From positions 1 to 48,459 of the forward strand of contig BQML01000026.1 in assembly GCA_022180565.1 (NCBI GenBank): 48,459 nt of DNA. Direction: 5' to 3'. The notes under the pieces are model-generated. The model was not told the origin of the DNA, made no database searches, and saw only the letters and a program-made list of their open reading frames with translations. Numbering within the stretch: the stretch's first letter is position 1; each line of letters opens with the position of its first letter. Origin of the DNA: Bacteroidia bacterium. Lineage in GTDB: Bacteria > Bacteroidota > Ignavibacteria > UBA10030. Position numbers and translations under genes: made by a program. Below, piece after piece: positions 1 through 48,459 of this stretch.

Positions 1-225
1 CCAAATCTTACCCGTGAAAAGATATGGAGACCCGGCAATCAGGTAAACATCGTGCGCAGACGAACCCCAAATCCCGTTAGGAGCAATATATAGTCCAAGT
101 TCCGTTCTTGTCCATGAGTACTCTCGCGGTGTCCGCAGTTTGTTCGGGGGAATAACCGGCCCCTTGCACGCACTTACCCACAAGAGCACAACCAACACCA
201 AATCTGCAAGAAGAAGTCTTTTCAT
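1..225 (-). CDS. Lipoprotein with beta-propeller-like start (partial)
   Basis: The N-terminal 75 codons of a gene that runs off the left edge of the window. It starts at ATG 225 and the frame is open to position 1. Residues 1-20 form a lipoprotein signal: MKR, a run of Leu and Val, then the lipobox VSAC with Cys20. The segment GIWGSSAHDVYLIAG at about residues 51-65 resembles the WGSS..DVY blades of repeat-containing surface beta-propeller proteins. It follows the CHAP protein on the same strand after a gap of 58 bases and may be co-transcribed with it. The function is not known; a membrane-anchored surface protein is inferred. Confidence 0.6.
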   Translation of the reverse strand, partial: MKRLLLADLVLVVLLWVSACKGPVIPPNKLRTPREYSWTRTELGLYIAPNGIWGSSAHDVYLIAGSPYLFTGKIW

Positions 226-283
226 CTTCTGTTCACCAGCGGGACGGGTAGTCAACATCTGCCCGCCCCGCTGTGACTCCGTT

Positions 284-2040
284 CTATTTCATGAAAATAA
301 GTTTCTTCGTCATGACGACAGGAACTCCGCCCGATGCAGGTACGGCCTTCAACCGAACGACATACGTCCCGCTTGCAAGATCACCCGCGGCATTCCATGA
401 TACGCTGTGGTTTCCCGCTGTCATCCTGCCGGAAAGCAACCTCTCGACAACCCTCCCCTGAAGATCGTACACCTCCATCTCGACTTCAGATTCTTCCGCC
501 AACGTAACGGTCACGAGAGTAGAAGGGTTGAATGGGTTTGGGTGGATTGACACTGAATTCGTGTGGCCTTGGGGCTCGATCAATTCAGCCGTCTCAGCTT
601 TGGGAGCCCCCTGGATCCCCTTCCCGCCTCCTCCTCCGCCCCCGCCACCGCCTTCCCCGTCAGTGCCGAAGACGGAAAACCAGAACGGCGGCGAATACAC
701 ATCACGGACTCCGGGGACCACATATCGAGACCTGACATCATATTCGATAACATATTGTGTATACCCCTCGCTTGCAAAGAATTCCCAGTCGGTATATGAG
801 GTGGCTGTCGAAGGAAGCGTGGCTATCACCATCGGACCATGAAGCTGGTTGACCTTCCGCCAAACCTGGTATCCCGTTACGTAAGGACTCGGGTGCTGAT
901 CCCAGCAAATCTTGATGTTGTTATTGGCTCCGGTGGTCGTGACGTAAATATTGCCGGGCTCAAGAACATACTGGAATTGATAGTTGGCTGTGTATGTCCC
1001 CTGCACGGACGGATGCAGGCTCGTGCTTGTGGACCCCGTTGACCAATTCTGGAATTGGTATTGGACGCGGTTGGCAAGCAATTGTGGGTAAGCCTCCGCG
1101 GTGGCTCCCAAAGGGAACTGATCGGTCGGCGAACGCCTGTCAACGCCGTTCACCTTGATGATGCTCCCAATCGGGACCCCGTCAGAGGAGTTCTGAAAAA
1201 CCACGACGGGACCGGAGTAGCCAGTTATGAACTTTGCCTCATATGTGGCAGACTGGGTAACTATGTCTTGCATCGTATCTGTCGAAGTGAAATGAGCACG
1301 ATTCTTCCACCATCCTTCTTGGGAGTTGAATGTCCACGTTGTGCCATTGACTGTCTGCGGCGACTTGGCCCTTGCTCGAACAACTTCATTAACGCGAAAT
1401 TTGTCTGTGAACGGCGAAACAAAATTCAGGTACGTTCCGGCAGTTGTCCTTCCTACCTCAATTTGTCCGCCGCTGAAGCTGTTCTGAACTGTGATTGTGT
1501 AAGGAAGTGCCTCTTTCCTAACCTTGTAATGTCCTTTCACCACGTCATTGGGCCGCCAGGATTTCAACTGCGCAAGTGTGCTTGTGACCACACCTCCACC
1601 CTCCGAAAGGACCTGTTCCAGTATGACTTGCGAGTCACTGGTGATCGGGTCATCGTCCCTCCAGGTCGCATTAGGCGCCTTGCTGAGAAACCCGTCAGGG
1701 GTGTTGGAGATTTGAATGTCAGCGACGTACGCCGCATGACCGTTGCTCGCGTTCAAATCCTCCACCCTCACGTTTGCCGGGCCCATGATGATAATGTCCC
1801 CAACGTTGAAATTGGTTCCGGCACTGAATGTGAAGAAATTTGAATGAGAATGGATATTGGTTGGAACAGGATAAACCGCCAGCGCCTCCTGACTACTGCA
1901 TCCCCATGCCCTCGCCATCGCATATCCGAAGCAAATGGATGGACTGGTCTGGTGTGGAAACGGCAGAGAACACTGAGCTAGTACTTCCCCCCCCCCCCCG
2001 CGAATGCGAGGAGAGTGAGGATCATGAAAGAGCGTTTCAT
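284..2040 (-). CDS. Secreted CHAP-domain protein with C-terminal sorting domain; frame broken in poly-G tract
   Basis: A multi-domain exported protein. I choose ATG 2040 because GGGAGG lies 6 bases upstream and the next codons give a signal peptide (MKRSF, hydrophobic stretch, poly-Gly, VLAQC). With 13 G at 1987-1999 this frame ends at TAG 1978-1980; 11 or 14 G would join it to the long downstream frame. That frame is open further upstream to an ATG at 2092, but that start gives no signal peptide. After the signal comes a CHAP-like amidase/peptidase domain with Cys (codon 1931-1933, motif SICFGYA) and His (1736-1738, motif NGHAAYV). Then follow beta-rich repeats, a fibronectin-III-like segment (about 670-1000), a poly-Gly linker near 625-660, and a sorting domain of NPFNPST type (about 287-520). 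A peptidoglycan or peptide amidase exported by a type IX-like route is inferred. Confidence 0.72.
1987..1999. repeat. Homopolymer of 13 G (minus strand) in signal-peptide codons
   Basis: Thirteen C on the plus strand, read as G13 in the minus-strand gene. It lies between the start codon at 2040 and the signal-peptide cleavage region. It encodes four Gly in either frame, but only 11 or 14 G keep the SD-preceded start in frame with the CHAP protein. Tracts of this kind slip during replication and act as on/off switches in contingency loci of other bacteria. A sequencing or assembly indel is the main alternative. Confidence 0.9.
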
Positions 2041-2100
2041 GACGCACCTCCCGAATTGTGGATGAATGAATTAGAAGGGGATTCTCCCCCAATCGTTGCG

Positions 2101-2129
2101 AATATTGGAAAATGGCGACTTAATGTCAA
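2101..2129 (-). promoter_or_regulatory. Promoter of the CHAP gene
   Basis: On the minus strand: TTGACA (2129-2124), 17 bp spacer, AATATT (2106-2101). The predicted start near 2094 lies only about two bases from the alternative ATG at 2092, which favours ATG 2040 as the real start. The leader would begin with a small hairpin, GGGGA-TTC-TCCCC on the plus strand (2077-2089). Confidence 0.6.
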
Positions 2130-2253
2130 GCCAACGAGAGGTCGGCCTTGACTCTCGGATTTGCCACTTTCCGTTTTTGCATGTTTCTTTGTAGTCCAAA
2201 CCTTTTCCGTCTTGGCGGCATCGTAAAGAGGCAGAAGGGGGACAATAAGACGG

Positions 2254-2820
2254 ATGCTTGCACAACGCTACACGGAGGCATGGTTGGAGCGCCCAGAACC
2301 GTTTATCCCCGACGTCGTTCGGCTTGCCCAGGAAGGCGACGTTGCCGCATTTGAGCGGGTGTACCGGGAGCACGAGGGACGCGTGTACGCCCTGTGTCTG
2401 CGACTTGCGTCCGACCGATCGAGAGCCGAAGAGCTCATGCAGGATGTATTTGTGAAAGTCTGGGAGACCATCGATACCTTCCGCGGCGAAAGCGCATTTT
2501 CGTCCTGGCTCCACCGCGTGGCGGTTAATGTGGCCCTGACAAGTTTCCGCTCCGAACGGCGGTACCGTCAGCGTGTGGAGGGTGTCGAAGACCCTGAACT
2601 GCATGATCGAGGATCGGGATTGCCGACCACGGGCGAGTCTCTTGATCTTGAAAAAGCCATCAGCCGTTTGCCGCAGCAGGCCCGGATCATTTTTGTTTTA
2701 CATGATGTTGAAGGATATCGTCACGAGGAGATTGCGTCCCGCCTTGGGGTCACCGTCGGAACGACGAAGGCCCAGCTTCACCGCGCGCGCAGACTCCTTC
2801 GGGAGGTGTTACAACGATGA
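2254..2820 (+). CDS. ECF-family RNA polymerase sigma factor
   Basis: A 188-residue group-4 sigma factor that directs RNA polymerase to a stress or envelope regulon. Region 2 spans about residues 25-92, with the typical RVYALCLRL and AEELMQDVFVKVW segments and the FSSWLHRVAVN stretch. Region 4 spans about 130-185, with LPQQARIIFVLHDVEGY followed by the helix-turn-helix IASRLGVTVGTTKAQLHRAR. It overlaps the anti-sigma gene by four bases (ATGA), so the two are translationally coupled and probably form a pair. ATG 2254 is chosen because region 2 needs nearly all of the length. I found no clear promoter upstream. The targets are unknown; the downstream YceI and RND genes are candidates by position only. 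Confidence 0.93.
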   Translation: MLAQRYTEAWLERPEPFIPDVVRLAQEGDVAAFERVYREHEGRVYALCLRLASDRSRAEELMQDVFVKVWETIDTFRGESAFSSWLHRVAVNVALTSFRSERRYRQRVEGVEDPELHDRGSGLPTTGESLDLEKAISRLPQQARIIFVLHDVEGYRHEEIASRLGVTVGTTKAQLHRARRLLREVLQR

Positions 2821-3944
2821 CAGACCACAGGACTCATCAGATCGATGATTATTTCGACGGAGCGCTGTCGAATGCCGACAGGACAGCAATCGACAATCAT
2901 CTGCGTCTCTGCAAAGCGTGCAGGACGGAGTTTGACCGGATGAAACATTTGCGCGAACAGATCTCGGTCCTTCCCCGGTCGATCAAACCCGAACGGGATC
3001 TCTGGCCCGATGTAAAGAAGCGCATCACGACACGAACCGTCATCCCCCTTTCTTCTGAATCCCGGCGCGAGCCTCTTCGTTTGCCCAGGACGGGTCTTTC
3101 CCGCTCCCTCCGCACCGTGGCCGCCATTGCGGCAACGCTGGCGATCACTGCGGTCGGCGTGTGGTGGTATCTGCAGGATCCGGAAACCGGTTGGAATCTC
3201 GCCGTGCGGGAGGGGACCGCGTGGCTCGGATCGAGGATGATCTCCGGCGAAACGCGCATTTCTGTGGGAGAGACATTGAGAACGGGGAATGCGAGTACGG
3301 CGCTGATCGAGGTCGGACTGATCGGCCATGTCGACGTCGAGGCCAATACCATCATTCGCCTCGTGCGGGCGTCGCTGACAGACCACCGGTTCGCCCTTGA
3401 AAAAGGAACAATCGCCGCGCGGATCTCCGCCCCTCCACGGCTGTTTTTCGTCGAGACCCCGTCGGCCCTCGCAGTCGATCTCGGCTGTGCGTACACGCTC
3501 TCCGTCGATGATTCCGGCAAGGGCCTTCTGCGTGTAAGCTCAGGCTGGGTGGCGCTGGAGTACGATGGACGTTCGTCGGTCGTGCCTGCAGGGGCTGAAT
3601 GCCGAACAAGACCCGGATTCGGGCCCGGAACACCGTACCAGAGTGACGCCTCTGCACGGCTCATCGAAGGGCTGGAGCGCCTTGACTTCGGTGGAGCCAC
3701 CGACGCGCTGGCGGTTGTGCTTGCCGAGGCGAGAAACATGGATTCCATCACACTCTGGCATCTGTTCCTCCGTTCCCGGGGAACGGATCGTGAGAGAATC
3801 TATGACCGTCTTGCCTCGCTCGTGAAGCCTCCGCCCGGCGTAACGCGCGAGGGAATGCTGGCCGGCGACCGGAAAATGACCGAACGGTGGCAGGATCACC
3901 TGAACCTTGGCATGGATTCCTGGTGGAGATCCGTGATCCTGTGA
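2817..3944 (+). CDS. Membrane anti-sigma factor with zinc finger and FecR-like domain
   Basis: A 375-residue regulator that should hold the preceding sigma factor inactive at the inner membrane. The N-terminus carries the zinc-binding anti-sigma motif His28-x3-Cys32-x2-Cys35. One membrane helix lies at about residues 100-119 (TVAAIAATLAITAVGVWWYL). The periplasmic part begins with a FecR-like domain (about 125-255, GTAWLGS and ISVGETLRTG motifs, then valine-rich beta strands). The last 110 residues are helical and unassigned. Start ATG 2817 overlaps the sigma stop codon, and its own stop overlaps the next start. FecR domains normally receive an envelope signal; the signal here is unknown. Confidence 0.88.
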   Translation: MTDHRTHQIDDYFDGALSNADRTAIDNHLRLCKACRTEFDRMKHLREQISVLPRSIKPERDLWPDVKKRITTRTVIPLSSESRREPLRLPRTGLSRSLRTVAAIAATLAITAVGVWWYLQDPETGWNLAVREGTAWLGSRMISGETRISVGETLRTGNASTALIEVGLIGHVDVEANTIIRLVRASLTDHRFALEKGTIAARISAPPRLFFVETPSALAVDLGCAYTLSVDDSGKGLLRVSSGWVALEYDGRSSVVPAGAECRTRPGFGPGTPYQSDASARLIEGLERLDFGGATDALAVVLAEARNMDSITLWHLFLRSRGTDRERIYDRLASLVKPPPGVTREGMLAGDRKMTERWQDHLNLGMDSWWRSVIL

Positions 3945-4237
3945 TGACCTTCGATCAGTTCAGCGCATCGCTTTCTGAACCCGCTCCCCCCGAGGGCCTC
4001 TCCCCCGCTCTTCTCGGTCTGTGGCTTGCCGGCAAGGGCGATTGGGATCGGGCACACAGAACCGTGCAGGATGATTCCAGCACCGAAGCCGCATGGGTTC
4101 ACGCCCATTTGCATAAACAGGAGGGCGATTTGTCCAATGCGCTCTACTGGTATGCGCGCTCCCCCGTGAACACGGCCGATCTCAGCCTTGAGGAAGAATG
4201 GGAACGCATTGCACGCGCTCTTCTCGCCAAGTCTTGA
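3944..4237 (+). CDS. Small conserved hypothetical protein coupled to the sigma/anti-sigma pair
   Basis: A 97-residue soluble protein. The start ATG 3944 shares its first base with the anti-sigma stop (TGATG), so translation is coupled; an upstream in-frame start would lie inside the anti-sigma gene. Conserved-looking blocks are GLSPALLGLWLAGKGDWDRAH (written here as two pieces, GLSPALLGLW and KGDWDRAH), WVHAHLHKQEGD and NALYWYARS. These look like one tetratricopeptide-like helical hairpin unit. There is no signal peptide or membrane segment. I recall similar short proteins in many phyla but no proven function. Its position suggests a role with the sigma/anti-sigma module, which is inference. 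Confidence 0.75.
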   Translation: MTFDQFSASLSEPAPPEGLSPALLGLWLAGKGDWDRAHRTVQDDSSTEAAWVHAHLHKQEGDLSNALYWYARSPVNTADLSLEEEWERIARALLAKS

Positions 4238-4366
4238 TCTGGTGAGTTTCCTCACTGGCCCAGCTCTATCACACCCGCATCCCAGTATTCATCTTCCATT
4301 CCCACCACCTTCCAACCCTTTGACCTTCTGCGGCATCCTACAACGGAACAACCACAGGAGGCTTTC

Positions 4367-4957
4367 ATGCTTTGCCGCATTTCTACTCTCTTCCTTTTCA
4401 CCCTGCTCGTGCTCCGGCAAGGTACTTCCCAGCCCCTTCACTTCGACGTGAGGAAGGACGACAGCCACGTAGGGTTTTCGATCTTCAAGTGGGGCATTAT
4501 CAAGGAAGAAGGACGCTTTCGGGATTTTTCCGGAAGCATCCTCTACGACCCGGAGAATCCTTCTCACCTCGAGGTCGAGTTCACGGTCCAGACGCGAAGC
4601 ATCGACAGCCGCAACGAGAGCCGCGATCGTGCCCTGCGATCCGAGGATTTCTTCCATGTTTCGCGCTATCCGACCATGACCTTCAAAAGCCGGCGCGCGT
4701 GGGCTTCGGCGGCAACACGACTGATGATCGAAGGCGACCTCACGATCAAAGGTGTGACAAAGACGATCACCGTACCGGTGAAACTCCTCGGTCTGACAAA
4801 CACCGGAAACGAACTGGGGACGCTGATCGGGTTTGAAGCCGATTTCTCCATCAATCGTGATGATTTCAACGTGGGCGAAGGATGGAGTATCATCGGACGT
4901 GAAGCGACGATACACCTGCTCGTTGGCGCAGGGGCAAAAACCATCGTGTCTCGTTGA
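4367..4957 (+). CDS. YceI-family periplasmic protein
   Basis: A 196-residue exported protein of the YceI family, lipocalin-like beta-barrels that bind isoprenoid-type lipids in the periplasm. Residues 1-21 are a signal peptide ending near TSQ. The body shows the family pattern: DDSHVGFSIFKWG, then DFSGSILYDPE, TRSIDSRNESRD, FFHVSRYPTMTFKS, GDLTIKGVTKTITVPV and FSINRDDFNVG. AGGAGG lies shortly before ATG 4367. The intradiol-dioxygenase-like gene follows after 11 bases. The gap of 129 bases before it shows no promoter of the type seen elsewhere in the window, so transcription from the sigma operon is likely. The ligand is unknown. Confidence 0.93.
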   Translation: MLCRISTLFLFTLLVLRQGTSQPLHFDVRKDDSHVGFSIFKWGIIKEEGRFRDFSGSILYDPENPSHLEVEFTVQTRSIDSRNESRDRALRSEDFFHVSRYPTMTFKSRRAWASAATRLMIEGDLTIKGVTKTITVPVKLLGLTNTGNELGTLIGFEADFSINRDDFNVGEGWSIIGREATIHLLVGAGAKTIVSR

Positions 4958-4968
4958 TCGGAGGCCTC

Positions 4969-5526
4969 ATGAAGACCATCATTCTTTCAGCCGTCCTTCT
5001 GCTCTCGTTCTCCCCGCCCCAGGACCCCGCACCCTATCCTCCTCCGCCGCCGGACGTCTCTCCCGTGGCCAGGATTACACAGAATGAAGAACCCGGTACT
5101 CCGCTGACGATCACCGGCACCGTCTATCGTTCTGATCGGAAGACTCCGTACGGGGGTCTCGTGTTGTTCATCTACCAGACCGATGCCCGCGGCGTGTATA
5201 ACAAGACCGATGGGAGCTACCTGCGGCCGCGACTGCACGGATGGATCAAAACTGATGGAAGTGGAAAGTACAAACTTCGTACGATTAAGCCCGGGCCGTA
5301 TCCGGGGGGGAACCAGCCCGCGCACATTCATATCACGTTCAAACCTTCAGGCGGACGCCCGCGGTGGCTGGAGGATTTTCTCTTCTCGGACGACCCAAAC
5401 CTCACTGCATCCCAACGCGCCCTCCCCAGGACGCTCGGTACGTTTTCCCCTGTCCTCGTTCTGTCAAGGGAAGCCGACGGCATGCTCGTCGGAAGGCGGG
5501 ATATTGTCGTGGCAGATGAACCCTGA
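4969..5526 (+). CDS. Exported intradiol ring-cleavage dioxygenase-like protein
   Basis: A 185-residue protein with a signal peptide (MKTIILSAVLLLSFS) and a proline-rich linker, then one domain like the catalytic beta-sandwich of protocatechuate/catechol dioxygenases. The probable non-haem iron ligands are kept: a Tyr in the GVYNKTDGSYLRPR region, Tyr in GPYPGG, and two His in PAHIHITF. The G-W-x-x-T-D-G-S-G-K-Y core is also typical. Catabolic enzymes of the family are cytoplasmic and longer; exported short forms are common in Bacteroidota-like genomes and their substrates are mostly unknown. ATG 4969 is chosen over the TTG at 4954 because GGAGG lies just upstream and the signal peptide starts there. 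Confidence 0.85.
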   Translation: MKTIILSAVLLLSFSPPQDPAPYPPPPPDVSPVARITQNEEPGTPLTITGTVYRSDRKTPYGGLVLFIYQTDARGVYNKTDGSYLRPRLHGWIKTDGSGKYKLRTIKPGPYPGGNQPAHIHITFKPSGGRPRWLEDFLFSDDPNLTASQRALPRTLGTFSPVLVLSREADGMLVGRRDIVVADEP

Positions 5527-5554
5527 CGCTTTCTGCTGAGGCGGAACATTCCTT

Positions 5555-5621
5555 GGCGTTTGGCTGTTTGCAGTACATCGGATTTTTGCGCACCTTGCCT
5601 CACTGAGGCCAACCAAACGCC
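5555..5621. repeat. Long-range inverted repeat before the RND adaptor gene
   Basis: Arms GGCGTTTGG (5555-5563) and CCAAACGCC (5613-5621), 9 bp with no mismatch, separated by 49 bases. They occupy most of the 114-base gap before the efflux adaptor start at 5641. A leader hairpin or a split operator is possible; chance cannot be excluded. Confidence 0.45.
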
Positions 5622-5640
5622 GGATTCTGTTCTGAAACCG

Positions 5641-6717
5641 ATGACCACAAGAACTCGCAACATCCTCTACGGAGGGACGGGGCTTATCGTTCTCTTTTTG
5701 ATTGTCAGCCCAAAGCTTTCGATCTTCAGCGGCCAGGATGCACCTTCACCCTCCTCGGCATCCACCCTGGATTTGCGGCTGCCCGTTTCTGTCCGGGTTG
5801 TCCAGCCCGAACGCGTGGAAGAAAAAATTCGTTCCACGGGCACAGTCCTGGCGAATGAGGAGGTGGCCCTCCGGAGCGAGATTGCCGGCATCATCCGGCA
5901 GATTCATTTCAAGGAGGGAGGTCGCGTGCGGAAGGGGGATCTGCTTGTTAAGATCGACGATGCGGAACTGCGCGCGCAACTCCGGAAGCTTGAATCCCAG
6001 GAACGGCTTGCGAAGGAGATCGAGACCCGGCGACGGACGCTATATGAAGGCAAGCTCATCAGTGCGGAGGAATATGACCGCGCCCAACTTGAGCTGGCTT
6101 CCATCACGGCCGACATCGCACTGACCAGGGCCCGGATTGAAAAAACCGAGATCCGTGCGCCGTTCGATGGAATGATCGGATTGCGGTACGTCAGTGAAGG
6201 CAGTTATGTGACGTCCACCACCCACATCGCCACACTTCAGAATCTCTCCTCGGTGAAGATCGATTTTTCGATTCCCGAACGCTATGTCAACCAGGTCCGA
6301 ACAGGCCAGAAAATCCAATTTCGTGTGACCGGCGTGCAGGGGATTTCCTCCGGGGAGATTTATGCCGTGGAACCAAAGATCGATCCGACGACGCGGACCG
6401 TGCTTCTTCGCGCCTTGAGTACCAATGGGGACGGCACGCTTCTTCCGGGCGCGTTTGCGGAGATCGACCTCGTCCTTCGCCGGATCGACGATGCACTCAT
6501 GGTTCCGACAGAAGCACTGGTACCTCAGCTCAACAGTCAGATGGTGTTCTGCATTCAAAACGGTGAAGCACAGCCGCGTACCGTTGCAACGGGAATCCGT
6601 ACGGAACGCCTGATTCAGATCACTTCCGGTCTCCAACCCGGGGATTCGGTCATCACCTCGGGGATCCTCCAACTTCGGCCCGGCACGCCCGTCCGTCCCA
6701 CCCAGGAGGCAAGTTGA
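5641..6717 (+). CDS. RND efflux periplasmic adaptor (membrane fusion protein)
   Basis: A 358-residue adaptor of the HlyD/AcrA/MdtA family, linking the inner-membrane RND permease to an outer-membrane channel. It starts with a membrane anchor (ILYGGTGLIVLFLIVSP). Then come the barrel-sandwich half (GTVLANEEVALRSEIAGII, KEGGRVRKGDLLVKID), a short alpha-hairpin rich in Glu, Arg and Leu, the second lipoyl half (TEIRAPFDGMIGLRYVSEGS), a beta-barrel domain and a membrane-proximal domain. ATG 5641 is used; upstream in-frame codons give no signal. The permease gene begins two bases after the stop. No outer-membrane TolC-like gene is present nearby. The substrate is unknown. Confidence 0.93.
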   Translation: MTTRTRNILYGGTGLIVLFLIVSPKLSIFSGQDAPSPSSASTLDLRLPVSVRVVQPERVEEKIRSTGTVLANEEVALRSEIAGIIRQIHFKEGGRVRKGDLLVKIDDAELRAQLRKLESQERLAKEIETRRRTLYEGKLISAEEYDRAQLELASITADIALTRARIEKTEIRAPFDGMIGLRYVSEGSYVTSTTHIATLQNLSSVKIDFSIPERYVNQVRTGQKIQFRVTGVQGISSGEIYAVEPKIDPTTRTVLLRALSTNGDGTLLPGAFAEIDLVLRRIDDALMVPTEALVPQLNSQMVFCIQNGEAQPRTVATGIRTERLIQITSGLQPGDSVITSGILQLRPGTPVRPTQEAS

Positions 6718-6718
6718 G

Positions 6719-9700
6719 ATGAGCCTCTCAGCCGTCTCCATACGCCGTCCGGTTCTTGCGATCGTCCTGTCGATCACGATCGTTCTCTTCGGCGTGATCG
6801 GCTTCACCTTCCTGGGCGTCCGCGAGTATCCCAGCGTCGATCCGCCGATCGTGACGGTCAATGCAAATTACACAGGGGCCAATGCCGAGGTGATGGAATC
6901 ACAGATCACCGAACCGCTGGAGGAAGCCATCAGCGGCATCGAAGGCATTCGTACGCTGAAATCGACGAGCACCGAGGGAAGGAGCATCATCACCGTCGAA
7001 TTTGAGCTGGGCATCGACATGGAAACCGCCGCGAACGACGTACGCGACAAGGTGTCACGCGCCCTCAGACTTTTGCCCCCGGATGCCGACAATCCCGTCG
7101 TGCTCAAGGCCGACGCCGACGCAATCCCGATTGTGTTTCTGAACGTCAAGAGCGATAAACGCGACCTCCTCCAGCTCACCGACATTGCTCAGAACGTGTT
7201 CAAGGAGCGCGTACAGACGATTCCGGGCGTCAGCGAAGTGCAGATCTGGGGATCCAAGATCTACGCCATGCGGCTCTGGATGGACCCTGCCAAACTGGCC
7301 GCCTATCGATTGTCTCCTCTCGATGTACGCAATGCGCTTCTGCGCGAGAACATCGAACTGCCTTCCGGCCGGATCGAAGGCATGACAACGGAGTTGACGG
7401 TACGCACGATGAGCCGCCTGCGGACCGTCGATGACTTTAATGACCTCATCATCCGGGAAGCGGACGGCCGGGTCATCCGCTTCCGTGACATCGGCAGGGC
7501 CGAGCTCGGACCGGAGAACCTTCGGACGATTCTGAAGCGCGACGGCATCCCGATGGTCGGCGTTGTGCTGGTTCCGCGTTCGGGCGCCAACTATATTGCG
7601 ATTGTCAATGAATTCAACCGGAGGGTGGAAGAGATCAAACGGGAACTACCCGAAGACATCGAGCTGGGCCTGGGATTCGACACATCAAAGTATATCCGGG
7701 AATCGATCACTGAAGTCGCCCAGACCGTCGGCCTCGCGTTTCTGCTCGTGTTTTTGGTCATTTACTTCTTCCTGCGCGACCTTCGCACCACAATCATTCC
7801 GATGGTCTCAGTCCCGGTTTCGCTGATCGGCTCGTTCTTTATCATGTATCTCGCGGATTTTTCGATCAATGTCTTGACTCTTCTCGGCATCGTGCTTGCC
7901 ATCGGTCTCGTGGTGGACGATGCCATCGTCATGCTCGAAAACATCTTTGCGAAAATTGAGGGCGGGATGCCGCCCCGGGAAGCCGGCGTACGTGGATCAG
8001 CCGAGGTGTATTTTGCCGTCATTTCCACCACCGTTGCCCTCGCCGCAGTGTTCATGCCCGTCATCTTCCTCCAGGGCCTCACAGGCCGGCTGTTCAGGGA
8101 ATTTGGAATCGTGCTCGCCGGCTCGGTGGTGATTTCATCGTTTGTGGCCTTGTCTCTGACACCCATGATGTCGACACGCCTCCTGCGTGCCCACGCCAAA
8201 CATAGTCCGTTTTACGTTCGTACCGAGCCGTTCTTCCGGCGACTCACCGGCGCCTACCGGTCCTCGCTTGAGGCTTTCATGGCCAAACGAAAGCTGGCAT
8301 TCCTCATTCTGGGCCTCTCGATGTTCGCCATCGTGGGCTTCGGCGTCCTGCTTCCTTCGGAACTTGCGCCCCTGGAAGATCGGAGCGGCGTACGGGTCAT
8401 TGCAACCGGTCCTGAAGGAGCCACGTTCGAGTACATGGAATCCTACATGTCGAGGCTGATCGAGGAAGTTAAAAGCTCCGTTCCCGAACGAGAGGCGATC
8501 ATTTCGGTCACTTCACCCGGATTCGGCGCCGGCGCCGTGAATTCGGGCTTCATGTTCGTGATTCTCAAAGACCCCGATCAACGCGATCGATCACAGCAGA
8601 AGATCGCAAGCCAGCTCTCGGACATCACGCGCGGACTGACGGGAGCGCGCGCATTTGTCACGCAGGATCAGTCGATCGGCACGCGGAGTTTCGGCCTTCC
8701 CGTCCAGTTCGTTCTCCAGGCGCCCAATTTTGAGAAACTCCGCGAAACACTACCCCGGTTCATGGCCGAGGCGCAACAGAACCCCGTGTTCCAGTTTGTC
8801 GATGTCAACCTGAAGTTCAACAAGCCTGAATTGAGGGTGGAAATCAACCGCGACCGTGCCCGCACCCTTGGCGTGGCCGCGGCGGACATCGCACAGACGC
8901 TCCAACTGGCGTTCAGCGGCCAGCGGTTCGACTTTTTCATCATGAACGGCAAGCAATACCAGGTCATCGGACAGGTGGATCGCGAGAACCGCAGCAAACC
9001 GCTTGACCTCAAATCGATTTATGTGCGCAACTCCCGCGGGGAGTTGGTTCAGCTGGACAACCTCGTCACTCTGCGTGAAGAGAGCAGTCCTCCCTCGCTG
9101 TACCGATTCAATCGGTACGTCTCCGCCACCGTCTCCGCAGGCCTCGCCGACGGCTACACGCTCGGCGACGGGATTGAAGCCATGCGTGACATCGCCCATC
9201 GGGTACTCGACGAGACCTTCAGCACAGCGCTGGATGGTCCGTCGAAGGATTACGAGGAAAGCTCCTCGAGCCTTGCCTTTGCCTTCATCCTCGCTCTCAT
9301 CCTGATCTACCTCGTTCTCGCAGCCCAGTTCGAAAGCTTCCGCGACCCGTTTGTCATCATGCTCACCGTCCCCATGGCGCTGGCGGGGGCCCTGTTTTCA
9401 TTGTGGTACTTCAATCAGACGATCAACATCTTCAGCCAGATTGGGCAGATCATGCTGATAGGTCTCGTCACCAAGAACGGCATCCTCATCGTTGAGTTCG
9501 CCAATCAGCGGAAAGCCCAGGGGCTGTCGATCCTCGAGGCGATTCAGGATGCCGCCGTCGCGCGATTTCGTCCGATTCTCATGACCAGCCTCTCGACCAT
9601 TCTCGGCACCCTCCCGATCGCCCTCGCCCTCGGGGCAGGCTCTGAGAGTCGCGTTTCGATGGGCATTGCTGTCATTGGAGGGTTGATCGTTGCAACCGTC

Positions 9701-9832
9701 CTGACCCTCTACGTCATTCCCGCCATGTATTCGTTTATTTCCCGCGAGGGGAAAACGGTCTCGAATGTTGAAGATGCTGTCCGTACCGACATGAAAGCGC
9801 CGGAACCGCACTACGATATCGTCGCTAAATAA
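6719..9832 (+). CDS. RND multidrug-type efflux permease (HAE1 family)
   Basis: A 1037-residue inner-membrane proton-driven transporter of the AcrB/MexB type, a usual length for the family. The N-terminus is typical (SIRRPVLAIVLSITIVLFGVIGF). The proton relay is intact: VVDDAIVMLENI carries the Asp pair in transmembrane helix 4, and GLVTKNGILIVEFAN carries the Lys of helix 10. Two large periplasmic loops follow helices 1 and 7. AGGAGG precedes ATG 6719. It forms an operon with the adaptor upstream and probably the haem-binding gene downstream (26 bases). The ECF sigma module upstream could control it, which is inference from position only. Confidence 0.96.
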   Translation: MSLSAVSIRRPVLAIVLSITIVLFGVIGFTFLGVREYPSVDPPIVTVNANYTGANAEVMESQITEPLEEAISGIEGIRTLKSTSTEGRSIITVEFELGIDMETAANDVRDKVSRALRLLPPDADNPVVLKADADAIPIVFLNVKSDKRDLLQLTDIAQNVFKERVQTIPGVSEVQIWGSKIYAMRLWMDPAKLAAYRLSPLDVRNALLRENIELPSGRIEGMTTELTVRTMSRLRTVDDFNDLIIREADGRVIRFRDIGRAELGPENLRTILKRDGIPMVGVVLVPRSGANYIAIVNEFNRRVEEIKRELPEDIELGLGFDTSKYIRESITEVAQTVGLAFLLVFLVIYFFLRDLRTTIIPMVSVPVSLIGSFFIMYLADFSINVLTLLGIVLAIGLVVDDAIVMLENIFAKIEGGMPPREAGVRGSAEVYFAVISTTVALAAVFMPVIFLQGLTGRLFREFGIVLAGSVVISSFVALSLTPMMSTRLLRAHAKHSPFYVRTEPFFRRLTGAYRSSLEAFMAKRKLAFLILGLSMFAIVGFGVLLPSELAPLEDRSGVRVIATGPEGATFEYMESYMSRLIEEVKSSVPEREAIISVTSPGFGAGAVNSGFMFVILKDPDQRDRSQQKIASQLSDITRGLTGARAFVTQDQSIGTRSFGLPVQFVLQAPNFEKLRETLPRFMAEAQQNPVFQFVDVNLKFNKPELRVEINRDRARTLGVAAADIAQTLQLAFSGQRFDFFIMNGKQYQVIGQVDRENRSKPLDLKSIYVRNSRGELVQLDNLVTLREESSPPSLYRFNRYVSATVSAGLADGYTLGDGIEAMRDIAHRVLDETFSTALDGPSKDYEESSSSLAFAFILALILIYLVLAAQFESFRDPFVIMLTVPMALAGALFSLWYFNQTINIFSQIGQIMLIGLVTKNGILIVEFANQRKAQGLSILEAIQDAAVARFRPILMTSLSTILGTLPIALALGAGSESRVSMGIAVIGGLIVATVLTLYVIPAMYSFISREGKTVSNVEDAVRTDMKAPEPHYDIVAK

Positions 9833-9858
9833 CTCCTGGAAGAGCGAGGACCAATCTC

Positions 9859-10326
9859 ATGAAGAAGAACATTACTCGTGTGGGTGTTGCTCTGGTCGTC
9901 CTGTTCGGGGGAATCCAGCTCTATAGCCCCGAACGCACCAATCCGCCTGTTGATCCATCGAATACACTGTATGCTCTGATTCCCGTTCCCCAGGAGGTAC
10001 GCACTGTCCTGGAGCGCTCATGCTTCGACTGCCATTCCCATGAAACACGCTGGCCGTGGTACAGCGCCTTCGCACCGGCACGGTGGATCGTGGTCAGCGA
10101 CGTTGAGGAGGGACGCGAACATCTCAACTTCTCGGAGTTTCGCAAATACAAATCCCTACGCGCCATCGCCAAGGCCGATATGATTTGCGAACAGCTTCAG
10201 AATGGAACCATGCCGCTTCCCGCTTATCTCTCGCTTCACCCCGGCGCACAGGTTTCTCCTCAAGAGCGGGACCTGATCTGCGATTGGGTCGAGAGCATCA
10301 GGGATACGCTGTTTTCCCTCGAGTAG
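9859..10326 (+). CDS. Haem-binding domain protein (single c-type motif)
   Basis: A 155-residue exported or membrane-anchored protein of the bacterial haem-binding (Haem_bd) family. Residues 6-22 form an N-terminal membrane segment. The single motif CFDCH (Cys55-His59) is followed by the family signature SHETRWPWYS and AP.RW. The family is common in Bacteroidota next to redox and envelope genes; the electron partner is unknown. It follows the RND permease after 26 bases on the same strand and is followed by a terminator at 10390-10414, so it appears to close the sigma/efflux cluster. Confidence 0.9.
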   Translation: MKKNITRVGVALVVLFGGIQLYSPERTNPPVDPSNTLYALIPVPQEVRTVLERSCFDCHSHETRWPWYSAFAPARWIVVSDVEEGREHLNFSEFRKYKSLRAIAKADMICEQLQNGTMPLPAYLSLHPGAQVSPQERDLICDWVESIRDTLFSLE

Positions 10327-10351
10327 CATACCCCTCCCTCCTGTCACCCGG

Positions 10352-10380
10352 TTGCATTGCCGCTGATTTTTGGCTACACT
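10352..10380 (+). promoter_or_regulatory. Promoter of the DUF3078-nrfHA operon
   Basis: TTGCAT (10352-10357), 17 bp spacer, TACACT (10375-10380). The predicted start near 10387 lies just before a terminator hairpin, so the new transcript would carry that hairpin at its 5' end. Confidence 0.5.
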
Positions 10381-10389
10381 CTTGTGTAC

Positions 10390-10414
10390 CCCGCTCTTCG
10401 AGCGGGCTTTTTTT
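10390..10414 (+). terminator. Rho-independent terminator
   Basis: Stem CCCGCTC (10390-10396), loop TTC, stem GAGCGGG (10400-10406), then C and seven T. It ends transcripts from the haem-binding gene. It also lies just downstream of the predicted promoter of the nrf operon, so it could attenuate that operon. Confidence 0.85.
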
Positions 10415-10448
10415 ACCCGCTTGAACCCCTTCCTTGAGGAGACGATTC

Positions 10449-11321
10449 GTGAAATTATTGTCTGCAGTAATGATCCTTGCCTCATCACTCGCTGTGGCTC
10501 AGCCATCTATTCCCCCTCCCCCCGTCCCCGTTCCGGACTCGACCGCACCCGGACCTTGGAAACATGCGATGGTGGCCGGCGTCACGCTGACCCAAATCGC
10601 GTTCAAGGACTGGACGCAGGGCGGCGAAAATGCTCTCTCGTACGCCATCACGCTGAATGGACGCTCAAACAGAGAAACGGAAAGCCTCCTTTGGTCCAAC
10701 ATCTACAAGTTTTCGTTCGGACAGGCCCGTTTGGGAAGTCAGGGTCTCAGGAAAACGGACGACAAGATCGACCTCGAATCTGTGCTTTCCATCAACATCG
10801 ACGAACCGATTGATCCGTACGCCTCACTCACCCTGAAAACCCAGTTTGCCACCGGCTACAAGCAAGAAGCGGCCACAGGGATCCGTACGCCGGTCTCGAA
10901 GTTCTTCGACCCCGCGTATCTCACGCAAACGGTAGGATTTCGCTACAAGCCCCTCCCCCAGGTGAATACGCGCGTTGGAGCCGGACTTCGCGAGGTGATC
11001 ACCTCCGTTTACCGGACGTATGCGGACGATCCCTCGACGCCGGAGATTGAGAAGATCAAGGTTGACGGCGGCTTTGAGTCGGTCACGAATATTGATTTTC
11101 AAATCGAAGAGAATGTCGTCTTCACGGGAAAGCTCGAGCTTTTCTCCGCGTTCAAAACTCTTGATGAGGTGATTGTCCGAAGTGACAATTCCATTACCGC
11201 CAAAGTGGGCAAGTACGTCTCGGTGATCCTTAACATTCAGATCATCAACGATACGCGGGTGACGCCGAGAACCCAAATCAAGGAAACCCTAAGCCTCGGG
11301 TTCATCTACACGGTGATCTGA
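10449..11321 (+). CDS. DUF3078 outer-membrane beta-barrel protein
   Basis: A 290-residue protein. The start is taken as GTG 10449, with GAGGAG 7 bases upstream, giving a signal peptide (VKLLSAVMILASSLAVAQ); a TTG at 10434 is less likely. A proline-rich linker follows, then the DUF3078 opening (WKHAMVAGVTLTQIAFKDWTQGG in pieces WKHAMVAGVTL and FKDWTQGGENALSY). Alternating beta strands run to the last residues, ending in GFIYTVI, as expected for an outer-membrane barrel. The function of the family is unknown. Its stop codon overlaps the NrfH start by one base (TGATG), so a role linked to nitrite reduction, for example as a porin, is possible but unproven. Confidence 0.82.
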   Translation: MKLLSAVMILASSLAVAQPSIPPPPVPVPDSTAPGPWKHAMVAGVTLTQIAFKDWTQGGENALSYAITLNGRSNRETESLLWSNIYKFSFGQARLGSQGLRKTDDKIDLESVLSINIDEPIDPYASLTLKTQFATGYKQEAATGIRTPVSKFFDPAYLTQTVGFRYKPLPQVNTRVGAGLREVITSVYRTYADDPSTPEIEKIKVDGGFESVTNIDFQIEENVVFTGKLELFSAFKTLDEVIVRSDNSITAKVGKYVSVILNIQIINDTRVTPRTQIKETLSLGFIYTVI

Positions 11322-11782
11322 TGCAAACATCCGGAACAGGCAGGAATATCATGGGGGGCTTGGTCGGGGCCGCAATCGGGCTTGCCATCGGCGTAGGGGC
11401 CTACACCTTCGTCTACGCCCGCGGCGCCTCGTACCTGACCGACGATCCGGCCGCTTGTGCGAACTGTCATGTGATGAACGATCACTACAACGCATGGGTG
11501 AAGTCCAGCCATGCCGCGGTGGCCGTGTGCAACGACTGCCACACGCCTGCGGGGTTCGTTTCAAAATACGCCGTGAAGGCCTCCAACGGATTCTGGCATT
11601 CTTATGCCTTCACGACCGGCGATTTTCCGTTTCCCCTCCGCATCAAACCCCATAACCTGAAAGTCGCCAATGACGCTTGCCGCAAGTGTCATGCCGACAT
11701 TACGCTTGCGATGGGGCATGCGGCGGAAAGCGATCCCGTCGCCTGTACAGCCTGTCATCAATCTGTCGGACATTTGGAATGA
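11321..11782 (+). CDS. nrfH: Cytochrome c nitrite reductase small subunit NrfH
   Basis: A 153-residue tetrahaem quinol dehydrogenase of the NapC/NirT family that passes electrons from menaquinol to NrfA. One N-terminal membrane helix (about residues 12-33) is followed by four CxxCH motifs: Cys46-His50, Cys70-His74, Cys120-His124 and Cys142-His146. The first is CANCHVM; the Met two residues after the haem His is the known axial ligand type in NrfH. The start ATG 11321 overlaps the preceding stop. The nrfA gene follows after 28 bases. The family usual length is about 150-170 residues, so the gene is complete. Confidence 0.95.
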   Translation: MQTSGTGRNIMGGLVGAAIGLAIGVGAYTFVYARGASYLTDDPAACANCHVMNDHYNAWVKSSHAAVAVCNDCHTPAGFVSKYAVKASNGFWHSYAFTTGDFPFPLRIKPHNLKVANDACRKCHADITLAMGHAAESDPVACTACHQSVGHLE

Positions 11783-11810
11783 GAATCACCACACAACAGG
11801 ACCACAGACC

Positions 11811-13199
11811 ATGAACACTCTGCAACCTTCACGGGGAAGTTTTCGACTGACGATCATGATTGTCATTGCTTCAACACTTGCGGCTGTAGCGGGTGTTGCT
11901 CTTCTCGTGAACATTCTCGAGCGAAAGAAGGAGGCGTTGAACCCGTACTACCGTGTCGTCGAGCTGACCGACACAACCGTTTCTGCGGAAATCTGGGGCA
12001 AGAATTTTCCGATGCAATATGACGATTACCGAAGAACCGTCGATCAGGTCCGGACGAGATTTGGAGGGAGCGAGGCGGTTCCAAGGACACCAACCGACGC
12101 CGATCCCCGATCGATTGTCTCTCAATCACGTCTTGAGGAAGATCCGCGGCTGAAAACCATGTGGGCCGGATATGCTTTTGCGGCAGACTTTCGCGAGGAA
12201 CGAGGTCATGCCTACATGCTGGAAGACCAGATGTTCACCGAGCGGCAGCGCGTCACGGGACAACCCGGAACCTGTCTTCACTGCCACGCGTCGGTCTATG
12301 TCGCGTACAAAAAAGCCGGGGACGGAGATCTCATCAAGGGGTTTGAAAAAATTAATCCGATGCCTTACACTGAGGCCAGGAAGCTGGTGGATCATCCCGT
12401 CTCTTGCATCGACTGCCACGATCCAACCACGATGCAGCTGAGAGTGACGCGACCGGGATTCATCGAAGGCATCCGCGCCCTGAAAGCCTCGCAGGGAATC
12501 GCCAACTATGACGTGAACTCCATGGCCACGCGGCAGGAAATGCGCGCCTACGTCTGCGGCCAATGCCACGTCGAGTACTACTTCAAGGGGAAGGAGAAAC
12601 GATTGACGTATCCATGGATCAACGGCCTCCGCGTTGACGACATCATGGCCTACTATGACGAAGTGAAATTCAAGGATTGGACCCATGCTGAAACCGGCGC
12701 CGAAGTCCTCAAAGCACAGCATCCGGAGTTTGAACTCTGGAACCAGGGCATCCACGCGCGTTCAGGCGTCTCCTGCGCTGATTGCCACATGCCCTACAAA
12801 CGCGTGGGCGCGTTGAAAATAAGCGATCACCATGTGCGCAGTCCCCTCCTGAACATTAACCGAGCTTGCCAGACGTGCCACCGATGGTCGGAAGATGAGC
12901 TTCGAAGCCGCGCAGAGGCCATTCAGGAAAAAACCTACACAATGCGCAACATCGCCATCAACGCGCTCGTGGACCTCATCAACGATCTCAAGCGGGCTCG
13001 GCAAGCGGGGGTGGGGAACGCACAGTTGTCCCTGGCGCGCAACTACCAGCGACAGGCGCAATTCTATGTCGACTTCATCGAGGCCGAGAACTCCATGGGA
13101 TTTCACGCCCCGCAGGAGGCGACCCGGATTCTGGGGGAAGCCATCAATTTCGCGCGGCTGGGACAGGTCGCCCTGAGAGGCGAACCGGCCTCGCGTTAG
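11811..13199 (+). CDS. nrfA: Pentahaem cytochrome c nitrite reductase NrfA, CxxCH type
   Basis: The 462-residue catalytic subunit reducing nitrite to ammonium with six electrons in the periplasm. It has an N-terminal membrane anchor (about 14-36). Five motifs are present: CLHCH (155-159), CIDCH (199-203), CGQCH (249-253), CADCH (322-326) and CQTCH (353-357). The first replaces the CxxCK of the classical catalytic haem, so the proximal ligand would be His. Other active-site elements remain: CHVEYYF (Tyr) and KAQHPE (His304). ATG 11811 is chosen because a longer frame would overlap nrfH and lose the anchor. No nrfEFG-type lyase genes are nearby, which fits a CxxCH enzyme needing only general cytochrome c maturation. 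Confidence 0.95.
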   Translation: MNTLQPSRGSFRLTIMIVIASTLAAVAGVALLVNILERKKEALNPYYRVVELTDTTVSAEIWGKNFPMQYDDYRRTVDQVRTRFGGSEAVPRTPTDADPRSIVSQSRLEEDPRLKTMWAGYAFAADFREERGHAYMLEDQMFTERQRVTGQPGTCLHCHASVYVAYKKAGDGDLIKGFEKINPMPYTEARKLVDHPVSCIDCHDPTTMQLRVTRPGFIEGIRALKASQGIANYDVNSMATRQEMRAYVCGQCHVEYYFKGKEKRLTYPWINGLRVDDIMAYYDEVKFKDWTHAETGAEVLKAQHPEFELWNQGIHARSGVSCADCHMPYKRVGALKISDHHVRSPLLNINRACQTCHRWSEDELRSRAEAIQEKTYTMRNIAINALVDLINDLKRARQAGVGNAQLSLARNYQRQAQFYVDFIEAENSMGFHAPQEATRILGEAINFARLGQVALRGEPASR

Positions 13200-13204
13200 G
13201 ATGG

Positions 13205-14317
13205 TTACTTCAGAAGTCCTGCAACGTACCGTGCTATGGCTGGAGACGCTGTGAGCCCGGGCGAGTCGATGCCCACGAGATTAACCAGACCCTCCAGACC
13301 CCGATCCTTCTCGTGGCAAATGACAAAGTCGCGTGGAGACTCACCTCGTTTCTGGAGCTTCGGCCGGATTCCGCTCATATCCGGCGTCAGATCATCCGCC
13401 GTGATGCCCGGCAGAATACGCTGAATGGATTCGGCAAAGGCACGCGCCTTCGACGGGTCCACGCTGTAGTCGAGAACCTTCGGCTCAAGGTACTCCACAT
13501 CCGGCCCGAATTTGAGCCGCCCACCCCAGTCCCGTAAGGCGTGTATCCCGAGACCCTCGTTCCGAGGAACCGGGTAAAGAAGGCGCGACACGAGGTTTGC
13601 CTTCGCGGGGGTCACGGCAAAATACGATCCCTTTGCGTACCACAATCGGTATCCGGCCTTGTCAATATCAATTCCCGCCAGCCGTGCGATCTCATCGGAA
13701 TGCAGACCTGCCGCATTCACAATCTTTTCCGACGTAAAGGAAGACTCCACCCCGTTTTCCCTGATTGTAATCCTGTACCCATCGGGTTGCGCGTCGATCC
13801 CCGTCACTTCACAACGGAACTGAAGCGTGACACCGTGCTCAAGAGCACAGTGAGCAAAGTAATCCATGAGCTCATGAGCGGAAATGACGCCTGTGTCGGG
13901 CGAATGAATGGCCCCAACCGTTCTGATGTTCGGCTCCAGCGCCAGTGCCTCCTCTTTTGTCAGCATCTGCAACCGCACACCGTTCTCCCGGCCGTTGCGA
14001 TAGAGCGACTCCAGCTGCGGCAATTCCGATTCGTTCGAGGCCGTAATCAGCTTGGAACACCTCTTGTGGCTGATTCCGCGCTCCCCGCAAATCCGGTAGA
14101 GAAGGTCACGACCCTCGACACAAAGCCGGGCTTTGAGAGAACCCGGAGGATAATAGATTCCCGCATGAATCACCTCGCTGTTTCTGCTGGAGGTCTCAAG
14201 GCCGTAACGCAGATTTTTTTCCAGCACAACAACATGACGGCTGTAGCCGGACACTTCGGCAGCAATCGCAAGTCCGACAACACCGGCTCCTATGATCGTG
14301 TACTCGAAATCGGGCAT
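13205..14317 (-). CDS. lhgO: LhgO-like FAD-dependent L-2-hydroxyacid oxidase
   Basis: A 370-residue flavoprotein of the D-amino-acid-oxidase fold most like L-2-hydroxyglutarate dehydrogenase/oxidase, which turns L-2-hydroxyglutarate into 2-oxoglutarate. The N-terminus has the FAD Rossmann motif GAGVVG (residues 10-15) with the acidic end of the second strand at VVLEK. The family blocks SSRNSEVIHAGIYYPPGS, ALEPNIRTVGAIHSP, VNAAGLHSD and GIDSPGLTASPAIA are all visible. It is convergent with nrfA (5 bases) and follows the transposase on the same strand after 34 bases. The substrate assignment rests on family resemblance only. Confidence 0.87.
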   Translation of the reverse strand: MPDFEYTIIGAGVVGLAIAAEVSGYSRHVVVLEKNLRYGLETSSRNSEVIHAGIYYPPGSLKARLCVEGRDLLYRICGERGISHKRCSKLITASNESELPQLESLYRNGRENGVRLQMLTKEEALALEPNIRTVGAIHSPDTGVISAHELMDYFAHCALEHGVTLQFRCEVTGIDAQPDGYRITIRENGVESSFTSEKIVNAAGLHSDEIARLAGIDIDKAGYRLWYAKGSYFAVTPAKANLVSRLLYPVPRNEGLGIHALRDWGGRLKFGPDVEYLEPKVLDYSVDPSKARAFAESIQRILPGITADDLTPDMSGIRPKLQKRGESPRDFVICHEKDRGLEGLVNLVGIDSPGLTASPAIARYVAGLLK

Positions 14318-14351
14318 GGCTTTTCGGATCCTAACGAAGATAAGGTATTTT

Positions 14352-15074
14352 TCAGACCGACGTGTCGAGGATTCCGGGCCTACAGAAAGACCACTGCCAC
14401 TCCAATTCTCTTGGCACCAGGCCTGCAGACACCGGATTCTTCAGCACATACCGGATTGTCGCTTCCAATCGGCCCTCACGGATGACGTGATCATAACTCT
14501 CATGCTCCCAGAACTGCCCCGTGCGGCCGAGTACTTTGTTGCACTGCAATGCCGTGTACCATTTGAGGTTCTCGAGGACCTTCGTGAGCACATAAGGCTC
14601 TGACGCCTTTCTCGTCAAGGACGTCCTGTCTCCACCCTTCGGCATCGTGGCACCAGTTTTTTGGGTGTAGGACGACCAGTCTGGTCGTCCTACCGCTATA
14701 ACCAAATGGACATGGTTTGGCATGATTGTGTATGCCAGCAAATCATATAACGTACCCGAGCGAAAATGAATTGCCTCCTTAACTATGGCTGCTACCGAGG
14801 GCAATTGCAGCCATGTCGGTCCGCAAGAGCCGCCATCGAGAAGTTCGTCAAACTTCCTGAAATACATCTCACGAATCTTCTGTTCAAGCACCCGCCGCAT
14901 TCCGCCAGGCCTCTGACGGGCTTCTTGCCTTGCAAGGTTCCTTTCAATTTTTAGTCTCTCAATTGCACTCCAGGGCAGTGACCCCACGAGCCTGAAGACA
15001 ACATGGTATCTCGCATCCTCAGGCTGATAGTGCGGCAAGTGACGACGGTAGTATGTCCGACGTTCAACGCTCAT
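14352..15074 (-). CDS. REP-associated tyrosine transposase (RAYT, Y1/IS200-like)
   Basis: A 240-residue single-strand DNA transposase-like protein. The start at ATG 15074 gives the usual RAYT opening (YYRRHLPHYQPED, VVFRLVGSLP). The HUH metal motif is MPNHVHLVI with His121 and His123. The likely catalytic Tyr is Tyr173 in LKWYTALQ, followed by GRTGQFWEHESYDHVIR, a family hallmark. The 50 residues between the His pair and the Tyr look longer than usual, and part of this stretch (residues 128-136) is encoded by a perfect palindrome. RAYTs are single-copy domesticated transposases linked to REP repeats. An alternative start is ATG 15086. No terminal repeats of an insertion sequence are evident. 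Confidence 0.9.
   Translation of the reverse strand: MSVERRTYYRRHLPHYQPEDARYHVVFRLVGSLPWSAIERLKIERNLARQEARQRPGGMRRVLEQKIREMYFRKFDELLDGGSCGPTWLQLPSVAAIVKEAIHFRSGTLYDLLAYTIMPNHVHLVIAVGRPDWSSYTQKTGATMPKGGDRTSLTRKASEPYVLTKVLENLKWYTALQCNKVLGRTGQFWEHESYDHVIREGRLEATIRYVLKNPVSAGLVPRELEWQWSFCRPGILDTSV
14667..14693. repeat. Perfect 27-base palindrome, REP-like, inside the RAYT gene
   Basis: Arms GTAGGACGACCAG (14667-14679) and CTGGTCGTCCTAC (14681-14693) around one base. Both strands begin with GTAG, the tetranucleotide that E. coli TnpA-REP needs at the foot of REP hairpins. The element is exactly nine codons in frame (VGRPDWSSY), so it inserts without breaking the transposase. Confidence 0.85.
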
Positions 15075-15125
15075 GTTATGTCCCATAAGATAAAACGATG
15101 TACGGTAACACGCCTTCAAAATATC

Positions 15126-15154
15126 TTGCTTCCCATTTTCTCTCTGCGTACGTT
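15126..15154 (+). promoter_or_regulatory. Promoter of the amidohydrolase fusion gene
   Basis: TTGCTT (15126-15131), 17 bp spacer, TACGTT (15149-15154). The start near 15161 leaves a leader of about 39 bases before ATG 15200. Confidence 0.5.
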
Positions 15155-15199
15155 TTACAACCTCCTGTCCACATTTTCATCATCATCCGGAACATCCTG

Positions 15200-18100
15200 A
15201 TGAATCCTCGAAACGCGATTGCCGTTTTCCACCTTTTCCTCCTCGTCCCCCTCGCTCTCTCCGCTCAGCAGGCCGCCGATTCGGCAAAAAAGCAGAATAC
15301 GGTCTGGGATGTTTCCGCCCCCCACGGCCCTATCACACAGATCGAATTCGAGACTCGTGAGGGTACTTGGATGGCCGTTGACGTCAGCCCCGACGGAAAG
15401 CGCATCGTCTTCGATCTCCTCGGGGACATTTACATCATGCCAATCGATGGCGGGGAGGCCCATCCCCTCACCAACGGCCCGGCCTATGATGTTCAACCGC
15501 GGTTCAGCCCCGATGGAAGGCGCATTGCCTTCACCAGTGACCGCGACGGCCTGGACAACCTGTGGATCATGAACACCGACGGGTCGGACCTGAAGCAGGT
15601 GACCAAAGAAAAAGAACGGCAGGTGAACAATCCTGTCTGGACACCCGACGGACAGTACCTCATCGGACGGAAGCACTACCGTAACACGCGGTCACTCGGG
15701 GCGGGCGAAATGTGGATGTACCATCAGACAGGAGGGGAAGGCCTTCAGCTGACCAAGCGCCGAAACTGGCAGCAGGATGCCGGCGAACCCGAGATCTCGC
15801 CCGATGGCCGCTACTTGTATTGGAGCGAGGATGTGACTCCCAGCGGCTTCTTTGAATACAACAAGGATCCGCACGGAATTATCTACGCCATCCAACGCCT
15901 CGATCTTGAAACCGGAAAGACAGAGTCCTTTCTTCGCGAAGAGGGAGGATCCGCCCGCCCCCAACTTTCTCCCGACGGCAAGACGTTGGCCTTCGTGCGC
16001 AGAATCGGTGTGAAGACCGTTCTTATGCTTCACGACCTCGAGAGCGGAAGGGAAACTGAACTCTCTGATCAACTCGATCATGACCAGCAGGAGGCCTGGG
16101 CTATCTTCGGGGTGTACCCGGGTTTTTCCTGGATGCCGGACGGCAGATCGATCATCATCTGGGCAAAGGGGAAGATCTGGAAGATCGACGTCCCCGGAGG
16201 TAAGAGCGTTGAGATTCCGTTCCGAGCCAGGGTCAGGCAAACCATAACGGAAGCCGTGCGCTTCCCTGTTGAGGTCGCACCCGACCGTTTCGACGTCAAG
16301 ATGCTTCGATGGGTGACGGTTTCACCAGACAGACGATCAGTCGTGTACTCGGCTCTGGGGAAGCTCTGGATTCGCCCACTCCCCAGCGGAACGCCTGTTC
16401 GCCTTACGAGTGACGAATCAAACCTTGAAATGTATCCCTCCTTCTCGCCCGACGGCGAATGGATCGTGTACACAACATGGAATGATGAAACGCTCGGCGG
16501 ACTTTTCAAAATCCGGCGGAATGGCAGAAACCAAACCTCTCTTATCCGCGCCAAAGGCACCTATGTCGAGCCGGCGTTTTCACCCGATGGCAAGCGCATT
16601 GTATTCCGCCGGACAGGCGGAAATGATGTGAGGGGGAGGTTGTACACCAGGGATGAGGGCATTTACTGGATACCCGCAGAGGGGGGAACCGGGACAATGA
16701 TCACCGAGGAAGGCACAAGGCCGCAGTTCAACAAAACAGGGGAGCGAGTCTTTCTTTTTTCACGGGAGGGCGACAAGAATGCCCTGATCAGCGTGGGATT
16801 GAGGGGAGAGGACCGAAGAGTGCATTTTGTGTCCGAGAACGTTCAGGAGATCGTTCCCTCACCCAACGAGGAATGGGTGGCGTTCGTCGAACGGTTCAAC
16901 GGATACGTCGGCGTCTTTCCGAAAACGGGAAAAGCCGTGAATATCGGTCCGACCACGAAGGATTATCCCGTCAAGAGAGTCTCTCGCGACGCGGCATCCA
17001 ACATTCACTGGTCCCGTGACAGCAGAACGGTCTTCTGGTCGCTTGGTCCCGAATTGTACACGCGCGAGCTCGGCACGACGTTCGTCTTCGCCCCCGGTGC
17101 GCGTGATTCGATTCAGGAAAAACCGGACACAGTCGGCTTGCACATCGGCTTCAAGGCAATGACGGACATTCCTTCGGGCATGCTGGCCCTCGTCGGTGCA
17201 ACCGTGATCACGATGAGGGGCGAGGAGGTGATTCCGGATGGGGTCATTCTGGTGGAACAAAACCGGATCAAGGCCGTCGGACCCTCCGCGTCGGTGCATA
17301 TTCCTGCGGGTGCGACGCGCGTGAACGTGAAGGGCGCGACCATCATTCCGGGGATCATTGATGTTCATGCGCACGCGAATTTCGGCGATTGGTCGGCCCA
17401 AACCAATTGGCGCTACTATGCCAATCTCGCCTACGGGGTCACGACGATGCACGATCCTTCCGCGACGACGGAGTACGTTTTTACAAACGCCGAGATGATC
17501 CGGGCGGGACGGATGGTTGGCCCCCGGATTTTTTCCACCGGAACAATTCTCTATGGAGCCGAGAGTTCCTCGAAAGCGATCATCAATTCACTTGACGACG
17601 CTTTGTCCCATCTCCGTCGGTTGAAAGCGGTAGGCGCCTTCACGGTGAAGAGTTACAATCAGCCTCGCCGCGACCAGCGTCAGCAAATCATCGAAGCGGC
17701 ACGAGCGCTGAAGATGATGGTGGTACCGGAGGGAGGATCAACGTTTTTCTGGAATATCTCCATGGTTCTCGACGGCCACACCGGGATCGAGCACAATCTC
17801 CCAATCGCCCCGGTGTATAACGACGTTGTGCAGTTGGTGGCCCGATCGAAAACAGGCTTAACGCCCACGCTGATCGTCAATTACGGCGGGCTCTCCGGTG
17901 AGTATTACTGGTACCAGCATGATAATGTCTGGGAAAACAAGCGGCTCCTTACCTACACACCCCGTGAGATCATCGACGCTCGTTCGCGGCGCAGACTCAT
18001 GGCCAGTCCCGATGATTATCAGTATATTGAAACATCCCGGGCGCTCAAAAAGATTCTCGATGCGGGCGGCTCAGTTCAGCTTGGCGCCCATGGACAGCTC

Positions 18101-18403
18101 CAGGGGCTCGGCGCCCACTGGGAGCTCTGGATGTTACAGCAGGGCGGAATGACCGCTCTCGAAGCGCTTCAATGCGCCACTCTCAGGGGGGCATGGTATC
18201 TTGGCCTCGACAAGGACCTGGGTTCGCTCGAAGAAGGTAAGCTTGCGGATCTCGTGGTTCTGGCCAAGAATCCGCTGGAGGACATCAGAAATTCCGATTC
18301 TGTCAGGATGGTGATGGTCAACGGTCGGCTGTACGACGCGGAAACCATGAACGAAATCGGCAATCATTCGAAACAGCGCCCGAAGTTTTATTGGGAACGG
18401 TGA
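15200..18403 (+). CDS. Exported TolB-like beta-propeller/amidohydrolase fusion
   Basis: A 1067-residue periplasmic or secreted protein. ATG 15200 gives a signal peptide (MNPRNAIAVFHLFLLVPLALSAQ). Residues from about 40 to 650 contain repeated WD40-like/PD40 blades with the SPDGKRI.F pattern, for example FSPDGRRIAFTSDRDG and FSPDGEWIVYTTW, as in TolB and the DPP-IV propeller. From about 655 comes an imidazolonepropionase/prolidase-like amidohydrolase: LVGATVITMRGEEVIPDG, the metal pair in DVHAHAN, a Lys in TVKSYNQ, IEHNLP, and the closing LGSLEEGKLADLVVL. The fusion suggests a peptidase or cyclic-amide hydrolase gated by a propeller. The substrate is unknown. It stands alone, divergent from the transposase. 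Confidence 0.9.
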   Translation: MNPRNAIAVFHLFLLVPLALSAQQAADSAKKQNTVWDVSAPHGPITQIEFETREGTWMAVDVSPDGKRIVFDLLGDIYIMPIDGGEAHPLTNGPAYDVQPRFSPDGRRIAFTSDRDGLDNLWIMNTDGSDLKQVTKEKERQVNNPVWTPDGQYLIGRKHYRNTRSLGAGEMWMYHQTGGEGLQLTKRRNWQQDAGEPEISPDGRYLYWSEDVTPSGFFEYNKDPHGIIYAIQRLDLETGKTESFLREEGGSARPQLSPDGKTLAFVRRIGVKTVLMLHDLESGRETELSDQLDHDQQEAWAIFGVYPGFSWMPDGRSIIIWAKGKIWKIDVPGGKSVEIPFRARVRQTITEAVRFPVEVAPDRFDVKMLRWVTVSPDRRSVVYSALGKLWIRPLPSGTPVRLTSDESNLEMYPSFSPDGEWIVYTTWNDETLGGLFKIRRNGRNQTSLIRAKGTYVEPAFSPDGKRIVFRRTGGNDVRGRLYTRDEGIYWIPAEGGTGTMITEEGTRPQFNKTGERVFLFSREGDKNALISVGLRGEDRRVHFVSENVQEIVPSPNEEWVAFVERFNGYVGVFPKTGKAVNIGPTTKDYPVKRVSRDAASNIHWSRDSRTVFWSLGPELYTRELGTTFVFAPGARDSIQEKPDTVGLHIGFKAMTDIPSGMLALVGATVITMRGEEVIPDGVILVEQNRIKAVGPSASVHIPAGATRVNVKGATIIPGIIDVHAHANFGDWSAQTNWRYYANLAYGVTTMHDPSATTEYVFTNAEMIRAGRMVGPRIFSTGTILYGAESSSKAIINSLDDALSHLRRLKAVGAFTVKSYNQPRRDQRQQIIEAARALKMMVVPEGGSTFFWNISMVLDGHTGIEHNLPIAPVYNDVVQLVARSKTGLTPTLIVNYGGLSGEYYWYQHDNVWENKRLLTYTPREIIDARSRRRLMASPDDYQYIETSRALKKILDAGGSVQLGAHGQLQGLGAHWELWMLQQGGMTALEALQCATLRGAWYLGLDKDLGSLEEGKLADLVVLAKNPLEDIRNSDSVRMVMVNGRLYDAETMNEIGNHSKQRPKFYWER

Positions 18404-18460
18404 TCATCGTTCTCTTCCTTTCCACTCAGCACGTTCACATTTTTCTTCAAGGAGCATCAC

Positions 18461-18577
18461 ATGGGTAAAGGCGATCGTCGTTCACGCAAGAGCAAGATTT
18501 GGCGGGGCACCTATGGAAAGAGCAGACCGCGAAACAGGAAGAAGGCAAGGTCCAGCCGCAAAGGGGCGCAGGGTTGA
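18461..18577 (+). CDS. thx: Small ribosomal subunit protein bTHX
   Basis: A very small gene of 38 residues, highly basic. It starts [20 protein letters not shown] and continues with [10 protein letters not shown], matching the bTHX family (MGKGD..T...KIWRG.YG..RPR), a 30S head protein found in Thermus, Bacteroidota-like bacteria and plastids. AAGGAG stands 6 bases before ATG 18461. The stop at 18575-18577 overlaps the probable TTG start of the DinB-like gene. It begins a run of small plus-strand genes. Confidence 0.93.
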
Positions 18578-19056
18578 AACGATCATCTGCCGTTCTCGAA
18601 TCTCTGCTGAAGTTGATCGATGAGTCCTATTCACGGAAGGCCTGGCATGGGCCGAATCTTCGCGGTTCTTTGCGGGGAGTGAGCGCCAGGGATGCCGCGC
18701 GGCGGCCTGCGCGGGGCAGACACAACATCTGGGAAATCACTGTGCATTGTGCGTATTGGAAGTACGTCGTGCGCAGGCGTATCCTCAACGAACGCCGCGG
18801 CTCCTTCCCCCTCGCGGGAAGCAACTGGTTTCATCGCCCGGAGCGCCTCACCGAAGAGGCATGGAAAGACGATCTCAGGCTCCTCGAACGATGTCACAAG
18901 GAAATGATCGAAGCGGTGCGATCCCTCGCGCCCTCCGCGCTCAGCCGGACCCCTCGTGGAAGCAAGGTCAGCACTGAAGCCATCCTTCGCGGGATCGCTT
19001 CCCACGATGTCTATCACGCCGGACAGATCCAGCTTCTCAAACGCTTGACGCGGTAG
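18574..19056 (+). CDS. DinB-like four-helix protein
   Basis: A protein of 160 residues of the DinB/YfiT-like superfamily, metal-binding four-helix bundles often used as thiol transferases or stress proteins. The likely metal ligands are His in HNIWEITVH and two His in the C-terminal block [16 protein letters not shown], the most conserved part of the family. A longer frame starts inside bTHX; I prefer TTG 18574, which overlaps the bTHX stop and has a purine-rich AAAGGGG upstream. The reaction is unknown. Confidence 0.8.
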
Positions 19057-19062
19057 GTTTTG

Positions 19063-19308
19063 ATGCTTCGCTACAATCCCGAAGTAGCGGTCATTTGCAT
19101 TGTCGTCGGCATCATTCTCGTAGCGCGCGGGTGGTATGCACTCCGGCGCAACTCCATCACGGTAAAGAAGCCTATCGGTTTTCCCTGGCAGTACAACGAT
19201 CTCACGAGAGAGAACAATCCGCGGGTATTTCTGATCACAACGTGGGGGATTATTGTCCTCGGCGTGTGCTTCATCCTGTTCCCCTTCATTGTCGAGTACT
19301 TTGTCTAG
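19063..19308 (+). CDS. Small membrane protein, two helices
   Basis: An 81-residue protein with two predicted membrane helices, about residues 7-24 (VAVICIVVGIILVARGWY) and 56-80 (VFLITTWGIIVLGVCFILFP). Between them lies a basic cytoplasmic or periplasmic loop (LRRNSITVKKP, GFPWQYNDL). ATG 19063 starts six bases after the DinB-like stop codon. I do not recognise the family. The tight packing between the DinB-like gene and dodecin suggests co-transcription. Confidence 0.6.
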   Translation: MLRYNPEVAVICIVVGIILVARGWYALRRNSITVKKPIGFPWQYNDLTRENNPRVFLITTWGIIVLGVCFILFPFIVEYFV

Positions 19309-19329
19309 AAACCGTACAGGAGGCTTATC

Positions 19330-19539
19330 ATGGCAGATCACGTTTACAAACACCTTGAACTCACGGGTACATCACCGAAATCGATCGAAGATGCTATCAA
19401 CAACGCAATTGCCCGCGCTGCAAAGACCGTCAGAAACATGCGGTGGATGCAGGTCGTGGAGACACGCGGACATGTGGAAAACGGCGTCGTGAGTCATTGG
19501 CAGGTCACGATCAAGGTCGGCTTCACGCTCGAGGAATAA
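19330..19539 (+). CDS. Dodecin (flavin-storage protein)
   Basis: A 69-residue dodecin, which assembles into hollow dodecamers that bind and quench flavins. The sequence shows the family pattern throughout: [45 protein letters not shown] and [10 protein letters not shown]. The Trp in RWMQV is the residue that stacks on the isoalloxazine ring. AGGAGG (19318-19323) stands just before ATG 19330. The length is normal. The acetyltransferase gene follows after 8 bases. Confidence 0.95.
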
Positions 19540-19547
19540 TCGGACCG

Positions 19548-20183
19548 ATGGCGGCCCCGTTTGAGACGGTGGTGCTGGAGGGCACGTATGTCCGGCTGGA
19601 ACCACTGGGAATGCATCACCTGGAAGGATTGTGTCTCGTCGGTCTGGATCCCGACCTCTGGGAGCATGCAACGGTGCGCATCGAAACCGAAGCAGACATG
19701 CGGAAATATGTCCACACGGCTCTCCAATGGCACATCGAGGGCACAGCTCTCCCTTTCGCAATTCTGGAGCGATTATCGCAGCGTATCGTCGGGAGTACGC
19801 GCTTTGCAAACATCGAGCCCATGCATAAGAGGCTGGAAATCGGATGGACTTGGATCGGACGCCCCTGGCAAAGAACGGCCGTCAACACCGAAACAAAGTA
19901 TCTTCTGCTCCGGCACGCCTTCGAGACCATGCAATACCATCGTGTAGAATTCAAGACCGATGCATTGAATCACCGATCCCGAAGGGCGCTGCTTCGTCTC
20001 GGAGCTACCGAGGAAGGCGTTTTGCGAAAACACATGATCGTACAGGAAGGACGCGTGAGGGACTCGGTGTACTTCAGTATCCTGGATTCGGAATGGCCTC
20101 ATATCAAGGAGAAGTTGGAACGGATGATACATCGCCGTGACATGCCGACGAGGGAGCCTCCCGATGTCCTTGACCTTTCTTAG
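19548..20183 (+). CDS. GNAT-family N-acetyltransferase (RimJ/RimL-like)
   Basis: A 211-residue acetyltransferase. ATG 19548 is used; the longer frame overlaps dodecin. The fold is visible as GTYVRLEPLGMHHLEGL (strand 1), FAILERLSQRIVGSTRFANI, LEIGWTWIGRPWQRTAVNTETKYLLLRHAFE (pieces EIGWTWIGRPWQ and NTETKYLLLRHAF, acetyl-CoA loop region) and RVEFKTDALNHRSRRALLRLGA, the typical last helix of RimJ/RimL-type enzymes. The acceptor, a protein N-terminus or a small molecule, cannot be read from the sequence. Its stop codon lies inside the palindrome of the next promoter. Confidence 0.88.
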   Translation: MAAPFETVVLEGTYVRLEPLGMHHLEGLCLVGLDPDLWEHATVRIETEADMRKYVHTALQWHIEGTALPFAILERLSQRIVGSTRFANIEPMHKRLEIGWTWIGRPWQRTAVNTETKYLLLRHAFETMQYHRVEFKTDALNHRSRRALLRLGATEEGVLRKHMIVQEGRVRDSVYFSILDSEWPHIKEKLERMIHRRDMPTREPPDVLDLS

Positions 20184-20198
20184 AGAATTCTCTAACAT
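20170..20198 (+). promoter_or_regulatory. Promoter with palindromic operator before the STAS-like gene
   Basis: TTGACC (20170-20175), 17 bp spacer, TAACAT (20193-20198). A perfect 16-bp palindrome, TTAGAGAATTCTCTAA (20180-20195), fills most of the spacer and overlaps the -10, the classic place for a repressor or an activator that twists the DNA. The promoter sits at the end of the acetyltransferase gene. The binding protein is unknown. Confidence 0.55.
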
Positions 20199-20219
20199 CC
20201 CTTTGCAGTAACGAGCGCG

Positions 20220-20636
20220 ATGCCCATCCATACAACCATCGACAAAGAGCGTAACATTACCGTCCATACGGCGATGGGAAATCTCACCTATGAGGAGCTC
20301 GTTCAAACACTCGAATTGTTCTATCGGAATACTGAGGCTCCCGAAAACGTGCTGTGGGACGGCCGGCAGGCTTCTCTGGTCAATCTCACAGCCGCGCAAT
20401 TGAAACAACTCGGCACCTACACCAAGAAAATCCAGCAGGAGGGTCTTGCGGTGAAGGGCGGGCGGCGGGCCCTGCTGGCGCCGGCGGCGGTCGACTACGG
20501 ACTCGCGCGCATGATCGGATCCTTCAAGGATCTCCTGGCCGAGGACATCAAGTTCGAGGTCCGGATCTTCCGCACCTACCAGGAAGCCATCGACTGGCTC
20601 ACAAAACCGGTCGAAGGCCCTTCCGCGTCGCCATAA
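20220..20636 (+). CDS. STAS/SpoIIAA-like small protein
   Basis: A 138-residue soluble protein without signal peptide. The pattern of N-terminal strands (ITVHTAMGNLTYEELVQTLE), a middle strand-helix (NVLWDGRQASLVNLTAAQLKQL, in part) and a C-terminal helix (RTYQEAIDWL) resembles SpoIIAA-like/STAS-like proteins, which bind lipids or partner proteins. There is no obvious phosphorylatable Ser of the anti-anti-sigma type. It is preceded by its own promoter with a palindrome and followed closely by the AI-2E-type permease gene. The function is not known. Confidence 0.7.
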   Translation: MPIHTTIDKERNITVHTAMGNLTYEELVQTLELFYRNTEAPENVLWDGRQASLVNLTAAQLKQLGTYTKKIQQEGLAVKGGRRALLAPAAVDYGLARMIGSFKDLLAEDIKFEVRIFRTYQEAIDWLTKPVEGPSASP

Positions 20637-20656
20637 CCAATCGTGCGGTAACTGAA

Positions 20657-21760
20657 ATGACTGGTGTCCCCATGAAGAAGAAGCCCTCGGAAAAGTCGGC
20701 GTTCCCCATCATGGAAGGCGCCCAGAACGTTTCCTTGGTTCTCCTGACGGTTCTGACCATCTTTGTCCTGGGAGTCATCCTCCTCGAATTGAAGTCCGTC
20801 CTCCTGCCGTTCGTGATCGCGGTCTTCCTCTCAATCATTTTCAGTCCCATCGTCGTCGGTCTGAAACGCAAAGGAATCCCCACCGCGCTGTCTCTTCTTC
20901 TTGTCCTGCTCACGTTCTCCCTGGTTTTTTTCCTCGTGGGCCTCTTGATTACCTCGAGTATCGAATCCTTTGTCACCGCCTTGCCAAAATATGAGCGAAA
21001 ATTGACCGCGATCCTCGACAACATCGTTCACACGGTCAACACGGTTGCCATCGAGTACGACATTGATCTTGAACAGGTTGGGTGGAGCCGGGCTTTTCAG
21101 GTCTCCAGCCTCGCCGCAGCCCTTACCTCGGGCGTCGGATCATTTCTGAACTTCCTCACAAACTTGTTCCTGATTCTCCTCTTCATGGTGTTCATTCTGT
21201 CCGGCAGCGGCGACCTGGCCAGCAAGATCCGGCTTGCCTTCGCGCCGCATCAGGCGGACCGGATGTCGCACATGATCACCAACATTGAAACCCGTGCCCG
21301 GCAGTATCTCATTGCCAAGACCCTCATCAGTTTCGGAACTGCGTTGCTGACCTTCGTCATTCTCTGGGCAACCGGCGTTGATTTTCCGCTCGTCTGGGCG
21401 TTCCTCACGTTTCTACTGAATTTCATTCCGAACATCGGCTCTATCATCGCCGTGCTCTTTCCCATTGCGCTGGCTTTTTTGCAGTTCGACACCGCCGGCC
21501 GGCCGCTCCTGGTCCTGATCCTCCTCACCAGCGTGCAGTTCGTGATGGGGAACATTGTCGAGCCCAAACTCATGGCGTTTCGCTTGAATCTGAGCGCGCT
21601 GATGATCCTCGTCTCGCTGATTTTTTGGGGATGGCTTTGGGGCGTCCTCGGAATGATCCTTGCCGTTCCGATTATGGCAACCGTGAAGATCGTCTTCGAG
21701 AACATTGATCCGCTCAGGCCGTATGCGATCCTGATGGGCGGGCCGGCTGATCAGGAATAA
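20657..21760 (+). CDS. AI-2E family transporter (PerM-like permease)
   Basis: A 367-residue polytopic membrane protein of the AI-2E/PerM family. About seven or eight helices are visible, starting with LVLLTVLTIFVLGVILLELK and VLLPFVIAVFLSIIFSPIV. The family hallmark near the C-terminus is present: LTFLLNFIPNIGSIIA, then VEPKLMAFRLNLSALMILVSLIFWGWLWG (pieces EPKLMAFRLNLSALM and FWGWLWG). Members have been linked to autoinducer export or Na+/H+ exchange; the role here is open. ATG 20657 or ATG 20672 may be the start; no clear SD decides it. The stop is followed by a hairpin terminator shared with ferritin. Confidence 0.9.
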   Translation: MTGVPMKKKPSEKSAFPIMEGAQNVSLVLLTVLTIFVLGVILLELKSVLLPFVIAVFLSIIFSPIVVGLKRKGIPTALSLLLVLLTFSLVFFLVGLLITSSIESFVTALPKYERKLTAILDNIVHTVNTVAIEYDIDLEQVGWSRAFQVSSLAAALTSGVGSFLNFLTNLFLILLFMVFILSGSGDLASKIRLAFAPHQADRMSHMITNIETRARQYLIAKTLISFGTALLTFVILWATGVDFPLVWAFLTFLLNFIPNIGSIIAVLFPIALAFLQFDTAGRPLLVLILLTSVQFVMGNIVEPKLMAFRLNLSALMILVSLIFWGWLWGVLGMILAVPIMATVKIVFENIDPLRPYAILMGGPADQE

Positions 21761-21768
21761 CCCCGTAC

Positions 21769-21796
21769 AAAAAGAAAGCCCGGCCGTGGCCGGGCT
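21769..21796 (-). terminator. Terminator of the TRAP-ferritin operon, probably bidirectional
   Basis: Stem AGCCCGGCC (21777-21785), loop GT, stem GGCCGGGCT (21788-21796), 9 bp. On the minus strand it runs into a T-rich tail (TTTCTTTTT), so it mainly ends the ferritin transcript; the convergent AI-2E gene also ends here. Confidence 0.85.
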
Positions 21797-21820
21797 GTTG
21801 AACGTACCCCCTCGCGTGTT

Positions 21821-22312
21821 TCAGCTTCCCCGTGAAGCCATCTGGCGGTCCAGCATGATCAATCCCGCAGGCGCTTCACCGATCATCTTCAGCATATTGA
21901 TCACATCCTCAGCGCTCTTCTCCTCCTCCACCTGCTCTTTGATGAACCACTCCAGCATGATCTGCGTCGGATAGTCCTTCTCCTTCACGGCAAGCTCATA
22001 CAGGGAATGGATGGATGCGGTCACACTCCGTTCATGCTCCAAAACCCTGTTCATGACATCCAGCGGAGCCTTGAAGTCCGCCTGGGGCTTCTCAATCGCG
22101 TCCAGGACAACCCTCCCCCCCCGTTCGTGAATGTAGTCAAAGATTTTCAAGGCATGCCCGGTCTCTTCTTCATACTGCTTCCGCATCCAATGCGCAAAGC
22201 CGGGAAGATTCACGCTGGTGAAATGGGCGGACATCGACAGATACGTATGGGCCGAGAACAGTTCCTTCTGGATCTGCGCCTTCAGGGCGTCAAGTACCGT
22301 TTTGGGAATCAT
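21821..22312 (-). CDS. ftnA: Ferritin (FtnA type)
   Basis: A 163-residue non-haem ferritin that oxidises Fe(II) and stores it as mineral. The ferroxidase ligands are visible: Glu in QKELFSAHTYL, Glu and His in EEETGHALKIF, Glu in VLEHERSV, and Gln in WFIKEQVEEE. AAGGAG lies 5 bases before ATG 22312, and the gene starts 14 bases after the TRAP permease stop, so it is the last gene of that operon. A run of eight G lies in the GGR codons but the frame is intact. The length is normal for the family. Confidence 0.95.
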   Translation of the reverse strand: MIPKTVLDALKAQIQKELFSAHTYLSMSAHFTSVNLPGFAHWMRKQYEEETGHALKIFDYIHERGGRVVLDAIEKPQADFKAPLDVMNRVLEHERSVTASIHSLYELAVKEKDYPTQIMLEWFIKEQVEEEKSAEDVINMLKMIGEAPAGLIMLDRQMASRGS

Positions 22313-22326
22313 GGATGCTCCTTCGT

Positions 22327-23607
22327 CTATTGAATTCCGAGAAGACTCACCAACCAGAGGCTCAAATCGGGCACGTACGTGATGATCAACAGAGCCATCC
22401 CCATGATCGCGATGAAGATCAGCACGGAACGCGCCACCTCAAGAATGGACTTCTTGAATCGCAGGCTGGAGAGAAAAAGATTCAAACCGACCGGCGGCGT
22501 CAGGTATCCGATCTCCAGATTAGTAAGAAAAATAATTCCCAGATGCAACGGATCCACCTGAAAAGCGCGTGCGATCGGAAGGATCAGCGGAACAACGACA
22601 ATGATGGCCGAAAAGATGTCCATCATCATCCCGACAACGAGGAGAAAGAGATTGAGGATCAGCAGGAAAGCGACCTTGCTCTCGACATTCCCCCGTACAA
22701 ACTCGAACAATTGCTGGGGAACCTCTTTGTCAATCAGATAGTTTGTCAATCCCAAAGCCGTTCCCAGAATCGCCAGAATGGCACCCACCAACACCATGCT
22801 TTCCTTCATGACGCGGGGGACGTCCTTGAAGAGGCTCATATCCCTGTACAACAACGTGACCATGATCAGCACGTAGAACGCGGTCACGGCAGAAGCCTCC
22901 GTTGCGGTGAAGGCACCGCCATAGATACCGCCAATGATGATGAACGGAATCGGAAGTTCCCAGGCTGCGCCTTTCAGGGCCGCACCAAGGCTGGACCAGG
23001 AGAATTCCACCCGCGGCACGCGGGTACGGACGCCGACACGCACGCTGTAAAGTCCGACGAATGACACAAGGAGGATCCCCGGCAAAAAGCCCGCAACAAA
23101 GAGCTGGTCAATGCTCACTTCCGCAATGATGCCGTAGAGAATGATCGGCAGGCTGGGGGGAAACAGCAATCCGATGCTTCCGGAGGCAGTCACCAACCCC
23201 AGCGAAAACCGTTCCGGGTACATCTCTTTCATCAGGATCGGAAGGGTGATGCCGCCGAGGGCAACGATGGTCACGCCCGAAGCCCCGGTGAAGGCCGTGA
23301 AGAAGGCACACGTGACCAGAACCACGATTGCAAGACCGCCCGGAATCCAGCCAAACATGGCCCGCGCGAGCGTCACAAGCCGCTGAGGCGACTTGCTCTC
23401 TGCAAGCAGGTATCCCGCAAAGGTGAACAGCGGGATGGCAATCAGCGTTGGTGTCTCCGCAATCCGGTACAACTCGATGATCACCGAGGAAGTATCTATG
23501 CCCTCCTGATCGAAGGCATAGAGTGCGATCCCGCCGATGATACTGAACAGAGGAGCGCCGAGAAGAGCGAGGAGAGCAAGAACGACAACGACGACCCAGG
23601 TATTCAT
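22327..23607 (-). CDS. dctM: TRAP transporter large permease DctM
   Basis: A 426-residue membrane subunit of a Na+-driven TRAP transporter, with about twelve hydrophobic helices. Family blocks include PLFTFAGYLLAESKSPQRLV, the loop GASGVTIVALGGITLPIL, GLVTASGSIGLLFPPSLPIILYG (in part) and the closing LEIGYLTPPVGLNLFLSS. Its start overlaps the DctQ stop (ATGA), as usual. It works with the DctQ subunit and the DctP binding protein encoded just upstream. Ferritin follows after 14 bases. Confidence 0.95.
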   Translation of the reverse strand: MNTWVVVVVLALLALLGAPLFSIIGGIALYAFDQEGIDTSSVIIELYRIAETPTLIAIPLFTFAGYLLAESKSPQRLVTLARAMFGWIPGGLAIVVLVTCAFFTAFTGASGVTIVALGGITLPILMKEMYPERFSLGLVTASGSIGLLFPPSLPIILYGIIAEVSIDQLFVAGFLPGILLVSFVGLYSVRVGVRTRVPRVEFSWSSLGAALKGAAWELPIPFIIIGGIYGGAFTATEASAVTAFYVLIMVTLLYRDMSLFKDVPRVMKESMVLVGAILAILGTALGLTNYLIDKEVPQQLFEFVRGNVESKVAFLLILNLFLLVVGMMMDIFSAIIVVVPLILPIARAFQVDPLHLGIIFLTNLEIGYLTPPVGLNLFLSSLRFKKSILEVARSVLIFIAIMGMALLIITYVPDLSLWLVSLLGIQ

Positions 23608-24101
23608 TCCTGCGGCGCCCCCGCCCGTAGTTCGTAAATGCCTGCGGCAATCCGGACCGCAAAATGAATCATCATGAGTCCAAATCCGACAGGAATGATC
23701 ATCTGGGAATACCAGGAAGGGACTTCTCCGTAGACCACACTGCCGAAATCAACCTCATCGCCGATGAACGTCAGGGATGCGCGAAGGAGAAAGTAACAAA
23801 CGGTGATGGCAAACGCATTGGTGATGACGCGGACGATGGCACGGGCACGGGCGGGAAGAAACCTCGCAAAGGCGTCAATGCTGATGTGCCTGTCCTCCCC
23901 CGTGGCACGGGCGGCACCGAGAAAACCGATCCATAGCACCAGGTGCCTCAGCAAGATTTCGCCCCAGATCAGCGACTCCGAGAACACATTCCTCAGAATG
24001 ACCTGGACGAACGCGAGGAGCACCATCATGGAGAGCAAAATGATCAAGAGAACGCCCTCCAGCCGTCCCAAGCTCTCATCGCACCAACGAAGAACCTTCA
24101 T
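23604..24101 (-). CDS. dctQ: TRAP transporter small permease DctQ
   Basis: A 165-residue protein with four membrane helices, the small subunit of the TRAP permease. The family pattern is visible: ILLSMMVLLAFVQVILRNVF, then WGEILLRHLVLWIGFLGAARATGEDRHISIDAF (pieces WGEILLRHLVLWIGFLGA and DRHISIDAF), and a final helix with GFGLMMIHFAVR. It overlaps both neighbours by four bases (ATGA), so the three transport genes are translationally coupled. Confidence 0.94.
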   Translation of the reverse strand: MKVLRWCDESLGRLEGVLLIILLSMMVLLAFVQVILRNVFSESLIWGEILLRHLVLWIGFLGAARATGEDRHISIDAFARFLPARARAIVRVITNAFAITVCYFLLRASLTFIGDEVDFGSVVYGEVPSWYSQMIIPVGFGLMMIHFAVRIAAGIYELRAGAPQE

Positions 24102-25102
24102 GGCGAAGCTTTGCTGTTCCTGCGGAATTCCTCAAGCGCCTGCTCCACGCGTTTCAGGAAATCCTCGGTATAGACACTCCCAACCAACTTGCGCCGAACA
24201 ACGGCCGACATTTCCTTGTACTCCTTATAATCCTCCTCCTTCGGCTTGATCACCTTCAGGCCTCGCTTCTTCATCTCTTCAAGAGCCGAAGCGTTCTGCT
24301 CCCTGCTGATTTCAGTCAGCCTCCGGAAATGCTGTTTCCCAAGATCCAGCATGATCGTTTGGATGTCCGGCGGGAGTTTGTCAAAGACCCTGCGGGAGAT
24401 CAGCACGGCACCGGCGGCATCGGAAAGCCGAACGTCGATCATGAACTTCGCCCTCGTGTACCACTGAAGCATCAGCGCGGCGTACGGCGGCGAATAGAAA
24501 GCGTCGATCAACCCGGTCTGCAGAGAGGTCATAACGTCGGGCATGGCCAAAGGAATCGGCGAAATATTGAATTCGCGGAACAGGGCCTCTGCAATGGGAT
24601 CCCCCTCCCAGGACCACATTTTGAGGCTGTGAAGATCCTCAGGCCCGCTGATTGGGGAATTCGTGAACACATAGACGAAGCCGACCTCCGCCCAGCCAAG
24701 GAGGACATACCCGCCCTCAAGGAACGCCTGCCGGAATTCGGAATCAAATTTCTCCAGAATATGGTCGACTTCCCGATAATTCTCGAACAGGAACGGAGAA
24801 TCCAGTATCCTCACTTTTGAAGCAATCTCCCCCATGGCAACGCCCGTGAATCCTCCGGCATGCAGCTGGCCTGCGCGAATCTTTCGGAGAACTACCCTCT
24901 CATCACCCTGTGTGGCGCCGGGGTAGATCCGGAAGCCTACCCGCCCGCCCGTCGCCTCCTTGACGGCCTTTTCGAAGTCCCTCATGACATTCATCCATGC
25001 CGTCCCCTCCGGAGCAACCGTGGCAAACTTGATCGTATGCTCCTGTGCAGAGGCCGCGCCGCAAACCAGCGCCGTAAACAGCAAGATCCGCATTCCTCGC
25101 AT
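24098..25102 (-). CDS. dctP: TRAP transporter substrate-binding protein DctP
   Basis: A 334-residue periplasmic solute receptor of the DctP family. I choose ATG 25102 because AAGGAG lies 6 bases upstream and the signal peptide MRGMRILLFTALVCGAASA follows; earlier in-frame ATGs overlap the TatT stop. The mature part starts EHTIKFATVAPEGTAW and shows GGRVGFRIYPGATQGDE, LHAGGFTGVAMGEI, LHSLKMWSWEGDPI and GLIDAFYSPPYAAL, as in TRAP receptors with TatT partners. The ligand is unknown; in Treponema pallidum such P/TatT pairs are proposed to handle hydrophobic ligands. Confidence 0.92.
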   Translation of the reverse strand: MRGMRILLFTALVCGAASAQEHTIKFATVAPEGTAWMNVMRDFEKAVKEATGGRVGFRIYPGATQGDERVVLRKIRAGQLHAGGFTGVAMGEIASKVRILDSPFLFENYREVDHILEKFDSEFRQAFLEGGYVLLGWAEVGFVYVFTNSPISGPEDLHSLKMWSWEGDPIAEALFREFNISPIPLAMPDVMTSLQTGLIDAFYSPPYAALMLQWYTRAKFMIDVRLSDAAGAVLISRRVFDKLPPDIQTIMLDLGKQHFRRLTEISREQNASALEEMKKRGLKVIKPKEEDYKEYKEMSAVVRRKLVGSVYTEDFLKRVEQALEEFRRNSKASP

Positions 25103-25134
25103 TCCATGCTCCTTTGACATCGTACCACCCATCA

Positions 25135-26013
25135 TCAAAACAACTCCGCCTTGCGTTCCCGCAATCGACGGGCTTTCTCTTTGGCAATTGCATTCGGAAG
25201 ACGCGCCTCGGGGAGAATGTCCGGAGAGGCCTCCTCAACAGCCTTCAAGCAGCGATCGAACAGTTCTTCATCCAGCATTTGAACGGCATAGGTCCGGGCA
25301 AAGTACACATAGCTCATCAGAAACCTGCCTTCGCTCACCGCAAGAGCCTTTTCGAAATACTCCTTTGCCTTCTCCGGACGCCCTCCCAGAACCGGCGGAA
25401 CAGATCCTTCCAAAGCCCCGAGAAACATGTACGCGCCGCCGTAATAATAGCCGGGGTCCTTCTCTGCAACAAATTCCATCATGGCGATGACTTGCGGGAG
25501 GTCCGCGAAAGCAGAAAGGTCGTCGCGGCTGATGTTGATGTACCCACCCCACGCAAAAGCGGTCCAGAAAACAGCCGGGACATCCTCTGCATCCATGGTC
25601 TTCAGGGCTTCTTGCATGGCGTGCAGGTCCCGTCCCATCGACTCTATCAACTCCTTGTGGCGGCCAAGAGCACGCTTGCCGTACGTCATGCCCCGCAGGT
25701 AAAACACCCGTGCACGTTCGACGCTGTCATCCTCCATGAACCCAAGTGCATAGGCGCTGTAGCCCTGTGAGGCGAGGAGGAGGAGTTCCTCATTTTCCGG
25801 GTCACCCTTGATCAAGGCCTCGATGATTTTGATGTTCCCGGCGAGGCCTTCGCGGGCAAATTCAAGATCTTCTTCCTGATAATACGCATCGAACCCGTAC
25901 TGCATAATGTCGGCCATGGTCCGGATAGCAAGCTGCTGAACACACCCTGCCAGCAGGAAAAGCAGAAGAAGGGAAAGGAAGGGGGGAAAGGGCGTTGACA
26001 GGCGATTGACCAT
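25135..26013 (-). CDS. TatT-type TRAP accessory lipoprotein
   Basis: A 292-residue lipoprotein of the TRAP-associated T component family, which forms TPR-like helical rings binding the receptor DctP (known from Treponema pallidum Tp0956/Tp0957). ATG 26013 begins a lipoprotein signal with the lipobox LLAGC at about residue 24. TPR-like segments follow (EDLEFAREGLAGNIKIIEAL, AREARVFYLRGMTYGKRAL-like stretch, GRPEKAKEYFEKALAVSEGRF in part). Its stop is close to the DctP start. The frame continues far upstream but that part lies antisense to the permease gene and is not real. No SD is visible; the -10 is only 6 bases from the ATG, so the mRNA may be leaderless. Confidence 0.85.
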   Translation of the reverse strand: MVNRLSTPFPPFLSLLLLFLLAGCVQQLAIRTMADIMQYGFDAYYQEEDLEFAREGLAGNIKIIEALIKGDPENEELLLLASQGYSAYALGFMEDDSVERARVFYLRGMTYGKRALGRHKELIESMGRDLHAMQEALKTMDAEDVPAVFWTAFAWGGYINISRDDLSAFADLPQVIAMMEFVAEKDPGYYYGGAYMFLGALEGSVPPVLGGRPEKAKEYFEKALAVSEGRFLMSYVYFARTYAVQMLDEELFDRCLKAVEEASPDILPEARLPNAIAKEKARRLRERKAELF

Positions 26014-26017
26014 TAAA

Positions 26018-26046
26018 AAAATATACCAAAAAAATCCTAGAGTCAA
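26018..26046 (-). promoter_or_regulatory. Promoter of the TRAP operon
   Basis: On the minus strand TTGACT (26046-26041), then either 17 bp to TATTTT (26023-26018) or 15 bp to TATATT (26025-26020). The start of transcription would fall at or next to the ATG at 26013. Confidence 0.45.
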
Positions 26047-26058
26047 AACACCGCCGGG

Positions 26059-26087
26059 TTGCAGATCGGGAGAATATCTTCTAATTT
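26059..26087 (+). promoter_or_regulatory. Promoter of the ion permease gene
   Basis: TTGCAG (26059-26064), 17 bp spacer, TAATTT (26082-26087). It rules against an earlier translation start at 26059 and favours ATG 26107 with a leader of about 13 bases. Confidence 0.45.
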
Positions 26088-26106
26088 TCGTGGCCACAGC
26101 GAATCC

Positions 26107-27351
26107 ATGAGCCTTTCCCTTGTTGTTCTTCTTCTTGTTCTCCTTCTCATTGCCGTTCGCCGGATCGGGACAATCACTCTTTCCGTCTGGCACATCATGG
26201 GCGCCGGGGCCTGTGTGGTGATCATCACAGGGGAAATTTCCCTTCCAGACGCATTGCGCGCCATTGACCCCGACATCATGATTTTTCTGTTCTGCACGTT
26301 TGTCATCGGGCAAGCGCTTGAAGAAAGCGGTTATCTCGCACATCTCTCGTATGCGATCTTCAAGCGGGCCGGAACCATGAACTCTCTCCTCGCTGTGGTC
26401 ATCGGAGGGTCCGCCGCCGCCTCTGCCCTGCTGATGAACGACACGCTTGCGATCGTGGGAACGCCGGTTATGCTTCTGCTGGCAAAGCGTCACAACATCT
26501 CGCCCAAACCACTGCTCCTCGCCCTGATGTTTTCCATCACCATCGGCAGTGTCCCCAGTCCCATCGGCAACCCGCAGAATCTCTACATCGCCCTCCACAG
26601 CCCGATTCCCAATCCCTTCATCACCTTCCTCGCCTGGCTCTTCATTCCCACCGTTGTGAACCTTGGAGCGGTCTATCTTCTGATCAGGCGCCACCACTCG
26701 GATGAGTTTCATGACGGCATGCTTCGTCATTCCCAGGAACCGATCAAGAATCACCGTCTCGCCGTTCTTGCGAGGATCTCCCTCCAGCTCATGCTTGTCC
26801 TGATTGTTGTGAAAATTCTCCTTGGAATATTTTCGATCCAGGCTGAGCTGCGCCTCACCCACATCGCCGCAGCCTCTGCCCTGCCGATACTTGTCGCCGC
26901 TCCCCGCCGATGGGCACTCTTGAAACGCATCGACTGGCCGACGATGGCATTCTTTGCCGCAATGTTCATCCTCATGCAAAGCGTCTGGAATACCGGGACC
27001 TTTCAGAACATGGTCCGGAATGCCTCCGCCTCCCTGACTTCGATCGAAGCCATCCTTCTCATCGGCATCGTCTTGAGCCAAATTATCTCCAATGTACCTC
27101 TTGTCGCACTCTATCAACCGCTCCTCCTTTCCTCGGGTATTCTCATCCCGGGATTGATGGCGCTCGCCGGAGGAAGCACTATAGCCGGAAACCTCACCAT
27201 CATGGGAGCAGCAAGCAACATAATCGTTCTCCAGTCTGCCGAGAAGCGAGGGTGGGAGGGGATGAGCTATGCGGAGTTTTTCAGGATTGGACTGCCGCTG
27301 ACCTTGATCAATGCATTCGTGTATCTCGCCTACTTCCGGATGATTGTCTAA
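26107..27351 (+). CDS. ArsB/NhaD/SLC13-type anion or ion permease
   Basis: A 414-residue polytopic membrane protein of the ion-transporter superfamily (ArsB/NhaD/CitM-like). About eleven helices are visible. Two similar halves contain the hallmark turns: DIMIFLFCTFVIGQALEESGYL and MNDTLAIVGTPVMLLLAKR in the first, and SQIISNVPLVALYQPLL with GGSTIAGNLTIMGAASNIIV in the second, where the N-T or S-N turns bind ion and substrate. The substrate, for example arsenite, Na+/H+ or a carboxylate, cannot be read. The start ATG 26107 follows a predicted promoter closely. It is divergent from the TRAP operon. Confidence 0.85.
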   Translation: MSLSLVVLLLVLLLIAVRRIGTITLSVWHIMGAGACVVIITGEISLPDALRAIDPDIMIFLFCTFVIGQALEESGYLAHLSYAIFKRAGTMNSLLAVVIGGSAAASALLMNDTLAIVGTPVMLLLAKRHNISPKPLLLALMFSITIGSVPSPIGNPQNLYIALHSPIPNPFITFLAWLFIPTVVNLGAVYLLIRRHHSDEFHDGMLRHSQEPIKNHRLAVLARISLQLMLVLIVVKILLGIFSIQAELRLTHIAAASALPILVAAPRRWALLKRIDWPTMAFFAAMFILMQSVWNTGTFQNMVRNASASLTSIEAILLIGIVLSQIISNVPLVALYQPLLLSSGILIPGLMALAGGSTIAGNLTIMGAASNIIVLQSAEKRGWEGMSYAEFFRIGLPLTLINAFVYLAYFRMIV

Positions 27352-27372
27352 GGTCCACTCCTGACGCTCCCC

Positions 27373-27402
27373 TTGCTTTTCCTTTCAATTTTGCGGTAAT
27401 TA
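27373..27402 (+). promoter_or_regulatory. Possible promoter of lpxH-pbp1A
   Basis: TTGCTT (27373-27378), 18 bp spacer, TAATTA (27397-27402). Just downstream, at 27415-27426, lies a perfect palindrome CCGGATATCCGG, which would fall at the transcript 5' end and could be an operator. Confidence 0.35.
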
Positions 27403-27451
27403 GTCACATGTTCGCCGGATATCCGGTCCTCCTCTGGTCCCCCCCGGATTT

Positions 27452-28231
27452 ATGACTACACGACGCAAATCAATCCGACGCCGCAACGTGACAGCGCGCA
27501 AGGAGAAAGTGTACTTCTTTTCCGACGCGCACCTGGGAATCGGGCCGCCCGAGGAAGACCGGGCTAAGGAACAGCGGATCATTCAGTTCCTTCGATTCGT
27601 CCAACAGGATGCGGAGGAAGTGTTCATTGTCGGTGATCTGTTTGACTATTGGTTTGAGTACCGCAGTGTGGTTCCCAAGGGATACGTTCGCCTGCTGGCT
27701 ACCCTGGCGGAATTGGCTGACGCCGGAATCAGGATCACTCTCGTTGCCGGCAATCACGATTACTGGCACCGCGATTATTTTCCCCGTGAACTTGGCGTCG
27801 AGGTAGAGCGCGACCCGATCGAACGAATCATCCTCGGAAAACGTTTCTACATTCATCACGGGGATGGACTCGTCAAGGACGACCGAGGATATCGATTCCT
27901 CAAGCGCATTCTCCGAAACCGATTCAACATTTGGCTGTTCTCGCTGGTACATCCCGATCTCTCGGGCGCGATTGCCCGTTGGTCATCCGGTACGAGCCGG
28001 CAGTACACTGCCAAGAGGACCTACGAAGACCAGGACATGACCGATTTCGCGGCAGCCAAATTGCGGAATGGATTCGATTTTGTGGTCATGGGGCACCATC
28101 ACGAATCCGCCTCTAAGCAGTTGCCAGGAGGCGTATATGTCAATCTCGGGGATTGGATGAACGAGAACACGTATGCCGTGTTTGACGGTCGTACGCTTTC
28201 CCTGAAGCACTGGAAGAAGGACAATGGCTGA
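27452..28231 (+). CDS. lpxH: UDP-2,3-diacylglucosamine diphosphatase LpxH
   Basis: A 259-residue metallophosphoesterase that cleaves UDP-2,3-diacylglucosamine to lipid X in lipid A synthesis, at the inner face of the inner membrane. All five metal motifs are present: SDAHLG (Asp25, His27), GDLFDYW (Asp62), GNHDYW (Asn101, His102), HHGDG (His135-136) and GHHHE (His215-217). GDLFDYW and the GNHDYW context are typical of LpxH rather than general phosphoesterases. The N-terminus has about 17 basic residues before the first strand; an internal GTG is an alternative start. It overlaps the penicillin-binding protein gene by 8 bases. Confidence 0.9.
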   Translation: MTTRRKSIRRRNVTARKEKVYFFSDAHLGIGPPEEDRAKEQRIIQFLRFVQQDAEEVFIVGDLFDYWFEYRSVVPKGYVRLLATLAELADAGIRITLVAGNHDYWHRDYFPRELGVEVERDPIERIILGKRFYIHHGDGLVKDDRGYRFLKRILRNRFNIWLFSLVHPDLSGAIARWSSGTSRQYTAKRTYEDQDMTDFAAAKLRNGFDFVVMGHHHESASKQLPGGVYVNLGDWMNENTYAVFDGRTLSLKHWKKDNG

Positions 28232-30524
28232 GCGGAAACAATACAGTTCGAAAGCCATGGAGCGGTACTTCACCGACCCCCAGTTTCGTCGGTCAATTCT
28301 GAACGCAGGGAGCGGTTGGATTCGGCGGAACAAACGTATCGCCGCAACGCTTCTTGTTCTGCTCATCGGCTTCGGCGGATGGTACGGCTACCACATCATC
28401 GACGGCCTCCCCTCCCTAGAACAGCTGGAGAATCCGCACCTGGAGATCTCCACCAAGATCTATTCGGCCGACGGGGAGGTGCTGGATCAGTTCTCCGTGA
28501 AGAACCGGACACCCGTCACACTGGATCAGCTCCCGCCCGGATTGGTTGAGGCGCTCATTGCCACTGAAGACAAACAGTTCTATGAACACTGGGGCGTGAA
28601 CGCTTCGCGATTCATCCGCCAGATGGCGATCAATCTCGTGACTCTCCGGCAGGCAGGCGCCAGTACAATCACGCAACAGCTGGCCAGGAACCTCTACAAG
28701 CTCAAGGGCACCGAGGAATCTCTCTTCGACAAGATCACCCGAAAGATACGCGAGTTTATCACCTCCGTTCAGATCGAGCGCAATTTCACGAAAAAGGAAA
28801 TCCTCCAGCTCTACCTGAATGAATCGTATTTTGGGCGATCGGCGTACGGCATTGAATCGGCGGCTCAGGTGTACTTCAAGAAACGCGCCAAGGAACTCCA
28901 TCCTGCGGAGTACACTCTTTTGATCGGAATGCTCAAGGGGCCGACGTACTACGATCCGATCCAACACCTCGACCGCGCCCTTGTGCGAAGAGACATCGTC
29001 ATCAACCAGATGGTCAACGATGACGTGATCAGCAATGAGGACGCCCTGCGGATACGGTCGGACACGTTGAGTTTCCACTTTCCCGATCCGGAGCTTCGAC
29101 AGGGGATCGCCCCTCATTTCGTTGAATGGATCCGCCAACAGCTCGTGCAAAAATCCCGAACGTATGGCTTCAACATCCTTCGCGATGGATTGAAGGTGTA
29201 CACAACGCTCGATGCACGCATGCAGCGGCATGCCAACCGTGCCGTGGAGGAACATATGAAGGAATTCCAGGCAAAGTGGGACACCCTCTGGAACTGGAAC
29301 GCCTATCCGGAGATCCTCGCCGGAAACATCGAGAAGTACATCACGGAAACGGATGCCTACAAGCGCGCCAAGACCCCGGAGGCGAGGGATAGCATTGCCG
29401 CCTCTCTGCGGGCCGATTCGGCGTTCGTGGATTCCGTCCGCGTTCTGGCACGGACCATCGAGGTGGGATTCGTCGTCCTTAACCCCCATGACGGCCATAT
29501 CCTGGCCATGGTCGGCGGCACCAACTTCCGGCAGTTCAAGTACGGACTAAACCATGTGACTCAGATTCGCCGCCAGCCTGGATCCGCGTTCAAGCCTTTT
29601 GTGTACACCGTCGCGGTCGACAACGGTTACTCCGTGGCCACGGAACTGATGAACCAGCCGGTTACCATTCCCATGCCGGACGGAACGCGGTGGACCCCCT
29701 CGAACTACGACGGCGACTTCGGCGGATACTATACCTTGCGTGAAGGCCTGAAGAAATCGATCAACCTCATCGCCGTCCGAGCGATCCTCACCCTGGCGCC
29801 GCCTGAACAGGTTGTTGAGTACGCGAAACGCATGGGGATTCGATCGAAGATCCGGCCGTATCCATCGATTGCGCTCGGATCAGTGGAAGTTTCCCCACTC
29901 GAACTCACGACAGCCTACGGCGTGTTCGCGAACGAGGGCGTGCTGGTGGAACCGATTGCCATTCTCCGCATTGAAGACAAGGATGGAAACGTCATCGAGC
30001 AGAATTTCCCCGAGAAGCGCGAGGCGTTGAGCCGGGAAACCGCCTACATTATGACGGATTTGCTTGAGGGAGTGGTCAATGAGGGTACCGCCCGACGCGT
30101 GCGGGGATACTACCACTATCCGGCGGCGGGAAAAACCGGCACGACCAACGACTATGGCGACGCCTGGTTCGTGGGATTTACGCCCCAGCTCTCGGCAGGC
30201 GTCTGGGTGGGTTTTGACGACAACAGGATCAAGTTCGGCTATGCAGAAGGTCAGGGCGGCCGCGCTGCCGCGCCCATCTGGGCTCGATTCATGAAATACA
30301 CCTACGAAGACCCCGACATTGGAATGAAGCTGGAGTATTTTCAGCGTCCGGACGGCGTCGTGAATGACACGATATGCGTAGAGACGAAAAAGAAGGCGCG
30401 TGAATGGTGCCCCAACAAGATGGAGGAGATCTTCAACGCAAAGTATCCCCTCAGCCTCTGCGACAAACACACCAGCATTCACTGGAACGAGGAACAGCAA
30501 ACCCCCAGCAAGATTCACTGGTAG
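28224..30524 (+). CDS. mrcA: Bifunctional penicillin-binding protein 1A
   Basis: A 766-residue class A PBP that polymerises and cross-links peptidoglycan. One membrane helix lies at about residues 38-57. The glycosyltransferase GT51 domain (about 80-250) has the catalytic Glu115 in ATEDKQFYEHWG, then ASTITQQLARNLY and ESYFGRSAYGIESAAQVYF. The transpeptidase (about 410-700) has Ser454-x-x-Lys457 (SAFK), Ser512-x-Asn514 (SIN) and Lys637-Thr-Gly (KTGTTNDYGDAWFVG). ATG 28224 lies inside the end of lpxH, so the two are coupled. The C-terminal 60 residues are extra and charged. Confidence 0.95.
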   Translation: MAERKQYSSKAMERYFTDPQFRRSILNAGSGWIRRNKRIAATLLVLLIGFGGWYGYHIIDGLPSLEQLENPHLEISTKIYSADGEVLDQFSVKNRTPVTLDQLPPGLVEALIATEDKQFYEHWGVNASRFIRQMAINLVTLRQAGASTITQQLARNLYKLKGTEESLFDKITRKIREFITSVQIERNFTKKEILQLYLNESYFGRSAYGIESAAQVYFKKRAKELHPAEYTLLIGMLKGPTYYDPIQHLDRALVRRDIVINQMVNDDVISNEDALRIRSDTLSFHFPDPELRQGIAPHFVEWIRQQLVQKSRTYGFNILRDGLKVYTTLDARMQRHANRAVEEHMKEFQAKWDTLWNWNAYPEILAGNIEKYITETDAYKRAKTPEARDSIAASLRADSAFVDSVRVLARTIEVGFVVLNPHDGHILAMVGGTNFRQFKYGLNHVTQIRRQPGSAFKPFVYTVAVDNGYSVATELMNQPVTIPMPDGTRWTPSNYDGDFGGYYTLREGLKKSINLIAVRAILTLAPPEQVVEYAKRMGIRSKIRPYPSIALGSVEVSPLELTTAYGVFANEGVLVEPIAILRIEDKDGNVIEQNFPEKREALSRETAYIMTDLLEGVVNEGTARRVRGYYHYPAAGKTGTTNDYGDAWFVGFTPQLSAGVWVGFDDNRIKFGYAEGQGGRAAAPIWARFMKYTYEDPDIGMKLEYFQRPDGVVNDTICVETKKKAREWCPNKMEEIFNAKYPLSLCDKHTSIHWNEEQQTPSKIHW

Positions 30525-30537
30525 TCCCCCCTTACCT

Positions 30538-31665
30538 TCAGAGTTTCTTCGCCCTTCCGGAACCGCTTCGGGCCAATGCCAGCGCCACATCAAGCGCCTC
30601 TCCAACCATCTCCCGAGGAATGTCTTCAACAACGGATGTCTGACCGATACGAACCGGGAGAACGAATCGATTCCTGCCGAGCCGGCCCTTTTTATCCCGG
30701 CCGATAAAAGAGAGAGCCTTCTTCTTGTTGATTCTTCGTAGCCCCACCTTCAGCGGCACCCTCCCAATCAGGCTGGTGATGCGTTCGAAGGAATCCTGCG
30801 ACAAAAGGTTCAGGCGTACGGCGAGGTGACTTTCCGCCGCGAGGCCCAGAAGCACGGCCTCTCCGTGTTTCAACAACCGGTAGCCGCCCTCTGCCTCAAG
30901 CGCGTGCCCGATAGTGTGGCCGCAATTCAGAACAACCCGTTCCCCGGCTTCGCGTTCATCCCGTGAAACAAGCTGGGATTTAAGTTCCACACAGCGGGAA
31001 ACGATGCGAAAGAGTGTGGAGGGATCCAGGTCGAGGAGATTCTTGAGTCCGGATTCAATCCAGGAAAAGAGTTCTTCATCGAGAATGATGCCGTACTTCA
31101 CGATTTCGCCAAGACCGCAGACAACCTCGCGGTGCGGAAGCGTTCTGAGCATGTTGTTGTCGGCAATCACGCACCGCGGCTGATAGAAGGCTCCGATCAT
31201 GTTCTTCCCCAAGGCGTGATTGACCCCTGTCTTTCCTCCAATGGAACTATCCACCTGCGCAAGGAGAGTCGTCGGACAGTGAACCAACGTCAACCCGCGC
31301 TGATACGTTGCGGCAACGAATCCGGCGAGATCGCCGATGACCCCGCCGCCCACTGCCAGAACGGTTGCAGACCTGCCAATGCCGGCGCGAAGCATCCGTG
31401 TATAGATTCGGCCAGCCGTGCCGAGGTTTTTGTACCTTTCCCCCGGCGGAAGAATCACAGGGACAACGGAATACCCCGAAGACGTTAATAACCGCTCAAC
31501 AGCCGGGTAGTGGAGCCGTGCCACATTCCTGTCGCAGACGACAACGATGGGTCCTGACACGGAGTGGTCGTTCAGCAGGCGGGGAAGGGACCGAAGGAGC
31601 CCGTTCCCGACGTACACGGGGTAGGAGCGGTCTCCCAACTCAACGGTAATGGTCTTCTCGGGCAC
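30538..31665 (-). CDS. aroB: 3-dehydroquinate synthase AroB
   Basis: A 375-residue cytosolic enzyme making 3-dehydroquinate from DAHP, the second step of the shikimate pathway. The NAD and metal site motifs are clear: GGGVIGDLAGFVAATYQRG, HCPTTLLAQVDSSIGGKTGVN (in part), NMIGAFYQP and the metal His in LNCGHTIGHALE. It is the last gene of a minus-strand operon and starts 12 bases after the aroK stop. It converges with the penicillin-binding protein gene. The length is normal. Confidence 0.96.
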   Translation of the reverse strand: MPEKTITVELGDRSYPVYVGNGLLRSLPRLLNDHSVSGPIVVVCDRNVARLHYPAVERLLTSSGYSVVPVILPPGERYKNLGTAGRIYTRMLRAGIGRSATVLAVGGGVIGDLAGFVAATYQRGLTLVHCPTTLLAQVDSSIGGKTGVNHALGKNMIGAFYQPRCVIADNNMLRTLPHREVVCGLGEIVKYGIILDEELFSWIESGLKNLLDLDPSTLFRIVSRCVELKSQLVSRDEREAGERVVLNCGHTIGHALEAEGGYRLLKHGEAVLLGLAAESHLAVRLNLLSQDSFERITSLIGRVPLKVGLRRINKKKALSFIGRDKKGRLGRNRFVLPVRIGQTSVVEDIPREMVGEALDVALALARSGSGRAKKL

Positions 31666-31677
31666 AGGGCTTTGGAT

Positions 31678-32238
31678 TCAGATATGCAGAAGGGGACGGA
31701 GGTTTTTCACGATTTCATCGACGGTGATGCCGATTTTCTTTTGCTCCGCAGTCACAATCACATCGGCCCGTTTATAGAATTCTTCGCGCCGCCTCATCAA
31801 TTCTTCGATCTTTTGTCTGAGGGCGCTTTCGTCCAAACGGTTCCCGCCGGAATCCTGGAGAAGCGGCCGATCGACTTTGCTCCGCAATCGCCGCATTGCC
31901 TCTTCGGGGGACACTCGAAGGTAAACAATCCATCCCCGTTCGCGAATCATTCTGAAATTCTCTTCATTGGTCAGCGTTCCTCCCCCAAGGGACACAACGC
32001 CATTCTCCATCGACGCGATGTCCTTCAGAACCTCCCGTTCAAGGGATCGGAACCCCTGCTCACCCATGTCGCTGAAGATCGCATTGATGCTCCTTCCCGC
32101 CTTTTCCTGGATGAGTTCATCCACATCGACAAACGGAAATCCGAGGGTATTGGCAAGAATGGGCCCAATAGTGCTTTTCCCGCTTCCCATGAAGCCTGCA
32201 AGGTAAATCAGTGAGCGTTGGCGTTCTTGATCGGACAT
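31678..32238 (-). CDS. aroK: Shikimate kinase AroK
   Basis: A 186-residue kinase phosphorylating shikimate with ATP. It has the P-loop GSGKST after IYLAGFM, the shikimate-binding DVDELI, the GEQGFRSLEREVL block with the substrate Arg, and the lid region with RPLL. It stands between the outer-membrane protein gene (41 bases upstream) and aroB (12 bases downstream), so AroK and AroB are made together. Confidence 0.95.
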   Translation of the reverse strand: MSDQERQRSLIYLAGFMGSGKSTIGPILANTLGFPFVDVDELIQEKAGRSINAIFSDMGEQGFRSLEREVLKDIASMENGVVSLGGGTLTNEENFRMIRERGWIVYLRVSPEEAMRRLRSKVDRPLLQDSGGNRLDESALRQKIEELMRRREEFYKRADVIVTAEQKKIGITVDEIVKNLRPLLHI

Positions 32239-32279
32239 GCTGGCGTGAAGGCGACGCGCGCAGGCAGAAGTCCCTGCCC

Positions 32280-33002
32280 TTAGAGAATGTCGAACCGCAC
32301 CCCCGCGGAAATCGTCATTCCGTCGACATTGATTCTCGCAGGGATGTCCCCCTGCTGAAGCTGGATTACTTGCCCCCCGTACGATACTGAGGAAACACGA
32401 AATCTGTTCCGAACATCCACCTCCGGATCACGGAACTTCAATCCGGCGACAACCGCAACCCCGGGCATGGCCGCGTATTCCATGTTCACGGAAACATGAA
32501 TGCCGAAACCCGTCCTGTTCCCCACGGCGTCAGCGGACACCCCTGCCACGGAATAGACACGCTGGGTCACATACATTCCAACCCCTCCGCCCATCGACAC
32601 CCTCCACAAGCGGGATCCGAGAGGAACATAGACCTGCCCTCCCACTTCGATCGGAATCATCGAATACCCCTCATCCACCGGCAGGCGACGGGGGGGATTG
32701 ACCGACCCATCGAGACGCATTTCTGATTTCACCTGGGAGAGGTATTCAACGCTCAGGGAAAAATGGAAGCTGGCGTTGAGAGGGTGGACAATGATTTCTC
32801 CCCCGAGGCCCAGAACACCGGTGAACGGCGTCGTGACCGTGCGAAGCTCAAAGGAAGGATTGTTGGGGTTGGGATAAAGTTTGGAGGTGGTAATCAACAG
32901 TCCGCGTGCCGCCACTGCCACTCCCCATTCTGCCGTTTGTGCGCCTGCTGGGGAAAGCCCTAATGCCAGTGCCACCGCCGTCAGCGCGCATCTCCGAACC
33001 AT
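32280..33002 (-). CDS. Outer-membrane beta-barrel-type protein, unknown
   Basis: A 240-residue exported protein. The signal peptide is MVRRCALTAVALALGLSPAGA. The mature part alternates short strands and turns (FHFSLSVEYLSQVKSEMRL, WRVSMGGGVGMYVTQRVYSV, FGIHVSVNMEYAAMPGVAVVAG as partial examples) and ends in GVRFDIL, which fits a small outer-membrane barrel. I do not recognise a named family. It starts 11 bases after the PpiD-like stop, so it may be a client of that chaperone or simply share its operon. Confidence 0.75.
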   Translation of the reverse strand: MVRRCALTAVALALGLSPAGAQTAEWGVAVAARGLLITTSKLYPNPNNPSFELRTVTTPFTGVLGLGGEIIVHPLNASFHFSLSVEYLSQVKSEMRLDGSVNPPRRLPVDEGYSMIPIEVGGQVYVPLGSRLWRVSMGGGVGMYVTQRVYSVAGVSADAVGNRTGFGIHVSVNMEYAAMPGVAVVAGLKFRDPEVDVRNRFRVSSVSYGGQVIQLQQGDIPARINVDGMTISAGVRFDIL

Positions 33003-33013
33003 GTCATACCCGT

Positions 33014-35101
33014 TCAGCGAAAGAATCGATCACGATAATCGGCAATCTCCGCTCGTTCGCGCAGAACAGCCACCCAATCCTGTGAAAATCTGGTGCGCTT
33101 CTCCTGAAGGAGTTCCCGCATCAGGTCATCGCGTCGGGAGGCGTATTGCGTCGAATCCAAGGGCGTCTTGGACGTCATTTCCATGATGTAGTACCCGCGC
33201 GCACCCCGGAACGGCGGCGAGACCTGACCAGGTTCCAATGATTCCGCCATGCCGATGAAGGCAAGGTCCCGTCCGATCGATGTCGGCGGTTCGCTCGCCT
33301 TGAAAGGTCCCGTCGATCGGACCGTCACATCCGGAAACGAAGCCGCAACCATGCGAAGACTTCCGCCCCGCGGGATCGCAGCATGGACTGCCCGCGCGCG
33401 CTCACGGACCTTCTCCATCTTTCTCTCACGAACAACCATCGACCGGGTGATGTTCTTCACGTCGGCCAGAGGCCGCACCCCCTCCTCCCGGATGCCGCTG
33501 AGTCTGAACACACCCACTCCCGCACTCATCCCGATTGGCTCACTGATATCACCCACGGAGGCAGAAAATGCGAAGTTCATCACGGCATCGTTGAAGCCGA
33601 TCTGAGGAATCGCACCCCCTTTGGTGAACTCCGGCGTCTCGCGAATCTGAACGGAGCTGTTGCGTGCCGCGTTCTCAAATCCCTCCTCCCCTGCAAGGTA
33701 GACAAAATCCTGTGCTTGCTGGTATGCCCGGTCAATGGACTGGGAACTTGCTTTCACACGGATCGCAAGGTCGGTAAGCTCCACTTCCTTATTGGTGCGA
33801 TCGAGCACCTTGATCACATGATAGCCGAACTGAGTGCGTACGGGTCCAAGAACTTCGCCCACATTCGCCCGAAAGACGGCATCTGCAAACGGCTTCACCC
33901 ACGTCGTTCTGCTCCCCCAACCCAAGTCCCCTCCCTCGGGAGCCGAACCATCCGTGCCGTGTTGCCGCGCAAGCGCTGCAAAATCTTCTCCTGCCCGAAT
34001 TCTGCTCAGCAATTCACGGGCCTGGCGGAGCGATGCCGCAGAATCCGCACCAACCGGTACCAGAATGTGCGCGGCACGGACAAAGGTTTCCGAGCCACGA
34101 CGAGTGTTGGTTACCTTGATGAGATGAAAACCGTCAAAATCCCGCAGAGGACCGATCAGATCGCCTGCCTTCGCAGAGAAGACATCCGCCTTTGCACGGC
34201 TGAGCTCCGAGGGCTTATAGAACGCCTCGGTGGCGGGGATTTCCGAAGAGGTCCTTGCAAGCTCGAGAAAATCAGCTCCGGACAGGGCCTCTCGCTTCAG
34301 TCGCTCTAATTCAGCCACAACATCGGCCGTGTCTTCGGTGGACGGAGCAAGGGAAAACATGACGTAGCTCAGCTTGCGGGCCGGGCGAACCTTGAATTCC
34401 TCCTGGTGCTCCCTGTAATACCGTTCAATGTCAGCCTCGGTCACTTCCACCAGGGAATCAGGCACCATCGTTGATGGATCGAACAGGGCGTAGAGGGCTT
34501 CCATGGTCACAGTTCTCTCGGCAAACCGCTGGCGCAGTTCCGCGTCGCTCACACGTACCGTAGCCAAAAGGAGGCTCTGCAACTTTTGTTGTCGCAATTG
34601 CTCTCTCAACCGCCGTTCCACTTCCAACCACGCGTTCCGGTTCTGGGGGTCCGCAATTGCCCGGTCGTACGCCGCCCGGTTAAACGTGCCCGTGGAATCC
34701 CGAAACATCGACACAAGCTCCTCCGGGGGGTTCGGACCATGGACAAGGTTGACGATTTCCGCATCCGTCACTGTAATCCCGATCCGTTCAATCTCCTGAT
34801 TGATCAGGAGCTGGCTGACGAGGGTGTTCCACACTTGTGAGCGGATTTGCCGCTCGAGCTCCGGGTCCGGTTCCTGCCCTGATTGCGCCCGTTGAGCCTC
34901 CACTGCGCGCCGATAGACTTCGGAGAACTCCCTGTAGCTGATTTTATCCCCGTTGACCTCACCGACCGTGTCCCCCGTTCCTCCGCGACGAAGCGTCGTA
35001 AGCTCCATCCCCCAATCCAGCATGATATACGCGATAAAGATGAACGCAAAAACGGCGAACAGCTTGCCCAGGTTATTACGGATCTGTGACATCAACGGCA
35101 T
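33014..35101 (-). CDS. ppiD: SurA/PpiD-like peptidyl-prolyl isomerase chaperone
   Basis: A 695-residue membrane-anchored periplasmic folding factor. I choose ATG 35101 because GAGG lies 5 bases upstream and a helix follows (GKLFAVFAFIFIAYIMLDWG). The SurA_N-like region starts GEVNGDKISYREFSEVYRRAVEAQRAQ (part). The clear parvulin PPIC domain is in the middle: RAAHILVPVGADSAASLRQA, GTDGSAPEGGDLGWGSR and FGYHVIKVLDR; a second, weaker copy may lie on the N-terminal side. It heads the operon with the barrel protein, aroK and aroB. A role in outer-membrane protein folding is inferred from the family. Confidence 0.9.
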   Translation of the reverse strand: MPLMSQIRNNLGKLFAVFAFIFIAYIMLDWGMELTTLRRGGTGDTVGEVNGDKISYREFSEVYRRAVEAQRAQSGQEPDPELERQIRSQVWNTLVSQLLINQEIERIGITVTDAEIVNLVHGPNPPEELVSMFRDSTGTFNRAAYDRAIADPQNRNAWLEVERRLREQLRQQKLQSLLLATVRVSDAELRQRFAERTVTMEALYALFDPSTMVPDSLVEVTEADIERYYREHQEEFKVRPARKLSYVMFSLAPSTEDTADVVAELERLKREALSGADFLELARTSSEIPATEAFYKPSELSRAKADVFSAKAGDLIGPLRDFDGFHLIKVTNTRRGSETFVRAAHILVPVGADSAASLRQARELLSRIRAGEDFAALARQHGTDGSAPEGGDLGWGSRTTWVKPFADAVFRANVGEVLGPVRTQFGYHVIKVLDRTNKEVELTDLAIRVKASSQSIDRAYQQAQDFVYLAGEEGFENAARNSSVQIRETPEFTKGGAIPQIGFNDAVMNFAFSASVGDISEPIGMSAGVGVFRLSGIREEGVRPLADVKNITRSMVVRERKMEKVRERARAVHAAIPRGGSLRMVAASFPDVTVRSTGPFKASEPPTSIGRDLAFIGMAESLEPGQVSPPFRGARGYYIMEMTSKTPLDSTQYASRRDDLMRELLQEKRTRFSQDWVAVLRERAEIADYRDRFFR

Positions 35102-35146
35102 AACGGCCTCGGATTCCTCGGATTTTTCATGCAGAAGATAAATAGA

Positions 35147-35175
35147 AATATAGGCCCGGATTGGCTGAAAAGCAA
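35147..35175 (-). promoter_or_regulatory. Promoter of the ppiD-aroKB operon
   Basis: On the minus strand TTGCTT (35175-35170), 17 bp spacer, TATATT (35152-35147). The start near 35140 leaves a leader of about 40 bases before ATG 35101. Confidence 0.6.
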
Positions 35176-35184
35176 CGTTTTTTA

Positions 35185-35213
35185 TTGACTTTCCCGCCAC
35201 ATTGACGTATATT
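35185..35213 (+). promoter_or_regulatory. Promoter of the secDF operon
   Basis: TTGACT (35185-35190), 17 bp spacer, TATATT (35208-35213). The start near 35220 gives a leader of about 110 bases. It is back to back with the ppiD promoter. Confidence 0.65.
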
Positions 35214-35332
35214 TTTTCTCGTTTCTTCCATGCAACTCTCCTTGCCCCGTCCTCTCATTTCATTCCCAGCGTTCCGTCGGTGTTCATCGTGACGGACAAG
35301 CGAAGAGTACGTTTCAGATCCGGAGATCGTTT

Positions 35333-37201
35333 GTGAGAAATCAACTCTCGAAACTTGTTCTTATCGGCGCCGCGGTGATCCTTTCGGTCTACTTTCTGTG
35401 GCCCACGTACCAAGACTACACCTTCCGCCAAAAACTCGCCTCTCTTTCCCCCGAGGATAGCGTTGCGTACGTCGAGCAGAATCAGGATGCCATCTTGGAG
35501 GCCCGTCTCAAGCGCATGAAACTGGGACTGGATCTTCAGGGCGGCATGCGTGTGGTCCTGGAAGTTGACGTCCTGAAACTGTTGGAGGATCTCGCAAAGA
35601 ACAAGGATGAGAATTTCCTCGCCATCCTCAATACACTCCGCACGGAAGCCTCAGGCACAGAGATCGACATTATTCCTGCCTTCGCGGCCGAATTTCAGAA
35701 CCGCGGAATCCGGATGAGCAGGTATTATCTGAACATCCGTGATGATGACGCCACAGTGACGACGTACCTCGAGGACGAGTCCCGGAAAGCAATCGACCGG
35801 GCTGTTGAAATCGTAAGGAATCGTGTCGATCAATACGGCCTCACGGAACCGACCATCCAGAAGCAGGGCGGAAGGCGGATTATCGTCGAACTTCCGGGCG
35901 TCAAGGATGAGGCGGAAGTGAGGCGTCTCCTCCAGGGAACAGCAAAGCTCGAGTTCCTCATGCTCCGGGACCCCGATATCACCTACAAGGTCATGGAATC
36001 GATTGACCGCTACCTCTCGGGCAAGGGCGAAAAGGATACCACAGGGACTCCGTCGTCGCCGCAGCAACAACCGAGAGACGCACTCACCGAACTTCTGGGG
36101 GGAACAGAGACGACACAGGATACGACGGAAGAAGCACAGTTTCGACGGGATCACCCGTTTTTCACGTATGTTCTTCCCGATCAAAGGGGAAGCGGCGACG
36201 GTTACGTGGCCGAAAAGAACCGAGAACGGGTCCGCTCCCTGCTTGAACGTCCGGAGATCCGCCGATTGATGCCGAACGACTTTGAGTTTCGCTGGTCGGC
36301 CAAAACATTTGAAGACAGGTCCACCGGCACGCGATACTATACGCTCTTTGCCGTGCGGCCTCAGCCTGTGTTGACCGGAGGAGTGATTGTGAACGCCCGC
36401 GCAAGCGTCGATCCGCAGGACAATCGGCCGGTCGTCAACATGGAAATGAACGCCGAAGGTTCCCGCGAATGGTCCCGTCTCACCGGCGCCAATGTCGGCA
36501 AGCGCGTCGCCGTATCCCTCGACAATGCCATTTTTTCCGCCCCGGTCATCCAGGAAAAAATCAGCGGAGGTCAATCACGCATTACAGGAATGGATTCTCC
36601 CGAAGAGGCACGTCTGCTCGAGATCGTCCTGAAGGCCGGAGCTCTGCCGGCACCTGTCGCCATTATTGAACAGAGGAGTGTCGGACCCTCCCTCGGCGAA
36701 GACTCGATCCGTTCGGGTCTCTCCGCCACCCTCATTGCTTTCGGTCTCACCGTGTTGTTCATGGTCGTGTACTATCGCACGGCAGGCTTTGTGGCAGACC
36801 TCGCTCTGTTCTTCAATCTGTTGTTTATCCTTGGCGTCATGGCGGGATTCCAGGCCACGCTGACGCTCCCCGGCATCGCAGGGATCATTCTGACAATTGG
36901 AATGGCCGTGGACGCCAACGTTCTCATTTATGAACGGATGAGGGAGGAGCTTGCGGGAGGAAAAACGATCAAGGCCGTCGTGGACGCCGGCTATTCCAAA
37001 GCTCTGAGCGCCATCGTGGATTCGAATATCACAACGTTTCTGACCGGATTGATTCTGTATCAGTTCGGAACGGGCCCGGTTCAGGGATTCGCTCTGACCC
37101 TGATGATCGGAATCGTCGCCAGCATGTTCAGCGCCATTGTCATCACACGCGTTGTTTTCGACCTCATGACCGAACGCGGCATGATCCCCAGTATTGGCTG
37201 A
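35333..37201 (+). CDS. secD: Protein translocase subunit SecD
   Basis: A 622-residue RND-like subunit that uses proton motive force to help Sec export. It starts at GTG 35333 with GGAG upstream. After the first helix (LVLIGAAVILSVYFLW) comes the hallmark GLDLQGGMRVVLEVD, then the periplasmic P1 domain with a variable Gln/Thr-rich insertion (about residues 235-275). Five C-terminal helices contain SLGEDSIRSGL, LPGIAGIILTIGMAVDANVLIYERMREEL (part) and the closing VQGFALTLMIGIVASMFSAI. SecF follows after 21 bases. No yajC is adjacent. Confidence 0.97.
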   Translation: MRNQLSKLVLIGAAVILSVYFLWPTYQDYTFRQKLASLSPEDSVAYVEQNQDAILEARLKRMKLGLDLQGGMRVVLEVDVLKLLEDLAKNKDENFLAILNTLRTEASGTEIDIIPAFAAEFQNRGIRMSRYYLNIRDDDATVTTYLEDESRKAIDRAVEIVRNRVDQYGLTEPTIQKQGGRRIIVELPGVKDEAEVRRLLQGTAKLEFLMLRDPDITYKVMESIDRYLSGKGEKDTTGTPSSPQQQPRDALTELLGGTETTQDTTEEAQFRRDHPFFTYVLPDQRGSGDGYVAEKNRERVRSLLERPEIRRLMPNDFEFRWSAKTFEDRSTGTRYYTLFAVRPQPVLTGGVIVNARASVDPQDNRPVVNMEMNAEGSREWSRLTGANVGKRVAVSLDNAIFSAPVIQEKISGGQSRITGMDSPEEARLLEIVLKAGALPAPVAIIEQRSVGPSLGEDSIRSGLSATLIAFGLTVLFMVVYYRTAGFVADLALFFNLLFILGVMAGFQATLTLPGIAGIILTIGMAVDANVLIYERMREELAGGKTIKAVVDAGYSKALSAIVDSNITTFLTGLILYQFGTGPVQGFALTLMIGIVASMFSAIVITRVVFDLMTERGMIPSIG

Positions 37202-37222
37202 GGAAGGAGTTCGATCACCGAA

Positions 37223-38149
37223 ATGCAATTCTTCAAAAAAACAAATTTTGACTTTCTGGGCCCCCGGAAGGTGCTGTATGCCCTCTCCTTTGCCGTGATT
37301 GTGGCCGGGATGATCTCGCTCGCGGTGAAAGGCATTGACTTCGGCATCGACTTCCGAGGAGGCACCGAGGTCCTCATTGAGTTTGATCAACGGCCGGCAA
37401 TCGGAGACATCCGCGATGCTCTCGCAACCGTTGGTCTCGCACAGAGTGAAATCAAAGTCTATGGTCTGGGCGAGACAATCCTGGTCCGTACGGTTGAGCA
37501 GGCAGAAGGAACCGCGGTGGGCGATCGAATCAAGTCCGCCCTCACCCGGGCATTTCCCGAAAAGAGAATGGAAGTTCTCAAGCAATACAAGATCAGTCCG
37601 AAAATCGGCAAGGAACTCCGGACCGACGCTTTGTATGCCGTGGCCGCCTCCCTCGTGGTTATGCTGGGTTACATCGGAATCCGGTTCAAATTTGTCTATG
37701 GCTTTGGCGCGGTCATCGCCGTGTTTCACGATGTTCTTGTGGCCCTGAGTGCCTTGACACTGCTGGACGGCCTGATCCCCTGGTTCAATTTTGAAATCAC
37801 CCAAGAAGTCGTAGCCGCATTCCTCACACTTGTCGGTATCTCGGTGAACGACACGGTCGTCGTGTTCGACCGCATCAGGGAAAATCTGAAGATCTACAGA
37901 ACCATGTCGCTCCTGGAAGTCATGAATCGGAGCCTCAACGATACCCTCAGTCGGACCCTCATCACGCAGGGAACCGTTCTCCTCGTCCTTCTGGTACTGC
38001 TCTTTGCCGGGGGTGAAGTCACGCGCGGCTTTGCCTTTACACTCACGATGGGGACAATTGCAGGTACGTATTCTTCAATTTATATTGCAAGTGCCATTGT
38101 GCTCGATTGGAATCTTCGTAAAGCAAAAAAAGGCATCCGAACGAAGTAA
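37223..38149 (+). CDS. secF: Protein translocase subunit SecF
   Basis: A 308-residue partner of SecD with six membrane helices. The hallmark GIDFRGGTEVLIEF lies after the first helix (YALSFAVIVAGMISLAV). The C-terminal half has GVGAVIAVFHDVLVALS-like text (FGAVIAVFHDVLVALSAL), VAAFLTLVGISVNDTVVVFDRIREN (part) and LSRTLITQGTVLLVLL. The protein ends in a basic tail. ATG 37223 is used. A STAS-domain gene follows after 24 bases on the same strand. Confidence 0.97.
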   Translation: MQFFKKTNFDFLGPRKVLYALSFAVIVAGMISLAVKGIDFGIDFRGGTEVLIEFDQRPAIGDIRDALATVGLAQSEIKVYGLGETILVRTVEQAEGTAVGDRIKSALTRAFPEKRMEVLKQYKISPKIGKELRTDALYAVAASLVVMLGYIGIRFKFVYGFGAVIAVFHDVLVALSALTLLDGLIPWFNFEITQEVVAAFLTLVGISVNDTVVVFDRIRENLKIYRTMSLLEVMNRSLNDTLSRTLITQGTVLLVLLVLLFAGGEVTRGFAFTLTMGTIAGTYSSIYIASAIVLDWNLRKAKKGIRTK

Positions 38150-38173
38150 TTCATTCAGAAGGAGAGTGTCCTT

Positions 38174-38512
38174 ATGAAATTCAAGACGAAAGAATTCAAG
38201 GGCGTTACGGTCATCGAGCTGAACGGGAATGTGATGGGGGGACCGGATGCCACCGAGCTGAACGAAGAATTGCACAAGCTTGTTTCAGGCGGTAAGAACA
38301 GGGTTGTCGTGGACCTCGGGGATGTCAAGTTCATGAACAGTTCCGGCCTCGGCATGCTCATTAGGGCGTTAACCACGATGCGGAATGCCGGAGGAGATAT
38401 GAAACTGGCCAGAGCATCGGAAAAGATCGAGAGCCTTCTCATCGTCACAAAACTCATCACCGTCTTCGACCATCACGAATCCGTGGCGAAAGCCGTCGAT
38501 GCCTTCAAATGA
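38174..38512 (+). CDS. Anti-anti-sigma-type STAS domain protein
   Basis: A 112-residue single-domain STAS protein like SpoIIAA/RsbV antagonists. The phosphorylation loop is intact: VKFMNSSGLGMLIRAL, with Ser in the NSSG motif. AGAAGGAGAG precedes ATG 38174. These proteins bind a switch kinase/anti-sigma factor and are inactivated by phosphorylation; no RsbW-like kinase is seen in the window. Its stop overlaps the start of the BtuF-like lipoprotein by four bases (ATGA). Confidence 0.92.
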   Translation: MKFKTKEFKGVTVIELNGNVMGGPDATELNEELHKLVSGGKNRVVVDLGDVKFMNSSGLGMLIRALTTMRNAGGDMKLARASEKIESLLIVTKLITVFDHHESVAKAVDAFK

Positions 38513-39378
38513 CCATCCGTGTTCCTGATTCAAAGGGGAGGCCCCGGGTCTCCCCTTTTTTGTTGACCGCTCTTTTGCTCGCCTGCGGACGACAGGACTC
38601 TCCCCCGAATCCTCCAGCTACACCGGCTACGCGAATCGTCTCCCTTGCTCCGAACCTCACAGAAATCCTTTTTGCTCTCGGACTCGACAACAGCGTTGTC
38701 GGCGTGACCGACTTCTGTGACTATCCGCCCCGTGCGAAAACCAAGGCTCGCGTGGGCGGAATAACAACCCCGAGCTTTGAAACGATCGCGGAACTCAAGC
38801 CCGATCTTGTCCTCATGACCGTCGCAGGCAACTCGAGAGCGGACCACGACAAACTCCTGTCCCTCGGTCTTACGGTAGTGGCAACGGATCCCTCCACGGT
38901 GGAGGGCATCTACGCATCGATCGATCGTATCGGATCATTGACCGGTACGCAGGATCGCGCAGATTCCCTGATCATTGCTTTGCGGCAGACCCAGCACGAC
39001 CTGATGGCACGCGCACAAGCGCGCGCTCCGCGCTCCGTACTGATCCTCCTCTCCCTCCGCCCTCTCATCGGCGCCGGAACCGGATCGTTTATCGACGATC
39101 TCCTCAGACTGGCCAATGCAACCAACGTCGCGGCAGGGACGGCTTCCGCTTATCCTCTCCTCAGTCGCGAACATCTTCTTCAGACGAATCCGGATGTACT
39201 CATCGTCCTGGATGATGTTGCCTCGGACCCCCGCGAAGTCATCGAGGCCTACCCGGAATGGAACACCCTCGACGCCGTCCGCAACGGGCGTGTGATCATC
39301 CTCGATACCAACCTCATCAGCCGCCCCGGACCGCGCATCATGGAAGGACTCCGACTGCTCATCTCCGCTCTCGAATAA
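38509..39378 (+). CDS. BtuF-like periplasmic binding lipoprotein
   Basis: A 289-residue helical-backbone metal receptor of the BtuF/FhuD class, normally the receptor of a cobalamin or siderophore ABC importer. ATG 38509 overlaps the STAS stop. The N-terminus is a lipoprotein signal (FLLTALLLACG, Cys26). The body starts RIVSLAPNLTEILFALGL and VVGVTDFCDYPP, typical of BtuF, and contains LKPDLVLMT and GAGTGSFIDDLLRLANATN. No permease or ATPase gene is nearby, so the importer must be encoded elsewhere. Oddly, a complete terminator hairpin lies within codons 8-18. Confidence 0.88.
   Translation: MTIRVPDSKGRPRVSPFLLTALLLACGRQDSPPNPPATPATRIVSLAPNLTEILFALGLDNSVVGVTDFCDYPPRAKTKARVGGITTPSFETIAELKPDLVLMTVAGNSRADHDKLLSLGLTVVATDPSTVEGIYASIDRIGSLTGTQDRADSLIIALRQTQHDLMARAQARAPRSVLILLSLRPLIGAGTGSFIDDLLRLANATNVAAGTASAYPLLSREHLLQTNPDVLIVLDDVASDPREVIEAYPEWNTLDAVRNGRVIILDTNLISRPGPRIMEGLRLLISALE
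38532..38561 (+). terminator. Intrinsic terminator inside the start of the BtuF-like gene
   Basis: Stem GGGGAG (38535-38540) and CTCCCC (38550-38555), extended by AAA/TTT, 9-base loop, then six T (38556-38561). It would end the secDF-STAS transcript but lies within the coding region of the coupled next gene, so it could act as an attenuator. Confidence 0.7.
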
Positions 39379-39384
39379 GAACGG

Positions 39385-39413
39385 TTGCTTCTCTTCCCTC
39401 AACCCGATATATT
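39385..39413 (+). promoter_or_regulatory. Promoter of the deoxynucleoside kinase gene
   Basis: TTGCTT (39385-39390), 17 bp spacer, TATATT (39408-39413), the same hexamers as before ppiD. The start near 39420 is only about 7 bases before ATG 39427, so the leader is very short and has no SD. Confidence 0.6.
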
Positions 39414-39426
39414 CACTTCACGGATC

Positions 39427-40086
39427 ATGCGCACCCAGACTCCTGTGTTTGTCGCCGTTGCCGGAAACATCGGCGCCGGCAAGTCATCCCTCACACGCCT
39501 CCTCGCCGACCGGTTCGGCTGGGTCCCCTTCTTCGAATCCGTCGATGATAATCCTTACCTTGCAGACTTCTACGCCGACATGAAACGGTGGTCCTTTCAT
39601 CTCCAGATGTACTTTCTCGCCAACCGCTTCAAGAACCATAAACAGATGATTGAGTCCGGGCGGTCTGTCATTCAGGACCGTTCAATTTATGAGGACGCCG
39701 AGATTTTCGCGAGAAACCTCTTTGAAATGGGGAACATGGAGCGGAGGGATTACGAGAATTACGTGTCGCTCTTCAGGGTCATGATGGAATACCTCAAGCC
39801 CCCCGATCTCATGATCTATCTGCAATGTTCCGTCGATGTTCTGCTGGAACAGATTGCCCGGCGGGGGAGGACCTATGAACAGAGCATCAAGAGGGAGTAC
39901 CTCGAGCTCCTGAACGGACACTATGAGGAATGGATCGGACGTTACAACCTGGGGTCTTTGCTGGTTGTCCGCACGGAAGGGCTGGATTTTGTAAATCGCA
40001 GGACGGATTTTGATGAACTGGCGGGCGCTGTAGAGAAGTGCCTCCGGAACCCCTCATCGTCCCCCCGCCGCAGTACGTTTCGCTAA
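39427..40086 (+). CDS. Deoxynucleoside kinase (dGK/dAK family)
   Basis: A 219-residue kinase that phosphorylates deoxynucleosides for salvage. It has the P-loop GNIGAGKSS, the acidic FFESVDDNPYL substrate block, QDRSIYEDAEIFA (the DRS motif and specificity region of the Bacillus Dgk/Dck type), and the lid with RRGRTYEQSI. ATG 39427 is chosen; a TTG at 39385 is the promoter -35. Its 3' end overlaps that of ctpA on the other strand by four bases. The exact nucleoside is not determined. Confidence 0.92.
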   Translation: MRTQTPVFVAVAGNIGAGKSSLTRLLADRFGWVPFFESVDDNPYLADFYADMKRWSFHLQMYFLANRFKNHKQMIESGRSVIQDRSIYEDAEIFARNLFEMGNMERRDYENYVSLFRVMMEYLKPPDLMIYLQCSVDVLLEQIARRGRTYEQSIKREYLELLNGHYEEWIGRYNLGSLLVVRTEGLDFVNRRTDFDELAGAVEKCLRNPSSSPRRSTFR

Positions 40087-41747
40087 CGGCCCGTTCCCGA
40101 AAGGATCTGGTTGTACATCCTTCGACCCTTGACCAGATTTACAGCAACAGCCAGCTGGGGATCGTCCTTGAGGGATGCCACGATTTGCTGTCGTTCGCCT
40201 GCAATCCTGCCGATGATCTCCAGCGCAAGCAAACGCTTGACCTCCTCTTCATGCCGTTCAAACGCCCGCTCCTGCTCACGCTCTATGAGCTGCTCCAGCC
40301 GTTGAATGTGATCGAGAACGTCCTTTCCGTATCCCGCTTTCCCGGCCGCCTGTTTGACATCCTCAAGTCGTTGGCGCGCTTCCTCCTTGAGGGTAAACCC
40401 GCGACTGTGCACAAAAGCCTTGAACTCACGATACAGCTCGGGGGTCACTGTGAATCCCGGCTCAAGCATCGAATGGGTTAAGGCATAGCGATTGGCAAAC
40501 TTGAAGAACATCGCTTTGTCCATCAGAGCGGCGGCAAGAGCACTCTGCGCAGGCGGCTCAACCAGAGTGTCGGGCCGTATCCCGCCGGCCTCGTACACCG
40601 AACGGTTATGGATCGTCCGAAACTCCCGCCTCAAACTGTCAGGTAGAATCCTTACCTCCCCATTATCCTTTCGATGAAAATAGTCAATCTCCTGAATGCT
40701 CCGTCCGCTTGGAGTATAATAACGCCCAGTTGTGATTTTCAGCGAGGTCGTTTCGGACACACGGATGATGGTTTGAATCAATCCCTTGCCGAATGTTCTG
40801 GACCCCACAATCACGCCGCGGTCAAGATCCTGGATGGCCCCGGCGACGATCTCGCTGGCGCTGGCAGTACCACGGTCAACCAGCACGGCCAGGGGCAGTT
40901 CCGGAGCAAGGGGTTTTCCAGTGGTGCGGTAGCGGCGCTCCGAATCTGCTCTCCTGCCGCGTGTCGAAACCACAAGACTGCTTTCGGGGAGAAATTTGGA
41001 TGCCACTTCCACAGCCATATCGAGAAGCCCGCCGGGATTGTTCCGAAGATCAAGCACGATCCCCCGAACCGTTCCACGATCCAGGAGCCCCTTGAGTGCC
41101 TGCCGTACATCTTCGCCCGCAGTGCGGGAGAATCGTTCCAGCCTGATGTACCCGATGCCCTCCTCCACCATTCCTGCGTACGAAACGTTGCGAACCGGGA
41201 TCTCCTCTCTGAGCAGAACGAACTCCAGGGGGCCAGACTCCCCCTCACGCTCAATCGTCATTCGAACCTCCGATCCCGGTTCCCCTCGAACCAGGCCGCG
41301 CACCTCGTCGAACGACTTCCCTGCCAGGGACACACTGTCAATGGCAACAAGCCGGTCACCGATGCGAAGGCCGTACTTCGCCGCCGAGAAGCCCTCCATC
41401 AATCCGACAACGGTAATGGCGCCGTCTCGAATCCCCACCGTAATCCCCACACCCCCGTACTTCCCTGTCGTTACCAGATCGATCTCTCCGTGATCCCGGT
41501 CGTCGATGTAGATGGTGTACGGATCGAGCGTCTTGAGCATGCCGTTGATCCCGGCTTTCATAAACTTGTCCGGATCGATCTCGTCGACGTAGTTGGTGGC
41601 CACTTCTTTGTAAACTTTCCCGAACAGGTCGATCCCCCGATACAACTTCATCAGCAGTTCATCCTGGAGTGCGGAAAAACCCGCCGCAACCAGCAACACC
41701 ACGGTGCCCGCGGGGATCAACACTCTCGATCGAACGCGTTTCATCAT
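40083..41747 (-). CDS. ctpA: Carboxyl-terminal processing protease (S41, CtpA)
   Basis: A 554-residue periplasmic serine protease. The N-terminus is a signal anchor (VLIPAGTVVLLVAAGFSA). A PDZ domain follows at about residues 95-175 (YGGVGITVGIRDG, YGLRIGDRLVAIDSV). The S41 catalytic core has Ser298 in GTASASEIVAGA and Lys321 in RTFGKGLIQT, with LDLRNNPGGLL before it. The last 150 residues are helical with Glu/Arg-rich coiled-coil character. It overlaps tmk by four bases (ATGA), so the two are coupled, and converges with the kinase gene. Confidence 0.95.
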   Translation of the reverse strand: MMKRVRSRVLIPAGTVVLLVAAGFSALQDELLMKLYRGIDLFGKVYKEVATNYVDEIDPDKFMKAGINGMLKTLDPYTIYIDDRDHGEIDLVTTGKYGGVGITVGIRDGAITVVGLMEGFSAAKYGLRIGDRLVAIDSVSLAGKSFDEVRGLVRGEPGSEVRMTIEREGESGPLEFVLLREEIPVRNVSYAGMVEEGIGYIRLERFSRTAGEDVRQALKGLLDRGTVRGIVLDLRNNPGGLLDMAVEVASKFLPESSLVVSTRGRRADSERRYRTTGKPLAPELPLAVLVDRGTASASEIVAGAIQDLDRGVIVGSRTFGKGLIQTIIRVSETTSLKITTGRYYTPSGRSIQEIDYFHRKDNGEVRILPDSLRREFRTIHNRSVYEAGGIRPDTLVEPPAQSALAAALMDKAMFFKFANRYALTHSMLEPGFTVTPELYREFKAFVHSRGFTLKEEARQRLEDVKQAAGKAGYGKDVLDHIQRLEQLIEREQERAFERHEEEVKRLLALEIIGRIAGERQQIVASLKDDPQLAVAVNLVKGRRMYNQILSGTGR

Positions 41748-42385
41748 CCTTCATTCCTCACAAGTGTTTTGCTCGCCTCGACTCGCGGCCGGACCCTTTC
41801 CCAGATTTCCCGTTCGATGTCGGCTTCCGACCGGTTGCCGTCAACGACCACGAAACGCGATTCCTTATGCGCCAGTTCCCGATATCCGCTCCGCACCCGG
41901 TCATAGAATGATCTGCCGTTCGATTCCATGCGGTCCCTTCCCAGACCCGAAGCTCTTGCGCGAACCTCCAGGACCTCGACGGGAACATCCACGAGGATTG
42001 TCAGAGTCGGTTTGAGTCCCCCCGTTGCCAGGTCATTAACCGTCTCCACGGCATCGGTCGGCAACCCCCGCCCCCATCCCTGATAAGCCGTTGTAGAGTC
42101 GAAAAAGCGGTCGCAGAGAACGACCATCCCCCGCTCAAGTGCCGGCCGAATGACCTCTTCGACCAGCTGTGCCCGGCTTGCCGAGAAGAGGAAAAGTTCG
42201 GCCCGTTCGGTCATCGCAGTGAGCGTCTTATCCAGCAGAAGTGACCGAATGCCTTCACCGATGGGCGTTCCTCCCGGCTCTCGCACAACAAGAACCTGAT
42301 AGCCCTCGCGCATCAGCCGGTTCGCGAGCCGCTGCACTTGTGTAGACTTCCCTGAGTAATCCAATCCTTCAAACGTGATCAGCAT
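41744..42385 (-). CDS. tmk: Thymidylate kinase Tmk
   Basis: A 213-residue kinase making dTDP from dTMP. ATG 42385 starts directly at the P-loop strand, LITFEGLDYSGKSTQ; a longer frame lies over the promoter and is not real. Other motifs are VVREPGGTPIGEGIRSLLL, LFLFSASRAQLVEEVI and the DR loop with FDSTTAYQGWGRGL. The predicted promoter starts about 23 bases before the ATG. It is read together with ctpA. The neighbouring salvage kinase on the other strand also serves dNTP supply. Confidence 0.96.
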   Translation of the reverse strand: MLITFEGLDYSGKSTQVQRLANRLMREGYQVLVVREPGGTPIGEGIRSLLLDKTLTAMTERAELFLFSASRAQLVEEVIRPALERGMVVLCDRFFDSTTAYQGWGRGLPTDAVETVNDLATGGLKPTLTILVDVPVEVLEVRARASGLGRDRMESNGRSFYDRVRSGYRELAHKESRFVVVDGNRSEADIEREIWERVRPRVEASKTLVRNEG

Positions 42386-42414
42386 GAGGTGCGTGAATAG
42401 GGTGATGCAGAAAC

Positions 42415-42443
42415 AAAGTATCGAAATCCGGTCTCGAATGCAA
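42415..42443 (-). promoter_or_regulatory. Promoter of tmk-ctpA
   Basis: On the minus strand TTGCAT (42443-42438), 17 bp spacer, TACTTT (42420-42415), followed by G. It is the near twin of the divergent promoter at 42473-42501. Confidence 0.55.
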
Positions 42444-42472
42444 CGGACTCGCGGAGACGCTTGTCTCGTCGG

Positions 42473-42501
42473 TTGCACGGCACAAGTTTTTTCGGTACTT
42501 T
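42473..42501 (+). promoter_or_regulatory. Promoter of the second ECF sigma gene
   Basis: TTGCAC (42473-42478), 17 bp spacer, TACTTT (42496-42501), followed by G. The leader would be about 60 bases. With the tmk promoter it explains most of the 181-base divergent gap. Confidence 0.5.
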
Positions 42502-42566
42502 GGTCCGGTTTGCGCAACGAGCTGGAACGCCAATGACCGGCAGATCGACTCACACCGCACCTCGGG

Positions 42567-43232
42567 ATGTCCGCTCCGCGAAGAAAACATACCCCTCCTT
42601 CTCGCCGCACCAAACAACCGTCGACGCCCGATAGCGCCGAACGAAGGCGGCTCGAATCCAGGAACGAAGATACAACACTTATTCAATTCGCCCTCAAAGG
42701 CGATCAATCGGCATTTGCCCGCCTCAGGGAGAAATACCACGACGCAATTTACAATCTGATCTATCGCATGATCCGGGAGAAAGAGGAGGTGGAAGACCTG
42801 ACGCAAGAAGCCTTCATCAAGGCTTTTGCCTCACTCTCTTCCTTCAACGATGAATTCGCTTTCTCCACCTGGCTGTACAAGATCGCCACAAACAACTGTA
42901 TCGACCATATCAGGCGAAAGAAGCTTCAGACATTTTCGATCGACAAACCCGTCGAAGCACGGGAAAACGAGATCATGTTCGAAGTGCCGGATTCGACCTA
43001 TGAACCGGACCGGGACATGATTGCCAGGCAGCGGAAGAAACTGCTGGACGACGCCATACAATCCCTGCCCCCGAAGTACCGGCAGGTTATTCTCATGAGA
43101 CACCAAGAGGAAATGGAGTATCAGGAAATAGCCCGGGCATTGAAGCTCCCCCTTGGCACCGTAAAGGCCCATATTTTCAGAGCCCGTGAGATGCTCTACA
43201 AATACTTGCGGGACAAAATGCGCAATTATTGA
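42567..43232 (+). CDS. ECF-family sigma factor, second copy
   Basis: A 221-residue group-4 sigma factor. The first 35 residues are basic and Pro/Arg-rich, then region 2 begins at TTLIQFALKGDQSAFARL and contains DLTQEAFIKAFASLSSF and FSTWLYKIATNNCIDHIRR. Region 4 begins at DAIQSLPPKYRQVILMRHQEEM and has the helix-turn-helix IARALKLPLGTVKAHIFRARE. Unlike the first sigma factor it has no adjacent zinc-finger anti-sigma gene; the next gene is a toast-rack protein. That context is uncommon and leaves its control unknown. Confidence 0.93.
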   Translation: MSAPRRKHTPPSRRTKQPSTPDSAERRRLESRNEDTTLIQFALKGDQSAFARLREKYHDAIYNLIYRMIREKEEVEDLTQEAFIKAFASLSSFNDEFAFSTWLYKIATNNCIDHIRRKKLQTFSIDKPVEARENEIMFEVPDSTYEPDRDMIARQRKKLLDDAIQSLPPKYRQVILMRHQEEMEYQEIARALKLPLGTVKAHIFRAREMLYKYLRDKMRNY

Positions 43233-43277
43233 GGTCCCTGTAACTCCCATTCCGGGCCTCCGTAGTACAGTACGGAC

Positions 43278-44141
43278 ATGATCACCCCCTCGTACAAGAC
43301 CGGCATTTTCATTGGACTGTTTCTGGCAGGAGGGCTCCGCGCCGGGGCGCAGGAGCGCCGGCATAAGGAAATCCCGCTCGGCAACGAACGGGAGATCTCC
43401 GTTATTGTCGATGTGTCCTTCGGTACGGTCATCATTGGTCCAGGCCCCTCAGAGAAGCTCGTCGTGGCGGATTTCTCCTCGCGCAGAGAAGGCGAATCCG
43501 AGGACTTCAAGATTTCGTATAAGAGTTTCGGAACCCGCGGTGAACTTATCGTACGCTCCAAAGACCGATCCCGTTTTTGGGGAAAAGACGATGAATCGGA
43601 AGACCGGGTGTGGACCCTGCAGTTCTCCGATAGGATCCCTATGGATCTCCGGGTCGAGCTGGGAGCGGGAAAGGGAGACTTGGACCTTTCAGGCCTGCGG
43701 ATTCAGTCTCTGCGAGTGTCCTCCGGAGCCAGCTCCGTAGAATTGAATTGCAGCACACCCAATCCGATTGTTGCAGAAGAGGTGATCATCGAGTCTGGTG
43801 TCAGCAAGTTCACCGCCAGGAATCTCGCCAACACGAATTTCCGCAGACTGAAGTTCAGCGGGGGCGTCGGGGCCTACAGGCTGGATTTCAGCGGGAAGCT
43901 GATACGGGATGCCGAAGCGAAGGTTGAAGTGGGGTTGGGGGCGATCACCATCGACGTGCCGCGGGAAATGCCGGTGCAGTTGTATTACGACGACACATGG
44001 TTTTCCAGCTTTGACCTCGACGATGGATTCATGAAACGACGCGGGGGGATGTACGAAACGGTGGGATTTGCCTCCGGCAACCCGGCCCTCTCCATCCGCA
44101 TCGAAGCCGGCCTTGGAAGCGTAAAAATCCGCAGAAGATAG
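43278..44141 (+). CDS. Exported toast-rack/LiaF-like beta-helix protein
   Basis: A 287-residue protein with a short signal peptide (MITPSYKTGIFIGLFLAGGLRAGA). The middle shows a stacked-strand pattern with regular D, N and G turns: DLRVELGAGKGDLDLSGL, SLRVSSGASSVEL, VIIESGVSKFTARNLANTNF, FSGGVGAYRLDFSG and VEVGLGAITIDVP. This resembles the toast-rack/DUF2154-DUF4097 group, whose members sense cell-envelope damage in some bacteria. It follows the ECF sigma gene after 45 bases on the same strand, so a role as envelope sensor or target of that sigma factor is inferred. Confidence 0.75.
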   Translation: MITPSYKTGIFIGLFLAGGLRAGAQERRHKEIPLGNEREISVIVDVSFGTVIIGPGPSEKLVVADFSSRREGESEDFKISYKSFGTRGELIVRSKDRSRFWGKDDESEDRVWTLQFSDRIPMDLRVELGAGKGDLDLSGLRIQSLRVSSGASSVELNCSTPNPIVAEEVIIESGVSKFTARNLANTNFRRLKFSGGVGAYRLDFSGKLIRDAEAKVEVGLGAITIDVPREMPVQLYYDDTWFSSFDLDDGFMKRRGGMYETVGFASGNPALSIRIEAGLGSVKIRRR

Positions 44142-44149
44142 TTCCTCTC

Positions 44150-46771
44150 TCAGCCAATCCCAAAATGGAAGAACTGACCCCATGAGTAGGGGTGGCTGAC
44201 CTCATGCGTTCTGATGAGATTCAGCAACGCCTGACGATAGGCATCTCCGGGGGCCAACCCGTTTGCGAGATGCGTGTAGAAGAATTCCGAAAAGAACTTT
44301 GACGCCTTTCGGTCGGCCCCCCACGCATTCAGAAACACATCCGAAGTCCCGTTGATTCTCAGGAGAAACGCGTGCAGAGGCGTCAGCCCGGTCCCCTGCC
44401 CCAGCGTGTTGGACAAAACCACCACCGGAAAAGCCTGATGGGCGGCAAGCTGTTTGAAGGGAACTTCAATGGACTCGTCCAGTGTTTCGCCGTCCGACAA
44501 TGCCATGGTTCCGAACGGAAAATTGCCCGCCTCATTCCGGAAGTCCGTGGACAGCTGAAGAATGTCGGCTTTCACCGCAACATTTCTCCACGTCGCTTCG
44601 AGCCCAATGAGCACCGACGCGTCCCGAAAAAAACTCCGTATGTCGCGCAATTCATAATCGATGGACCAGTTCCGGCCCGAGGGATTGCCAACAGCAAGAA
44701 CCTGCTGAATCCGTGATGAGCCGGTTACGCGGAAGCGAAGGGATCCCAGAGTGGTGAGGTAATCGACACTGGTGATTTCGACCAGGTAGCGAATCGTTCC
44801 GTCGCGCTCCTGCCGCTCCAGCACGTGGAAAGGAAAATTCTCGAACTCGCCCGGAACAATCACAAGGTTGCGGTCCATCATCGAATCTATCGGACGAAGG
44901 AGAATGTCATAGAGCGTGGTCGACAGCGTCGCGAAGCGTGTCATGGCAGGGAGGCTTGCCTCTCCCGCCGCTCCTGAATAGACGTTGGGGTCTCTCAGGA
45001 GTCTCATGTACTCTGCAACAAGGCTGCGGAGGCGGTCGCGTCCCACGGGGACGGTCTTAACATCAAACATCGTCCTCGAGACTGCAAAGATCGAAAGTTC
45101 CTGTTCGGCCGGAAGGAACGAGATCAGCAGAGTTCCCCGCGGAAGGCTTGCCTGCACCTGGTTCAAGGTTGGGGTATACCCGCCTGCGAGCGGCGCGTAA
45201 TTCGGGAAAGCATCGGACACGCGTCGGGCGATCGTTTCCATCTCCTTGCGAAGTATCGCGAGCCGCGCCCTGGCTTGCTGAAGTGTCCTGGCCGGGGCCT
45301 GATAATCGCGATGGGACAGCAGGGCGGACACTTCACATTGGAGAAGTCTGTACTCTTCCAAGCTCGCTCTGTACTCTTCCATATCCTTCTGCAGTACTAT
45401 GTTCCTGATGGGAATGGATTCCCCGGCGAGCAGTCGGGCATACAGGATCGACCGGAACCGGTCTGCCGCCATCAGGGCATCAGCGGGGCGACGAATCTGC
45501 AGGAGAACGGATGCAAGGTTGGTGTACCACTCCCCGCGTGCCCGGTCGAGCTCGAGTTCCCTTTGATACGGCAGATGGAGTTCAGGATTCAGATATTCCC
45601 CCTGGCGCATCTCGATGAGTTCCACGGCCTTTTCATACATGGCCCGGGCTTCTACAAGCCGTCCCACTGACCGATACAGGTCTCCGGCGCGGCCGCAGGC
45701 GTAAGCCTCCCCGGCAAGATGCGAACAGTCTTGAAATCGCTGGGCGATTTGCAGATAGGATTCAATCCGCTTGTCAATCTGAAACGCCGGCGTTTGGGGA
45801 GGGATCTGACGTTCGGTAATATTGGCAATGAACAAATAGAGGTAGTTTTCTGCGAGTCGGTCGCCTGAGGAACGTGCAGAGGCTGACGCCTGTGTATAGA
45901 ATCGCTTGGCATCCTCCAGCCTTCCGCTTTCTGCATACACGGTACCGATGGAAAACAGGAGCAGGGACTCGTACTCCTTTCCCGTCCGGAGTGATCGCAG
46001 AGTATTCACGCCGTCGCGGAAGCGTTCCAGAGCGGCATTGCCTTCGTTCATCGCGCGGTAGACGTTCCCAAACGCAACGGCAAGTCTCGCAGCGGCTTGC
46101 GGCGCTTCGGACGCATCCAACGTCTGCTTTGCCTGCGTCAAGGAGTTCAGAGCCTCTCCGTACCTCCCCTGGCGATAGTACGCTTCTCCCATGCCAAGGA
46201 GAACCATGGCCGTCCGTCCCTCCTCCCCTGCCGCTTTGTATTCCTTGAGGGCAATCTCGTACTCCGAGATGGCATCGTCCCAGCGATTCATCCAGTACAG
46301 CGCCGTTCCTTTCCGCAGCGCGCTGAGCGCCTTGCCGGGCTTGTCGTCAAAGGCCTCGGTCAGGACATACGAGGATTCGTACTCTTCCACCGCCTTCCGG
46401 TAATCGCCCATGGCGCCGACGATATCGCCTTTGAGGATGTGGATTCTTGCCTGTGCGCGAAAATCGTTGGCCTTACGGGCGTGCTCGAAGGCAATTGTCG
46501 CTGTCTCGAGGGCGCTCCTGAACTGTCCCGATGCGATGTGAATCCTGCTGATGTAGAGGTACGAATCGGCGAGCCGGGAGAGGTCGTTCTCCTGTTCATA
46601 GAGCGGAAGGGCCTGCGTGAAAAATACTTCGGCCTGGCTGTAGGATCCGCTCTCATACAGAGCCACGGCCCGATCAAACAGCTCATTGGCGTTGACGAGG
46701 GGGGATTGATCCACATCGCAGGCGGCGAGGAAACACGCAAGAAGAGCAAGCGTCCCGAGGGTCGTGCGCAA
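44150..46771 (-). CDS. TPR-CHAT lipoprotein with degenerate catalytic dyad
   Basis: An 873-residue lipoprotein. The start is uncertain: TTG 46771 with AAGGA 10 bases upstream (CTG 46774 is the alternative); the frame runs further up but would include the terminator at 46794-46823. Residues 1-18 form a signal with lipobox LAAC (Cys18). Residues 25 to about 430 contain TPRs (for example AVALYESGSYSQAEVFFTQA, GEAYYRQGRYGEALNSLTQA). A coiled segment leads to a CHAT domain (about 570-873): GTLLISFLPAEQELSIFAVS, NLVIVPGEFENFPFHVLE, DILQLSTDF and VVVLSNTLGQG. Active CHAT proteases have HLATHG and LSAC here. Thus His is Asp743 and Cys is Thr789. It is likely a non-catalytic scaffold. Confidence 0.85.
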   Translation of the reverse strand: MRTTLGTLALLACFLAACDVDQSPLVNANELFDRAVALYESGSYSQAEVFFTQALPLYEQENDLSRLADSYLYISRIHIASGQFRSALETATIAFEHARKANDFRAQARIHILKGDIVGAMGDYRKAVEEYESSYVLTEAFDDKPGKALSALRKGTALYWMNRWDDAISEYEIALKEYKAAGEEGRTAMVLLGMGEAYYRQGRYGEALNSLTQAKQTLDASEAPQAAARLAVAFGNVYRAMNEGNAALERFRDGVNTLRSLRTGKEYESLLLFSIGTVYAESGRLEDAKRFYTQASASARSSGDRLAENYLYLFIANITERQIPPQTPAFQIDKRIESYLQIAQRFQDCSHLAGEAYACGRAGDLYRSVGRLVEARAMYEKAVELIEMRQGEYLNPELHLPYQRELELDRARGEWYTNLASVLLQIRRPADALMAADRFRSILYARLLAGESIPIRNIVLQKDMEEYRASLEEYRLLQCEVSALLSHRDYQAPARTLQQARARLAILRKEMETIARRVSDAFPNYAPLAGGYTPTLNQVQASLPRGTLLISFLPAEQELSIFAVSRTMFDVKTVPVGRDRLRSLVAEYMRLLRDPNVYSGAAGEASLPAMTRFATLSTTLYDILLRPIDSMMDRNLVIVPGEFENFPFHVLERQERDGTIRYLVEITSVDYLTTLGSLRFRVTGSSRIQQVLAVGNPSGRNWSIDYELRDIRSFFRDASVLIGLEATWRNVAVKADILQLSTDFRNEAGNFPFGTMALSDGETLDESIEVPFKQLAAHQAFPVVVLSNTLGQGTGLTPLHAFLLRINGTSDVFLNAWGADRKASKFFSEFFYTHLANGLAPGDAYRQALLNLIRTHEVSHPYSWGQFFHFGIG

Positions 46772-46793
46772 CAGTTTTACGTCCTTGATGGAG

Positions 46794-46823
46794 AAAAAAA
46801 ACCCGTGGCGATGTGCCACGGGT
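46794..46823 (-). terminator. Terminator of the upstream outer-membrane protein gene
   Basis: Minus-strand stem ACCCGTGGC (46823-46815), loop, GCCACGGGT (46809-46801), then a run of T (46801-46794). It ends the transcript from the gene whose stop is at 46866. Its first arm overlaps the predicted start of the CHAT-gene transcript. Confidence 0.88.
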
Positions 46824-46852
46824 AATATAGGAAAGAGCTTGGGGGAGTGCAA
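46824..46852 (-). promoter_or_regulatory. Promoter of the TPR-CHAT gene
   Basis: On the minus strand TTGCAC (46852-46847), 17 bp spacer, TATATT (46829-46824). The predicted start near 46817 lies inside the first arm of the terminator, so this transcript would lack part of the hairpin and escape it. Confidence 0.65.
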
Positions 46853-46865
46853 CTGCTTCTGAGCT

Positions 46866-47795
46866 TCACCGGAAGCTGATGCCGACACCAAGCGCGAAGG
46901 CGTTGGTGGTTCCGAGGTTATAATCGGCATGAATGTTCAGAACCAGCAATGAAACGCGCGCGCCGAGAAGCAGTCGTGATTTTGTGTTCCCATCGTGAGT
47001 GAATTCGACCGTGCCGCCCGTTCCACTGACGGAGTACGGCCCCACCTTGACGGAAGAACTTTCCAGTTGGAACCCTGCGTAGACCGTGAGCAGGAGAAGA
47101 TGTTTACTCACCTCCACACCATACGCCGTCCCGCTTGCCTCCAGCAATTTTGCCCCGCTGGCGTCCTCGTAGTTGAGCTTCTGCGTGAAGAAATGGACCG
47201 CCACGTCGAGTGGGAGAAGGGGGATGTATTGATCGATGTCATGCCTGAGTCCGAATCCGAGGAGATTGACCTTGCCGACGTCGCCGATCTTCGCCGTTGG
47301 AAAGAAACGTCCCATGACCTCGAACCCAAACGGCAGGCCGATGGAAACCTGGGGGACGATCAAAGGGGTTGTGGGGATGTCGAGACCTCCGGGGATCTCA
47401 AAACCTGTGGGCGTGACCCCGTCATTGAGATACACCGGAGTCTTACTCTTTGACCCAACAACACTGTTCGCCTCCACGGTTGCAGGATAATCTGTTGTCC
47501 TGGTGTACGGACCGATGGTCGGTGGTGTTTCAAACTGGTACTTCTTGTCGGCCTCCTGAATCAGCGCGCCGGTAAGTTTGATGTGAACATCGAACCCCAG
47601 GATACTGTGTACGTCGGCGGTATGGTAGAGTCCGGAGTTGAGCGCAACGCCCCAACCGTTCAACAAGGGTGCGGCGTACCGTTCCGCATTGACTCTTACC
47701 ATCTGCTTCAACTGTTCACCAAAATCCTGCGCGGTGAGCACCGACAGGCTGTTCACCAGCACTGCGACAACTGCCAGATATCGGATCGGTTTCAC
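46866..47795 (-). CDS. Exported outer-membrane-type protein (DUF6588-like)
   Basis: A 309-residue protein. GTG 47795 is chosen because GGGAGG lies 8 bases upstream and the signal peptide follows (VKPIRYLAVVAVLVNSLSVLTAQ). The mature protein is strand-rich: WGVALNSGLYHTADVHSILGF, VSIGLPFGFEVMGRFFPTA, LLGFGLRHDIDQYIPLLPLD and LDVAVHFFTQKLNYED, ending GVGISFR, which fits an outer-membrane barrel. It resembles the DUF6588 group of Bacteroidota as I recall it; that name is tentative. It is followed by a strong terminator. Confidence 0.72.
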   Translation of the reverse strand: MKPIRYLAVVAVLVNSLSVLTAQDFGEQLKQMVRVNAERYAAPLLNGWGVALNSGLYHTADVHSILGFDVHIKLTGALIQEADKKYQFETPPTIGPYTRTTDYPATVEANSVVGSKSKTPVYLNDGVTPTGFEIPGGLDIPTTPLIVPQVSIGLPFGFEVMGRFFPTAKIGDVGKVNLLGFGLRHDIDQYIPLLPLDVAVHFFTQKLNYEDASGAKLLEASGTAYGVEVSKHLLLLTVYAGFQLESSSVKVGPYSVSGTGGTVEFTHDGNTKSRLLLGARVSLLVLNIHADYNLGTTNAFALGVGISFR

Positions 47796-47839
47796 AGAAC
47801 CAACCTCCCTCGAAATGAATTGATAGTGATCATGGAGTA

Positions 47840-47868
47840 AATATCCTGAACTCTTCGGCCAGATGCAA
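47840..47868 (-). promoter_or_regulatory. Possible promoter of the DUF6588-like gene
   Basis: On the minus strand TTGCAT (47868-47863), 17 bp spacer, GATATT (47845-47840). The -10 lacks the usual first T, so confidence is low. It lies between the GDPD stop and GTG 47795. Confidence 0.35.
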
Positions 47869-47871
47869 CGA

Positions 47872-48459
47872 TCAGATGGACCGTACGATGTCGTCGGCGT
47901 TGTCGGAGATAATGCCATCGATCCCCCCTTCGGCCAATTTCTTGGCATCCTGCACGGAATTCAGCGTGTAGGCATAGAGAGCCAAACCATGTTGACGTGC
48001 GTCACGAATCATGGATTTCCGAAGTTCTCGCCGCGCGCACACGAAGACTGAGGCGCCGACCCGCTCCGCGAGTTTGGACGGCGAGCGGCCGAAGTCGCGG
48101 TACAGGTTGTAGATGACGCCCCGCGGAATGGAAGGATCCAGCGTCGAGGCCACAGCAAGCAGGTCGTGGGTGAAGCTGGACAGCAACACCTGCGATGTCA
48201 TTCCGCATTCGCGGACATCCTCCATGACGCGTTCGACGAATTGCCCGGCATCGCGGAGCCAGAGATCGCTTTTCAGTTCGATGTTGACCCAACAGGTGCC
48301 GCGCGCGGCGGTCAGTACTTCCTTCAGAGTGGGAATCCGTTCGCCGGCAAACGACGGATGGAACCATGATCCCGCATCGAACCGCTTCAGTTCTTCGAGC
48401 GTGTAGTTGCGCACCGCTCCGTTGCCTGTTGTGGTGCGCTGGCGAGTCCGGTCGTGAAA
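47872..48459 (-). CDS. Glycerophosphodiester phosphodiesterase (partial)
   Basis: The C-terminal 195 codons of a GDPD-family TIM-barrel enzyme, which hydrolyses glycerophosphodiesters to glycerol 3-phosphate and an alcohol. The frame is open to the right edge of the window and begins FHDRTRQRTTTGNGAV, matching the conserved HD..LDRTT.G.G loop with a catalytic His. Then come LEELKRFDAGSWF, IPTLKEVL, the metal Glu/Lys pair in NIELKSD, and the closing AYTLNSVQDAKKLAEGGIDGIISDNAD (part). An internal ATG at 48414 is not the true start because the conserved loop lies before it. Confidence 0.92.
   Translation of the reverse strand, partial: FHDRTRQRTTTGNGAVRNYTLEELKRFDAGSWFHPSFAGERIPTLKEVLTAARGTCWVNIELKSDLWLRDAGQFVERVMEDVRECGMTSQVLLSSFTHDLLAVASTLDPSIPRGVIYNLYRDFGRSPSKLAERVGASVFVCARRELRKSMIRDARQHGLALYAYTLNSVQDAKKLAEGGIDGIISDNADDIVRSI

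Follow-up and report, generated by a model that had tools for sequence, protein, structure and literature searches.

The window, by which we mean the whole stretch of DNA that was analysed (48,459 nucleotides), is contig 26 of a 3,004,117-base draft genome in 111 contigs. Near its left end, on the minus strand, lies a gene for a putative exported protein whose signal-peptide coding region contains a run of 13 G residues, and an ECF sigma factor gene diverges from it. The features of this region are the following.

1..225, minus strand: start of a downstream lipoprotein gene, cut by the contig end; a homologue follows the homologous gene in the relatives G015, G023 and G041
284..1986, minus strand: main part of the exported protein, an open frame of 566 codons following the tract, with a papain/CHAP-like Cys-His N-terminal region and then beta-rich domains
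341..547, minus strand: C-terminal T9SS type A sorting domain (TIGR04183, 32.7 bits, cut-off 23; PF13860, 31.9, cut-off 27)
1978..2040, minus strand: reading frame from the ATG with 13 G, 20 amino acids by translation, with its TAG stop at 1978-1980
1987..1999, minus strand: G13 homopolymer in the signal-peptide coding region, the only G/C run of at least 11 in the genome
2047..2052, minus strand: ribosome-binding site GGGAGG, 6 nt 5' of the ATG, from the sequence
2101..2129, minus strand: promoter-like TTGACA-N17-AATATT, consensus match 10/12
2254..2820, plus strand: divergent neighbour, ECF sigma factor, by profile match
2817-3944: anti-sigma-like zf-HC2 protein, partner of the ECF sigma factor

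Inspection of the sequence placed the tract as C13 on the plus strand, that is G13 on the minus strand, at 1987-1999 between the flanks TTCGC and AAGTAC. Read along the minus strand, the promoter-like site is followed by GGGAGG, the ATG (2040-2038), the codons for MKRSFMILTLLAFA, the G13 run, which begins 41 nt from the first base of the ATG, and then AAG TAC TAG, with the TAG at 1980-1978. The peptide read with 13 G is MKRSFMILTLLAFAGGGGKY followed by the stop, after 20 residues. The Shine-Dalgarno sequence, start codon, tract and stop codon all lie where the first-pass annotation had put them. A TTGACA promoter at the proper distance had also been proposed; such a site is present, with TTGACA at 2129-2124 and AATATT at 2106-2101 separated by a 17-nt spacer, but 3 sites of this quality were found against 1.8 expected in 2.6 kb, so the promoter is plausible and not significant. 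Two alternative starts that would make 13 G productive, a TTG at 2092 and a GTG beside the ribosome-binding site, were rejected, as the upstream codons yield no signal peptide and the GTG in addition overlaps the ribosome-binding site.

An in-silico table of tract lengths showed that 8, 11 and 14 G give in-frame proteins of 583, 584 and 585 amino acids, respectively, whereas 9, 12 or 15 G lead to a stop after 47-49 amino acids and 10, 13 or 16 G to a stop after 19-21. Only with 8, 11 or 14 G is the signal peptide, MKRSFMILTLLAFA-Gly(n)-EVLAQ, in frame, and a hydropathy comparison found it similar to those of the homologues. One additional G brings the 13-G gene into frame. The earlier claim that 13 G ends in a stop and that 11 or 14 G would join a signal peptide to an intact exported protein is thus arithmetically correct, and the table indicates that the tract is placed where changes in its length can turn an intact gene on or off. 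The 566 codons 3' of the tract are uninterrupted, with no second lesion, and codon usage prefers the frame of this ORF over the other five.

The sorting-domain region also scored 26.9 against PF18962 (cut-off 27). The search for T9SS machinery covered SprA, which is encoded in the genome (SprA_N, 199 bits); a signal peptide together with a C-terminal sorting domain is the arrangement of T9SS type A cargo. A ten-glycine run with mixed codons (EGGGGGGGGGGKG) lies at 600-670 of the window, in the linker that leads into the sorting domain, and the aligned homologues are without it. The label of a surface CHAP protein, given on the first reading, fared less evenly. Cys18 in S-[IV]-C-[FWY]-G-Y-A and His83 in [GA]-H-A are invariant in five sequences; Gly-Asp 62-63 and Asn-Ser-Phe 168-170 are likewise invariant, and the order of these residues is that of a CHAP/papain-like domain. 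CHAP (PF05257) gave no Pfam match for the window protein, however, and matched three homologues at E 0.002-0.01 (16.7-18.9 bits), below the gathering cut-off of 26. Because the Pfam match is weak and confined to the homologues, and because the AlphaFold model has a pLDDT below 50 over the N-terminal 257 residues, we regard the CHAP label as no more than a reasonable guess.

Pattern searches of the genome returned a single G/C run of 11 or more, the tract at 1987-1999, together with one run of 10, five of 9 and 31 of 8. Markov models of order 2-5 trained on the window predicted 0.06-0.16 runs of at least 13 in the genome, and the G13 tract is a length outlier there. The runs of 8-10 G elsewhere mostly encode glycine or proline within open frames; unlike them, the G13 run breaks a frame. 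In recognisable genes (those with ROK-type, MRP-type and ArgB-like motifs, for example) the 8-10 G runs are in frame, which speaks against a general homopolymer fault in this assembly. Such an artefact is therefore unsupported, though the count of 13 itself may be wrong.

Full-length homologues were found in 3 of 60 relatives, with 43% identity in G015, 39% in G023 and 36% in G041, and named copies group the lineage with Ignavibacteria/Chlorobi-type MAGs (JALONQ010000012, MHAK01000016 and CAADGV010000009); no homologue was found in viral contigs. The same-genus genome G001, which is 72% complete, has the ECF sigma/anti-sigma pair with no T9SS gene beside it. Absence of the tract from related genomes had been named beforehand as grounds for refuting a switch, and the homologues of G015, G023 and G041 and a fourth, L109, all lack a G tract in their signal peptides, which are intact and in frame; the proteins compared are 27-43% identical and come from other genera, however, and contingency tracts do come and go between species. 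Conservation of the tract among relatives is thereby ruled out. Since sister genomes encode homologues whose signal peptides are intact and free of a tract, the tract appears lineage-specific, and it most likely arose in the source lineage, in a patchily distributed gene. The in-frame signal peptides of the homologues also make it probable that the protein was ancestrally of the ON form.

Long G/C tracts were also found in other genomes. In G021, of a sister genus, a single G13 (C23:224513-224525; L100 3014-3026) lies in a promoter spacer upstream of a signal-peptide protein with a T9SS tail; the promoter-like site reads TTGACA-atctc-G13-TATATT, with an 18-nt spacer, a layout that looks switch-like and resembles promoter-spacer phase variation. 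Within the family, G015 carries a single G13/C13 (C44:46358-46370; L093 6359-6371) in the linker of a response regulator, between the receiver and a LuxR-type HTH; at 13 the two halves are in different frames, and the homologous T9SS gene ends ~1.5 kb before the tract. In G094 (C214; L194), a C11 run stands out of frame in a signal-peptide coding region, in a gene cut by the contig end. Runs of G9 occupy promoter-like spacers in L114 (G004:C56) and L115 (G086:C12); the genes behind these spacers are a radical-SAM-like one and one with a signal peptide. Promoter-like sites of the form TTGAC-N10-G10-T, all with the same 19-nt spacing, were seen in L205, L209 (G276) and L207 (G404); they stand before genes for lipoproteins or small secreted peptides, belong to two further families of this phylum and may form a family of poly-G promoters.

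The order-level survey covered 98 genomes and 50 clean G/C runs of at least 11. There was no excess of these runs just after a Shine-Dalgarno sequence and ATG before an ORF of at least 100 codons (5 of 50, against 6.7% of control positions; p = 0.25), so that across the order tracts are not generally placed at gene starts. Other positions of such runs include convergent intergenic regions, N gaps and contig ends, and several are plainly intergenic or artefactual. Compared with reversed-pattern controls, the promoter-spacer pattern occurred in 3 versus 1 genomes of the order and the SD-ATG-tract pattern in 6 versus 0; at the phylum level with G10, the respective figures were 4 versus 0 and 5 versus 0. 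Among the SD-ATG-tract matches, only those of G000 and G029 look like signal peptides. The excess over the reversed control is suggestive, and a clade-wide habit of poly-G switches is, overall, only suggested.

The layout at the locus is that of a textbook translational on/off repeat switch. In the mechanism that we propose, replication slippage in the G tract would alter its length by single bases. With 8, 11 or 14 G, the T9SS cargo would carry the signal peptide and be delivered to the cell surface; either of the remaining frames would terminate at ~20 or ~48 residues, leaving the cell without the protein. Changes in tract length would add or remove glycines where the hydrophobic core meets the cleavage region, a position at which a difference of one residue should be tolerated. 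We infer that tract length, known here from one assembly per species, varies in the population and that the tract is kept by selection; the sampled cells would have been off if the assembler counted 13 G correctly.

This arrangement resembles several known systems. In Neisseria opa genes, CTCTT repeats lie in the leader-peptide coding region (PMC3960869). In both cases the repeat falls where the signal peptide of a surface protein is encoded, with the frame set by repeat number and two of three states off; opa, however, is a gene family with a pentamer, whereas here a mononucleotide G tract lies in a single gene for a T9SS cargo, in an environmental Ignavibacteria-type bacterium known from one assembly. 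In Campylobacter, runs of at least 7 G/C are treated as phase-variable by PhasomeIt, tracts peak at 9-10 G and strains carry 5-81 phase-variable genes each (PMC6321876). A poly-G run inside an ORF with a frameshift as the off state is common to both, but the present genome has one tract of 13. The homopolymeric tracts of Bordetella, including the bvgS C tract, have length polymorphism demonstrated by genotyping (PMC1891110). They likewise include coding-sequence G/C tracts longer than chance, and bvgS parallels the response-regulator tract of G015; polymorphism is demonstrated there, whereas here there is a single assembly per species. The tracts of G015, G021 and G094 lie in the same kinds of place as those of Neisseria opa/opc (PMC3960869) and Bordetella bvgS (PMC1891110).

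Taken together, we put at about even chances that this is a lineage-specific simple-repeat contingency locus, in which slippage in G13 switches a T9SS cargo. A translational switch fits a tract of outlier length followed by an intact ORF, and the frame table, the intact homologous ORF, the signal peptides of the homologues, the T9SS tail and SprA support the same reading, as do the tracts of G021, G015 and G094 in switch-like places. The phase-variable switch by slippage put forward in the first-pass annotation is thus partly supported, by its anatomy, and it is weakened by the tract-less homologues, by the absence of the gene from this place in G001 and by the lack of order-wide placement at gene starts.

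The main rival to a switch is a homopolymer miscount, in which the long tract is real, its true consensus is 11 or 14, the gene is simply on and the 13 reflects a consensus that the reads or the assembler got wrong by one or two bases. We consider this possible, though on the unlikely side. The gene 3' of the tract is intact and looks constrained, G13 is the hardest place in the genome for any sequencing chemistry, and the genome is a draft in 111 contigs; the shorter runs of 8-10 G in recognisable genes are nevertheless in frame, and even if miscounted, 11-14 G at the coding start would be a candidate hypermutable tract by published criteria (PMC6321876). The second rival is a neutral, recently expanded run of glycine codons that slips and so switches the gene without a selected role, in a lineage that may be losing it. 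In its favour are the homologues without the tract, the patchiness of the gene, full-length in few relatives and missing beside the same neighbours in G001, and the lack of order-wide placement of tracts at gene starts. Against it are the 566 codons free of a second lesion and the fact that the tract is a single genome outlier rather than one of many, and we hold it to be improbable.

Long homopolymers are slippage sites in general, and 13 G needs +1 to restore the frame; RNA polymerase or ribosome slippage on the run could therefore let a gene that always has 13 G make full-length protein as a low, fixed share of its product. The tract is not conserved in the homologues, however, and RNA folding around it is no better than that of shuffled sequence (z -0.65), so that we give this explanation very little credence.

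The literature searched yielded no paper describing phase variation in Ignavibacteria or of a T9SS cargo. Most work on repeat-driven phase variation concerns host-associated pathogens and commensals. A broader proposal, which we rate as doubtful, gives single long poly-G tracts the role of contingency switches in free-living Ignavibacteria-type bacteria. Such tracts would have been positioned independently in a signal peptide, a promoter spacer or a response regulator, and would diversify the T9SS-secreted surface of clonal populations. If the switch at the present locus is real, a poly-G-switched T9SS cargo in an uncultured environmental lineage would extend phase variation to a new group of bacteria and to a new secretion route.
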